Source: Struthio camelus (taxonomy: Eukaryota; Chordata; Aves; Struthioniformes; Struthionidae). From it: a stretch of DNA of 64,000 bases. Under the pieces are notes generated by a model, which had not been told where the DNA came from, did not search any database, and was given only the letters and a program-made list of their open reading frames with translations. Shown here in pieces: positions 1 through 64,000 of the stretch (position 1 is the first letter of the stretch; each line of letters opens with the position of its first letter). The DNA is taken from the NCBI RefSeq assembly GCF_040807025.1, contig NC_090943.1, positions 854,356-918,355 of the forward strand, written 5' to 3'. A program made the position numbers and the translations under genes.

Positions 1-2226
1 TCCAAACTGCTTGTGTCCCCAGAGAGAAACAGTGTGAGCATCAAGACAGATTTTGAACGTGGTGGGGCACTGGGGTTGTAAACCATCTGTAATCTGAATT
101 TGGGGAGCTTTCTGAATTATAGAATGAATCAAAGCTTGGATACCATCAAAGAGGGCAAATTACAGACACCTCTAGTGATACAAAATGCTTTATCATTCCT
201 CAGACTCTTGTGTCTGCTGGCTGATGCAAGAAATTAACACACACTGACCTTCCTAGAGTATCAGATATTTCTTCTGCAGCTCTTGCAAGAGGAATTGCAA
301 ACAGGAATTGAGCTCACCCATTACGTGATGTTGGAGCTGATCCCTTGGATTTGGAAATAAAATTGCACAGTGAAGACAGACAGAAGGGAATCAGCCTGAC
401 AGTAAGCCCAGCTGGATTCCCAAGGAGCTCATTTCACTGCTAAAGTTTCTTTACTATGGGGCAGGTGGAGGAAGTCAGTGTTGTCATCTCAGGGCCATTT
501 TGGCAGAAGCAACAGTTTGCCCTGTTGGCCTGGCATCTCTGAGGCTCCATCTTGTCCTAGCCATGCTCGTCTGATAACCCAGCCCAGTGACGGAATCCTA
601 TTGCTAAACGCCAGATCAGTTTGAGAATATCTGTATTGCATTGGTGAGCTTGACGTGTTATACAACAGCCAGAACGGAACATAAATAGAATGAATCAAAC
701 TGCGATATTTTCTGTTTGCAAGGATGCTGCGAGTGTTTCTGAGGCCCCAGCAGCATTACTTCCTTCAAAGAGCCCAGCCTTCAACAACTGGAAATATGTA
801 ACAGGGTTAATACCCCTATAACTAGCAACAAGCATAGATGGAGAGTCCCTTGGGAAATACTTAACAGGTAAGATTACCCTAGCACCCCTGCACTGCTGCA
901 GCAGGCATGTGAGGACCCCTCCTCCACCTCAGAGGTGTCAGCTGGGACGTCCTGACGCACGCCAGTGACGCTGGGCTCGCCCCCTCCACTCCGTGCTGCT
1001 GCAAAGGGAAGCCCCAGTCTCCACATTGCAGGTGGTCTCCACATCCAACGTAGCCATGTGCAGAATCCATCAGTAACTGATCCTGTGAAAGACGAGTTAT
1101 GGTAGCTACCTCAGATGTCCCCTGGAGTGAGATCTGCCCGCCGGCAGCCCAGTAATTGGTGAAAGCCAGGCCAGGTTAGCTGACGTGGCTCAGGCATCCC
1201 CAAGAGTCCTTTCAACTGTTCACGTCCCTAGCCAGAGCCCTGCACGTATCACATGCACCAGTAGGAAACATGAAGCACATGCACAGAAGGAAGAAGCCTG
1301 TCCTGGTGGCATCGCTGTGCATGGCAAACTGAGAAGCTTTTAGGACTCGTTTTGTGTTTAGTTTTCTGTTTTTCCATTAAATTGTGTTTGATGTAATTTT
1401 TTGAAATGACCAACTCTCTGTCCCTCCCAGGCCAGGGAGCACGGGGAGCCGGTTTGCTCAGAGTATCGTTCATTCTTCCTGGCCGTTTGCAGGGTCTAAT
1501 GGACTGCAGATGGGGCTGCTGCTGGCAGCGTGCGCTGGGCACTGAGATAATGTCGTCCCTGCTGTGTCGTGGTGTAACTCCTTAGTGCTCAGTGCACTGC
1601 ACCCGGCGGTGCCCAGCTGCCTCCCTGCTAGCCTGGAGGGGCAGCGCTGCTGTTCTCCTCCGACGTGGTGTCGGAGATGGAGGCGCTGAGGGTTTCTTCC
1701 TCAGAGCTCCTTTCGGATGCACAGAACGTCCCAGCGCTCCGCTGGGCCATTTCCTTGCTCTTGTTTCCTGTCCCTTGAGATTGCAATGCAGAGTGTGCCT
1801 AGACTGTATCATAGCCATGAGGGGGTGACGGTGGCCAGACAAGTCAGCCTGTGCTGCAGAGCCCTGTGACATACAGAGGTGGTTGATGCCTTACGGTCTG
1901 TGCTGTGCTAATGGGGCCAGGGAGCGAGCTCGCTCTCTGGCCTGGGCTCCCCCAGCCAGCACGGGTGCCGCTGCGTGGGCTCGAGTGACTGAGCTGCTTA
2001 TCGCTGCCCGGTAGAGCCGGTGATGCCTGTGACTCGCGTGGGATGAGCGAGCCGGGACAGCGGTATTGCCTGTGGGCAGAGCTGGGCCTCTGAGCCCGGC
2101 GCTGGGTCTCGTGGAGGAGCTGGCCTCTCCCTTGGGCTGATTGCCCAGCCTGGGGCCTTTGTATGTTGTCGTGACTGGGACCAGCATTTTGTGTGAGGTC
2201 CCAGATCCTTCTCAGGCTATGGAATT
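1..2226. other. No supported gene; probable 3' end of an upstream + strand gene
   Basis: I see no exon series, finger or KRAB coding in this stretch. Open frames are short and lack codon structure. The only organised signals are a canonical AATAAA near its right end, followed by a T/GT-rich stretch, and one possible small exon at its left edge. The simplest reading is the 3' UTR of a + strand gene that lies mostly outside the window, but this is inference. Confidence 0.3.
23..81 (+). other. Possible terminal linker-type exon at the window edge
   Basis: After an acceptor-like CCCCAG ending at 22, a phase-1 frame reads ERNSVSIKTDFERGGALGL and stops at 79-81. The I-K-T-D core resembles the I-K-T-E or I-K-Q-E motif in the linker region of genes A, B, D, E and F, so this could be the end of another cluster member without fingers. 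The stretch is short and could be chance. Confidence 0.15.
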
Positions 2227-2232
2227 AATAAA
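2227..2232 (+). terminator. AATAAA poly(A) signal, upstream gene
   Basis: A canonical hexamer is followed within about 30 nt by a GT/T-rich element. It would end a transcript entering from the left of the window; no coding exon of that gene is confidently visible. Confidence 0.45.
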
Positions 2233-3239
2233 GTATTTGTCTGTACATTTGCCTGTTTTTCTTGGTTTTCCTTTTGCAGCATTTGTATGCCCGGAGCTCT
2301 GAGCACATACATAGGGTGCCTTTGATAAGCTTGGGGGATATTTCACAGTTTAATGTTTCACTGAAACACACTTGTTTTGAGCCTAGGATAATATTTGGCG
2401 CTCTGGTCTCCAAAGACAGTCCCGCTGACTTTTCCTACGTCGATTGCTGTGGTGTTGCAGTGCTTTTGTCTACAAGCCAAAATGAAAACCTTCAAGATCC
2501 AAGTATCGTTGGGACCCAGGCGTTATCCCAGGGCGGGATCTGAAGGGCGTTTGACAGCGCTGGCTGGTGCGGGCAGCGAGAACTGCAGCCGGCGTGTGAT
2601 GCGTTCCTGGCTTTTCCTCTCATCTCCGCACAAAGTGATGTAATGACTCAAAGCATTAAACGAAAGCTGTAGGAGCGCTGCTTCGTAGCAACACCGGCTC
2701 TGACTGCCACGTGTGAAAACGTTATCAACGAACTGACTGCTACTTTGAGCCGCTTTTGTTGGTATTACTAGGAGGTGAGAAACGCTCTGTAAAATTCCCA
2801 GTGTTGCTGTCTGTGCGGGCATCCTGTGAGAACCTGCCGCTCTGTTCTCCCGAGCTGATCTGTGGATACTGAGCGGCTCGGGCCAAGGGAGCACCTCTTC
2901 CATCCCGACTCGGAGCAATTGCCTGTGCGCTGGAAGGTGTTCGCGACCCATGAGGAACGTAGATAAGACGGGAGCCGTTTCTCCGGCGGCGAAGGCAGGT
3001 CTGAGCGGACGCCCTCGAGTCCTGTGGGAACGGTAACCAGGCTCGCAGACTGGAGAGCGAAGCAAGCGGCAGCTACGGCTTGGGGAAGGTCGCGGACTCG
3101 CTGCTCGTAGCTCTGCAGCCACCTCCGGATGCAGCGACGGACGAAACAGCCGGCACAACGCTGGCTGTCCTAAGGCAGACCGCGAGAGCGAGGCAGCGGC
3201 TGTTACTCCGCCGTTACGCAGACCGTCGGCGTACGGGTG

Positions 3240-3720
3240 TCGGGAGGGCTGTGCGGCACGCGGTGTTGGCTCTGCCGCCCCAGGACAGAGCGGGGCCGGC
3301 AAGGTCGGAGCGGGCAGCTGGGATGGCGGGAGGAAGCAGCCGTCTTCCAGGCAGAGAGCAAAAGGGGCAGGGCGCTCCGGTCTGGAGCTACGGACCAGCC
3401 GAGGCTCCTTCGGCCGCAGAGGGCCCCGCCGCCGCGCCTCGCACCGGCCCCACCACGGGACACCGGCTGGTTTGCCCGTAACCAACATGGCGGAAGCCGC
3501 CGCCGGCGCCCTCAGCCAAGATGGCCGCGCCCAGGCTGGAGGGGAAGCGCCGGCGGCGGCCATGCTGGTTACGGGCCGGCTGCGGCGGGGCGGTGGGCGG
3601 AGCCGCGCCGCGCGCGCTCCCGGCGTGCAGCGCGGCGCGCTCCCGACGTGCAGCGGGGCCCCGCGCCGGCTCCCGCCGGGGCCATGGCTGCCTGGGCGCC
3701 GCCGCAGGTAAGGGACGGTC
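3240..3720 (+). promoter_or_regulatory. CpG-island promoter of gene A
   Basis: Dense CpG lies just upstream of and around the gene A start codon at 3684. It holds two AAnATGGCGG-like (YY1-type) sites near 3485 and 3519, the first overlapping a CGGAAG ETS core. A near-perfect inverted repeat flanks this core: 3475-3490 and 3560-3575 (15 of 16 positions complementary, 69-nt spacer). There is no TATA box. This fits a dispersed-start housekeeping promoter. Confidence 0.6.
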
Positions 3721-6700
3721 CCGGCCTCGGCCCCGGCCCGCGGCGGCGTGTGGGTGTCCGCGGTCCCGCGGGGTGACCCCCGCCGGGCTGTCGTCGCCGC
3801 CCCCCGGGACGTCTCCGTCCTCCCCGCTGCTGCCCCCGGGATGTCGCCGTCTCCCCCCCCGCTGCCCCCCGGGATGTCGCCGCCCCCCCCACTGTCCCCA
3901 AGACGTCGCCGTCCCCCCCCACTACCCCCCCGGGACGTCGCCGTCCCCCCCCACTGTCCCCAAGACGTCGCCGTCCCCCCCCACTACCCCCCCGGGACGT
4001 CGCCGTCCCCCCCCACTGTCCCCAAGACGTCGCCATCTCCCCCCCGCTGCCCCCCGGGATGTCGCCGTCCCCCCCCCACTGTCCCCAAGACATCGCCATC
4101 TCCCCCCCGCTGCCCCCCGGGATGTCGCCGTCCCCCCCCCCCACTGTCCCCAAGACGTCGCCATCTCCCCCCCCGCTGCCCCCCGGGACGTCGCCGTCCC
4201 CCCCCCACTGTCCCCAAGACGTCGCCATCTCCCCCCCCGCTGCCCCCCGGGACGTCGCCGTCCCCCCCCACTGTCCCCAAGACGTCGCCGTCTCCCCCCC
4301 TGCTGCCCCCCGGGACGTCGCCGTCCCCCCCCCACTGTCCCCAAGACGTCGCCATCTCCCCCCCGCTGCCCCCCGGGATGTCGCCATCCCCCCCCCACTG
4401 TCCCCAAGACGTCGCCATCTCCCCCCCGCTGCCCCCCGGGATGTCGCCGTCCCCCCCCCCACTGTCCCCAAGACATCGCCATCTCCCCCCCGCTGCCCCC
4501 CGGGATGTCGCCGTCCCCCCCCCCACTGTCCCCAAGACGTCGCCATCTCCCCCCCGCTGCCCCCCAGGATGTCACCGTCCCCCCCCCCACTGTCCCCAAG
4601 ACGTCGCCATCTCCCCCCCGCTGCCCCCCAGGATGTCGCCGTCCCCCCCCCCACTGTCCCCAAGACGTCGCCATCTCCCCCCCCGCTGCCCCCCGGGACA
4701 TCGCCACCCCCCCCACACTGTCCCCAAGACGTTGCCGACTCCCCCACACTGTCCCCAGGACGTCGCCGTCCTCCCCCGCTGCCCCCCGGGATGTCACCGT
4801 CCCCCCCCCCACTGTCCCCAAGACGTCACCGTCCCCCCGCCACAGCCCCCGGGACATCGCTGTCCCCCCCCCACTGCCCCAAGACGTCCCTGTTGTACCT
4901 CACCCCCCGCCCCGTCCGTGCGAGGGGCTCCCGCTGTGTCCGGGCTTTTAACCTGGGGGCCCTGGTGCTTTTTACAGAAGTGCAGGGAGCGCGGAAAAGC
5001 CCCGTTCGCGTTGTTTAACTGTAGGGAAGAACAGGGCAGTTCAGGCCCCTGGGCGGAAAGGGGATGGCGAAGTCCTGCGATCCAGGCGGAGGTGCCGGGG
5101 CTCCGGGGGGCCCTTTGCAGTCTCGCCCGCGGAGGAGCCGTCGCAGGGGACGCGCGGAGCAGCGCGGTGCGGGGAGGGCTCGCCATCCCCTCCGCCGCGC
5201 CTCTCGGCGGAGCGTGCCGTCGCTTCAGCCCCTTTCCTCCTCTCTCCCGGCAAACAGGTGCCGGGATGGGACGCTGGAGCCCGCCGCCCGCTGCCGCTCC
5301 AACCTGCCGCTGTCCCGGATCAAACGCCTCCCCAGAACACGGAGATTTCCATGCGGACCCTCGTGGCAGCGATCCAAGCCGTGGAGAGGAAGGTGGATTC
5401 CTTTGCCGCGCGGCTGCTGGACCTGGAGGGGAGAACAGGGGCAGCCGAGAAAAAAATATTTGGCTGTGAGAAAACAGAGCTGGAGTTCGGGAACCAGCTG
5501 GAGAGCAAGTGGGCCGCGCTGGGCACCCTCATCCAGGAGTACGGGCTGCTCCAGCGGCGCCTGGAGAACATGGAGAACCTGCTGAAGAACAGGAACTTCT
5601 GGATCCTGCGGCTGCCGCCCGGCGTTAACGGAGATATCCCAAAGGTAGCTGCCTCTTCCTTTCTGCAGAGCGCGGGTAGCAGTGGGGTGGCCTTTTTTCA
5701 TTTAAAAGCCGGTGACTTAGAGCAATTTAGTTAGCTTCAGGGCGTGTTACTGCCTTGAGGAGTACTTGAACTGGGGGAGGTCGCTCTAGCTGCCGAGCCC
5801 CGTCTTTCTGGCTTTGTGAACGTGTGATTTAAGGTTCCCTTATGCTCAGAGGGGACCAGTTAACCCCATGGCTAGCAGGGCACGTGGTCAGCGTCCCAGG
5901 CCTTACATTGGCTGGCGAATCAGGGGCAGCAGAGAAGCAGAGCTCTCATGCCAGAGTACCAGAGATCCTTTCCTGTTTTGCCTCTGCTGCCATCCTGGTC
6001 GCACTGCTCCTCCCGTCCCTCCCACGCGGAGCCCACATGCCTTGTAGGATGGCACCGTCCTTCCTCTCGCTAGAGCCGTCCGCTCAGGGCAGCGTGAGCG
6101 ATGCCGGTCCAAGGAGCACCAGCTCGCTCTCTTTTCTCTGTGCCGTCTAGCATGGGACAGGCTGTTTGTTTGCACCCCCTCGCAATGCCACTGACGCAGC
6201 TGGGGTTGCTCAAACTGTGACAAAGTACCGGCTGGCTGTAGGCAAAGGGAGACCGTCTGTCCTCTTACGATGTTCCCGACCAGGCCACCGTGTTCTCACT
6301 CGGCTGCGTTACTGCTGAAGTGCCCTGGCACTAAGCTCCTCTCTGTCCCCAGCAGGACTGTTTTGCCTTGCTGCCACGCACCCAGGGGATTGCCGGCACT
6401 TAAATGTCAGTGCTGCACACGCAAGCGCTAAGAAACACTAGAGACTCTTTGTAGAAAATTGAAACGTAGCCCCCAGCTGAATGGAGCAGCAAAACATCTG
6501 CAGGTACGTTTTAGCCTGAGACATATCTGCCTTTTTCCCCTCAAGTGCGGGGCCTCGTTCTCTCTAACGCATTTGCAACGTCCTGGATTGAAGCTACCTT
6601 AGACGTGCAGAGCGCTGGAACGCTGCGCTCTTGTTGCCACCGTTTCCCTAACTATTCTCCAGTTGCTGCAAGGGCACATAGGCCTTCTTGACACTGCTGA

Positions 6701-9700
6701 GATAATTTCCTCGAGTCCTGCGCCCCTGTCTGGCTGCCTCTTTCTTGGTCTGTGCAGCAGGGCCTGGCCTAGCAGGGTCCCAGGACGTAGCAGCAAGGCA
6801 CGTAATCCCTACAAAGAGGGGATCGCAGTCACCTTGAACTGTGCTGCCGCAGAGTTAAGAATTCTTGTACTGACTTTCCTGCTAGCAAATCCAACTTCTT
6901 TTCCCTTCCCTCCTGTGTCTCTTTTGCGTGTAAATACTGCTTAAACTAGAGCACGGAGCAGTGCTGGAGCGGTGATGTGTGTTCCCTGTTCTCCCGGTTG
7001 GCCGCGCATCAGGTTGTGACACCTAACAGTGCTGAGCTGAGTATTTGCTTTCAGGTCCTGGCAGCACTCGAGGACAATACTGTGCTCCCCCCGGAGGAGT
7101 GGGGAAGCCTGGAGGACCGGCAGAAGGAGTGGTGCAGGAACGTGCTGAGGGGCAGCTGCGAGTCCCTGATCTCGCTAGGTAATAGCTGGGGTGAAGCGTC
7201 GCTCCGTGAGGCTCGGGGTGAGCTCTGTACGTGCTCTCGGCGTAGCCGCAGCGAGCACAGCTCGATCCCCTCCGCCCGCCACGAGGTCGCGGTGGTGAGC
7301 GCGACCCTCTGCCCCACGTGCAGAGCCCTCTCCGGGCTGGCTTGGACCTTAGTGTGACACGGGGAGGGGTCTGTGCAGCACTTCACGTCCCGTGCAGGGG
7401 AAGGGGCTTGCTGTACGGTGCGTGAGGCGTCCCAAAGGAAAGTGGCAGGTGACAGCGGTTGCTGCTGTCCGTCCCCACAGGAGCGGGACATGCTGCCACG
7501 TCACCCGGCCACTCCTGGTCCCAGAGGCTGCCAGAAGCACTGTGGCGGTGGTTGCGTCTGCCCGCCGGACCTGTTACCTCTCCCCACAAAGCCTGTTGGT
7601 AACGCCACGGACCGTCGCCACTGCGAACGCAATTACGACTTTATTTTGCTGCCTTCCAGGGAGGTGCAGCGCAGGCCTTGTTGGCCGATTGCTCCGTAGC
7701 CGTTCACTCCAATGAGGGACTCTAAGCTGTGCCTCTGCCTTCAGTCATCCCCTGTCGTATCCTCTCCCATAAGCAGACTATGCCATTTCCAAGCCTGATG
7801 TTCTGTCTCGGCTCGAGCGAGAAGAGCCATGTCCAAGGGAGCGACCGGGCCAGGAGGGGAGCGAGAGCTCTGCGGACCCCAGCGCAGGTGAGGGCTGCCT
7901 GAGCTTCGTACGGCTGGACCTGAGCTGTCGTGTCAGCGCGTCCTGCATGCTCTGGAGCCGCCTCTGTGGGTTTATGCAATAACTTCTCAAAGGCATGAGG
8001 ATTATAGGAGCAAATAAGCAGGGATGCACAGCGTGGTGTAGGAGCTGCGCAAACACGCCTGGGGTATGGTCCATCTTTGGCCTACGCTCGTTTGGACCTG
8101 GCATGCACGGGGGGAGCAGGGGGAACAAGAGGATTTTGGCTGGACTAAATCCAGCCAGACCTTTTTGCAGCTGGGACGTGCATCGGAGACTCTGGGTCAG
8201 TTAGACGGGTGTGCTGCTGTGCTGCAGAGGAGAAAAGTCCTGTTCTCTGATGGTCAGTGATTTCCTAGGGAACTTAGCTTAATTTTCATCTCCTGTAACA
8301 GAGCCTCTGAGCTGCAGCCTGGAAGTCTCTCTGCAGATCAAACAGGAGGAAGAGCAGGTCAAGGAGGACCAGCAGGATGTGGAAGAAAAAGGAGACGCTC
8401 AGGAGACGCCAGCAGGTGGGTGATGAGCCCAGGTGGCCCTGAACACCGCAGAGGAGCTCGAAAGCAGGAGGGCAAGGAAGGCTCTGTATTGCTACCGCAC
8501 CGTCAGCTCTGGCGAGCGAGATCCCACAGCCTCCATCGCTGTTCCCTGTCGGACCGGGGCCGTGACCGGCGGCTCTGCGTTCCCGCAGGGCAGCTCCTCG
8601 CTGGGGCAGGGCTCTCGGACCGGCTGCAGCGCTGGCTGGAGGGGACGGACAGGAACCAGGTCACCTCTTAGCAGTCAGGGCCAGCTGTGAACAGAGCTAA
8701 GCTGAGCGGGGTCTCCCAGTGCTGCCCAGAAGAGAGGGGCGCGCAACCCTGCACAGCTGCTCTTCTCCCCCACTCTCCCACGCTCGCGGCTGTGCCGTCG
8801 CTGCTCCCGCTGCCTCTCCGGCTGGGGCGCCCTGCGCAGCCCTCTGCAGCCCCGCTGCTGCGCTCGGCGCCGGCCCTGTGGCTGGGCAACGCAGCCGCCC
8901 TGCGCTCCTCCTCCCCGGGACCCCCGTGCAGAGGCCAGGGCCCCTTCACGCCTAGGCCCCTGGTTTCCGTGATTTTGCAAGTTCCTCTCTAAGGTGTCTG
9001 TGATGCCTCGGGGCTGTGACACCGCCCAGGCCGTGCCGCAGCAGCGTGTGACATGCTGGCGGCCGTCCCTGCCCGGTCCCAGGAGCAGTGCTGCGGTCTG
9101 ATGTCAGCCTCTCTGTTCCAGCGGCAGCCTGGCTGCCCGGCTGCGAGAGGGAGCAGGGCACGGAGCAGGACGTGCCTGGGCCGGAGCCCCCCCGGCCTGT
9201 GGCAAGAAGGCTGGACGGCGGCGTTTATGCAGGCCAAGCAGGTGAGACACAGCAGAGCCGGGACGCGGCACAAACGGGCCTGGCCCCGCAGCGACCTGCC
9301 CTGCCCGAGGGAGGCGCCGGCGCAGCGAGACCGTTCCCGTGCTCGGCCTGCGGCAGGAGCTTCAGCTGCCACGAGCTCTTCGCCCAGCACCGGTGCGCGC
9401 AACCGGGGCAGCACCCGGCCCAGCGCGGGCAGCGCCCCGAGGGCCCGGCGCCGCCGGCCAGCCTGGCCAAGCACGCCCGCCCACGCGCCGCCGGGCCCCG
9501 GGCCTACGTGTGCACAGACTGCGGCAAGAGCTTCATCCACCAGTCCACGCTCACCACCCACTACCGCACGCACACGGGCGAGAAGCCCTACCCCTGCGGC
9601 ACCTGCCCCAAGCGCTTCGGGCGGCTCTCCACGCTGCTGGAGCACCAGCGCACGCACACGGGCGAGAAGCCCTACGCCTGCGGGGAGTGCCAGAAGCGCT

Positions 9701-10218
9701 TCGGGCGCCTGTCCACGCTGGAGCAGCACCGCCGCACGCACACGGGCGAGAAGCCCTACAAGTGCGCCCAGTGCGAGAAGAGCTTCACGCGCCTGGCCAA
9801 CCTGACGGTGCACCAGAACACGCACGCCGGCGAGCAGGCCTACCGGTGCGCCCAGTGCGGCGCCAGCTTCGCCCAGAAGCCCTATTTCCTCAAGCACCTC
9901 CGCAGCCATTCCCGGGAGAAGCTCTACGAGTGCACCGAGTGCGCCAAGAGCTTCGCGTGCCACTCCTGGCTCCTGCGGCACGCGCTCGTCCACAGCGGGG
10001 AGCAGCCGCCCCCGTGCGGGGACTGTCCCGAGAGCGTCGTGCAGCACGAGCCCCTCCTCAAACACCAGCGCGTCCGCGGCGGGGAGCGCCCCTGCCCCGC
10101 GGTGCCACGCTGCCCGCCGGCTCCCCTTCCGCACCAGGGCACGGGTGAAGGCCAGGCTTTTCCCCCGCCAGGGCACCGGGGCGCTGGGCAGTCGGTGAAG
10201 GTGGAAAGCACGGAGTAG
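3684..10218 (+). CDS. Gene A: HUB/KRAB-like C2H2 zinc-finger protein, 618 aa
   Basis: A nuclear DNA-binding regulator of the ZNF282/398/746/777 group. Coding exons: 3684-3707 (MAAWAPPQ), 5258-5644, 7055-7178, 7777-7887, 8302-8415, 9122-10218; these sum to 1857 nt with one open frame and GT-AG introns. Exon 2 is the HUB/DUF3669 coiled coil (residues 9-137, with [19 protein letters not shown]). Exon 3 (138-178) is a diverged KRAB-A box that keeps EEW but has lost the DV core. Exon 4 gives the family signature [12 protein letters not shown], and exon 5 an acidic linker with IKQEEE. Six good fingers lie at 382-404, 410-432, 438-460, 466-488, 494-516 and 522-544, joined mostly by TGEKP linkers; broken fingers flank them at about 325-344 and 550-572. 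Fingers 2 and 3 share GRLSTL helices, a recent duplication. Exact orthology to one human gene cannot be fixed by eye. Confidence 0.88.
3795..4900. repeat. C-rich minisatellite in gene A intron 1, about 63-bp unit
   Basis: About 17 tandem copies of a unit containing CCCCAAGACGTCGCC and CCCCCCGGGATGTCGCC, with period 62-65 bp. The C-rich strand is the gene A sense strand. The array is open in several frames on both strands, which creates long spurious ORFs. The RNA would be C-rich and the template strand G-rich, with G-quadruplex potential. Confidence 0.9.
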
Positions 10219-10245
10219 CGGCGGGGGCACGGGGCTGGCTGTCCT

Positions 10246-10600
10246 GCTCCCCCCCCCCCCCAGCTCGTGCCACGGATGCTGCCATCCAGACTTGCTGGCT
10301 TTGAGCTGCAAACGTGCCTAACTGCACCCCCGGGAGAAGCGGCGTGCGGGACTGACGCCGGGGTCGGGGCCACGGTGTTGGGGGTGTTCCTGGCCCCCGT
10401 GTAGGGACCGTGGGGCGGCCGGGGGCGGGGGGGGGGGGGCTGCAGCTCACGGGGCGTTGCTGCGCTCTGAGCTGCTTCTGCTGTGAATAAAGATGCCGGG
10501 AAGGAGTTTGGAGCCTGTGCTGCTCTCGGGGGGGGGGGGGGGGGTGCGTGCTCTTCCCTCAACCCAGCATCAGCACAGCTGCACCCCCCCCCCCCCCCAG
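10246..10600. repeat. Homopolymer C and G tracts at the 3' end of gene A
   Basis: Runs of C at about 10249-10261 and 10583-10598 and of G near 10430 and 10531-10545 bracket the gene A poly(A) signal. Tracts like these often mark assembly or read-through length uncertainty, so exact lengths may be unreliable. Confidence 0.7.
10486..10491 (+). terminator. AATAAA poly(A) signal of gene A
   Basis: The canonical hexamer lies 268 nt after the gene A stop codon and is followed by a G-rich stretch, giving a short 3' UTR. Confidence 0.75.
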
Positions 10601-11892
10601 GGCCAGCAACATGTCTTAAGGCTGAAGGGGGCCGAGCGGGGTCACCAGCCCCCGGGGTTACTGCAGCCTTGTGCAGCGGGACCCAGTGCCACCCTGGGGT
10701 GGTGCCAGCAGGCGCTGGAGAGGCTGCGCCCACCAGGCCGGGGGGGGCTGTGGGGGAGCTGGGGCAGAGCCAGCAGCCCCCGGGGAGGTGGCAGGGTGCA
10801 AATACACCCTGAACCCTGGCCCAGGCACCCTGGCAAGGGCACCTGGAGTCCCAGCCTGGTGGGCTAAGGAAAGGCTTTTGACCCTGGGACAGCAGGGCGC
10901 TCTCTCACTCTCGGGGTGTCTCTGTCGTGGTGGGCAGCGCGTCCCGCCCGGGAGCGCTGCCTCCTCGCGCTTTTCCTCCCTCCCTGAGCAGGGGCAGCAC
11001 CCAGCTGGCTCCTGCTCTGGGCGTGCTAGCGGTACGAAGAGAACGGACCCCCCCCCCCCGCCAAGTCACCGGTGCACCCTGGGCACGGCAGGACAGCAAA
11101 CACCGAGCAGCTGCCAGGGGCCCCTGCATGGACCAGGGGACTCTGCTCGTGGCCCCGATCGCCGTGCGAGCAGGGACACTCTGGCCCCACTGGGTCAAGC
11201 CGCCTGTTCTGGTCACAGCCCCTCGGCTTGCAGGAGGGCAGGGAAGGGGGCCCCGCGCTGCCCCACCAGGCTCCTGTACTCGAACCCCGGGCACAGCAGA
11301 CGTGCAGGGGCAGCAAGGCTCGTGCAGGGGGGTTGCAGGCACTGCCCCAAGAACCTGCCCCCCTGCCCCCGCAGACCTCCCAGAGTGCAACAGGAGACCA
11401 CATCACCTCAAACTTTTATCCAAACTTCTTCCCCGTTTGTCTGACGGACCCAGCTGTTGCCCACAACAACAGCTTTTCCTAGGGCCGCTGAACACCCCCA
11501 GACGCTCTCATAGCTGGTCGTAGTTGGGTAACCCTGAGTTCAGCTGCACCACTCCCCACGCCACCGTACTGAACACGCAGCAGCTGCTCTTCAGCTGAAT
11601 CCCCCTTTCATAAGGCAGCAGCACAACATGACTTGGCCCCTGTTGCCAAACCTCCTCTGCTTTGTCTTGGGCCAGTCTGCCGCGCGTTTCTCTCCCTGGG
11701 CAGCACGTTGGATACCCTCCGTCCTTGTCTTGCAAGGCAGCGTCCAGGGAGAGCCAGGCAGTGCTGCGGTGAGCTCTGCGGCTTCGCAGCACCAGCTGCG
11801 TTTGCATGTGGTGCGTCCTGACACCACAAACCGCTGCATTTCTGCGGAGCAGCCTGCAATCTCGCTGCTCCTTCCCTTCTCCAGCCCTTGTG
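10492..11892. other. Convergent intergenic region / 3' UTR of gene B
   Basis: It separates the 3' ends of genes A (+) and B (-). I see no coding structure. The gene B 3' UTR must lie here, but I found no AATAAA or ATTAAA on the minus strand; a weak GATAAA variant is at 11420-11415. Scattered G/C runs are present. Confidence 0.4.
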
Positions 11893-14800
11893 CTACGGAT
11901 TGTCCTGGGTCAAGCCCTTGCAGGGGCTGGTCTCCAGCTCCTGGTGGTGGTTCAGCAAGCTGGTCCCAGGAAAGCTGGCAACTGCGTGGACCTTCTGGTG
12001 GTGGTTCAGAGACTGCCGGTGCCGGAAACTCTTGCTGCAGCCGGTGCACTGGAAGGGCCGCTGCTGCGTGTGCCGGCGCTGGTGCTCCTCCAAGGATGCC
12101 TGCTGGGGGAAGCTCTCTGCACACTCGATGCAGCGGTAGAGCCTCTCCCCGGCCGCGCTGGCCCGTGCAGGCCGGCCTGTCCACCCGCCCCGCAGCTGCA
12201 CCCCGTGGATGCGCTGGTGCTTCTGGAGGTGATGTTTCTGGATGAAGCCCTTGCCGCAGGCCGAGCAGCGGTAGGGGCGCTCCCCGGTGTGGATGCGGTA
12301 GTGCTTGTTGAGGTTGGACTTCTCGTTGAAGCTCTTCCCGCAGGCAGGGCACTGGAAGGGGCGCTCGCCCGTGTGCAGGCGCTGGTGCCGCAGCAGCGCG
12401 GCGTGGTGGGCCAGGCTCTTCCCGCAGGCGGCGCAGATGAACGACCCGTTGTTCTTCCTCGTGTGGCTCTGCTGGCGCACCAGGAGGTTCCGCTTCAGCC
12501 GGATGCTCTTCCAGCCCAGCGGGAACATGCGGGGCTCTTCCCCCGCAGCACACGGCCGATCCTCTTCCAAGCTGGGCTGTGCCAAGGCAGCTTCTGCGTT
12601 GGTTTCCTCTCCCAGCTGGATTCCCTGGGGCAAGGCGAACTGCTGCTCAGTCCCAACACTGTGCGCGTGCTCTGCTGGGAAAGCCAAGGCTGGAGCAGGG
12701 CGAGCTTCCGCCGGGACAAGCAGGGGCTTGAATTCAGGCTGGGCAGCGTGATGTTTGCAGAGCTCCCCTAGGCCGTCTCCTGTTCCCTTCCGCTCATCCG
12801 AGCCAGAGTGACTCTCCCAAGGCACTGACTGCTCTTGGCTCAGGGGAGCCTCCTCTTCCAGTCTTACTGAGGACGTTCGTGGCAGAGCCAGGATTTCAGG
12901 TCTTTCCTCCGGTGGCTGCTGCTCCTCTGTCTTGATCACGATCTTCTCACCTGCTGAGAGACAGCAATTCATTCCCAGCAAAGGAAAGCTCTCAAATGCC
13001 AACAGCCCCAATTCAGGAGGAGTTGCTGAGCTTCCTCTGTAGCACGTTGGCAAGACAACCCAGAAATGTGCCGTTAGAAAGTGAGCAGAAAGATTTTTAC
13101 CATGACCAAAGAAGGAGAAGGATACATGAGGTTAAGGGGTCTTTGGCATGTTGTTTTTTTTTTGGGGGGGGGGGGTGGTAATCTGGTTATCTTGTTGAAC
13201 TTCAGGGTCACCCAATGTCCTGACAGTGCGATACTCTTAAAGAAGCCAAAACAGAAGAATATGAAGGCAAAGGTGAGGCTGCAGAGTCATTTGTCCTAGA
13301 AGGAGTCTTTGTCAGAAATGGCAAAGTTTAGGTGGGTCAGTCCGGGAAACAGGATCAAAACAAAGCCTTCCAGGAGCAGAAATGAGCGTCTGTCTGCAGG
13401 TGAACAGCCGCAGAGCCACACTCGCATGCGAAGTCTGGCCACAGACATCCCAACCTCCCTCCAGAGTTTTCCACTCTCTTTGGCAAGTAGGTTGTTCTAG
13501 GCTTAAAGATTTGGTCTTAAAAGTTTTAAAGAGGCCCCCTCCCCCCAAAAAAAAAAATCCGAACAGCTTGTGTCCCTGTGCAAGACTGGAAATGACAGGG
13601 CTCTGATGCGTTGTTGGAGACACTGCCACTGTCTCTGGTGGGACAGGCACAGGCACTGGCTGCGCTGGGCCCTCTCTGCAGGGAACTGCTGAAGGCTATG
13701 AAGCAGGGTCCTCAGTGAGCAATGTCTAACTTCCATCTCACTTTGGGCAGGTACCAGAGGTGCGTGAGCAACAGCAAAGCAGGCACATTCAGCCTAAACC
13801 CTGCTCGGCTCAGACGGGATGCTCTCCTCTGCCCTAGGAGAGGAGCATTCAGTGTGGACCCTTCTAGATTTCTTTCTCTCTAAGGTGTTTTCTCCTCAAT
13901 TCTTAATTCCCACTCAACCGTCTAATGGGACCCTTAACCACCTCCTGGCATTCATTTTGGCTTGCTTCTTAATGCTCTTTCCCAGCAATTGCTGCTGCGC
14001 AGGAGCATGTGGCGGCTGTTGTAACTCACCAGAGCCGAGGTGCCCAGGGACGGCTCCCTTCTCCAGCAGCCCCTGAGTCCTGGGACCCGACTCCTCCTCG
14101 TCTTCACCTGACGACGGCAGAGTGGGTTTGGAGCTGGTGTCACCCGGTCCTAGGAAGGAGGAAGCGGTTGTATGAACGGCTGACGCTGAGGATTGGCACC
14201 AACCCCCTTTGTGGCACGAGACAATGATAAAGGGCTGCTCCTGCACAGCCGGAGCCGTGGGATGCTTGGCAGGGTCCCGGGTTCCCAAAGCAGTGGCTTG
14301 GGTTTCCCATGACAGTCAGAGCGACCAGGCAGCTAAACCAGGCAAATGATTTCAGTTACCCCAAAAGAGTCAACTGTCAGGCACTCATCCTTTGAAATCT
14401 CAGCCATAAATAATTAGCGCTAAAATTTAGGACTGTCCAAAGCAAGTCCCTACGAGGCGGTAAATATAGAGCCCACGTCCTGGGAAACACTGACAAAGGC
14501 CTGACGCAGGAAAGCAGGTTGCAGGACACCGCATAAGCGCTTCACTTGAAATCCATGCTGTGTACGGTCCCGAACACGCGGGAAGGGCTCCCGTCTCTAG
14601 TCCAGAAGACGCTGTGCTAACTCCTGGCACTCCGGCGGGACGCCCAGTCCTCCTGAAACGTTCCTGCCGGGGCGAGATCTAAGAACTGGCTTGAGCATTT
14701 ACACTGTCTGCACCCAGCTTTTGCGAACCAACCTCACGGGAGACTTCCCAAAGACCAGATCACGGGTCATGGAGAGCAGCACGCAGAGCTTGGGCCTGTA

Positions 14801-17800
14801 CGTGGCCGCCAGTGCTAACGAACACCAGCAACGATTGCTCACAGGGGCAAGGCCTCGCACTGCAAGCGCCAAAGTCAGGGCTGGCAGAGGGCCACATCCC
14901 GATAGTGCCTGAGGACTCTCTACCCTTACTGACATCACTGCTGGGGCTGTGCGTTTGCAAGGTGAGATTTTCTCCAGATGCGCAGGCTGAGCATGAAGTA
15001 AACCTGTCACCCATGACCAAGGAGCACCAAACCTTAAACGTAAAAAGGCTTCATCTCTCACTACCTCTTCTCCGCCAGCCTTCCACCCAACAGCCTACAA
15101 ACAGCCTTGAGCTCGATTCAACCCAAAAGTTTCCGAAAGGCGAGCAGAGACTGATCCTCACCAAGAGAGACCACAGCCTCGTAACTCCCCTTCATCGCAA
15201 CCTTGAAGAGCTCCTTCTGCCGGTTGTCCAAGCTCCCCCACTCCTGCTCAGGCAAACTGATCGCTTCGTCCTCACAAGCTGCTGGGACCTGAAACCCCAG
15301 AAGACGCTTCTTAGCGCTTCCCCACGTCGTTCGCCTCCCACACGAGAAATCCCCACCGCTCCCACGATGCCCGCAGAAAGCCAGACGAGGAAAATAAAAC
15401 GTAGGTGTCTCTTCCCCTCCAGAGCTCCCAGAGAAAAGAGCCGTTGGCAGACACTGAACTCAGGGACCAATCTCCAAACTGCAGAATGAGGCTCCCTCCT
15501 TCTTGCTCGGTTGTTTCCCTCCACCCACAGCTCCCATCGCTGATAGATCCGCAAGCACCCATCCTTCCCTTTATCCACGCAAGCCGCTTCTAACGCGGGA
15601 GGACGACAGAGGGGAAGGAAGCCCTCTCTAGGAGCGAGGCTACTAGCTGGGACCTAAAAAGACTGCAAACGCTCAGGGTTTTCCTGTTTCGTTCCTCCTG
15701 TTCGTTGGGGACAGGAAAGAGCAGAAAGCTCTAGCTCTCACCGCAGCCCCAGCGCGCCAGCCCAGGGCCACCGCTCGAGGCGCAGCAGGGCTGGAGGAGC
15801 TGAGCGTCCCCGCCACTCTGGCCTGCCTCCTCCCCCCCGAGGAGCCAGCGCTGCTACCAGCCCTGCACGCTGCCGCCCGGCGCTCCTGCGACGCCGTTAC
15901 CTTGGGCATGTCCCCGTTGGGGCCCAGGGTGGGTCGCAGGGGCCAGCAGCTCCTGTTCTGCAGCTGACGCTCCACGTTCTCCAGGCGCCGCGTGTTCTCC
16001 TGGACGAGGGAGGCCAGCGCGGCCCACTTCCTCTCCAGCTGGCCGCCGAACTCCAGCACCGCTTTCTCTAGGTCCGTGATCTTCTTCTCGGCCGTCTCCG
16101 CTCGTCCCTCAAGGCTCAGCAGCCTCAGGGCTTGCGATTCCACCTTCCTCTCCACGGCCTGGACGGCAGCCACCACCGTCCACAGGGAGATCTCGGGCAC
16201 CTGCGGCTGCTTGTCCCCCTCGGGCACAGGGATGGCGACGTGGCCAGGGGGCTGCGGTGGCACCTGCTGCCAGGGCTCCGGCCCCCAGTCGGGCTCCTGC
16301 GAGCAGAGACGGGGGGGGGAAAGGAGAGGCGCTACGCGACACGGCAGCTGCAGGGGCCGGCGGGCCCGTGGCGGGGGCCGCTGGGAGCAGGTCGGCGCCC
16401 CAGCGCTCCAGCCGGCAGGGCCGGGGGGCGTGAGGGGCTGGGGGGGCCGGTGGGTGCTGGGAGGGGCTGGGGTGGGTGTGGGGGTGCTAGGTGCTGAGGG
16501 GGCTGGTGGGGCCTGTGGGTGCTGAGGGAGGATGAGGGGTGGGGGGTGCTGGGGGGGGCTGGTGGGTGGGGGGAGCCGGTGGGGGGGGGGTACTGGGGGA
16601 GCCGGTGGGTGCTGGGGGGGCCAGAGGAGCAGGGGGGTGCTGGGGGGGCCAGGGGTGGGGGAGGCGGTGCTGGGGGGGTACTGGGGGAGCCGGGGGGTGC
16701 TGGGGGGGCCGGGGGTGGGGGGGGGCGGTGCTGGGGGGGTACTGGGGGAGCCGGGGGGTGCTGGGGGGGCCGGGGGGTGGGGGGCCCCGGTGCTGGGGGG
16801 GTACTGGGGGAGCCGGGGGGCGCTGGGGGGGCCGGGGGGTGGGGGGTGCCGGTGCTGGGGGGGTACTGGGGGAGCCGGGGGGTGCTGGGGGGGCCGGGGG
16901 GGCCGGGGGGTGGGGGGCCCCGGTGCTGGGGGGGTACTGGGGGAGCCGGGGGGCGCTGGGGGGGCCGGGGGGTGGGGGGCCCCGGTGCTGGGGGGGTACT
17001 GGGGGAGCCGGGGGGCGCTGGGGGGGCCGGGGGGTGGGGGGTGCCGGTGCTGGGGGGGTACTGGGGGAGCCGGAGGGTGCTGGGGGGGCCGGGGGGTGGG
17101 GGGCCCCAGTGCTGGGGGGGTACTGGGGGAGCCGGGGGGCGCTGGGGGGGCCGGTGCTGGGGGGTGCTGGGGGGTGCCGGTGCTGGGGGGGCCAGAAGAG
17201 CCGGGGGGTGCTGGGGGGGCCGGGGGTGGGGGGTGCCGGTGCTGGGGGGGCTGGTGGGGCCTGTGGGTGCTGAGGGAGGATGAGGGGTGGGGGGTGCTGG
17301 GGGGGGCTGGTGGGTGGGGGGTGCCGGTGGTGGGGGGGCTGGTGGGGCCTGTGGGTGCTGAGGGAGGATGAGGGGTGGGGGGTGCTGGGGGGGGCTGGTG
17401 GGTGGGGGGTGCCGGTGGTGGGGGGCTGGGGGGTGCTGGGGGGGCCGGTGGGTGGAGGGTGCCGGTGCTGGGGGGGTACTGGGGGAGCCGGGGGGTGCTG
17501 GGGGGGCCGGGGGGTGGGGGGTGCTGGTACTGGGGGGGTACTGGGGGAGCTGGGGGGCGCTGGGGGGGCCGGGGGGTGGGGGGCCCCGGTGCTGGGGGGG
17601 CCAGAGGAGCCGGGGGGTGCTGGGGGGGCCGGGGGGGCGCTCGGTGCCAGGGGGGGCTGCGGGGTGCTGCGGGGTGCTGGGGGGGGCCGGTGGGGCTCGG
17701 GCAGCGCCCCCGGCCGCCGCTGGCTCCGCGCCCCCCGGCGGAGCCGCCGCGTCCCCCCGCCGGGCCGGGCCGGGCCTGCCGCCCCCACGGCGGCGCTACC

Positions 17801-17928
17801 GGCTTCCGCCGAGCCCCGGCCCCAGCCCCGGCCCCGGCGGGAGGAGGAAGAAGAGGAGGAGGAAGAGGAGGAGGAGCCGCCGCCGCCGCCCCGCGCCCCG
17901 GTACCTGAGCGGGGCCCCAGCGGGCCAT
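11893..17928 (-). CDS. Gene B: HUB/KRAB-like C2H2 zinc-finger protein, about 575 aa
   Basis: Coding exons in transcript order: 17928-17905 (MARWGPAQ), 16296-15901, 15288-15162, 14149-14030, 12953-11893; 1728 nt, open throughout. Exon 2 is the HUB coiled coil (9-140). Compared with A and D it lacks about three residues before RRLEN. Exon 3 (141-182) is a KRAB-A box keeping EQEW and KELF but without DV. Exon 4 (183-222) is a linker aligned with DYAISKP. The last exon opens with [11 protein letters not shown]. Fingers lie at 394-416, 422-444, 450-472, 495-517 and 523-545; a 22-residue insertion separates the third and fourth, and a broken finger precedes the first. The last-exon acceptor is a tandem CAGCAG, so a 574-aa form (start 12950) is possible. 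It is convergent with A and tandem with C. Intron 1 is stop-free and in frame (see findings). Confidence 0.86.
16430..17690. repeat. G-rich minisatellite in gene B intron 1
   Basis: Tandem imperfect units of about 60-70 bp built from GGGGGAGCCGGGGGGTGCTG and GGTGCCGGTGCTGGGGGG. The plus strand is G-rich, so the gene B sense strand is C-rich, as in gene A. On the sense strand it encodes a stop-free Pro-rich frame ([11 protein letters not shown]-type repeats) contiguous with exons 1 and 2. Strong G-quadruplex potential on the plus strand. Confidence 0.9.
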
Positions 17929-17939
17929 GGCCGCCCCGC

Positions 17940-18235
17940 GCCGCCGCCGCCGCCCCGCAGCGCCCCCTGCCGGCTCCGCCCCCCGCCGCCCCTGCCGGCT
18001 CCGCCCCCTGCCGGCTCCGCCCCCCGCCGCTCCGCCCCGCCCCGCTCCTGACGGCTCCGCCCCTGACGGCTCCGCCCCTGCCGCTCCGCTCCGCCCCCCG
18101 CCAGCTCCGCCCTGCTGCCCCGCCCCTGTCGGCTCCGCCCCCCGCCGCCCCCCCTCGCCCCCCGCCGGCCGGGCGGACCGCGCCCCGCGGCAGCACCGCC
18201 CTCCCCCCCGGCCCCGGCCCGGCTCCCCCCGCCCC
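17940..18235 (-). promoter_or_regulatory. GC-box array promoter of gene B
   Basis: Directly upstream of the gene B start codon, CTCCGCCC occurs nine times on the plus strand between about 17970 and 18145, mostly within a short repeated GGCTCCGCCCC block. These match the SP/KLF GC-box core. There is no TATA box. The array looks like a small tandem duplication of the GC-box unit. Confidence 0.6.
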
Positions 18236-18244
18236 CCTAGTCAC

Positions 18245-18640
18245 AAGGTTCCCAAGTTGCCCCCTCGCTCCAGCTCTTCCGGCCCCGGGTTCCCCTCCAG
18301 CCCCTGTTCTCCCTAGTCTAAGCTTCCCCCAGCCCTAGGTTCCCCAGCCCCCCGCTCCCCCAGGGCTCCAGTCCCCCCCAGTCCTGTATCCCTCTCGTCC
18401 CAGTTTCCCCCAGCCCAAGCTTCCCTGGCCCCCTGTTCCCCTAGTCCGAGGGCTCCAGTTCCCCCCAGTCCCCACCAGCCCCACTTCCCCCTGCTCCCAG
18501 TTTCCCCCAGCCCCAACTTCCCCGGCCCCCCTGTTCCCCCAGTCTCCAGGGCTCCAGCTCCCCCCAGTCCCAGCTGCCCCCAGTCCCCCCACTCAAGCTT
18601 CCCCGGCCCCCCAGCCCCAGCCCAGCCCGGGTGGATGCAG
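18245..18640. repeat. Degenerate C-rich tandem repeat between genes B and C
   Basis: Imperfect units of roughly 40 bp containing CCCCCAGTCC, AGTTTCCCCCAGCCCCA and AAGCTTCCCCGG. No coding meaning is apparent; open frames on the minus strand are Gly-rich artefacts of the repeat. Confidence 0.7.
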
Positions 18641-18750
18641 CCCCCGCCAGGCCTGCAGTCCCCCATCGCTGCCCAGGACACCCCCTGCCCACCCCCCGGG
18701 GACAGCACGCCAGCCAAGACACGGCCACAGGACGCGAGCGGCTCCTGCGC

Positions 18751-18756
18751 TTTATT
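18751..18756 (-). terminator. AATAAA poly(A) signal of gene C
   Basis: TTTATT on the plus strand reads AATAAA on the minus strand, about 1.26 kb after the gene C stop, between the gene C coding end and the gene B promoter. Confidence 0.6.
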
Positions 18757-19942
18757 CCAGCCCGTTACATCCCAGCAAACGCTGCCAGCTCCGCCTGGGA
18801 CCCGCCGCAGCCCCAGCGTCGCCTCGCAGCCCCCCTTACTCGCTCGCAGCCAGACACGTCGCTTCCGTGCCGATCCTCAGACCTCCACTTGTCAGCTTCC
18901 CCCGGCCCCGTCACGCGGGGGCTGCAGTTGGGCTGAACATCGGTCCCTCCCTGAGCAGGGCAACGCCTACGGCTGCAGCACCCGCTTGGCCCCGCTGGCC
19001 AAGTAACTACCCAAAAGAGCGAGAGGAGCACGGTCCGGAAGAGCCGCTGCCTGTTCAAGGGAAAGGACCCAGCGGCACAGGCCTTCAGCGGCGCCGAGAA
19101 AAGGCACACGGGGAGTTCAAGGCAGCGACCCGCTGACCTAGTTGTTCTAGGATCCCCTTCCTGAGATTACCTTCCTACAAAGCCCAGCCTCACCGTCCCC
19201 TAAGCCTGTGCCCTTGAAGGCCTTCAGCCTCAGCTCCAGCGCTCACCCTGCCCTGAGAACGCTCTAGTCTTACTTCAGCATCATTTTTATCCAAACGTAT
19301 TTTCCCCCGTTAGCTACCCAGCTCCTCAGCTCTAAAAGGACCACTCACTCCCCCACCTAATTTCACATGTAACGCATGCCTCCCAGAGCGGTGGGAAGAC
19401 CAAGGTGACCTTTCCAGGGCACAGAGTCCCCCCCATCCCGCACCCCAATGCCGGGACCTGCCCCGCGCAGCCTACGGGGAACAGCCGCACAGGGAGGCGA
19501 GGCTACCGCAGCGGGCTTCAGCCCGGCGCTTGCCAACGATGACCAAAGGAAGCAGTTTTCAGCCGTCAGGAGCAACCTGGTTTCTACGGCCATCTATTTA
19601 TGCTCTCTAATAAAGGGAAGAGACCTTCAACTAAACATCGCCCTCTTCCTCTCCCGCAGTGCTTCTGCCCACTGCAGCTGCTCTTCCATCGCTCGGATGT
19701 GAGGAGCGACCCACAGGCATGGACGGCGTGTCCGGCACTGGGTGGGCTGAGCTCGGTGTAGCATCCCATGCTCCAGCCATGCTATCATGGTTTGTCCAAC
19801 CCAGTCACACAAGCGGTTGAGGAGGGAGAAAGAAGAAGGTAAGATAGCAGCTGTAAGAGGTAAGACACCTCCTGACTTTGCCCTGTTCCTCTAAACTCGG
19901 CATCCCATGCCCTCCTCTCACCCCCCTCTTCCGCTACGCCGT
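18757..19942 (-). other. Probable 3' UTR of gene C
   Basis: Non-coding by appearance, lying between the decayed last finger of gene C and its poly(A) signal. I found no exon or repeat family I can name. Confidence 0.45.
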
Positions 19943-20014
19943 CTACTTCATGTGAACGCGTTTGTGCTCAAACAGGTGCTGCTGACAGAGCTAACTCTTC
20001 TCACGCTCACTGCA
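19943..20014 (-). pseudogene. Decayed terminal zinc finger of gene C
   Basis: The 24 codons directly after the gene C stop read, in the same frame, CSEREKS, a second stop, then LCQQHLFEHKRVHMK and a third stop. This is recognisable as a C2H2 finger whose second cysteine has become Arg and whose phenylalanine region is disrupted. The gene C protein stops after ERPY, exactly where a finger would begin. Confidence 0.7.
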
Positions 20015-23000
20015 CTAGTATGGCCTTTCCCTCCTTGCGTGGATCTTCCGGTGGACAACCAGGTGGTGGTGCCGCTTGAAGGCTTTCTGGCACTCAGTGC
20101 ACTGATACGGCCTCTCACCCGTGTGGATTCGGTGGTGGCGGACAAAATCAGAGGCCCAGGCAAAGCTCCTGTCGCAGCAGGGACACAGGATGAGGTGATG
20201 GTCTGTGTGCATCCTCTGGTGGAGGATCAGAAAGCTCTGGCTGGAGAAGTTCTCCATGCACTCACTACACGTATATATCATTTTCCCAGGAGGCAGCGGG
20301 TACCTATTGGGGCCGGACTTCTCCCACTCGGCAACGGTGCCCTTGTTTTGGGCAACGGACTGTGCGGCAGGGCACTGTGCCAAGCCGGAGCATTCCTCGG
20401 CATCAGAGGGCAGGCAGGACCCCTTGGTTGCCCAGATATGCAGATGACGTTGGATTTTTTTCTTGGATTTGAAGCTCCTGCCACAGTGCGCGCAGATGTA
20501 TGGCACCCAGCTGGCATGGCTCCTCTGGTGGATGATGAGATTTATCTTCAGCAGAAAGTTCTTCCCACACGCATGGCACGTATAGAATTTCTCCCGAGTG
20601 GAGCTTCGCTGGCAGGCTGCAGTCCTGCCCACGCAGGAGCTTTCCACCAGGTTCCCCAGGGAAGTAACTGAGCGGCTTGGATCTGCATGTGCCGTTGCTT
20701 TGCAAAGACCTGCTACGTCCTCCTTACCCGGATCTTCAGGAACATCTTCCACTGGATCCTGGCCACCTTTCCCTGAATCTTTCACGTCCTCCTCTTCCAG
20801 CCTCTTCAACGGCATTTCAGGCGTTGGCAGCTTTTCTGCAGCAACCTCCACTTGCTGTATCGCTGCTGCAATCCCCACCACAGCATCTGCTGGAAATTTT
20901 ACAGAACCAAATGTCATTCTTCCACTCAGTTTTGAGGACAAAGCATAAAGATCAAGGGGCTCTCCTCCTGCCTCCTTCCCTCTCGTCCCCCCGCTAGCCA
21001 GCAAGCTGGTGCAAATCTCTGAATTGCTCTTCTCTTCCAGCTCAGTGTTCTCATACCCGAACTGCAGGAAAGGGCACAACTACAGCTCGTCATCGTAGAC
21101 ACCCCAAGGGTGATTTGAAACAACAAATGCCACTTACGTAGGATGGGGAGAGTCCAACAGACTTTAGTAGGATGGAGAGAGTCCAACATAGATTAGGGGC
21201 TCAGCCTTCAAACAAAATAACCAAGTGAGCTGGTTCACACTATGCCATGCCTTACTCCTTAGAGTTTCAAGGCTGGCAACAGCATTCACTGTCCAAACCC
21301 ATTTGTAGCCCATCTGGATCACGTAAAAATCCTGTCCTGAAAGCCCTGGGCCCTGCAGAAACCTCCTGCTGCTCTCTGAGCATGCCACCATCCCCTGGGA
21401 CTGCAGAACCCACCAAAGAGGGATGAAGGACCCTGTACCTGCTGCAGGGGGAGGAGATGGAGACTGGTTCGGATTCACCACTTCATGCGAGCACACGGAG
21501 AGAGGTTGGGAAGGGGAAGGGGTTGGTTGACTGACATCCACTGCAACAGGAAGGACTCCATGAGGGGTGTGTGCTGTGAAAGCAGAAACACTGATTATGA
21601 CACTGGATTAGACACGGCCAAGGAGGGTCCCAAGACCCCTCACACAGGCTGGATTTGCCAGCCACTCACATGCACAACAGTCTGGTGGGTCTCCTGGGCT
21701 CCTGTTTTCCTCCAAGTCTCCGCAATTCCCCTCACAAGACTCTTTCTCCGTTTCCACCCGCAGCAGAGCATCATTGCTTACGCTGCTAGGACAGTCCAGC
21801 TCTGGGGAGAAAAAGGACACTCTGCTTTACCAGCAGCCAGCCAGGAATGCAAAGGAGCAAGTGCAGGCATGGGGGGACGGCGGGTCCCCTCTTCCCAGGT
21901 TCACAGCGCCTCAGGAGACGCAGAGCACAATCCCTGCGGCATACGCATTACCACAGGAGCTGCTGTACCAAGGGAGCGTTTCCAGGCTGTTGATGTGTCC
22001 CAGCACATGTTCCCCCATCATCTCTCAGCACAGACTGTTCACAGCCATCACAGAAGACACCTCAATCCCTGCGGCTGAGGGCAGGGATCTCAATTGTCCT
22101 TTTAAGTGGAGAGGAGCCAGGATCCTGGCACGGAAGAAACGCAGCGTCACTCACCTGTGGGTGGATCCACAGGCACGTCTACTCTCTCCAAGTCTGACTG
22201 CGCTGGCACGCATGGCTCTTCCCCGTTTTCAATCCGACATAAGAGGTCAGGCTTGCATAGGGCACAGTCTGTTCAAGGGCAAGACAGACAGCAGGGGCAA
22301 GATGTGACAGTATCTCTGACGGTGCACCCATAGCCTTTTGCATGCACTCTCAGGACAGAGCCCAGTCCCTGCCCAGAAAAACTTCATCTCCAAACAGAAC
22401 AGTGTCAATGCCAGCACACGGGCAGTTATGCGACACAGACAGGGACCAGCAGGCAGGAGTCCTGGAGGGAGAATCTGAGAAGAATCTTCTGACACAGGCA
22501 AAAAGAAAAAAAAAAAAAGCAGTAATAACTACCAGAAAATCCATCCCTGCTCCATCTAGGGAAAGTTCTCATTATATAAACCACCTGTCTACCAGAAATT
22601 CACCCTACAGGTGGGAAAATACAGGTTCTGAAGCACAGGAAGAGAGCTGCAAGTCTCCTGATTGAGACCCTATTCGCTCACGTAACAGCTCTGCCTCCCT
22701 CCACTTCTGCAGTCTGCCTCGCTACATTTACGTGCTCCAAACTACCACCACCTACCGCTCATCACTAGCCACGAGTTCAGCTAGTCTGAAAGCAAAGCGA
22801 GGATCGTCATCCAGTAAAGATGAGGATAAAAGACTCTGACTCGCCCACCTGTGACAAGAGCCACTGCCATAAGGAAGACACTAGTTCCCCGACCTGCTCT
22901 GGGATTACACAGAACAGTGAGCGTGCAGCCCCGGCGGGGCTGAACGGGGTGCTGTCCTGCAACTAGCCGAACTCCAAACCTTTTATACGTACGCATGTCC

Positions 23001-25412
23001 CTAAAGAGAAAAACACCACCGAAGGCAAGTCCTGAAAAACGCCCCATTTGGGAGACCTGGTTTACACCGCTTCCTACAGGCGGGCAGGTCTGCAACAAAC
23101 TCCAAGGCAGGGCAAAGCGACGTTTTCAGGTCAGGACACCTCAGTGCCACCCCCAGCTCCGCAGCAGGTTCCAAACAGGGCTCTTTTCAGCAGGATTTCT
23201 GCTGCGGGTTCCTGGCTTTTTGGAAAGCTCGTCTCCAGGTGTGAGCGGCACGCATTTGGGAATGAGCCAGAGGCACTCCAAACGCTGCCCCACGAGACCT
23301 CCTCCCCGCCACGAGGGTACGACTAGCCACGCTGCGTGAAGAGGGACGCACAGCACGCCCGCCACGCCGAAAGGAACCCACACGAGGCTCTAGACAGACG
23401 CGACACGGGATTTCTGCAACGATGGCTCAGGGGACTCAGTGTACCTGTTCTCCACGAGGAGAGGACACCGAGCACTTACGACACCCACCGAGCGCATCTG
23501 GCAACCTCCGCTCACTTTCAGAGGGGACAAGAAATTGAGCAGATGGTTTGAGGGCTGGAGATGCCAGTGAAACGCAAAGGGGCAGGAAAACAACCCCGAG
23601 AGAGCTTCCCCGGCGGCAACTGCTGCTGCCAAAGCACTGCAAGCGGAGTCCTACACAGGGCAACCAGCATCTCGTAGTTCCCCTGCATCACGCTCCCGTA
23701 CAGCTCCTTCTGCCAGTCGTCCAGGCTCGCCCACTCCTGCTCGCTGAAGCGCACCGCGACGTCCTCGAAGGTCACCGGCACCTGGGACCACAGGGGCCGC
23801 GCTCAGCGCCGCGGCGGGGGCAGCTCCCCCCGCCCCAGCCGGGGGCGTGCAGCAGCAACCGGGGAGCCCCAAGCGGCCCCCGCAGCCCAAACACCCCCTC
23901 CCCACGTAAGCAAACGCCAAGCCTCAGTCACTCGCAGCCCCCCCCCCCCACAGCGGCCCCCCACGGCCACAGAAACGGCCCCCAAGCCTCAAGGTGCCCC
24001 CAAAACAGCTCCCTGCCCCCACGCAGCTCTCGTCACCCGCAGCCCCCCCACCCCCAAAACAGCCCCCCAGGCTCAACCCCACGCCCCGCAGCCCCCTACG
24101 TGCCACCCCAGCCTCCCACAGCCTCACTCCCAGCCCCCCTCACAGCTGTCAGCCCCCACGAACACCCCCACAGCCCCCCAACTGCCACCCCAGCCCCCAC
24201 AGCCCCACCTGCCACCTCAGCCCCCCCACAGCCCCACACCCTCACTCCCAGCCCCTTACAGCCCCCCCAACAGCCACCCACAACCCCACACCCTCACTCC
24301 CAGCCCCCCACAGCCCCCTCAACAGCCACCCACAGCCCCCCCACAGCCCCCCACCCTCACTCCCAGCCCCCCACAGCCCCCCCAACAGCCGCCCCACAGC
24401 CCCCCCTCTCTCCCAGCCCCCCACAGCCCCCCCCAACAGCCACCCCAGCCCCCACAACCCCACACCCTCACTCCCAGGCCCCCACAGCCCGCCCACAGCC
24501 CCACACCCTCACTCTCAGGTCCCCATAGCCCACCCACAGCCCCACACCCTCACTCCCAGCCCCCCACAGCCCACCCATAGCCCACCCACAGCCCCACACC
24601 CTCACTCCCAGCCCCCCACAGCCCCCCCAACAGACATCTCAGCCCCCCCACAGCCCCACGCCCTCACTCCCAGCCCCCCACAGCCCCCCCAACAGACATC
24701 TCAGCCCCCCCACAGCCCCCACCCTCACTCCCAGCCCCCCACAGCCCCCCCAACAGCCACCTCAGCCCCCCCACAGCCCCCACCCTCACTCCCAGCCCCC
24801 CACAGCCCCCCCAACAGCCACCTCAGCCCCCCCACAGCCCCACGCCCTCACTCCCAGCCCCCCACAGCCCCCCCACAGCCCCACACCCTCACTCCCAGCC
24901 CTTTACAGCCCCCCCAACAGCCACCCACAACCCCACACCCTCACTCCCAGCCCCCCACAGCCCCCTCAACAGCCACCCCAACAGCCCCCACAACCCCCCA
25001 CCCTCACTCCCAGCCCCCCACAGCCCCCCCAACTGCCACCTCAGCCCCCCCACAGCCCCACGCCCTCACTCCCAGCCCCCCAACAGCCCCCCACAGCCCC
25101 ACACCCTGACTCCCAGCCCCCCACAGCCCCCCCAACAGCCATCTCAGCCCCCCCACAGCCCCACACTCTCACTTCCAGCCCCCCCACAGCCCCCCCAACA
25201 GCCACCTCAGCCCCCCCACAGCCCCACACCCTCACTTCCAGCCCCCCCACAGCCCCCCACCCTCACTCCCTGCCCCCCCCGGCCCCACAGGCGCCCCCGG
25301 ACCGGGCCGGGCCGGGCCGTACCGGGAGCAGCGGCGGGGCCCAGGCGCAGCCAGGCCGCAGCGCCGCCTCCTCCCGCTCCAGCCCCTCGCGGCGGCCTCG
25401 CGGCTCCGCCAT
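20015..25412 (-). CDS. Gene C: KRAB C2H2 zinc-finger protein without HUB, 479 aa
   Basis: Coding exons: 25412-25323 (30 codons), 23781-23655, 22268-22155, 21801-21670, 21540-21439, 20889-20015; 1440 nt, open. Exon 1 joins the KRAB exon directly in phase 0; the 1.5-kb intron between holds only a minisatellite, so the HUB exon is absent. The KRAB-A box (31-72, [15 protein letters not shown] and YEMLVAL) is the only canonical one in the cluster and should be the best candidate for TRIM28 recruitment. The KRAB exon ends in T, matched by a next exon starting AC, giving [14 protein letters not shown] where paralogues have [11 protein letters not shown]. Two acidic or Pro-rich linker exons follow. 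Fingers lie at 291-313, 394-416, 422-444 and 450-472; one at about 319 lacks a proper second histidine. A further finger after the stop is decayed. Confidence 0.85.
23930..25262. repeat. C-rich minisatellite in gene C intron 1
   Basis: Repeats built from CCCCACACCCTCACTCCCAG and CCCCCCACAGCCCCCCCAAC, with composite units of about 45-90 bp. The plus strand is C-rich, so the gene C sense strand is G-rich, opposite to genes A, B, D and E. Confidence 0.9.
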
Positions 25413-25960
25413 GACCGCTCCGGGGCGGCCCCGCGCCCCCGCCCGCCCCCGCCCGCCGCCGCCACAGCGCCCCCCGCCGGCCGGGCGGCACCGCCAGCGG
25501 CCCTGCAGGGCCGAGCACCGCCGCGACAGCCCCGCCGGCGGCAGCCGGGCTCGGCGCTGCCCTGCGCAGCCCCCCCCGGAGCCCCGCGGGCCGGCGGCGG
25601 CGGCGGAGCCCCCGCGGGGCCCGGGCAGCCGCCGGCAGGGAGCGGGCGGCGCGGCCGCCGGCCGCCAGGGGGCGCCGTGGTGCTGCCGGGCGGCGGGAGG
25701 CGGCGGCGGGCGCCCCCTGGCGGCGCGGCGGCCGCGCGGCGCCCCGGGGCGGCTCTGGCGGCGGCCGGCGGCAGGCGCAGGTAGGCCCGGGCGGCGGCGG
25801 GAGGCGGGAGGCGGGGGGGTCCCGGCACCTCTCGCCGCCGCAGCGGGCTCCGCGGCAGGAGGGCTCCAACCGGCGGCCCGGGCCGGGCGGGATGGGCCCG
25901 GGCTGGCGGACGCCTCGCGCGTGGGGAAGGGGCCCGGCCCGGTGTGCGGCCCCCGCCCCC
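25263..25960. promoter_or_regulatory. CpG island shared by divergent genes C and D
   Basis: Very GC- and CpG-rich DNA that contains the gene C first exon and ATG (minus) and a good plus-strand donor GCGCAG-GTAGGC at 25780/25781. It is the only CpG island between the gene C start and the gene D HUB exon, so a bidirectional promoter is likely. No TATA box. Confidence 0.55.
25413..25780 (+). other. Candidate non-coding first exon of gene D
   Basis: The donor at 25781 fits consensus, but a frame entering here would leave in phase 1 while the gene D HUB exon needs phase 0. I see no short Met exon like those of A and B. An untranslated first exon with translation starting in the HUB exon (28711) is therefore most likely. 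The exon start is unknown; the limit given is only the edge of the gene C start codon. Confidence 0.3.
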
Positions 25961-25974
25961 CCCAACACACACAC

Positions 25975-28345
25975 ACACGGGGCAGGGCCTATCCCGGCCC
26001 CCCCACGTGCGGGGAAGGGCCCTAACCTGGTGTACGGACCCCCACGGGCCGGGTCGGGCCTGTCCCGGCCCCCCCACGTACGGGGAAGGGCCCTGGCCTG
26101 GTGTCCCGACCCCCACGGGCCAGGTCGGGCCTGTCCCAGCCGCCCCACGCACGGAGCAGGGCCCACCCGGCCACCCCCCACGCGCGGGGAAGGACCCTGG
26201 CCTCGTGTCCCGACCCCCACGGGCCGGGTCGGGCCTGTCCCGGCTGCCCCACGCACGGAGCAGGGCCCACCCGGCCACCCCCCACGTGCGGGGAAGGGCC
26301 CTAACCTGGTGTCCCGACCCCCACGGGCCGGGTCGGGCCTGTCCCGGCCCCCCCACGCGCGGGGAAGGGCCCTGGCCTCGTGTACGGACCCCCACGGGCC
26401 AGGTCGGGCCTGTCCCAGCCCCCCCACGTACGGGGAAGGGCCCACCCGGCCACCCCCCACGTGCGGGGAAGGGCCCTAACCTGGTGTACGGACCCCCACG
26501 GGCCAGGTCGGGCCTGTCCCGGCCCCCCCACGCGCGGGGAAGGGCCCTGGCCTCGTGTACGGACCCCCACGGGCCAGGTCGGGCCTGTCCCAGCCCCCCC
26601 ACATACGGGGAAGGGCCCACCCGGCCACCCCCCACGTGCGGGGAAGGGCCCTAACCTGGTGTACGGACCCCCACGGGCCAGGTCGGGCCTGTCCCAGCCG
26701 CCCCACGTACGGGGAAGGGCCCACCCGGCCACCCCCCACGTGCGGGGAAGGGCCCTAACCTGGTGTACGGACCCCCACGGGCCAGGTCGGGCCTGTCCCA
26801 GCCCCCCCACGTGCGGGGAAGGGCCCTGGCCTGGTGTCCCGACCCCCACGGGCCAGGTCGGGCCTATCCCGGCCCCCCCACGCACGGAGCAGGGCCCACC
26901 CGGCCACCCCCCACGTGCGGGGAAGGGCCCTAACCTGGTGTACGGACCCCCACGGGCCAGGTCGGGCCTGTCCCGGCTACCCCACGCACGGAGCAGGGCC
27001 CACCCGGCCACCCCCCACATGCGGGGAAGGGCCCTAACCTGGTGTACGGACCCCCACGGGCCGGGTCGGGCCTGTCCCAGCCGCCCCACGTGCGGGGAAG
27101 GGCCCTGGCCTGGTGTCCCGACCCCCACGGGCCAGGTCGGGCCTGTCCCAGCCGCCCCACGCACGGAGCAGGGCCCACCCGGCCACCCCCCACGCGCGGG
27201 GAAGGGCCCTGGCCTCGTGTACGGACCCCCACGGGCCGGGTCGGGCCTGTCCCAGCCGCCCCACGTACGGGGAAGGGCCCACCCGGCCACCCCCCACGTG
27301 CGGGGAAGGGCCCTAACCTGGTGTACGGACCCCCACGGGCCAGGTCGGGCCTGTCCCAGCCCCCCCACGTACGGGGAAGGGCCCTGGCCTGGTGTCCCGA
27401 CCCCCACGGGCCAGGTCGGGCCTATCCCGGCCCCCCCACGCACGGAGCAGGGCCCACCCGGCCACCCCCCACATGCGGGGAAGGGCCCTAACCTGGTGTA
27501 CGGACCCCCACGGGCCAGGTCGGGCCTGTCCCGGCTACCCCACGCACGGAGCAGGGCCCACCGGGCCACCCCCCGGGTGGGGAAGGGCCCTAACCTGGTG
27601 TACGGACCCCCACGGGCCAGGTCGGGCCTGTCCCGGCTACCCCACGCACGGAGCAGGGCCCACCCGGCCACCCCCCACATGCGGGGAAGGGCCCTAACCT
27701 GGTGTACGGACCCCCACGGGCCGGGTCGGGCCTGTCCCAGCCGCCCCACGTGCGGGGAAGGGCCCTGGCCTGGTGTCCCGACCCCCACGGGCCAGGTCGG
27801 GCCTGTCCCAGCCGCCCCACGCACGGAGCAGGGCCCACCCGGCCACCCCCCACATGCGGGGAAGGGCCCTAACCTGGTGTCCCGACCCCCACGGGCCGGG
27901 TCGGACCTGTTCCGGCCACCCCACGCACGGAGCAGGGCCCACCGGGCCACCCCCCGGGTGGGGAAGGGCCCTAACCTGGTGTACGGACCCCCACGGGCCG
28001 GGTCGGGCCTGTCCCAGCCCCCCCACGTACGGGGAAGGGCCCTGGCCTGGTGTCCCGACCCCCACGGGCTGGGTCAGACCTGTCCCGGCCGCCCCACGCA
28101 TGGAGCAGGGCTCACTCGGCCGCCCCACGCGTGGGGAAGGGCCTATCCCGGCCACCCCACGCACGGAGCAGGGCCCACTCGGCCACCCCACGTGTGGAGA
28201 AGGGCCCACCCGGCCGCCCCACGCGTGGGGAAGGGCCTATCCCGGCCGCCCCACGCACGGAGCAGGGCCCGCTCGGCCTCCTCATGCATAAGGAAGGGCC
28301 TGTCCCAGCTGCCCCACACCAGGGAAGGGCCCTGGCCTGGTGTCC
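25975..28345. repeat. Large minisatellite in gene D intron 1, about 71-bp unit
   Basis: Roughly 2.4 kb of tandem units containing GGGGAAGGGCCCT(AACC/GGCC)TGGTG, TACGGACCCCCACGGGCC and GGTCGGGCCTGTCCC, with some units carrying an extra GGAGCAGGGCCCACCCGGCC block. Higher-order blocks repeat almost identically (for example around 27040-27300 and 27700-27860), indicating recent homogenisation. The right end degenerates into single-module copies. Confidence 0.92.
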
Positions 28346-28394
28346 CGACCCCCCCGGGCGGGGAAGGACCCATCCCAGCGGCTGGGCTCGGTGG

Positions 28395-28500
28395 AGACCT
28401 CTGGAGACCTCCAGCAGGGTGCCCTAGAGCAGGCTGCCCGGACCGTGCCCAGGCGGCGTTTGAACGTCTCCGCGGATGGAGACATCCCAGTCGCCCCGCG
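28395..28500 (-). mobile_element. CR1 LINE fragment (reverse-oriented)
   Basis: AGAGCAGGCTGCCCGGACCG and the following GGCGGCGTTTGAACGTCTCC match, with mutations, the same part of the longer CR1 copy at about 48897-48960. It is a short, old remnant just before the gene D HUB exon. Confidence 0.6.
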
Positions 28501-28710
28501 CGCCGGGAAGGACCTGTCCTGGCCCGCGGCAGCGCGCCGGCTGCCTCCACGCTGGGTGTTTCCTGACCTCATCTTCCCTTTTACAATCAAGCAGCCGCGG
28601 GGACGGGCCGGGCCGGGTGGCCGAAGCCGTGCTGAAGCCACTGGGGCGTGAGGGTTGGAGCTGCCACCGAGGCCTCTCCCTGTCCTCGCACGCAGGCTCA
28701 GGAGTGGGAA

Positions 28711-31700
28711 ATGGACTCCCCGTGCTCGGCGAGTTTCCGCTGCCCCGTCCTGCCAGAACAAGCTTGCGCCAAAAGCATGAGGTCGAGCAGCGCGAGCATC
28801 TCCCTGTGGACGGTGGTGGCGGCCGTTCAGGCCGTGGAGAGGAGGGTGGAGTCGCACGCCTCGCGGCTGCTGAACCTGGAGCGGAGGACGGTGACAACCG
28901 AAAAGAAGTATTTCGACTGTGAGAAAACTGTGGTGGATTTTGGTAACCAGATGGAGAGCAAATTGGCCGTGCTGGGCACCCTGATCCAGGAGTACGGGCA
29001 GCTCCAGCGGCGCCTGGAGAACATGGAGAACCTGCTGAAGAACAGGAACTTCTGGATCCTGCGGCGGCAGCCGGGCACCCGGGGCGAGGTCCCCAAGGTA
29101 ACAAATGGCTATGCATGCTTTTGGGGAGGGACAGCAAGGGTGTCACCTGGGCCTTGTTTACTGAGCCGACTACGGTGCGGTGCTGAACGGATGCGCCGCT
29201 GCTAACAAAGGAAGGTTTGGAAAAGGGCTTTTCAAACAGCCTGTGCGGGTTTCAGAAACTCAGATTTTTACTTTTTCGCATACATCAGCTGCAGTATTTG
29301 CTTGTGGAGACTGCGAGCGCTACACATCAAATCCTCGTTGAGACGAGGGGGTTGAGATCTCCAAATAAACCTCTCTCAGTTCAAGCGCTCCCTGAGACAA
29401 CCGTTTAGTTCCAGGGGATCCTATTACCTTTATAAATGACCATAGAAGCGTCGGCCTGGAAGGGACCTCAGGATCTGCTCCTGTGTCCCCATGTTCTAAG
29501 CAGCCTCTGTTACCCTGACCTCATCCCTGAGATTTTTATCAAGCCCATTGGAAAACCTGGCAGTGGCATCGGACCTGCGGCCTTCTCGGGCTCCCTCTTC
29601 CAGTGCTCCGCGACTCTTACACCTTACTGTTTCTAGGATCTGACTTCAATCATTTCTGCTGCAAATTAAGCAGATAATTCTCTGCTTATACTTAATCAAC
29701 AAATCACACATTCTACCTTGTTAACAGCAAAACATAATTCATTTGTTGCTTTCTCACAGAGCCTGTTTCCTCAACCTCATCCTGAAACGGGCTACCCAAA
29801 GGAGACCTCTTGCAGTAGCCGAGCCTCTGCAAGGGCCAACTCTCAAAATTAATGCTACCATTGTGCTCTCACAGTAATTCTCCCACACAAGTGGCAGCCT
29901 TCTCCCACTTATCTTTAAATATTTAATGAACTCTGCAGAAACAGCTTAACTTCTAATTGCTTCTTGCAGAATTGCTGTCACGTGGCATCAACAAGTATCG
30001 AGTAAGTGAACTGTTTGTTCACATATATAGATTTAATTGTATATTATCATAAAAGGACAAATTCGTACATTTTATGTTGAGTAGTAGATTCTTACCCTTA
30101 AACAATTACAGTGAAGTAAATGAACTGCCTTTATAATCAGCTAAGGCTCTGCATAAGGAGATGTAAGAATATTCTGGAATTCGCAGTAGGCTTTCCAATA
30201 ATTAGCACAAATAAACAAAGTTATTTAAACTGAAGGTCTGAGCCATTCCTCTCTCTCCTGTTTTGTACTCTCTTTGTATTATGCCTGAGTAGAAAATATT
30301 CCCAGGCAGGACTTTTTTCTCCCTTCGGTACTTAATACACTTCTGGAAATGGTGGAAGTAATAAATAAAAGTTAGAAACTTTCTTCTTCTCAACGCTCTA
30401 AGGATGGCAGGGCCAGCTGACATACCAGACAAGGTGCTGACTTTGTAACTTTTATGCTTACAGGTCGCAACGGCCTTTGGAAATGACACTGCTTCCTTTT
30501 CTGAGCGAGAGTGGGAGAATCCAGAAGAAGAGCAGAAAGAGCTGTACAAAAATGTGATGAAAGGGAACTATGAGTCTCTGATCTCTTTGGGTAGATATCA
30601 CTTTTTCAGTCATTTATTGGTGCTTCTGGACTAACTCTGTTTTGGGGACTTTTTCTCATAGCTGGGAACCAAAGTTGTAGAAACTCGTAGAGGTCTGTGT
30701 TCCTTGCTGATGCCAGCCTGGAGCACGGTGCACATAATATCCCATCCCTCGGGATCCAGTGTTTGCTGGATGTGGATACTGGTTGCAGTTAACCTCAGTG
30801 TTACATCCAGACACCCCCTCCACTCCGTGTTGTGTACTGTGCCTCGCGCAGTCTGCAGGCTCATTCCCTTAGGCCCACGGATTTTTCTCAGATGGGATGG
30901 GGTTGGCTGTCAGTGGCAGAAGCTGCCATCTCCTGGGGGGCTCTGCAGAGGGCTCTCCATGCTATTAAATGTTTGCACCACCTGCACTATGGAACAGGTC
31001 TGGGGAAGAAGAAACACCGCCAACAGCAAAGAGTTTACAGGAAGTACGGAGATGTCTACAGCACTAGAGGCCTGCACATGCTCTTGATGTACAGTCGGTT
31101 CTGTTCACATCAGTCTGTTCATCATCAGTCTGATGGTCTGTAGACAGTCGGAGCCTCTGAGCATCTAGAAGTAGGTGCTCGGGTGACTGCCTGGATTAAA
31201 GACATTAAAACAAGCTTTGGAAGTTCAGGAAAGGCCAGCCCCCTTCCCTGGGCTTTAGGGATGTAGGGAACGGTTATGCCAAGCTGGTTTCCATTTCTGC
31301 CCCAAGAACTGGGAGTTAAATAGCCATCCCCAGTGGGGCTTGGTTTGGTAATTCTGGTCTTTCTGCACAGCGAGGTACAGCTGAGCCCCAGCAGTGTTGG
31401 CAGGGGAGCATTCCTCCCCACGGGTACAGCAGAATCCGCTCACCCCAGCAGGCCTGTGTTTCTCCAGGCTTTTTTCATCCCCTGGCACAAACAGCAATGA
31501 GGGCGGTTTGATGCAGCATGGAAACTTTAACATCTGTATTCCTCAACAGACTATGCAATCTCCAAACCTGACCTCCTGTCCCAAATTGAGAGAGGAGAAG
31601 CACCCTGCGGTGGGAACCAGGTGGACTCGGGAGAAAGAGACATTCCTGCAGAACCAAGCGCAGGCAAGAGATGAATTACGAGTTTATCCTCGGGTGTAAT

Positions 31701-34700
31701 GTTTGTGTATTGTCGTCACCAGAGGGTGTCAAAAGGTGATAGTCCTGATTTGCTACGGATGGAGCTTGTCAGATCTTTCTGAGCAGGAGGTTCAGGGGGA
31801 ATAAGAGAGTGTTAGAAAAAAACGTAATGGGCTTGATTTTTCCCATTAGCAGAGTCTCTGGCATTTACGTGTGATGTGAGCAGCCAGGACAACGGAGAAG
31901 GAGCGCCGTGCCTGAGAGGACAGGATGACCCGCAGGAGAGAAGGAATACGCTGGCTGAACCCAGAACTGGTGAGTGTTGTTCTGAAAGAGCGTGCTCGGA
32001 CATGTCTGTCGGGGAGGGCACTGTCCTGAGACACGATCACCTGAGGGATAAGAGGGAAACTGCTTCCCTAGAGAGCTGAGTAAAGCTCCCGGAAAGAGAA
32101 CAGGAGTAGGAGACACCAAAAAGAGGTTGTATATAAAAGCAGTGTAACTGGGTGCAAACCTTGGCACACCAAGGGAAGAGCCAGATGGTGTTGTGATATC
32201 CAGTAAAGAAACCTGGGTTTCCTCTTTACATTAGCAGACTACGCCATTCCAGAGCCAAGCTTTCCATGCGTTGTGAAGCAAGAGGAAGAGCCGTGCGTGG
32301 AGGAGCGCGGAGCCACGGAGGTTGCAGAATTTGCAGAGCTCAGTGTGGGTGAGTTCTGAGCAGGTTCAGGCTGTACAGACGGAGAAAAGGTGGAGAGCTG
32401 GTGCCACACAAAGGCCTTCACATTTCCACTGTGCGACAGCATATGCTAAGCTGTGGGGACTCAGCAGAGGCAGGTGGGAGAGTGGAGAAAGGACAAGAAC
32501 CACACTGAGGTTGGGAAGGAGAGGAGAAAGCTTAGGAACAGTATTGCTAGTGGAAAGGTTACAGTGCCAGGTAGGCGAAACACTGTGAAGGGCAAGGGAA
32601 AGGACAGGAATCCCTGAAAGAAGTCGAACAGAATACAAGGAGTTATTAGGAAAGGAACTGAGAACAGTTTTCAGCATCTTTTCCGAAGACGTTGCTATGC
32701 CACAGCGTTGGAAACTTGAATGCAGTTCACTTGATCTTGAAAAGAATAAAGGCAGTCAGTGACACGGTGCAGAGAAGAGCATCAGGAGGGACAGCTTCGG
32801 TATCAGGAGAGACTAAATACCGTAGGACTCTAGCCTGAGAAAGGCGTGGCAAAACGGGATACAACGTAAGTCTGCATTCGTGAATGGTGCAGGGTAGGGG
32901 CTGTAGGAACAACCCTTTCTCACACTCAAGATCAAGGGAGCACCCAGTGAGACAAGCAGGCATTTACTTTAGACCAAGCAGCAGAGAGTCTGTTACCATA
33001 CATGCGTAAGCTGTAGAACATAACTGCCATGGGACACAACCAAGGGTGAAAGCAAAATGGGCTCAGAAGGGGTTTGGGCAGATTTGCAGAGGAGACTGTC
33101 GTCTCTGGCTCTGATCGTGCTGCGGGGCAGCTGTCCCCAGCATTTGGCAAGGCAATGGCTGCTGCAGAGCACAGCTCTTTTCTGCAGCCCCTTGAGCTTC
33201 TGAGCGTCTGGCCCAAGAAGCTCCCTCTTCCTGGTTTATTCTCACGTCCTCCAAAGCTTATGCGCTGCTCCTTTCCTGGAATTTCTTCTGCTTGGCTGAA
33301 GCATTCTCAGAAAAGGGAACTGTACTCTAGAGCAGTCCTACCACAGCTACATAATGGCTGGGGTAGTGACCAGTGAGCTGGCATGACTCTTTTGTTCCCA
33401 ATATTACAGTAATAGTACTTACCTGAGGAGTAGACCATTCCCAGCTCACCGGTCACTCCCTTGTTTTGGGCTTTCTTCCTCACTGTCCGTCCTGGTCTCT
33501 GTGTATTCTCTTTGTGATGCATCAGAGGTATTTGTGGGGCTTGGTCAGTTTTTGATGTTATTTCCCTTCTGATCATAAACGTTGGACCCTTTTTGTCATG
33601 CCTCTTGTGTCACCTCTGCATGTCCCATTGTCAGTTGCTCCACAGCACTGATGAACTGAGAGACAACACGTTTTAGACAGGAGGCCAATCCCTGGGCTGG
33701 CCTGCTAGATTTTGTGCTCACCCTGTCTACAGCTTTCTAAATGGTTGTATGTTACCAGTTGGTGTCCTTGACCTGTGTTTGGTTTTCTACCTGTGCGTTA
33801 TATTCACATCCAGGTGAGCTGAAGCAAAGTGTTCAGATAGGAGTGAGAGTCAAGAGTAAGTTCCAGACAGTCCTAGCTCAGAGATGAGAAGTAATGAACC
33901 CCCAGAGCAGGTCTGCCTCACAGAAGACTGTGGAAGAGGTTTCCTCATAACATATATATCCAAAGCAGTAGCAGGTATGTCTCGGAGTCAGAAACAGCTA
34001 CTGTTCGTGTGTTCTCTTTAAAGAAGGAAGCTACGTAGATGGGTCCTCACGTCCAGGGCACAGAGGGAAGGTAGATCCCATGGAATGGGCTGGTGCTCTC
34101 TGAAGAGTGAGAAATACTGAGTCACTGGTGTGGGAGGGAGGCAGATACCCAGGCTGTATGAACAAAGGAAGCAAAGGGCTACCCCAGGTTCATGAGATAT
34201 CAGCGCTTAGAGGAAGGAAGATGGCTGGAGACATTCTGGAAACTGTCTGGGGAGTGTTTGAGCCCTACTGTCCTGGAAGGCAGAACTTCTTTCTGCCCCC
34301 TCCCTCACAGCTTCTCGCACTCGCTGTTAAGCCAGCTGAAACGGAAGCGTTCTTGTGCTTTTCACTTGTACCCTCTCTCCTTTTAGTCTTTCAGCTAGTT
34401 CTGTTGATCTGTGAGTGCAGCTGCCTTTCATGTTCCCTGTGTAAGACAGGTCTGTTTGATTCATGTATGGGGGAAGGAATGGGGGAATTTCGGAAGAGTC
34501 TTGTATCTCAGGCCAATGAATGTCCCTTTTGTTGTTGTGTTCAGTTCCAGCAGATGAAGTGCTGACATTCAAAATAGAACAGCTGGACTCTTACGAATCT
34601 CTTCACAGCTCAGAGACCCCCAGGACATTATCCAGGGAAGCACAGGAGCTTGTTTTCCAGGGTCCCAGTGAGGAGCTGCCCTTTGATAGTCAGTACAGCT

Positions 34701-35467
34701 CCCCGGTGCAGCAGAGAAACCAGAGGACAAGTGGGCTGGTACCATCTTCCCCAGAGGAAGGGGGTCTTAGTGAAAGCAACGCTGTCACGTTTTACGGGCA
34801 AAGCTGTCCCAGTGAGAGACCTCACACATGTGGTGCCTGTGGGAAGGGCTTCCGGCTAAAGAAGATCCTCACAATGCACCAGCAGAGCCATGGCGCGCTG
34901 TGCTGTGGTGAGCACACTGAGCACGACGAGAGCTTCCTGCATCAGCAGCACTTCAAGCTGCAGCAGCAGATCCACGCGGAAGACAGGACCCATGCAGCTG
35001 TGGAGCGCACGGAGAGCCTCAAGCAGAACAACAGTGCAAAAGCCCACCCCAGGATCCCAGCCACAGACAAAGCATACAGCAGTCCCAAATGCATGAAAAG
35101 CGTCAACACCAACGGCAGCTACAGGCCAAGTCAAAAGAGCCAGCTGCGGGATAAACCTTACAAGTGCAACAAGTGTCAGGAGAGCTTCTCGCAGAAGAAA
35201 ACGCTCGCCATCCACCAGCGTGTGCATTCGGGCCGGAGTGGAGGGGTCCTGGGTTGCTCGTACTGTGGGAAGACCTTCAGCCACCCCTCCAATCTGATCC
35301 GGCATCAGAGGATCCACACTGGAGAGAGGCCATACCAATGCAGCGAGTGCTCAAAGAGCTTCACCCAGAAGCAGCACCTCCTCCAGCACCAGAAGATCCA
35401 CCTGCGTGAGAGGAACCCTGTGGGTACACAGAACGTGCGAAAGGCACCACTAAACAACTTCTTCTAG
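28711..35467 (+). CDS. Gene D: HUB/KRAB-like C2H2 zinc-finger protein, about 592 aa
   Basis: Coding exons: 28711-29097 (the exon itself begins at 28696), 30464-30590, 31550-31663, 31853-31969, 32238-32348, 34545-35467; 1779 nt, open. The start is the MDSPCS methionine inside the HUB exon, with G at -3 and +4; no upstream coding exon was found. HUB covers about 30-129. KRAB-A (130-171) keeps SFSEREW and [18 protein letters not shown] but not DV. Two linker exons (172-209 and 249-285) both start DYAI and carry E-E/A-P-C, an internal duplication. Intact fingers: 379-401, 491-513, 521-543, 549-571; at least two decayed ones lie between 405 and 485. The intron after 31663 starts with GC instead of GT. 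Several acceptors are tandem NAGNAG, so lengths may vary by one residue. Confidence 0.85.
29430..29540 (-). mobile_element. Possible CR1 3'-end fragment in gene D intron
   Basis: CATAGAA followed by CCTGGAAGGGACCTCAGGAT resembles the reverse complement of a CR1 3' tail. It is short and diverged, so the assignment is tentative. Confidence 0.35.
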
Positions 35468-38039
35468 GTTGTGCTGGGCTTGCTCGGATCCTGCAGCCCC
35501 TGCAGGAGGTGGAAGAAAAGAAAGTCTCTGTCTCTCTGCTGCTCAGCGTTAAAGGTTCTCTGACAATTTAATCCAAAGGTCCATGCAAAGTAGGATTAGG
35601 ATTCACCCTGGCACCACTGCCCTTTTCTTCCTGGTGTGATGGTATGCCATGGTACCTCCTAGTCAGCCTGAAAATCTCTTGAGAATGAAAGTGTTTAGGA
35701 CCTCTCCAGGTTTAAAGGAAGCACGTGGAATCAGTTGGTTGAACTGGTTACAGCTAGGTAGAGTTTTTCTGAAGCAGCCGCTCTTTGCCTGGAGTTTCCC
35801 TGGCTGCTCCCTGTGCTGAAGTTCTGCTGTGCTCAGTTTCATGGGCGACTTGGAGTTGCATATTCTCAAAAGACTCTTGGCAACTACAGGCGCGCACAAG
35901 GTGAGGCCTTGCTGATGGTCTGCTCGGAGGCCGCGTTCACCAAGGAGGGGCAGCCAGTAAGTTCCCTACTCTCTGTATGCCTCAACACAGGCTAAATGAC
36001 GTTTTCATTGCTGCTACTGCTCAGGAAGCTAGCTAGAAAAAAATAGGTTCAGTTGTTTCTCTAGAGCTTAAAATTGGATTTAGTTTGCTGTAAATGATAA
36101 TGGTAGGGCCAACTCTGCTCTGAGCTGCTCTGATCTACATCGGGATGTGCACCGTGGGAGACTCTAGACTTGCACTGCAGTAACTACAGGTTGCCCAGCG
36201 AGGCTGTGGAGTCTCCTTCCCTGGAGACAGTCAAAACCCGCCTGGACGCGGTCCAGGGCAATGTGCTCCAGGTGACCCTGCTTGAGCAGGGGGGTTGGAC
36301 TAGATGATCTCCAGAGGTCCCTTCCAACCTTGGCCGTTCTGTGATTCCGTATCCGTGAGGGGAATTTGCTCCATCATCTGTCACTTCTGAACACACCTAA
36401 AGGAGATGGCATCAGCCAAATCCTGTTGATACCTCTAAGACAATTCCAGTGGAACTGAATAGGGAAACCACTTGTTAGCCACAGATGGTGCACATCTGTA
36501 CTCCTGTGCTGAAGTAAGTGTTGGGATAACGGTTTTTCTGGTAGCTGCCTGTACATTAACACTTCAGTTCTGCTTATTTATTGTTTGTTGTCTTTTCCTG
36601 TCTTTATCTCCCTTTCTCCCTGGGTAGCCTGTGGTACAGATGCTTTTTGCTCTTGAGGATGAGCTTTCCTTATATCCCAGATGGTTAAAGAAACATTTCC
36701 CAGCAACTCAAATTTGTTGAGCGAGTTGCCCAAATATGTTGGGGCTCCTATTGTTACTTGACCAGGTTTAAACCTGCTGTTAGTTCCCGCCATCACTAAT
36801 CTGTGTTTAGAAACCCCCTCAGTGGCTTCCTGACCCCAAGGTGTCCAGAGGGTGCAGGCAGGGTTGCGGGGGGCTTGTCCCCCCGGGGCAGAGATGTGCA
36901 CTGACTGCAGCTGGCTGCCGTGGTGGCTGCCCTGAGCCACCAAGAGGCCTCATGGGAGGGGAAGGGCCGGTTGAAGGCTTGTGCTTGAGCGCAGACTGCC
37001 TCAGCGCGTTGCTGCGGCATTTAACCAAGGGGACCGTGGGCAGTAACCACTGAGGCAGAGGAGCTGGAGAAGTCAGCCCGTTTCCCAGGCTGTTCCTCCC
37101 GGACCTACCTGAAATCTTTTCGACCCACTCCCACTCGGGCTTGTCCCTAGCCAAGCCACACTGGAATGAGATCTGCCCCAGCAGAGCTTGAAGACCGGTC
37201 CATGATTGTCGTTGTGCCGTATTGCCTTTTACATGTTTTCCTCTGGAAGCTCGTTTGGCTGAAGAGTGAGGTCTCTTTCCGGGTCCTCGCTGCTCATCCT
37301 CGCCTGCCCTGCCGGCAGAGCGTGATGCAGGAGCGCTCCCGTGCTGCTTCGGCCCAGCCGGGGCGGCCAGCTCAGAGCCCCCGCGCTGTTAAACTAACCT
37401 GATTTTTGCCCGGAGCAGGCTGGCGGGAGCCTGCGGGAGCTGCTCGGAAGCCGTGCTGTGGGAACTGGCACCGAGCCACGCGCGCGGAACCGTCTTCAGC
37501 TGCAGGTGTTTGCTTGGTGACCAACTGCCTGCAGCACCGTCCTCTCATCTTAGTGCTGCTGAGGTCTTTGACTGCACAGCTTCTGCGGGGCGTGAGCAGG
37601 TCTGCGTGCGGCAAGCCCGTCTCTGCACACGTTCATTTTCTCAAAGTAATAAGTCCACGAGGACAGAGCGTTTCACGTTCCGTCGCTTCTTAGCGGTCGG
37701 TGGCTGCCTGCTACCCTGAAGCAGCGAAAACAGACTAATGTTTCCCCCGTGTTTGTCCAGGTCTGGCAGACGTGCTAAAGGAGGATCTCTTGGCAGTTAG
37801 CAGGATAGGGCATCTCATACCTGGACAAGGCGTCGAGGTCCTGCCCAGGAAGCAGATAGACCAGGCAGTTCTTCAGTGGTTTCCTACTGACTCCAGTTGG
37901 ATTTCTCGCCTCCCTTTTACCCTCCCGTCGCCCAGGCTGTGAGCCCTCCAGGGCAGAGAACTTGTTTGTTTCTATCTGTTTGTAAAACGCCGGTTACATT
38001 TGCAGCAGTAGATACTTGATTTTTAATAATAACAGTAAC
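35468..38039 (+). other. 3' UTR of gene D and intergenic DNA
   Basis: No AATAAA occurs soon after the gene D stop. A consensus-like donor CCA-GTAAGT at about 35957 follows an open stretch with no recognisable domain. A CR1 3' end interrupts the region at 36183-36360. A 121-codon minus ORF at 36943-36578 has no domain I recognise. Confidence 0.4.
36183..36360 (+). mobile_element. CR1 LINE 3' end
   Basis: The sequence has the CR1 3' landmarks in order: CTTCCCTGGAGACAGTCAAA, CGCCTGGACGCGGTCC, TTGGACTAGATGATCTCCAG, AGGTCCCTTCCAACC, ending in the TTCTGTGATTCCGTAT tail repeat. It is severely 5'-truncated and has no coding capacity. Confidence 0.88.
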
Positions 38040-38060
38040 ATTAAACTTGAACGGATTAAA
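38040..38060 (+). terminator. Two ATTAAA hexamers, candidate poly(A) site of gene D
   Basis: ATTAAA occurs at 38040-38045 and 38055-38060, followed by a T-rich stretch with TTTTTTTTGG. If used, the gene D 3' UTR is about 2.6 kb and includes the CR1 fragment. Confidence 0.35.
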
Positions 38061-40030
38061 GCTGTGAAGTTCTAAATGCTTTCCTTTTTTTTGGTTTTGG
38101 TTTTTTTAATCCTCCTGCTGTGCTCTGGGCAAAGCCCTGACCGTGGAGGCCGCCTTGCCCGGAGCGTGGCCTGAGCCGGCAGGGACAGCTCACGCGCGCT
38201 GCCAGCAAGCTCCTAGGGAATCGCGTTCTCTCATCTTCCTTGGGAGCAGGAAGTCCCTGTCTTAACACTCACGTTTCCTGCTCAGAGCAAACAGCAGTTT
38301 GTAGTATCATGCCTTACTAATGGCAGACAGAGTCTACGCTGAATTAGAAAGAGGAGCGCATGGGTTTTCAGTGTTTTTTCTTTGTTTTTTTTTTAATATT
38401 GCAGTGGAACCTAAGCAGAAGAACTGTTGTCAGTGCGCGCATCTGAAATCTGGAGGCGGCCTGAATTGTAATAGCTTCTAAGTATAGCGTGTGAATAAGC
38501 TCGCGGTACAGCTCTCCTTCTACAGGCAGACCAAATGAGTCCTGCTGCCAGCAACAAGTTTTCAGCAACCCCAGCGTTACAGCCTTCCTTACCTCCGCCC
38601 GCCCGGCTGAGCCTAGGAAGCGCAGGACGCGTTCTAGGATGGGACTCAAAGACACTGTTGCATAAAGTAGCAGAGGTGCAGTTATCACTGAATAATTAAA
38701 CCAGCTTCAAAGATGAGTTGGTTCCACTGTGCCCGGAACATCCTACATCTTAGTTAGGATCACTTTGGCAATGTGCAAAAATTATTTACAAACATAACTC
38801 CAGGTGATTCTTCTGGGCCGTTACTGTGTCTTACCATGTCTGACAATAACAAGTAATACTGAGCAGTCCGGCAGCGTTGCTCTCTCTCCTCCCTGTTGCA
38901 CCACTGTTAGACATTTTATTTTTAAACAATAGTTAAAGAAAGTACTGCCGACTGATGTGATGCTCGCATCTGAGATTAGCTTCTCCTTCTGCATGTCTCT
39001 GTAACCACAACCGCAGACGAATCGGTGTCCGGATGGCAAGAAGATAGGCGTTTTAGAAACGCGGGCTGGGAGGGTTGCGCTATTTTAACAACGCTGTCTT
39101 ATTTTTGATCGGGAGAGTTAATATCTTAACGGTTGTCGAAGCATCAGAAATAGTTGATGTGCGCTCCGTATTCCATCTGTTGTTGCTGCCGCCCTTGGTA
39201 TCAAAGCTGAAGCAGTGTTTTGCCCAGGGAGTCGCGCTTCCCCTCTCTGCCCAGCTCCCCAGTGTCTCAGAGATAAGGACGCGTACTTAGAATGAATGGG
39301 AGAGCTCTTCAGAGCTTTGTGCTTCCTGCTTTTCACAAATTCAGTCGTGACTGCCACAAGCGCTGCTCAGCGACGCAGGCATGCACCGGCCTCGGGACTG
39401 CACGGGGCTCCTCACTTGCTCGCTGTTTAGTGACACCCGGATTCCTTGGACGTCAGCTTAACGCAGGGCTTAGCGCTCTCTTCCTTCCCGCGCACGGACA
39501 GAGCGATGCCTACAGCGCCCGACACAATTTTGCTTAAAAACACCTCAAGCTTTTGCTGGTTTGCGCTGCGAGGGCTTCCCGTGGCTAGAGCAATCCCCCT
39601 TTCCTTTGCTTTCTGGTTCCAGACTGCTGTTTACAGAAGCGTCTCTGTGCGTCTTGCCGTACGGAGGCAGGGCTGGCGCGTCTGCGTGGCGGGCGCGCGA
39701 GCTCCGCCGCAGTCCTCCTCTGGAGCACGCCAGCCCCAGGCTGCCCAGGGGCCTCCTGCCGCACCAACGGGACCCGAACGACACGAGCATCCCGATGGGT
39801 GGCACCCGGCACCGGCAGCGGGCGCCTTCGGCCTCTGTGTGTCCCGTTTAGGGGACAGGCCTGGTTCCTTCCACGCCCTGGAGGGAAAGTCAGTCGTGCT
39901 CCTGCCACCCTCAGCAGGGCCCCGGGGACACAGAAGGGGCTCGGTGCGGGGAAGGTCGCACGGGACTGGGCCCCCAGGTGCCCGGGTGGCGGGGACGCTG
40001 CAGCGGCACCGGGAGCCCGTGCTCACGCTC
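38061..40030. other. Intergenic, no supported gene
   Basis: Between genes D and E. Open frames are short and inconsistent; no KRAB, HUB or finger coding and no repeat I can name. GC content rises towards the gene E CpG island from about 39650. Confidence 0.5.
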
Positions 40031-40034
40031 CCAC

Positions 40035-40290
40035 AGTCGGGCTGGGCCTCGGGCCCCGAGGGACCCCGGGGCGCCGGCTCCGAGGGGACCCCGCGCCCTC
40101 CCGGCCCCGGCTCCGAGGGACCCCGCGCCCTCCCGGCCCTGAGGGGACCCCGCGCCCTCCCAGCCCCGGCTCCGAGGGACCCCGCGCCCTCCCGGCCCCG
40201 GCTCCGAGGGACCCCACAACCTCCCGGCCCCGGCTCGAAGGGGACCCCGCGCCCTCCCGGCCCCGGCTCCGAGGAGACCCCTCCTCCCCT
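40035..40290. repeat. 33-bp tandem repeat upstream of gene E
   Basis: About seven units of roughly 33 bp with the core GACCCCGCGCCCTCCCGGCC and CCGGCTCCGAGG, inside the CpG island of gene E. Confidence 0.8.
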
Positions 40291-40359
40291 CACAGCTCCA
40301 GCTCCGAGGGGGCCCTCTCCCTTCCTGGTTCTGATGGGACCCCGCTCCCCTCTCCCTTC

Positions 40360-40650
40360 TCCCCTCCTACCCCAGAGGACCCCCCCTTCCTTCTCCCCTC
40401 TTCCCCCAGAAGACCCCCTCCCCTCTCCTCTCTCCTGCTAGAGGACCCCCTCCCCTCTCCCTCCTCCCCCCAGAAGACCCCCTCCCCCTCCCCTTTCCTG
40501 CCAGAGGACCCCCCTCCCTTCTCCTCTCCCCTCTCCCCCTAAAACCCCCCTCCCCCTCCCTTCTCCCCTCTCCCCCCAGAGCACCCCCCTCCCCTCTCTC
40601 CCCTCTCCCAGGGGACCCCCCTCCCCTCCCGCCCCGCTCCCGCCCGCGGC
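40360..40650. repeat. Polypyrimidine (C/T) tract near the gene E promoter
   Basis: Almost unbroken C and T over about 250 nt, with recurring CCCCCTCCCCTCTCC and AGAGGACCCCCC blocks, ending about 90 nt before the gene E ATG. Such tracts can adopt triplex or i-motif structures and can act as promoter elements. Confidence 0.7.
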
Positions 40651-40733
40651 TCCGGGCCCCGCCGGCGGGGGGCGGCGGGGGGCGGCAGGGGGCGCTGCGG
40701 GCCGGCCCGGGGGCGGCGGCGGCGGCGGCGGCC
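40651..40733 (+). promoter_or_regulatory. Core promoter / 5' UTR of gene E
   Basis: Extremely GC-rich with GC boxes and repeated GGCGGGGGGCGGC, running into GGCGGCGGCGGCGGCC directly before the ATG at 40734. No TATA or CCAAT box. The start site cannot be placed. Confidence 0.45.
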
Positions 40734-41288
40734 ATGGCCGGGGCGGGGGTGGCGGCGCGGCTGCGGCGGCTGGAGGCGCGGCTGGCGCGGGCGGAGCGGC
40801 GGCTGCGGGTCGCGCTGGCTCTGCGCGGCCGCCTCGAGGCGCTGGAGCGGCGGCTGGAGCCGGGCGGGCCCGGGCCCCGGCCCGAGGCCGCGGCGATGGG
40901 CGCGCGGAGCCCGCTGCGGCCGGAGGACGTCTGGGTGCACTTCAGCGCGCGCGAGTGGCGGGCGCTGCGCGGCTGGCAGCGGGCCCTGCACCGCGCCGTC
41001 ATGCGCAGCAACTGCGACCTGCTGCTCTCCCTGGCCGGGGCCGCGCCCGAGCCCCGACCCGCCGGCCCCCGCCTCGACCCCGGCCTCGACCCCCGCCCCG
41101 AGCCCGAGCCCGGCCGCAGCCGCCGCCGCAGCGCCGGTGAGTGCCGCGGGCCGTCGGATCGTGCCCCAGCCCCTGCCCGTGCCCCTGCCCGTGCCCCTGC
41201 CCGTGCCCCTGCCCGTGCCCCTGCCCGTGCCCCTGCCCGTGCCCCGGCCCCGGCCCCTGCCCGTGCCCCGGCCCCGGCCCCGGCCCCG

Positions 41289-41326
<38 letters not shown>

Positions 41327-44300
41327 CCCGGCCCCGGCCCCGGCCCCGGCCCCGGCCCCGGCCCCTGCTCCTGCCCCGGCCCCGGCCCCGGCCCCTGCTC
41401 CTGCCCCTGCCCCGGCCCCTGCTCCTGCCCCTGCCCCTGCCCCTGCTCCTGCCCCTGCTCCTGCCCCGGCCCCTGCCCCTGCTCCTGCCCCGGCCCCTGC
41501 TCCTGCCCCGGCCCCTGCTCCTGCCCCGGCCCCGGCCCCTGCTCCTGCCCCGGCCCCGGCCCCTGCTCCTGCCCCGGCCCCGGCCCCTGCTCCTGCCCCG
41601 GCCCCGGCCCCGGCCCCAGCTCCTGCCCCGGCCCCAGCTCCTGCCCCGGCCCCTGCTCCTGCCCCGGCCCCTGCTCCTGCCCCGGCCCCTGCTCCTGCCC
41701 CGGCCCCGGCCCCTGCTCCTGCCCCGGCCCCTGCCCCGGCCCCAGCTCCGGCCCCGGCCCCGGCCCCGGCCCCGGCCCCTGCTCCTGCCCCGGCCCCGGC
41801 CCCGGCCCCTGCTCCTGCCCCGGCCCCAGCTCCGGCCCCAGCTCCGGCCCCAGCTCCGGCCCCGGCCCCGGCCCCGGCCCCTGCCCCGGCCCCGGCCCCG
41901 GCCCCGGCCCCTGCCCCGGCCCCAGCTCCGGCCCCGGCCCCGGCCCCTGCCCCGGCCCCAGCTCCTGCCCCGGCCCCGGCCCCGGCCCCAGCTCCTGCCC
42001 CTGCCCCTCTCTTCCAGCCTCACCCGTGGCTCTCACTTGCTCTTCGAAGCCTTGGCGGCTCAACGTCTCGCTTTTCCCTTCAGCTGGTGGCCGCACTGCC
42101 GACCGTGGCACGTGCCCGGCCTCGCGGTCAGGTGCTGTCCGCCCTGCCGGCCCCAGCGCGGTGGTTCCCCGCCAGCCCAGTGTCAAGGCCGGCTGTTCGA
42201 AACAGCTCTGCTCCGTTTGCGCGAGCCTGCGCCGTGTCACTGCTTTCATGCGTGCAGAAAGTTTTGCTCTGGTTCATTGCTCGTGCTACGCGGGCGTAAA
42301 GGCAGAGTGATCTGCAGGGTCTCAGCCCTGCTTCAACATCTGCTCAGGATTTGACTACAAACATACGTAGCTCTGTTTGAGAGGTCTCGGTCAGCAAGAA
42401 CTGGCACTGAAGCGAGGTTTTCCCTGTTACGTGAGCCAGAACAGCGCTGCTGTGCCTGACATGGGATGAGGTTTGGAACCACCTCTGCCTATGGAATTAA
42501 AATAGCATTTGTCCCTACAAACAGAACATCCAGTTTATGCAGAAGACAGCTTAATGGACATTAAGCAAGAGGAGGAGTTGTGCGCTGCAGGTCTGGAGGA
42601 GGTGGAGGCTAGAGAAGGTCCTGAAGAGCCCTGCCTAGGTGAGTAGCTGCCTGCCTCGGAGGGGAGACAAAGGGATTATGTTCCAAGTGGTTCACCTCTC
42701 CTCATGTATTCCACATTTTTTATAAAACCTCACAAGTTTTAAACAGACTTGCCACCGATAAGTGGCTGGTATTTCATCTTTGCCTTCTCACAGCCATTTT
42801 TGAGTTTGTGGAATATGTGGCTGCTTTTCTTTTAAGCAGCCCAGTGTGGGGTAGGAAACGTTTCATTCCCCCTTAAACTCCTTACTTTGCATCCCTCGAG
42901 TTGACAGCTGTAAGCTGGTCAGATACCTAGTGCAAAGGGGGCCGTTACTCACTTCTTGGGGCCAACAGGTTAATTTGGAGGAGGAAAAATCAGTGACAGA
43001 ATGAGGTATGTGGTTGGTGCAGTCCACTGCACCAGTCTCTCTTGGGAGAAGCAGCACTGCGTGTGCATATTCTGGCTGCAGAGGAACTGGACCGGCCGTG
43101 GCAGGTCCTTTGCTCCTCTGCTCCACGTTCCCTGTGGTCTTCTGATGGATTTGGCAAGGTTACAGTGCCTGTTCTCCTGCATATCCAGCATTTTCAGGCT
43201 GCCTTCCTCCTTCACCTTTCCTCCATGGTTTTTCTGACATGGATGAGTGTCCTGACATCCGGGTAGTGCTGTTCCTATAACAGATAGTAGCTGGTGAGAC
43301 TGCTCAGCCCAGAGACTTGTTTCTTGCCTTCTCATTCTGGTGGTGCCTCCTTGCGTCTCAAAAACCTGTGCTGCTTCGGAGCTCGACTGTCCTCGCTCTG
43401 TACAAAGGGTAGCAGCTCTAACTGCTGGCTCCGTGTTGGCTGATTTTCCTTGGCCTCTAGTGCGTAATGTAATCTGGGATTTTTAGACCTTTCCATCAGG
43501 TTTCATTAAGAAGCTGGGTTTATCGGAGCTTGTGTAAAATAGAGGGCTGGCACGCAGACAAGGGGGCAGCATGCCTCACAGCTGTGAAACTTTGACCGTA
43601 AGCACTTCTGATACGCTTGTCATGAATTTTCTCCTCCAGCAGAGCAAGCATTTTATGAGCCTGACGCTTCAACTCGGACCAAGAGAGGCAAAGAGGTTCG
43701 TGTCAGAGAGCTGCCAGATGCCGAGGGCGAGGACCTCCCTGGAGACCCTTACGCAGGTGAGGATTCCATGGAAGATCTCCCGCTGTAGGAATTCTCTCTC
43801 AGGCAGCTCTCAGTGGCTGTGCCTTCCCCGAGGCTTTGTCAGCACTTTTCTTATCCTTGTGAATCTCCAAATCTTCCATGCTTTGCATCTTTCTCCTGTG
43901 TCTCTCTGTTGTATAAATTCTTCCCAATGAACAGGGTTTCAGGCTTGTGCAACTGATGTTTTATCTTGGATTAAACAAGAGGAGGAGCCATACCTCCATG
44001 AACGACAAGACTTGGAGAAAGAAGAAATCTCTACAGATCCCAGTACAGGTCAGTAATGGATTTGAGCTGAGATTTCCAGGGACAGTAGATCTTTAGAGCA
44101 TTTCTCATATAATATTAAACACCACGGCCATACAATGTAAGCCATTAACGAACTGGTACAAACCTCAGTCTACTAGCTTTTATTTGTTCACAGAATTTTC
44201 AGGTTCTGTCAGCTGAAGAGTCACCTTCTTCCCTCAGGTGGCCTAAGACCGTTATAAACATAGTCTTGGCTTTCTGTTTAGGAAGCTCAGCTGTGTGCTC

Positions 44301-47300
44301 AGGCCTTACAGGATCAAGTTTATTCTTCCAACTGGCTTGATATTGCCTAGACCTGGAACCAATGAACGTGGAGCCCTGACTTCATGCTCCAAAGCAGGAG
44401 AGCTATCTTGGCGCAAAAGAAAAGGCAGCTTTAACGCAAAGCAACTTTAGGATGTGCTGATTGGACATGGCCATGCTAACTTTCATTCAGAGGCAGTTTT
44501 TTGTACAGAGCACACTTGGAATATGGATCATGCTTGAGATGTAGCTAATATGAGAGATTCATCTTTGGATAAAGACTTAACCTCAGAGATCGGGTGTGTA
44601 GATTTGGATAGGGACATTAAATACAATCTCTTGGGCCACAGCCCAGGACAATCTAGCATAGCTCTTAAGTGGTTAATTGACAAGGAGGTGCAAAGAAATA
44701 TTTTGTGTGGAGATCTGTTGGTGGCCTGGAATTTCTTCACTTCATGTAAATAATGTAGACATTCAGGAACACATGATGAAATTACTATGGAGCAAATCAA
44801 CGTATAAACTCTCAGCACATCAACTGTGGGAACTGCCCATGTGAACAGTCTTACCCCACAGGAAAAAAGATCATCCAGAACATTCCCCCCCTCGTATAAG
44901 GCTCGATCAGCTCTACCTAAATCCTTCCTGAGAGATGCTTGTTCAAACTGCTCTTAAAGACTTCAGAGAATGGGACTCCCCAGCTAACTCAGGCTGTCTC
45001 TTCCAGACTTTCCAGTCTATACTTCTCAAGTACAACCTGGAGTTACTGTGATGAGAAGACACGCACAAACTTTTACTGTAGAACATAAAATGCACCAGCT
45101 GTTCTCACTCAAGCTTGTCCTGTGGTAACATGTTTGTGTGCCTATATCCTAATTTACAGCAGGAGAAGTAAGACCACAGAATGTTTAAGCAGTGTAGATA
45201 ACTTTGGACTCAACTGAGTGGCGCTGCTGAGAGATGCTTGGTCCCTTATGATGCTAAGTGTAGCAGAGTCTTGCTATAGCAGCAGTCAGGTGTTGGAAGG
45301 GTCACAGACCCTAGGGAAGAGAAGAATCCTGGTGCGCCAGAGGGCTGGCCTGAAGAGCATTGATGAAAATAATCTCGAAAATGAAACAATGGGTATTTGT
45401 CACAGGAAACAATAGTCCCTTACAGAAAGAGGGAATCCGCAGGTCAGGGGAATAGTAAGGACGGAAAAGTTTGTTTGTTGATTTTTTTTTTTTCTCCCCC
45501 CCACCCCGTCCAATGATGATTCTAGAGCTGTGGCTTAGCAGCTAAGATGCCAAGTACCTTTTGGGGTTGGATTATTGGGAGTCTTAAATGTTTTCAGAAG
45601 AAAGCAGGAGAGGTGTCTAGGGGAAAGGCAGTCTGGCTTAAAGCTCTTAGCCTGGGCACAGCTGTGCATTGAGCCTGAGCGGCGTGGGAGCCCTGGGGTC
45701 CTCATGCCAGGCATTTTTGGGGATCACCTGTGAGGTGGGAGAACCTTCCTCTTTGCTCAGCACTGATCTGAGCTTATCTGAGCAAGGATAGGGCAGGAAA
45801 GCATTTACCTTCAGGAGTCCTGCCTGTAGAGTTTACATACAAGAAGGGGTGCGCTTGCACTGTCTCACTTGGCTAGCTTAGGTGTGTTAGCCTGGACCTT
45901 TGCTCCTCGAGATACTTGGTGGAGTCTCCAAAGAACAACTAAGAGCACTGAGGTGTGACGCTGTTGACTACCTGGGCCTCAAACTCAGAGTATCTAAATG
46001 AGAGGGTGACGATGAGACATTGTGACTCTTTCTCCTGAAGACTGGTTTTCAGAGGCTTGAAGTATCCACAGTGCTTTTAGACAGAGGTGTGAAGCACCTT
46101 TGATAGAGATTGAAACTTTTGTATCCAGTCACTAAAGAATGATATTTGTTATCGAAGTGAATATACGTAAAGTGCAAAGCAAACTTGATACTGCATCAGT
46201 CACTTTTAGTGATACTCTAAAAATATTTGATACTGTGTCAGTGATTTCAAAATCAATTGCAAAGAGGCCTTTTTTTTTTTTTCTCCCCTGGAGATTTGTT
46301 TCAGTGGGGCGCTGGTACTTGCCCTCCCCCTCAGTATTAAAGCCTGCCTTCTTATTTACTTTGCCTGTCTGTCCGTTGGTGCAACATGGCCATAGACTTG
46401 GAGGGGTAACTTCTGTGATACTCTTAAGAGGCTTTCTAAATTAAAAGACTGTAACATCTGTCTGTTTTAGTGAATGATGAAAACACAAAGAGTAATCCTC
46501 GGGCAGATTGTTTTGAAAGCGCCGTGTGTGACTCTGATGTACTGGGAACACCTGGAGAGAAGGTTTCCGAGGCTCCCAGTCCTGGAGTGACATGGGACAG
46601 TCAGTGGAATTCAGAAATGATGGAAGCAGCCACTACCGAGAACAACGCTGGGGATTACACTCGCAATGACCAACGGTTCGGTGAGGACTTAGATTTCTTT
46701 AGCACTCAGGAAAACAGTGTCGGAGAGAGACCACACGCATACAACAGAGGTGAGAGGAACTCTAGCCGGCAGGGGCACCTTCAGACTCCGCAGGGAGCCC
46801 AAGAAGGGGAGATGTTTCCAGGCCCTACGTCTGAGAACAGTCTCAAGGACAGGGTGTTTCATACGCTGCGCTCACACCCGTGCGCTCCAAGTGAGAAACG
46901 CATCCGGCAAAGGGCTGCTCCTGACTGCCGAGAGGGGCTGCCCCCAGGGCAGCAGCGAGTGGCCTGCACCGAGTACGGACAAAACCCCAAAGGCACAACC
47001 AGGCTTAGGGACCACAGTGGCCTTTGTGGAGGGGATCGGCCGTCTGCGTGCGCAGAAAGTGGGGAGAACTTCCCCGCAGAAAACTCATTAACCAGCCCCT
47101 GCCGGGATCACCCAGGGGACAAGTCGGACGCGTGTGCCATGTGTGGGCAACACTACCCACCCAAGGGCAGCTTAGCAAGCCAGCAGCAGAGCCAGGGGAA
47201 AGGGAAGTCCTACATATGCAGTGACTGTGGGAAAAGCTTCACTTGCCATTCGTGGCTTGTTAGACATCAGATGACTCACACAGGAGAGAGGCCATACAAG

Positions 47301-47522
47301 TGCTCTGAGTGTGACAAAAGCTACAGGAGAAAGGATTATCTTCTAAAGCACCAGCGCCAGCATTCAGGAGAAAGGCTGTTCCAGTGCCATCTGTGCAAGA
47401 AAAGGTTTGTGCTCAGGAAGAGTTTCATGAAGCATCAGGAAAGTCACACGCAAGAAGCACAGGTAACTTTAGCCAACTGGCACGGCACAGACATCAGGGG
47501 ATCTGTAATGCCCTCCATGTAG
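40734..47522 (+). CDS. Gene E: coiled-coil/KRAB C2H2 zinc-finger protein, 598 aa
   Basis: Coding exons: 40734-41136, 42525-42638, 43643-43756, 43935-44048, 46471-47522; 1797 nt, open. Exon 1 carries both an Arg/Leu/Glu-rich coiled coil (residues 7-42) that looks like a shortened HUB and a KRAB-A box (62-101, [14 protein letters not shown]), which paralogues split over two exons. Its composition is extreme (Arg, Ala, Leu, Pro), reflecting the CpG island. Three linker exons of exactly 114 nt follow; the first and third contain IKQEEE. In the last exon only the final three fingers are intact (496-518, 524-546, 552-574). Upstream of them at least three fingers are decayed but traceable, for example [14 protein letters not shown] and [21 protein letters not shown]. 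The exon 3 acceptor is a tandem CAGCAG. Confidence 0.84.
41160..42010. repeat. GGCCCC-type hexanucleotide array in gene E intron 1
   Basis: About 850 bp of hexamer-phased repeat, beginning 24 nt after the exon 1 donor. Units are mostly CCCCGG, mixed with CCCCTG, CTCCTG, CCCGTG and CCCCAG variants; early units are CCCGTG-rich, with a pure CTCCTG run near 41290-41325 and GGCCCC runs near 41330-41370 and 41755-41780. The plus strand (sense) is C-rich. Sense frames read poly-Pro-Ala, Pro-Arg/Leu-Leu and Gly-Pro-Cys; antisense frames read Arg-Gly and Gly-Pro. Confidence 0.93.
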
Positions 47523-48402
47523 CAAAGCCTGTCCAGCAGTGGGTTTCACAGGCTGTTTGGATATCACCCATGCTGGGCGGGAAGGCAGGGTTGCAGCAGG
47601 ATCGCCCAATTCTGGGCTGGACTGTGGGCAGGAGGAGGGTGTTGAACCGCCTTTCCGACCCCCCTCCGAGGGAAGGGAAGAACACTGGGTATTTGTCTTT
47701 GCAGGCTGCCTAGAAGTGATCTGTGGAGCTGTTCTGCAGCTTCCGCTGGTGACTGTTTCTGTCGCTGTGTGGGACATATTGGAGCTGTAGAGGAAACCTG
47801 CAGTCCTCAGAATTAGTGCCAGCAGTGAATCTGCTCAAGGGAGAAATCAGATCAATATATGAAATAACTGGGAAAGCTTCAGGCTGGAGAATATCTGAAA
47901 TGTTTCCCCTAGGCTTCTTGGAGTCCAGAGTCCAGAGCAGAGAACAGACCCCTTGCTCTAAAAACAAATGAGTTAAAGTTACTAATTATCCACTGAACAA
48001 GTAAAGCAGTGCCAGGAAACACCCATTAGTGCAGAATGCTTAGGAAAAGGAAGTGTTAACCCTGTGGTTGGAAGAGCCACCTGCACCATTTAAGAGAAGC
48101 CTCTAGAGGAAGTAGCAAGTGGATAGCGTGGAGCAGAGTTTGAGAGGGAGTCTGTGCCTACAGGTAAACCATGGGAGCTCTGGGGGTCTGCCACTGCTGA
48201 ACCTTGCCTCAGCCGGAGAGAGGCAGAGAGGATCCTGAGGGTGGGGGACTGACCTGTGTAATGTGTTGTAAAATGACCAGAAAGCCTAGGATATGGTTTT
48301 TACTTTGCATAGCCATAAACTGTGTTTTGTTGCACTTACTTTAGCATGTCATTACAGATCTGGTGTGTATATTTTTATGTACAGTTTTCTGTATCAAATG
48401 AA
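47523..48402 (+). other. 3' UTR of gene E
   Basis: Non-coding between the gene E stop and its poly(A) signal, AT content rising towards the 3' end. No inserted repeat recognised. Confidence 0.6.
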
Positions 48403-48408
48403 AATAAA
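48403..48408 (+). terminator. AATAAA poly(A) signal of gene E
   Basis: The canonical hexamer lies about 880 nt after the gene E stop and is followed by a T-rich stretch. Confidence 0.7.
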
Positions 48409-48819
48409 TGCTTCCTAAATGCTTTCTCCTTCAGAAACTGTATTTTTACTCATATTTAATGTTTCTTAAGGGGGACAGAGCTGGTGAGAGGCTGGCATGC
48501 TGTGACATTGCAAGGATACAATGCATTCCTTTTAGCAATGAAAAATTCGGGATGTAATATCTGCAGCCTTGTTGTCAATGGCATTGAGCCTTGTGAAAAA
48601 GTATGGAAGCAGCAGCAGTGCCTGAGCTGGGCAAGAACCAGCACATTTTGGTTCAGGGCTCATTTAATCTCAGGCAGTTGTGATCAGCTACATTAAGCAG
48701 CCATTTTACTTGCATATTTCTGCTTAAGTTTTGTTAGGATGCTTCTTTTATGGCTGGAAATTCCTCTTTTTGTAATGACAATTGTTAGGGATATGCTATG
48801 AGCTTGGAAGTGAGTCATT

Positions 48820-50020
48820 CACAGAATTGCAGAACGGTTGAGGTTGGCAGGGACCTCTGGAGATCATCTAGTCTGACCTCCCTGCTCCAGTAGCGTCCTC
48901 TAGAGCACATTGCCCAGGACCGCGTCCAGGCGGGTTTTGAAGATCTCCAGCGAAGGAGACTCCACCACCTCTCTGGGCAACCTGGGCCAGGGCTCGGTCA
49001 CCCTCACAGTAAAGAAAATTTTCCTCATGTTCAGACAGAACTGCCTGTGCTTCAGTTTGTGCCCGTTGCCTCTCGTCCTGTCGCTGGGCACCACGGAGAA
49101 GAGACTGGCCTCATCCTCTCGACACCCCCCCTTCAGATACTTGTACACATTGATGAGATCTCCCCCTCGGTCTTCTCTTCTCCAGGCTGAACAGGCCCAG
49201 CTCTCGCAGCCTTTCCTTGTATGAGAGATGCTCCAGTCCCTTTATCACTTCCCTCCACCTGCTGGCAACACTCTGCCTCATGCACCCCAGGATCCCATTG
49301 GCCTTCTTGGCCCCAAGGACACACTGCTGGCTCATGGTCAACTTGTTGTCCACCAGCACTCCCAGGTCCTTCTCTGCAGAGTTCCTTTCCAGCAGGTCAA
49401 CCCCCAGCCTGTCCTGCTGCCTGGGGTTCTTCCTCCCCAGGGGCAGGACCCTGCCCTTGCCTTGGTTGAACTTCATGAGGTTCCCCTCCGCCCAACTCTC
49501 CAGCCTGTCCAGGTCCCTCTGAATGGCAGCACAGCCCTCTGGTGTGTCAGCCACTCCTCCCAGATTTGGATCAACATAAACTTATTGAGGGTGCACTCTG
49601 TCCTTTCATCCAGGTCATTGATGAATACATCGAACAAGACTGGACCCAGGACTGACCCCTGGGGGACACCACTAGCCACAGGTCTCCAACTAGATGCCAC
49701 ACCACTGACTACAACCCTCTGAGCTTGACCATCCAGCCAGTTCTCAAGCCACCTCACTGTCCAGTCATCTAACCTACGCTTCCTGAGTTTACCTACGAGG
49801 ATGTGATGGGAGACAGTGTCCAAAGCCTTGCTGTAGTCCAGGGAGACAACAGCCACTGCTCTCCCCTCCTCTACCCAGCCAGTCATTCCACCAGAGAAGG
49901 CTCTCAGGTTGGTCAAGCACGATTTCTCCTTGGTGAATCCATGCTGACTACCCTTGATCACCTTCTTGCCCTTCCTGTGCTTGGAAAGGGCCTCCAGGAT
50001 GAGCAGCTCCATCATTTTCC
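48820..50020 (-). mobile_element. 5'-truncated CR1 LINE with reverse-transcriptase remnant
   Basis: The longest mobile element in the window, about 1.2 kb. Read on the minus strand it runs from the middle of the reverse-transcriptase domain through the 3' UTR to the GATGATCTCCAGAGGTCCCT-type tail near 48870. Its 5' truncation falls about 100 nt from the gene F promoter island. It is moderately diverged and not intact. Confidence 0.9.
49111..50015 (-). pseudogene. CR1 reverse-transcriptase C-terminal fragment, frameshifted
   Basis: Two overlapping minus-strand frames carry the retrotransposon RT: 50015-49473 with [17 protein letters not shown] and [20 protein letters not shown], then 49554-49111 with [20 protein letters not shown]. 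The break falls at the catalytic F-A-D-D box, which is destroyed by a 1-bp length change, so the enzyme is dead. The N-terminal endonuclease and fingers are missing through 5' truncation. Confidence 0.88.
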
Positions 50021-50369
50021 AGGCAAAGGCAAAAAGATGAGGAAGGCTGAAGCAAGAGGAGATATTCTGGGTCTTCTGTCCCCCACGTCCCTATTTTAGC
50101 GGCAAGTCACTGCTCTGGAAAACGTGTGTAAACAACCAACAGCGGGAAACGGCTGGTTTCTCCCGGCTGCGGGGCGGAACCGGTCCCCTGCGTAGGGCCG
50201 GGGCCGCAGTCGGTGCTTCCCCGGGGAGTCGAGGAGGGCTGGGCGTCGCCTTCCGCCGCCGGGCTGCCTCCGGGGCGGCCCCGGTCCCGCCTCGGCCCGG
50301 AGCGGGCCGCGGCCCTGCTGCGCCGTTGCCATGACAACGGGAGGGCCCAGCCTCGCTCCTCCCTCTCCG

Positions 50370-50652
50370 CGACGTCACGGCCGCCTCCTCCAATGAAAGC
50401 CCTTGGCTTGCCGGCCAATGGGAGTGAGCGTGCCCGCCCCTCCCGCGCTCGTCGGGGCCGCGCCGCACGGCGCCGACATCGATTGGTTCCCGCGCCGGCC
50501 GCGCCCACCAATGGGAAGGCGAGGCGGGAAGGGGTGAGAGGCGGCTGGCCAATGGCGAAGGGAAGTGGGGGCGGCGCTCGGCACGCGCGGCGGGCGTCTC
50601 GCCTGATTGGCAGCCGGGGCGGCGCGGCGCGGCGGGGTGGGGCGGCGCGGAG
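50370..50652 (+). promoter_or_regulatory. Gene F promoter with six CCAAT boxes, a CRE and a first-exon donor
   Basis: CpG island with CCAAT at 50390, 50415, 50508 and 50549 and the inverse ATTGG at 50482 and 50606, all within 221 bp; several share CCAATGGGA or CCAATGG. A CRE-like GACGTCAC lies at 50371. A strong donor GGAG-GTAAGA at 50652/50653 marks the end of a probable untranslated first exon. CCAAT boxes are bound by NF-Y. No TATA box and no minisatellite follow, unlike the other genes. Confidence 0.65.
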
Positions 50653-51798
50653 GTAAGATGGCGGGCGGGGACGGGTTGGGCTCCGCGGTGCCGCCCGGGC
50701 CCGGCCCTGCGCGGCGGGGGAAGGCGCCGGGGCGGGAGGCCTGGGGAGCGGCCCGTGTCCTCCCCGGCGCAGCTGCCTGCTGCTCTCCGCCTCGGGAGGC
50801 GCGGCGGCGGCGGGGGGGGGTGTCGTCATCCCCGCGGCCTCCCTGCCCTCGGCCGCGCAAGGGGCGGCGAGGCTCCGCAGCAGCGGTGCGAGGGGCCCGA
50901 TGTCCTCCCGCGTCCGGCCCCGGGCGGGGTTGTGAAGCGTGACTGCGCGCCCAGGCCCGGTGAGGGTGGGGGAGCGTTGGCTGGAGTCAGGTCTGGGCTG
51001 TGGTTCAGTGCAGCAGCGCTCCCGGCCTGCGCCGGGCGGCCCGTTCGCTTCCTGGGCTCCCCTGGCTCGCGCACGCCCTGATAATTCCTTTTTTTTTTTT
51101 TTTATTTAAAGCAGTGAATATTTGTGGTTCCCTCCCCTCTGTGCCTGTGCAGAGACCTCCTCCTCCTCCTCCCTGGTTGTTATCCCAAGTACCGTTTCCC
51201 CTGGCGCTCGCCTTCTCCAATGTGCAGCTGTTATGAGGGGGAAGTCTTCATTTCAGTTCTGCACGTGTAAACCCAAGCTTTAGCACTTTGGAAAGTATTT
51301 GGCTATCACCCTTCTGCTGCTGCCTTCTGAGTAACTGCGTATTAAGCTTTGTGAGGGAGTGTGTTAGGATTCCTCACGGATACACTAGTTGATGAAGTGC
51401 ATGTATGTTTATGTATCTATTTGCATACATAGTAGAAGTTGCTTTAAACATAACTTTGTGTAGTAGTGGTCCGTTAAGCTGATTTAAAAGATTTTTTTCC
51501 CTTTCAGATCATATACAGTTACTCAGTTGGGGAAGCCATATGCTGTTGGTTGGTGTGAGGAAAAAGCAGCCTGACTTTTTATCTCTGCGTGTCACAGATG
51601 CCAGCTACGGTGAGGTCCACGTCTCTTTCAGTGAAGTTCAGCACCACGTTTCACGGCTGCGTGAACTCGGCTCTTTCTGTCAGTCACATGTTTTTTCTTG
51701 AGTTGTTTAGGTCTATTAAAGCAATAGTTGATTAAAAAGTCTTGAAACCCTCCTCCTGGCACATTATTTTTGGATTTGTTCTTATTTCTCACTTTACA

Positions 51799-52266
51799 AT
51801 GGTTTATTGCTCAGCCCTGAACTGTCAAAATGCTACCAGTGGGGTGTATAAAAACAGTACGGTTACTTTCTATGGTTTTCCTTTGCAAAATAAACCTCTC
51901 TTGAAGCAGTGGATTCATAACATGGGTCGTGACATGGGAACACCTTCTAAACATCAGCGACTCTGTTCTAAGCATTTTGAGGACACTTCTTTTGAAATTG
52001 ACCCCTTAAAAATTAGAAAAAACAGACGCCTCCTGAAAGAAGCTGTTCCCAAAAAATTCATTCTGGGTGAAGACGGAAACTGGCTTGTTGGAACGCCTCG
52101 AAGTTTCTGTGGTGGAATAAGTAATAAAACTCGAAAACGAATCCGGAATCCCGAACACTTGAAGGTAACTAAGATATTTGCCACTGTATTTACTTCTGTG
52201 AAATTAAAGGAGGATAATAAGTGCGTATCTGCACGTAAAGCTCTTCAAGGAAGCAGCGACACATGA
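51799..52266 (+). CDS. Alternative THAP-only product of gene F, 155 aa
   Basis: If the donor at 52165 is not used, the frame runs 33 codons past the THAP exon and stops at 52264-52266, 17 nt before an AATAAA. This gives a THAP domain with a basic tail and no KRAB or fingers. It rests on reading frame and signal only. Confidence 0.4.
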   Translation: MVYCSALNCQNATSGVYKNSTVTFYGFPLQNKPLLKQWIHNMGRDMGTPSKHQRLCSKHFEDTSFEIDPLKIRKNRRLLKEAVPKKFILGEDGNWLVGTPRSFCGGISNKTRKRIRNPEHLKVTKIFATVFTSVKLKEDNKCVSARKALQGSSDT

Positions 52267-55200
52267 AACATGCTATTTGACACAATAAAAATGATGCTGG
52301 TGATATGACTGGTTTCATTTCTCTTTGTGGTCAAATTCCAATGTTGTGTGTAAATGTTTGTTGGGGAAAAAAGCATGATATTTATTGGAAATCCAGTCCC
52401 ACTTTGTGCTGTAAAATGGATTCTCTTCCTGCAAACCTGTACTTGTACTCAGTAGTTCTTATGCTTACAAAAACGTCCTTTAGACTCACTGAGATGGTGG
52501 CATAGTGCCTGCAGGGTGGGTGCTTGGGGCTGTGAGACAAATCCTTGGTTTCTGCTCAAGCTTCTTTCCCGACTGTTCAGTTTGGATTGTGATCCAAACT
52601 TGTGACAAGTTTATAACACTTAACTTGCCAAATGGTTTCTGCTGGCATCAGGTTTGTGCAGCTGGGTATGCTGTGCACGCTGCAAAACTTCTGAACCAGC
52701 GAGACGTGTATCTGGCCGAAAAGCAAAGTAAAAGTTATTCACAGGCAAGCATGTAGAAACACTCAACAAAATATGAATATAAAATACTAACAATACGTAT
52801 GCATATACAGCAGGTAATATATAAAGGTAATAGCATGTAAAGGCAAAGTATAAATTCATTCTCAGTGTCACTGTACAGCTAGTGGGTTTGGGAAGAGCAG
52901 TATAGATTGAGCAAGTATTAATTCAGCTCGGCAGGTTGCTACTTAAACTTTAGGAGTAAAATGCTGTCGAAAATACACTGTTGAAGCTAAACAAAGCATG
53001 TCATGTCTAGGCAGTGAAGGAGCAGATAAAAGAAGTTTGTAGTGACAGTAACTGCTTTCAGCACTGTTCATCTCCAAAAAAAAGAAAAATCTAGATTAAA
53101 GTTGAAAGAAATTCGGGAGAAATTACAGCATATACTTTTAACATTCCTCCTTCAATCAACGTTTGCAAAAATAGAGTATTCATCTCTCAGTATTTGTAAG
53201 ATTTACTTTTTCCTTTGTTTATCTTAACCTTTAAGTTTTATTATTAGGGGAAAAACTCGACAGCCAGATCTGACAGACAGTGGACCTGCCTCAGGACTTA
53301 AGATATTTAAACTACAATCTTGAGTGTTTTCTTTTCTCAGTGTATAGAAGAGTCGATTTCTTTGACGTGGGTGTCCATGATGACCATAGTTTTTCTTCCC
53401 CACCAATTTTTGACTCAGTTATTTTAGAGTCATTGTTTCAGTTGAGTTGTCAGATCTTTTAAATAGTTATACTCATTCTTAAGTGCACACAGAAATAACA
53501 GTAAAGATTCTTATTTAGATCCTTAAGTAGTATCCTGGATATACAGTAACATGGGCGCTGCTAGAAACAGTTGGCTGATGATAGCACGTTTGATACTGTT
53601 TGAAAAAGAGGGCTTTCAAAGACGGGCTACTTGCAAATGGCATTAAGCGTTGAACACTTTTTGTTTTAGGTCCCTGGGACATTTGATACTGTTGCAGCAC
53701 ATGAGGGGAAGAACTTAGAAGACTGGCCAACAGAACTTTACAAGAAAGTGATAAAGGAGAATTATGAATCTTTAACCTCATTGGGTAAAGGTTAGTTTTC
53801 CCTTTCTCATTGGAGGCTGAGATGTGCGCTGTTTCTGGGCTGGCTCGCGTCTAACAGTCCTCAAATGGTTTGATTTCTAGTGGATTAGTGCTTAGATGCT
53901 TCTGGATCTTTGTGAAAGAAGATAAGTTCCACCCAGCTTTTTTCCTGTAAGACTGAAGGACAGTCACTTCTCTAATGCCTCCGTATCTGCTGCTTTCTCT
54001 CTGCGCTCTCGCTGTTTAGTCTGTGTGCATAGGTGATACCTTGCCTGCGTGATATGGATAAAGTAAGAGGGAGTGAAAGCGTCTCCCCTGGGAAAGGGAT
54101 TTAGGTCATTATCTCTGATGGTGCCACCGGTAAAACGAGAAACAAATGGAAGAGATTTAGATACACGAGCTAATGAGCTGGTCAGAGAGCTTCTCGTGTG
54201 TTTCGATTCACTTACGAATTTAGAAAAGTATCTGTTCTAATTGAAATTTTTGTCTGGAAATATCACGAGCAGTTTGCAATGAAATACAGTATCATGAATC
54301 CTAAAATCCTGATGTACACGCAGTGTTTGCGGTTCACTAAAGATTATTGAACTATTTTGGTGCAGAAATGATTAAATCAACGTGGACGATGTTCCAAAAA
54401 ATTAGGTCTCGTTATTAGTTGTAAGTGTCTAACTACACATTTGTTTTAAGTCATTGTTTTTTAAATATGAAGGTGTGAAGCCCTTCCGGCTCCTCAGTTT
54501 TCAGCTGATGGCTTGGATTAATAGAAGGAAGAACCTGCTCTCGTTATAGGCTAAAAGTGCATTTACTTGTCCTCCAGGCTAGAGGAAGAGAGCTGCTGGG
54601 AACTCCAGCAGCCTCAGTTGTTTACTCCTGCTTATGCTTTGTGACCCTCTTCAGTTCTGTTTGAGAAATGCTGATTTAGCCTGGCCTCATTCTGTTGCTA
54701 CTTCTGTAGTTTCAAGTATGAAATTACTTTGAAGCTTTAGAGGAACAATGAGGAAATCTAAATCTTGTTTTTACAAATTTTTTACATACCTTCCATTTTC
54801 TACAGTAGAAGAACTGGATTCTGCTGACAGCAGCGTCTAATTTTTGTACCACTCTGATCTTAAAAAAAAAAAAAAAAGAAAAAAAAGAAAAGAAAAAAAT
54901 ATATGTTATGTATATGAGTTACTTAGGGGAAAACAAGTTGTATATCGGAAAGACAGTTAGGGCCGAATCATTGCATACGCGCACCAGATAGCTGATATGG
55001 TTATAGTCAATTCAAGCTCTTCTATTTTTGAACACTTAGCTTTTCAACCTTTTGGATATAATTTCTGAAATATAAAAAAAATTGGAAGATAGATACTGCC
55101 CTGCACCCTGCTTCCTGACCCCCTTCTTAGATGCCAGAGCAGCTGCCGCAATAGTTTACTGTTATCTCCTCATTGGCTCTTTGCCTGGAGGGCGAGAGAG

Positions 55201-57368
55201 GGGGTATGTAGACAGTGAGTTACACAGGTATTTGCTGGAGCACAGCAGCACAAAGTGTTTGCTGGCAGTTCTAGGCCCCAAGATGTTGCCTGGTGCTTAG
55301 ACTTTTCCTTCCTTGTACTGCCAATTTCAGATTGTCTCTTTCTGCTCTTGCTCCATCCCAGTCGTTCTCTAGAGACCCTCTGCAACTCTTGCATCTTCCC
55401 TGTCTGCTCTTGTTCTCCTCTTCCACCTCAGCTGTGCTCGCTGCCAGGTGCCACGCTTGCCCCCAGCTGCCCCTTCTCTGCACCCTTTTCATTCTTTCCA
55501 CTTCCAGCGTCTTTCCTTTTATGCATGTAAGTCAGGCAACTTCCTTCTCCTCCGCACTGCTCTGCCCGTCAGGCAGCAGCAGGACCCCGGAGGGCACAGG
55601 AAGACCCTCCCGATTCCAGTGCAGTTGCTGTTGCCCCGGCAGGCGGAGGAGGAGGCAGGGAAAGTCCCGTTGCAGACCCGTAGCTCTGGGTTGCCTACGC
55701 TCAACCCTGTGGGCATCATGTCAGCACCCGCGCTGTCAGGGTATGGAGGTTGTTCAGCACAGAGGGAATTATCAGATAATTTCCTGCTGAAAAATATTAC
55801 AAGAATCTGCTAGGTCTGTAAAAATGGAAACTTTTGGATGTTTATAATTGGGGCAGACTTTCACTTGTTCACAGCACGCAGAAAACTGCATAGCCCACGC
55901 TGGTGCCCCCCCGAACAGCAAGTCCTTGCTTCACAGCATTAACAGGATAGAGCCTCTCTGTGAAAAGGGTGCAGGAACTTCTTAATATGTCAGAGCAATA
56001 CATTACTTGTCTGATCTTACGCGGGGACTGACCAAAGTGTTTTAACTAAGTTTATAACAGAATTCTGAATGGATATTTCATCTCAGATTGGTTATAGGGT
56101 AAATATTGCTAAGTCACTGAAAACAGTGTCTAGGCAACCTTAAATATAATTATTGGATGTCTGTTCAATCCACACTGAAGAGTGATGAAGAGAGGAAAAG
56201 GCTGTTTCTGGTTGCTCGGCTTGAAAGCTCTTTCAGTTAGGCTTATTTGGGAAAGAAAAAGGCAATATTTTTCATGTATATTAATGAAAATGAGTCATGC
56301 TGACAAAAAAGGGCAAAAGTAAACTATATGCCTCAGAAACTGAAAGTGAACTGCCTGATGAAAAGCCTTCTTCAGCACCTCTCTGTGCAACTTTGCCTAC
56401 AATCCTTTGCGTCCGTCAAGACAATTAAAGTAGGCCAGGCGACACTTTTGTAATCAAAAAAAAAAAGAGGAAAATAATAACCATAATTTCCATTGTACGT
56501 GCCTTATGCAGACCATCCGCTTCCCCGAAATGATACCCAGTCACGAGAAGCACTGCATGTCGAGGATCAGCAAGATATTGAGGAAAGATACATTTCTGCA
56601 AGTCTTAGCACAGGTGTGTGATGGCCTGAAACCAGTCAAAAATTAAAGTTGCAATACACTGAAATGGCACAGGCTTGTAGGATTTAGATGGTGGGTGAAT
56701 TATAGCACATTCTTACTTTTTTATCCAAAACTTACTTTATTTGTATAGCTGTAGTCACAATGAATCAGGAATTTTTATTCTTTGGAGATTTTTGTCAGCT
56801 CAAGTCAGATAAAGGGACTGTTTGGAATCTTTTCGTTCCAGGTTCTGGTGAGACTGTGATCAAATCTGAGATGCAGAGTCATGCACAGAGTTCAGAGAAT
56901 ACAGAGCTGCATGGATCATTTTCAGGAGGATCGCAAGACCTGACTTGCCAAATTTCTGACAAGGAGGTAACTTTTGAGAGTTGTCAGAATTCAGAAGCAG
57001 ATCAGGCAATGGGAAGGAGAACAGGTAACGGCTCTCTTGGTGACGGAGAATCTAACAAATTCAGAGAGATCCTTTTTTACCAGGAAACCCACACAGGAGA
57101 AAGAATTTATCTGTGTACAGAATGTAAGAAAACTTTTAAACTGAAAATAGGACTTCTAAAACATAAGCAAATTCACACCAAAAAGAGTCAGATACCATCA
57201 TACATATGTACAGACTGTGGTAAAAGCTTTGGTCGCCATGCAGATCTGATTAGACACCAAAGAACTCACACAGGAGAGAGGCCTTATAAATGTACCGAAT
57301 GTGAAAAAAGTTTTACAGAAAAACCAAGACTTACGAATCACTTGCGAACGCATAACATACACATGTAA
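51799..57368 (+). CDS. Gene F: THAP-KRAB-like-C2H2 zinc-finger protein, 369 aa
   Basis: Coding exons: 51799-52164, 53670-53784, 56512-56613, 56842-57368; 1110 nt, open, all GT-AG. The exon holding the ATG probably begins at 51711; the ATG has A at -3 and G at +4. Exon 1 encodes a complete THAP domain (1-87): C4, C9, C56, H59 in C-x4-C-x46-C-x2-H spacing, with P28, W38, F60 and an AVPKKF box. It ends in phase 0, joining a KRAB-A-like exon (123-160) that keeps ELYKKVIKENYESLTSL but lacks FSEQEW. The phase-1 linker exon and VIKSE motif match the paralogues. Three TGER(P)-type fingers lie at 284-306, 315-337 and 343-365. Expected role: nuclear DNA binding through two unrelated zinc modules. The alternative is two transcripts that share the locus. 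Confidence 0.75.
52284..52289 (+). terminator. Intronic AATAAA in gene F
   Basis: The canonical hexamer lies 120 nt into the first intron after the THAP exon, just after the read-through stop codon. It would allow a THAP-only mRNA. Confidence 0.5.
54806..54840 (+). other. Possible alternative terminal exon of gene F
   Basis: A good acceptor (TTTTCTACAG) opens a phase-1 frame reading VEELDSADSSV then a stop. It sits between the KRAB-like and linker exons and would truncate the protein before the fingers. A decayed linker exon is equally likely. Confidence 0.2.
54857..54901. repeat. A-rich tract in gene F intron
   Basis: A run of As interrupted by single Gs, ending in AAATATA. It could be a simple repeat or the tail of an old retroinsertion; no element body is recognisable. 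Confidence 0.6.
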
Positions 57369-60300
57369 TCTGTGTGCCAGAAGTGTTCTTGGGATAGATT
57401 TTCCATTCATTTATGAAAAACTCAACCCGGTGATGATGGCTTATAGTCCTATATAGATTATAGGGGAAGCTTTAAGATGAGAGCAGTTTTATTAAAGTGA
57501 ATGAAATTCAAGCATGAAATGCATCTGGTTGGTGCCAGCCTAATAAGCATTGATTAGTAGCAGATTTTAATTAATGGCCAGATGATTCATATCTGGGAGG
57601 GGGTGGTGTATAGAGCTGTGACTGTACCAAAGGCATGTTTAAAAAAAAAAAAAAAATCTGAAGCACCAAACAGCTTATGCTGGAGAATGCCTGTATTAAC
57701 GCAGAAAAATGCTGGAAGCTTTTCAGATACAAGACGACTGTGAAAGATCAGCACAAAATATTTAGATTAGAAGAGGATCGTCCACAGAGTTATAAGCAGG
57801 AAATGGAGCTTCTAAGAGCTTAGATTAAGGTGTAAGAATAGCAAAAAATGTTAGTTCCGCAGTTGCCGTCGTTGGACAGTAGTGGTGGCACTGAAAGCAC
57901 AACTGCATGGAAATCAGAATCAGACAGGTGCTTCCAACATCTCACAGTGGGTGAGATGCCAGTTTCAGAACTGAGATTCTGGAGAAGAGTAAGGGCATAT
58001 TCTTAATGTATGTGCAAAGTATATGCAAAATGACTGTTCTCTGTAAACTAAAGAAACAAGCAATAGCTTCATATGCAGAGGCAAGATTAACGGACAGAAG
58101 GAAGGGAGTCCTGTGAGGACAGTGTTGATAGAACCTGTATCTTCTCTCTGCAGGATGGAGAACATCTTCAGTATTTTTGCTTATTCCAATTGAGTGCAAA
58201 GATTGAAAAACTAGTGTAACTTCCCAGTTCAAAGCACCTGTTTTGCAGTGAGCCCTTGAATTAAGTTGGTGTTCTCAGCTTCCCATGAGAAATAGTAGGC
58301 GCAAGAAACAACTGGTACCGTAATGGATTTTGATTAATTCTGAAGGTAACTATGTAACATGGTTGTCCACACTAGGATGGGACTGAACTTGGCCGCAAGG
58401 GATCCCTGCCAGTCCTAAATATGGCTATAGCTTACAGAAAAGTATTTCCTCACTGGCTTCTCATTATTTTCTTCTCACAAATTACATTGGGGACAGCTTT
58501 TCTTTCATTGTTCTCCCGCATAATTGAATGTCTCAGTAACCCCAAGCAGAACCTCAGTGAAAGGCCTCATGTTGGAAACTCTGCCTCCTTCTGCGCTGCT
58601 GTTCTGCAAGTGCAGAGCTAAGGAGCGGCCATCCAGGGAAAGACTAGGCAGAGATCGCCACTTAAAAATGAGATTTTTTTAACGCTCCGAAATGCAAATA
58701 TTAATGCTTGTTTAGCGGGTTAAACAGAGACAGATTAAATGGAGTTAGAGATGCAAAGCCACACAGCAGTGGGGCTGTTCAAAATAAGGATTGTGTGTAC
58801 TATCTTGCTTGTTCAAAATTCTGAGCGGATCTTAGCATTAGCAGTGGACATAGTGAGAATGGACAACTAGAGGAACTGTGACTTCTGCAAAGAATATTCT
58901 GGTTTTGTTTGAACAGTAAAAGTTCAGATTTGTAGGGAAATCCAGAGTCAGATCAACTCTATGTTGAAATGACTTGTTTGCATCTGAAGAAATGAGTGTC
59001 TGAAGTACCTGGAACTGAGAGAATCTGTATCTGTGATTTTGTGAAAATTTTATTTTCCATTACCTATGAGCAGAAGGGCTTTGATTTGGCGAGAAAACTA
59101 TACCTAACATCCATTCTCCCTGACCTGAGACTCCGAGCGCGTACAATAGGAGGAATGTGTCACTTAGAGTTGTCTTCTAAGGGGCTTGGTGAAGTGCCTT
59201 CTACTTGTGACATAAAAAATGCAGAGATTTTGATGGATTTAAAATGAAAGGGAAAATGAAAGAATCTGTCAAGCCTTTCAGCTTTAAAGATAAGTTTTAT
59301 TGGCTTTGTTTCTAACAAATACAAACCCTCCTTCCGTTTTGTTGATGCTTGTAGGAATTTTGCCATAATTGAGAATATGCTTAGTCCCTTAATGATTAAA
59401 CAAGTAGTTTGCGTGCTCTAGTAATCATTCTCTCAACATACTACTGTTATATAATATAAACTCCAAAAACAGTTATTTCTGAAGCTATATTTAAACATTG
59501 TGGTTTCAGGTTCCATGAAAAATCACACTGAAACTTAAAACGTAGTAAAGATTTATGGCCAGTGCTAAGGGACATGAAACACTGTTGTTAATACACAGTG
59601 GTTACTTGGATAGGCCATTTCTGTTCCTTCTGTATCCCAAAAGCAATTCAGTGTAGAGCAAATTACCCTGTTTTCAAGAACGTGTTTACCTATGTAGTGT
59701 ATGATGGCCTCTGGTAGGTGCACTTGTGTTGGTCAGTGCACCTCGTCAGGTGTATGAAGCAACAGTGTCCCATCTGTTACCACAGCTAAATATTCCGCAC
59801 AGTAAATGTGCTTCTGAAATTAATAAAAGGAATATAGCATATGCTTAGCATGAGAAAGCCCAGCAACGTATACCATTGTCCTAGTCCAAAATGCAGACTA
59901 AAGTAGTATAGAAAAGCTTGATTGAAGTATGCTAAAAATACAGTAATTCTTTAGTATCTGGTAGAAGTACTTGGGAGGTTAAGATGGGAAACAAGTCGGA
60001 GGGATGTACAAACTAGCCATTTCTTGCCTGAGTCTTCGTACAGAAACACATGTGCAGGAAACATGAGATTCTCTGAATTCCTCTCTCGGAGCTTTTGTTT
60101 CAATTCTCTTCAGTCATGGAGTTTGACTTGCTAGAGGATACATTCTATTCTGATCCTTGTAGCAGAGAAAGCAGGAAATCTAAGTGGAAATCAGTATATT
60201 TGCCTTTAGAAATAATGTTCATGCATCAAGGAAATACAAGCTACTGCATAAACTGTTGTGTTTGTGCAGTCCCAGAAAAAAAGTGAGATCTTTAGCGAGT

Positions 60301-60683
60301 TAGATATTTATTAAGAGAATTTACAATTCATTATCTTTCTAAAAAAAAGAAAGTTATTGGTCTGCAAATATAAAGTTTAGCCTGCTATGTAACACCTTAT
60401 CAGAAGTAGCAGTGACAGAAACACATTCAAGAATAAAATGTTTAGTTTTAAGAGCCCTTCTGTTCTGCTAAATGGTAGAAACAGGCTCTGGGTGTAGCAT
60501 ATGAGGGTTTTCTGCCCTTTCAGTTTTGGTTATGCTTTATAGTTTGTGGTCTTAAGTGCCCTTTCCTATTCTGCTCTGTTCACAAATTAAAAAATGTCTA
60601 TTATTTCATGATTAATGGTGACAATAGATTGTTTCTTTTTAAAGTTTTTCCACACTTTTCTCTCTTTTCACTGATCTCTTCAG
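57369..60683. other. Gene F 3' UTR followed by AT-rich DNA without a supported gene
   Basis: After the gene F stop the sequence is AT-rich with only short open frames. I found no KRAB, HUB or finger exon. There is an A-run near 57642 and a second AATAAA at 59822. Nothing else I can name. Confidence 0.45.
57491..57496 (+). terminator. ATTAAA, candidate poly(A) signal of gene F
   Basis: The first common variant hexamer after the gene F stop, 123 nt downstream. The AATAAA at 59822 is a more distal alternative. Confidence 0.35.
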
Positions 60684-60779
60684 GTGAAGAATCTCATCTT
60701 GTGTGTTTGCCTGGTGCCTTGCATGTCGTGGGTGCTACTGAAATGCGAATAAATAATAAACTACACAAGCTGAGATCTG
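60684..60779 (+). other. Orphan linker-like exon
   Basis: A pyrimidine-rich acceptor (CTGATCTCTTCAG) and a GTACGT donor bound 96 nt that are open in phase 1 to 1, the phase shared by all linker exons here, beginning GEESHLVCLPGALHVV. No matching KRAB or finger exon was found nearby. It may belong to a gene continuing beyond the window or be a relic. Confidence 0.25.
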
Positions 60780-63700
60780 GTACGTGCACTTTCTGGGAAT
60801 AAACTGTCTTTCGTTCTTGATGTGGCTGTTTTTTAGCAAAAGGCATCAAAAAAGCAGTCTCTTTCCCAGGCCATCCCATTGGCGTTTGCATGATTTCGGC
60901 CTCATCTTGCTTGACCTGCACGGTTCTCGTAATTTCTTTTTACCTCGCTTGTAAAACATGCCAGTAGCACTTTCCTACCTGTTGTTGACATTGTGGACAT
61001 ACATGTAGGAAAGATTATGGGGCGCTTTACATAATGGCCATGTGGCACCCACCCTGATTTAAAGGATACCACCCATGCCAAATTTCATCCTTTATGCCTT
61101 CCTCTGCTCTCTCTGGATCCAGCCGCTGCTCAGATACACTGTCATCAGCAAACCCACTACTTCTGCTCCATTTCAGAGTTGCAGATTATTCACCTTCCCA
61201 ATGACAGTGGGTCAAGACCTACCCCAAGACCTACTAAAGCTAAAGAAGGACCTAAAACATGCAGGGGGCCTTGAGGAGCATTCCCCTGCTTTGACTTGGC
61301 ATTTGCCAGGCTGCCATTTTGCAACAGGGTTTTAAGCCAACACAGAAATTTGAGAAAGATGCCAGATTTCCAGTGCTCAGCAGTGGATTCCTTTCTCCAC
61401 AGCACGGACAGGCGTGGAGGGATGTTGGAGGCTTTTCTCAGGACCTCCCTCGCATGACTGTATCCCAGGCTGGAAGCATGGTCCTTGCCATGGACAGAAG
61501 CTCTGTTTTCCTTGCCCACTCGCCACATAACCTGCCCAGCAAAGCTGCCAAGACCGTGTATGGGTGGCGGTTGCTGTGATGGGGCCTGGGAAGGAATTCC
61601 TGCCAGGATTTGGGCATCTGTGCTGTGGGCTCTGCACCTGGGCTAGTTATCTGCTCTCTCCTCCTAGTCCCGGGAGACGACCTAAAACGTGATTTAGCAC
61701 TCCTACAGCATGATTTACCTGCCCCGCTGTGGATGGGTACGTCAGGGTGAGATGAGTGGTGCCCGAGAAGTGCCCCTTTCTCTCCGCAGGCTATGAAGAG
61801 AGCTTAAACCATGAGATCAGTTATAAATGCCTGTTGTAGGTAAGACCAGGTAAAATTAGTCATACCCTGAACACTGTTTAACTATCAATGTGTAAAAGAA
61901 GGTGTGGTGCAGAAACTGCATTTCTGACACAGTTGATGCTTGCTAGTTCTTGCCTGCTAGTTAGCGAATCCGCAAGAGAAGCCACCCTCGGTTTAGGCCT
62001 AAGCAGGGGACGTGATCTGCTTCAAGATGCTTGAGCTATTTTGTCACAGTAGCTATAGCAGGCTAAAATTCAACATCTGTGTAGGAACAACAAAAGAATA
62101 AATACAACATCTGCTATATTACCGTGTTTCAATTAAAAAAGATAAACTGTATGAGAAAGAAAGCATGTTAAAAGTGAATTAAAGTAGAGCTAAAACAGTA
62201 AACTGCTTACGGGGACTGCTGAAGCGGTTTAAGGCAATTTAAAGGGCTAAGAGCAAAGATGTGCTACTTGCCAAAAAAGGCAAGAAAAGGACTGCACAGG
62301 CCCCCACCCCCCAAACAGCCACGGTTTAACACAGATAACATAAGTTACTAGAAATAAAAAAGCATCCTTTGGAGAGTGGAAGTCGTATCCAAATGCAAGA
62401 ACAGGAAGGGGGATAAACCTTGGTGAACTGAGTATGAAATGATTGTAAGGCAAGGTACAAAGAGTTTGAACTTTCTTGAATAAGTTTCATAGCCACATCT
62501 GGCAGAATGTGAAGCAAATGCATGCTACAGAGAAAAGCTAGGCAATATGTGGCATTAAAGGGACTAACTCATTCAAGCTCCAGATGCTCGCAAGGCCATG
62601 TTATTGCATCTCAAAGGAGGGCGCAGTACATCTCTCCAAGCAGCCGGTTGACTGGGGCATCTCACGCAGAGGTGTAACGGCTCACTTTCCTCCACTCACT
62701 TCTACCAGTACTCAGCGGTGAGCTGGATGCACCCAGCTGCCTTCATCAAATAAAATAAATCGTGGACCAGCAGCTTGGAAGATCACGGGGTCTGGGAGGG
62801 TAGTGCCACAGCCTTTGCTTGCCTGATGGGGCCGGCTGCATCCCTCCCTGGCGCTCGGACGGCACGGTGCCGGCCCAGCACTCGGCTCTGCCTGACCACG
62901 CGCGGCTGCAAAGGCTGCTGCTGCTCAGGAAAAAACACAGTGTGGGACCAGGCGCTGCACCGCTGTGCTGCTCCTCGGGAAAGGGCAGACCGGCGGAGCT
63001 GGGGACGTTCGCACGGAGCTCGCACAGAGGGCACGCGGGGCGCTTTCAGCTTCAGCATGGCTGGTGGCCTGCGGTGCAGCAGGGCATTGCCATGCGCTCG
63101 CTGCATGATTTGCAGCTGCAGCCCATTAAGCGCTCACCTTTTCACCCGCTCCCTTCACCTGCAGAGCAGAGACAGCAAGTTTCATAGCATGACTTGGAGA
63201 AAGGGTATCAGTGTCCAAAGACTATTCTTGTAAAAGACGTGGAAGGCTTAAATGCTTTCTCTTGCTAGTGTAAAGCTGGGGAAAGACTGGGCACATGCAG
63301 ACCGTTTCCCAACTTCTCTACTTTCAAAGACAGAAAAATCCGTTCTTTGCGTTTCAACTTTGCCCTGAGCTAGCCCTCACTGTGACGTGGATGGCTTCCT
63401 AGCTGAGTGTTTCTGTTACCTTGTGCCATTTTTATTTTGCAAAGATTTCAGATCATCACCGATGCTCCCAGGGAGCGCTGATGAGTTGCAGTTTGATCAT
63501 CACGATCTTCAGTTCAAAATGGGAAGAGCACCCCAGACCCTGGAGCTCTGTTCCACTTTTAAATGGTTGGATGGGCGTAGAATGACACAAACACTTACAA
63601 AAATATAAAATGTGTTTTTGCAGTGATGTGACCTTGGGAACAACAGGCTCCTGTAGCAAACCCAGCAATGATATATTATTGTCACCCTTTATAGAGACTT

Positions 63701-64000
63701 TGGAGAGGGAGCTATTTGACTTGAAACGTGCTTAGGCGTTTCGAGATAAGAAGCACAGCCACTAGTGCAGATGGCATCCTAACCATCCAAGGAGGCTGGT
63801 TTAGACAAAAAAAGCTACGTTTATCCAGCAGACAAAGACCCAGGTGCATCTAAAGCTGCTTTGGGAAATGGTCTGTCCTGGGAGCAGGCAGGCAGTCCTG
63901 GGTCAGGTGCTCCCTGCTGCATGCCCGATCCGTGCCCTTTGCCTTCCCCACGCCGACCGACGGTGGATGCGCTCCACAGCTCCTGGGTGTGCCCTTGTGC
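60780..64000. other. No supported gene
   Basis: No recognisable domain or repeat. A GC-richer patch at about 62770-63110 has longer open frames on both strands but no domain or exon structure. A weak acceptor at 61791 opens a short frame that ends at TAG. Confidence 0.4.

Follow-up and report, generated by a model that had tools for sequence, protein, structure and literature searches.

Gene F, a four-exon gene of the window (C2:854356-918355, the whole 64-kb stretch analysed here), is one member of a tandem KRAB-zinc-finger array. We give a probability of about 0.7 to the reading that it is a DUF3669-KRAB-C2H2 cluster member in which the DUF3669 exon was replaced by a THAP exon, and that it would encode a bipartite DNA-binding factor. 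Joined together, the exons (Table 1) measure 366, 115, 102 and 527 nt and give 1110 nt, i.e. 369 amino acids and a stop, and the three coding junctions (phases 0, 1 and 1) are all in agreement. An earlier note on this DNA had announced that the four exons sum exactly to 370 codons and that a phase-0 KRAB-like exon is followed by a phase-1 linker exon and a three-finger exon, and we recovered this sum as well as the places and phases of the exons. The methionines of the model are at codons 1, 42 and 46, the next one being at codon 205, and the sole source of an in-frame ATG before that codon is the THAP exon. All donor scores given here come from a hand-entered weight table; with this table the donor of exon 3 scored 5.35, and that of exon 2 (TGG/GTAAAG) was weak (0.27). 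In the 64-kb window, neither Rfam at its gathering threshold nor a tRNA scan gave any match.

Table 1. Features of gene F and of its surroundings (positions in the window; a slash marks the exon end).
Feature	Position	Strand	Description
CpG island, likely promoter	50200..51099	.	GC 0.74-0.80, CpG observed/expected 0.92-0.99
Possible alternative start exon skipping THAP	51509..51609	+	ATG 51598, MPAT, donor ACG/GTGAGG, phase 0, acceptor TTTCAG
Gene F exon 1	51799..52164	+	start codon, complete C2CH THAP, 122 codons, phase 0 end at AAG/GTAACT
AATAAA, possible end of a THAP-only transcript	52284..52289	+	starts 18 bases past read-through stop 52266
Gene F exon 2	53670..53784	+	shortened KRAB-A box, entered in phase 0 and left in phase 1
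Gene F exon 3	56512..56613	+	probable diverged KRAB-B/linker (by place, phase and weak alignment), phase 1 at both ends
Gene F exon 4	56842..57368	+	VIKSE SUMO consensus, linker, three C2H2 fingers, stop
VIKSE, psi-K-x-E SUMO consensus	56856..56870	+	just past exon 4 acceptor, motif only
C2H2 finger 1	57114..57176	+	
C2H2 finger 2	57207..57269	+	
C2H2 finger 3	57291..57353	+	
ATTAAA, poly(A) signal candidate for the complete gene F transcript	57491..57496	+	motif only

The earlier note had described exon 1 as carrying a full C2CH THAP signature, with C4, C9, C56, H59 and an AVPKKF box, and all these elements are present. Pfam THAP (PF05485) matched residues 4-86 of the gene F protein with 57 bits (cut-off 23.9), and the features by which THAP membership is recognised, namely the zinc ligands, W38 and the A82-F87 box, were all found. 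The exon was also said to end in phase 0 at a consensus donor, and this proved right; the donor at 52164 ranks first among the 123 GT sites from 51799 to about 53670 (same weight table). When the exon was compared to PDB chains by phmmer, THAP2 and THAP1 came out on top (E 7e-9 and 9e-9). The next best THAP exon of the genome (1.45 Gb searched, 262 contigs), located on C1, reached 53% over 63 residues, with differences at 29, 16 and 35 of 58 codon positions 1, 2 and 3. Relatives of exon 1 were confirmed in neither viral_contigs nor genome_contigs, as expected for a vertebrate gene.

Exon 2 scanned alone matched KRAB PF01352 with 23 bits (cut-off 20.4), over profile positions 15-41 of 42, and a genome search placed this KRAB at C2:908058 with 23.9 bits; within the whole protein the score was 19.2 bits, just below the cut-off, and in neither scan did the match go beyond positions 15-42. 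The KRAB-A box was aligned with eight of the ten other KRAB exons of the cluster, those of A and E being left out. It is shortened to 114 nt, vs 126 in the eight others, and in this sister alignment it presents a four-residue gap and has lost the EW tryptophan; the shortening by 12 bases preserves the frame. Exon 3 aligned weakly with six sister exons (tblastn against sisters, E 0.3-0.8). In the last exon, Pfam zf-C2H2 matched three stretches, and the closest relative of this exon was found in the same cluster, at C2:981364 (54% over query residues 80-172). As for the SUMO consensus, a similar motif, VIKTE, stands directly after an AG at four places (window 12939 on the minus strand, L052:3283, and L053:7 and 2466), which we take as belonging to three of the ten other cluster KRAB genes; the SUMO-motif scan did not find VIKTE at this post-AG place in the remaining ones.

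With E values up to 1 allowed, a KRAB search of the genome gave 105 matches, 11 of them located at C2:847-977 kb. Six of these 11 cluster KRAB exons are inside the window, one for each of the genes A to F, and C2H2 fingers are present in all six genes. In at least 8 of the 11 cluster KRAB genes, a DUF3669-type exon precedes the KRAB exon by 0.1-1.5 kb on the same strand, and a genome search with the first exon of gene D gave at least eight matches, all those listed being at C2:847-974 kb; such counts of DUF3669-type exons are lower bounds. We take these sister first exons to be the DUF3669 exon of ZNF746/ZNF777, according to their place, their length and a human segment which we presume to be correct. 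Pfam DUF3669 (PF12417) had no match in the genome, nor did it match any of the sister exons scanned (four of the eight), so the label rests on this human sequence, exon place and length and not on a profile. PMC6923878 calls this Pfam model degenerate and gives its own definition of the domain, with 95 residues in amniotes.

Gene F departs from these sisters at its first exon. A profile made from the eight sister exons found nothing better than E 26 in the gene F span, and, within the window, recovered A, B and D with E below 1e-43, by construction, these three being members of the eight. An independent tblastn query found A, B and D and no DUF3669-type domain in gene F. Genes C and E gave no credible DUF3669-type exon with the sister-exon profile either, thus the absence is not special to F. 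In gene F it is the THAP exon that stands upstream of the KRAB exon, at 1.5 kb, and the sister first exons end with AAG in phase 0 as the THAP exon does. The donor AAG/GTAAC is common to gene F and five of the eight sister first exons, the other three being different, and intron 1 of gene F showed no similarity to those of the sisters by blastn; a retention of the ancestral donor in gene F may be suggested by these motifs, but only suggested. Gene E (window 40335-42296, plus strand) departs from its sisters in another way, as its KRAB box lies within one long GC-rich open frame and is preceded by a coil-like stretch; the first-exon profile does not recognise it.

Between 47500 and 58599, exactly three of 37 bins of 300 bases passed the CpG criteria (per bin, GC >0.55 and observed/expected >0.6), all three in the island of Table 1, and these bins reveal no CpG island between the THAP and KRAB exons. 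A reverse transcriptase fragment (PF00078, 62.7 bits), probably a LINE remnant, lies just upstream of this island on the minus strand (window 49476-50090). The single THAP-KRAB-C2H2 gene proposed by the earlier note is the best reading of the locus, given this lone CpG island, a THAP exon that stands where the sisters have their first exons and ends in their phase, and the ATG that it brings. The repressor-like module which was part of that proposal is doubtful, since the KRAB-A box has its four-residue gap and no EW tryptophan and no DUF3669-type exon is recognisable.

The same promoter could nevertheless feed two products, a THAP-only protein of 155 residues and a THAP-less KRAB-finger protein spliced from 51609 to 53670, the fusion being rare or absent. 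The frame read through the THAP donor stops at 52266, close to the AATAAA of Table 1, and the phase-0 donor that follows 51609 has a score of 4.8, an ATG lying four codons before it. However, the intron itself has hexamers of the AATAAA or ATTAAA kind at a rate of about 0.08 per 40 bases, so the one at 52284 may be due to chance, and the THAP donor, the first of 123, is like that of five of the eight sister first exons. Positions -3 and +4 set the context in which a start codon is recognised; the MPAT start has C at both and is preceded by another ATG within its exon, whereas at the THAP start these positions are A and G, respectively. We therefore do not favour the THAP-skipping start exon, and we consider this division into two products unlikely.

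Gene F could also be a dying or unexpressed copy of the cluster, whose open frames are a leftover. Its shortened KRAB-A, its weak exon 2 donor and its diverged exon 3 would fit such a decay; exon 3 presents no consistent excess at third positions (differences at 13, 12 and 12 of 29 codon positions 1, 2 and 3 with gene D; 13, 9 and 20 of 30 with the 969 kb gene). Exons 2 and 4 speak against it. The KRAB tree pairs F with G (929 kb), which has a DUF3669-type exon, with 89/75 support on 42 columns, a pairing that is not firm. Between the KRAB exons of F and G, 8, 6 and 22 of 38 codon positions 1, 2 and 3 differ, and for the fingers compared to C2:981364 the differences are 31, 23 and 74 of 91. 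This excess at third positions indicates coding constraint on both exons relative to the sisters, part of which the sister branch may supply. Moreover, the 369 codons are free of stops although the KRAB exons of F and G differ at 36 of 114 bases, the 12-base KRAB loss is in frame, and the THAP and the three fingers are intact. A neutral-change simulation, with substitutions only and assumed branch lengths, gave for the whole CDS a mean of 4.3 stops and a probability of no stop of 0.012 at 10% substitution, and of 0.0018 at 15%; when exon 1 was simulated by itself, this probability was 0.24 at 10%, which is not telling. Decay thus appears improbable to us. Even less probable is a THAP exon captured from a transposase, the domain still recognising the copies of its transposon in the manner of KRABINER. 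THAP is also the DNA-binding domain of the P-element transposase, of which PDB 6p5a and 3kde gave weak matches to the gene F THAP (E 0.007 and 0.015). Also, the gene F THAP is unsplit, with no intron at the FP site, unlike five of the seven other THAP matches of the genome, which start just after an AG at this site; such an unsplit domain would fit a retrocopy, a transposon or an intron loss alike. Against a capture, the 2.56 kb around the THAP exon matched one place in the genome, itself (very common words being skipped in the search), terminal repeats around it were none that is clear, and the best relatives of the domain are of host type, namely the C1 exon and the THAP2 and THAP1 structures.

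Under the preferred reading, a DUF3669 exon replaced by THAP, the cluster member would have lost a first coding exon which provided oligomerisation and weak repression. As the KRAB of F pairs, though not firmly, with that of the DUF3669-keeping G, a replacement after tandem duplication would be the simplest history. Transcription would begin at 50.2-51.1 kb, within the CpG island. The start codon would come from the THAP exon, which a phase-0 junction would link to the original KRAB-A, followed by the KRAB-B-derived linker and the finger exon, and the predicted transcript would yield a putative protein of 369 residues. THAP domains and C2H2 fingers are DNA-binding modules. A reader of two sites is thus the plain expectation from the domain content, the THAP presumably binding one short site and the three fingers another.

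In ZNF746a, a KRAB truncated by 15 residues had no reporter activity alone, most repression coming from DUF3669, which also oligomerised, whereas the full-length KRAB of ZNF746b gave a 3.1-fold repression; for human ZNF746 and ZNF777, much of the repression was placed in DUF3669 (PMC6923878, excerpt). Among variant-KRAB proteins, a KAP1 fold change above three was seen in one of 18 tested (PMC6745500, excerpt). With these reports in mind, the KRAB stump of gene F would be unlikely to recruit TRIM28, and the protein probably has no repression of the TRIM28 type. Any repression by it would pass through the VIKSE site, if SUMOylated, or through partners, and we infer that SUMO is the most likely remaining route. 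More tentatively, and with slightly less than even odds, a conserved vertebrate transcription factor may have arisen from a DUF3669 to THAP swap at the same phase-0 junction, which would have turned a repressor subunit into a two-site reader. Such a reader may bridge two motifs or compete with the DUF3669 sisters at shared finger sites.

The nearest known system is that of the DUF3669-KRAB-C2H2 genes (human ZNF212, ZNF282, ZNF398, ZNF746, ZNF777 and ZNF783). Gene F shares with them a non-canonical KRAB and a last exon with the fingers, and with its own sisters the cluster, the KRAB-A phases of those that have the DUF3669-type exon and, in some of them, a SUMO consensus placed early in the last exon. 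The phase pattern of this subfamily, with KRAB-A entered in phase 0 and left in phase 1 and then a phase-1-ended exon, was found in F, the KRAB-B likeness being weak. Gene F differs from them by a THAP instead of the DUF3669-type exon, a KRAB-A four residues shorter and its three fingers. Like THAP1, THAP2 and other members of the THAP family, it has a complete C2CH domain at the extreme N-terminus with an AVPxxF box, but its domain is unsplit at the FP site and has KRAB and C2H2 exons behind it. SCAN-KRAB-ZNF genes also present an additional N-terminal domain exon ahead of the KRAB and fingers (PMC6923878, PMC3257199, excerpts). Their SCAN is an oligomerisation domain, whereas the THAP of F is a DNA-binding one. 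KRABINER is reportedly a bat fusion with an N-terminal KRAB. This host-transposase fusion binds DNA and regulates genes (PMC12062965, excerpt). As in gene F, KRAB is linked there to a DNA-binding domain of transposase type; in F, however, the THAP is N-terminal, the gene has fingers of its own, and a transposon origin is a candidate only.

The earlier note knew of no described THAP-KRAB-C2H2 protein, and we did not find one in the open PMC full text that was searched, most results being seen at the level of the listing and subscription papers and protein databases being outside the scope of the search. Such a protein is not described in the available parts of PMC4859970, PMC10752586, PMC12062965, PMC10027918, PMC6923878, PMC6745500, PMC13228809, PMC1414109, PMC11476951 and PMC3257199. 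The domains scanned in a chicken census of C2H2 proteins were C2H2 and six others, a set that leaves out THAP (PMC11476951, excerpt), so genes of this kind could have escaped notice in genomes already annotated. The N-terminal SCAN and DUF3669 modules of KRAB zinc-finger genes are oligomerisation domains (PMC6923878, PMC6745500, excerpts). Thus an add-on domain at the N-terminus of such a gene is known, and a THAP at this place is new as far as we have seen; it would mean a DNA-binding module instead of an oligomerisation module and, if our reading is true, a regulator that reads DNA through two modules and retains just a remnant of its usual repressor module. As sisters which keep DUF3669 are in the same array, the effect of the swap is directly testable.

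Two further observations concern KRAB sequences outside gene F. In the cluster gene at 848 kb, the KRAB-B-type exon is doubled in tandem, with nearly identical flanks (L046:5817-5876 and 7146-7205). On C8, C9, C15, C22, C80, C180 and C192, many KRAB-like matches of about 21-26 bits lie in the same open frame of 70 or 79 residues, often 10-25 kb apart, suggesting a large near-identical tandem family.
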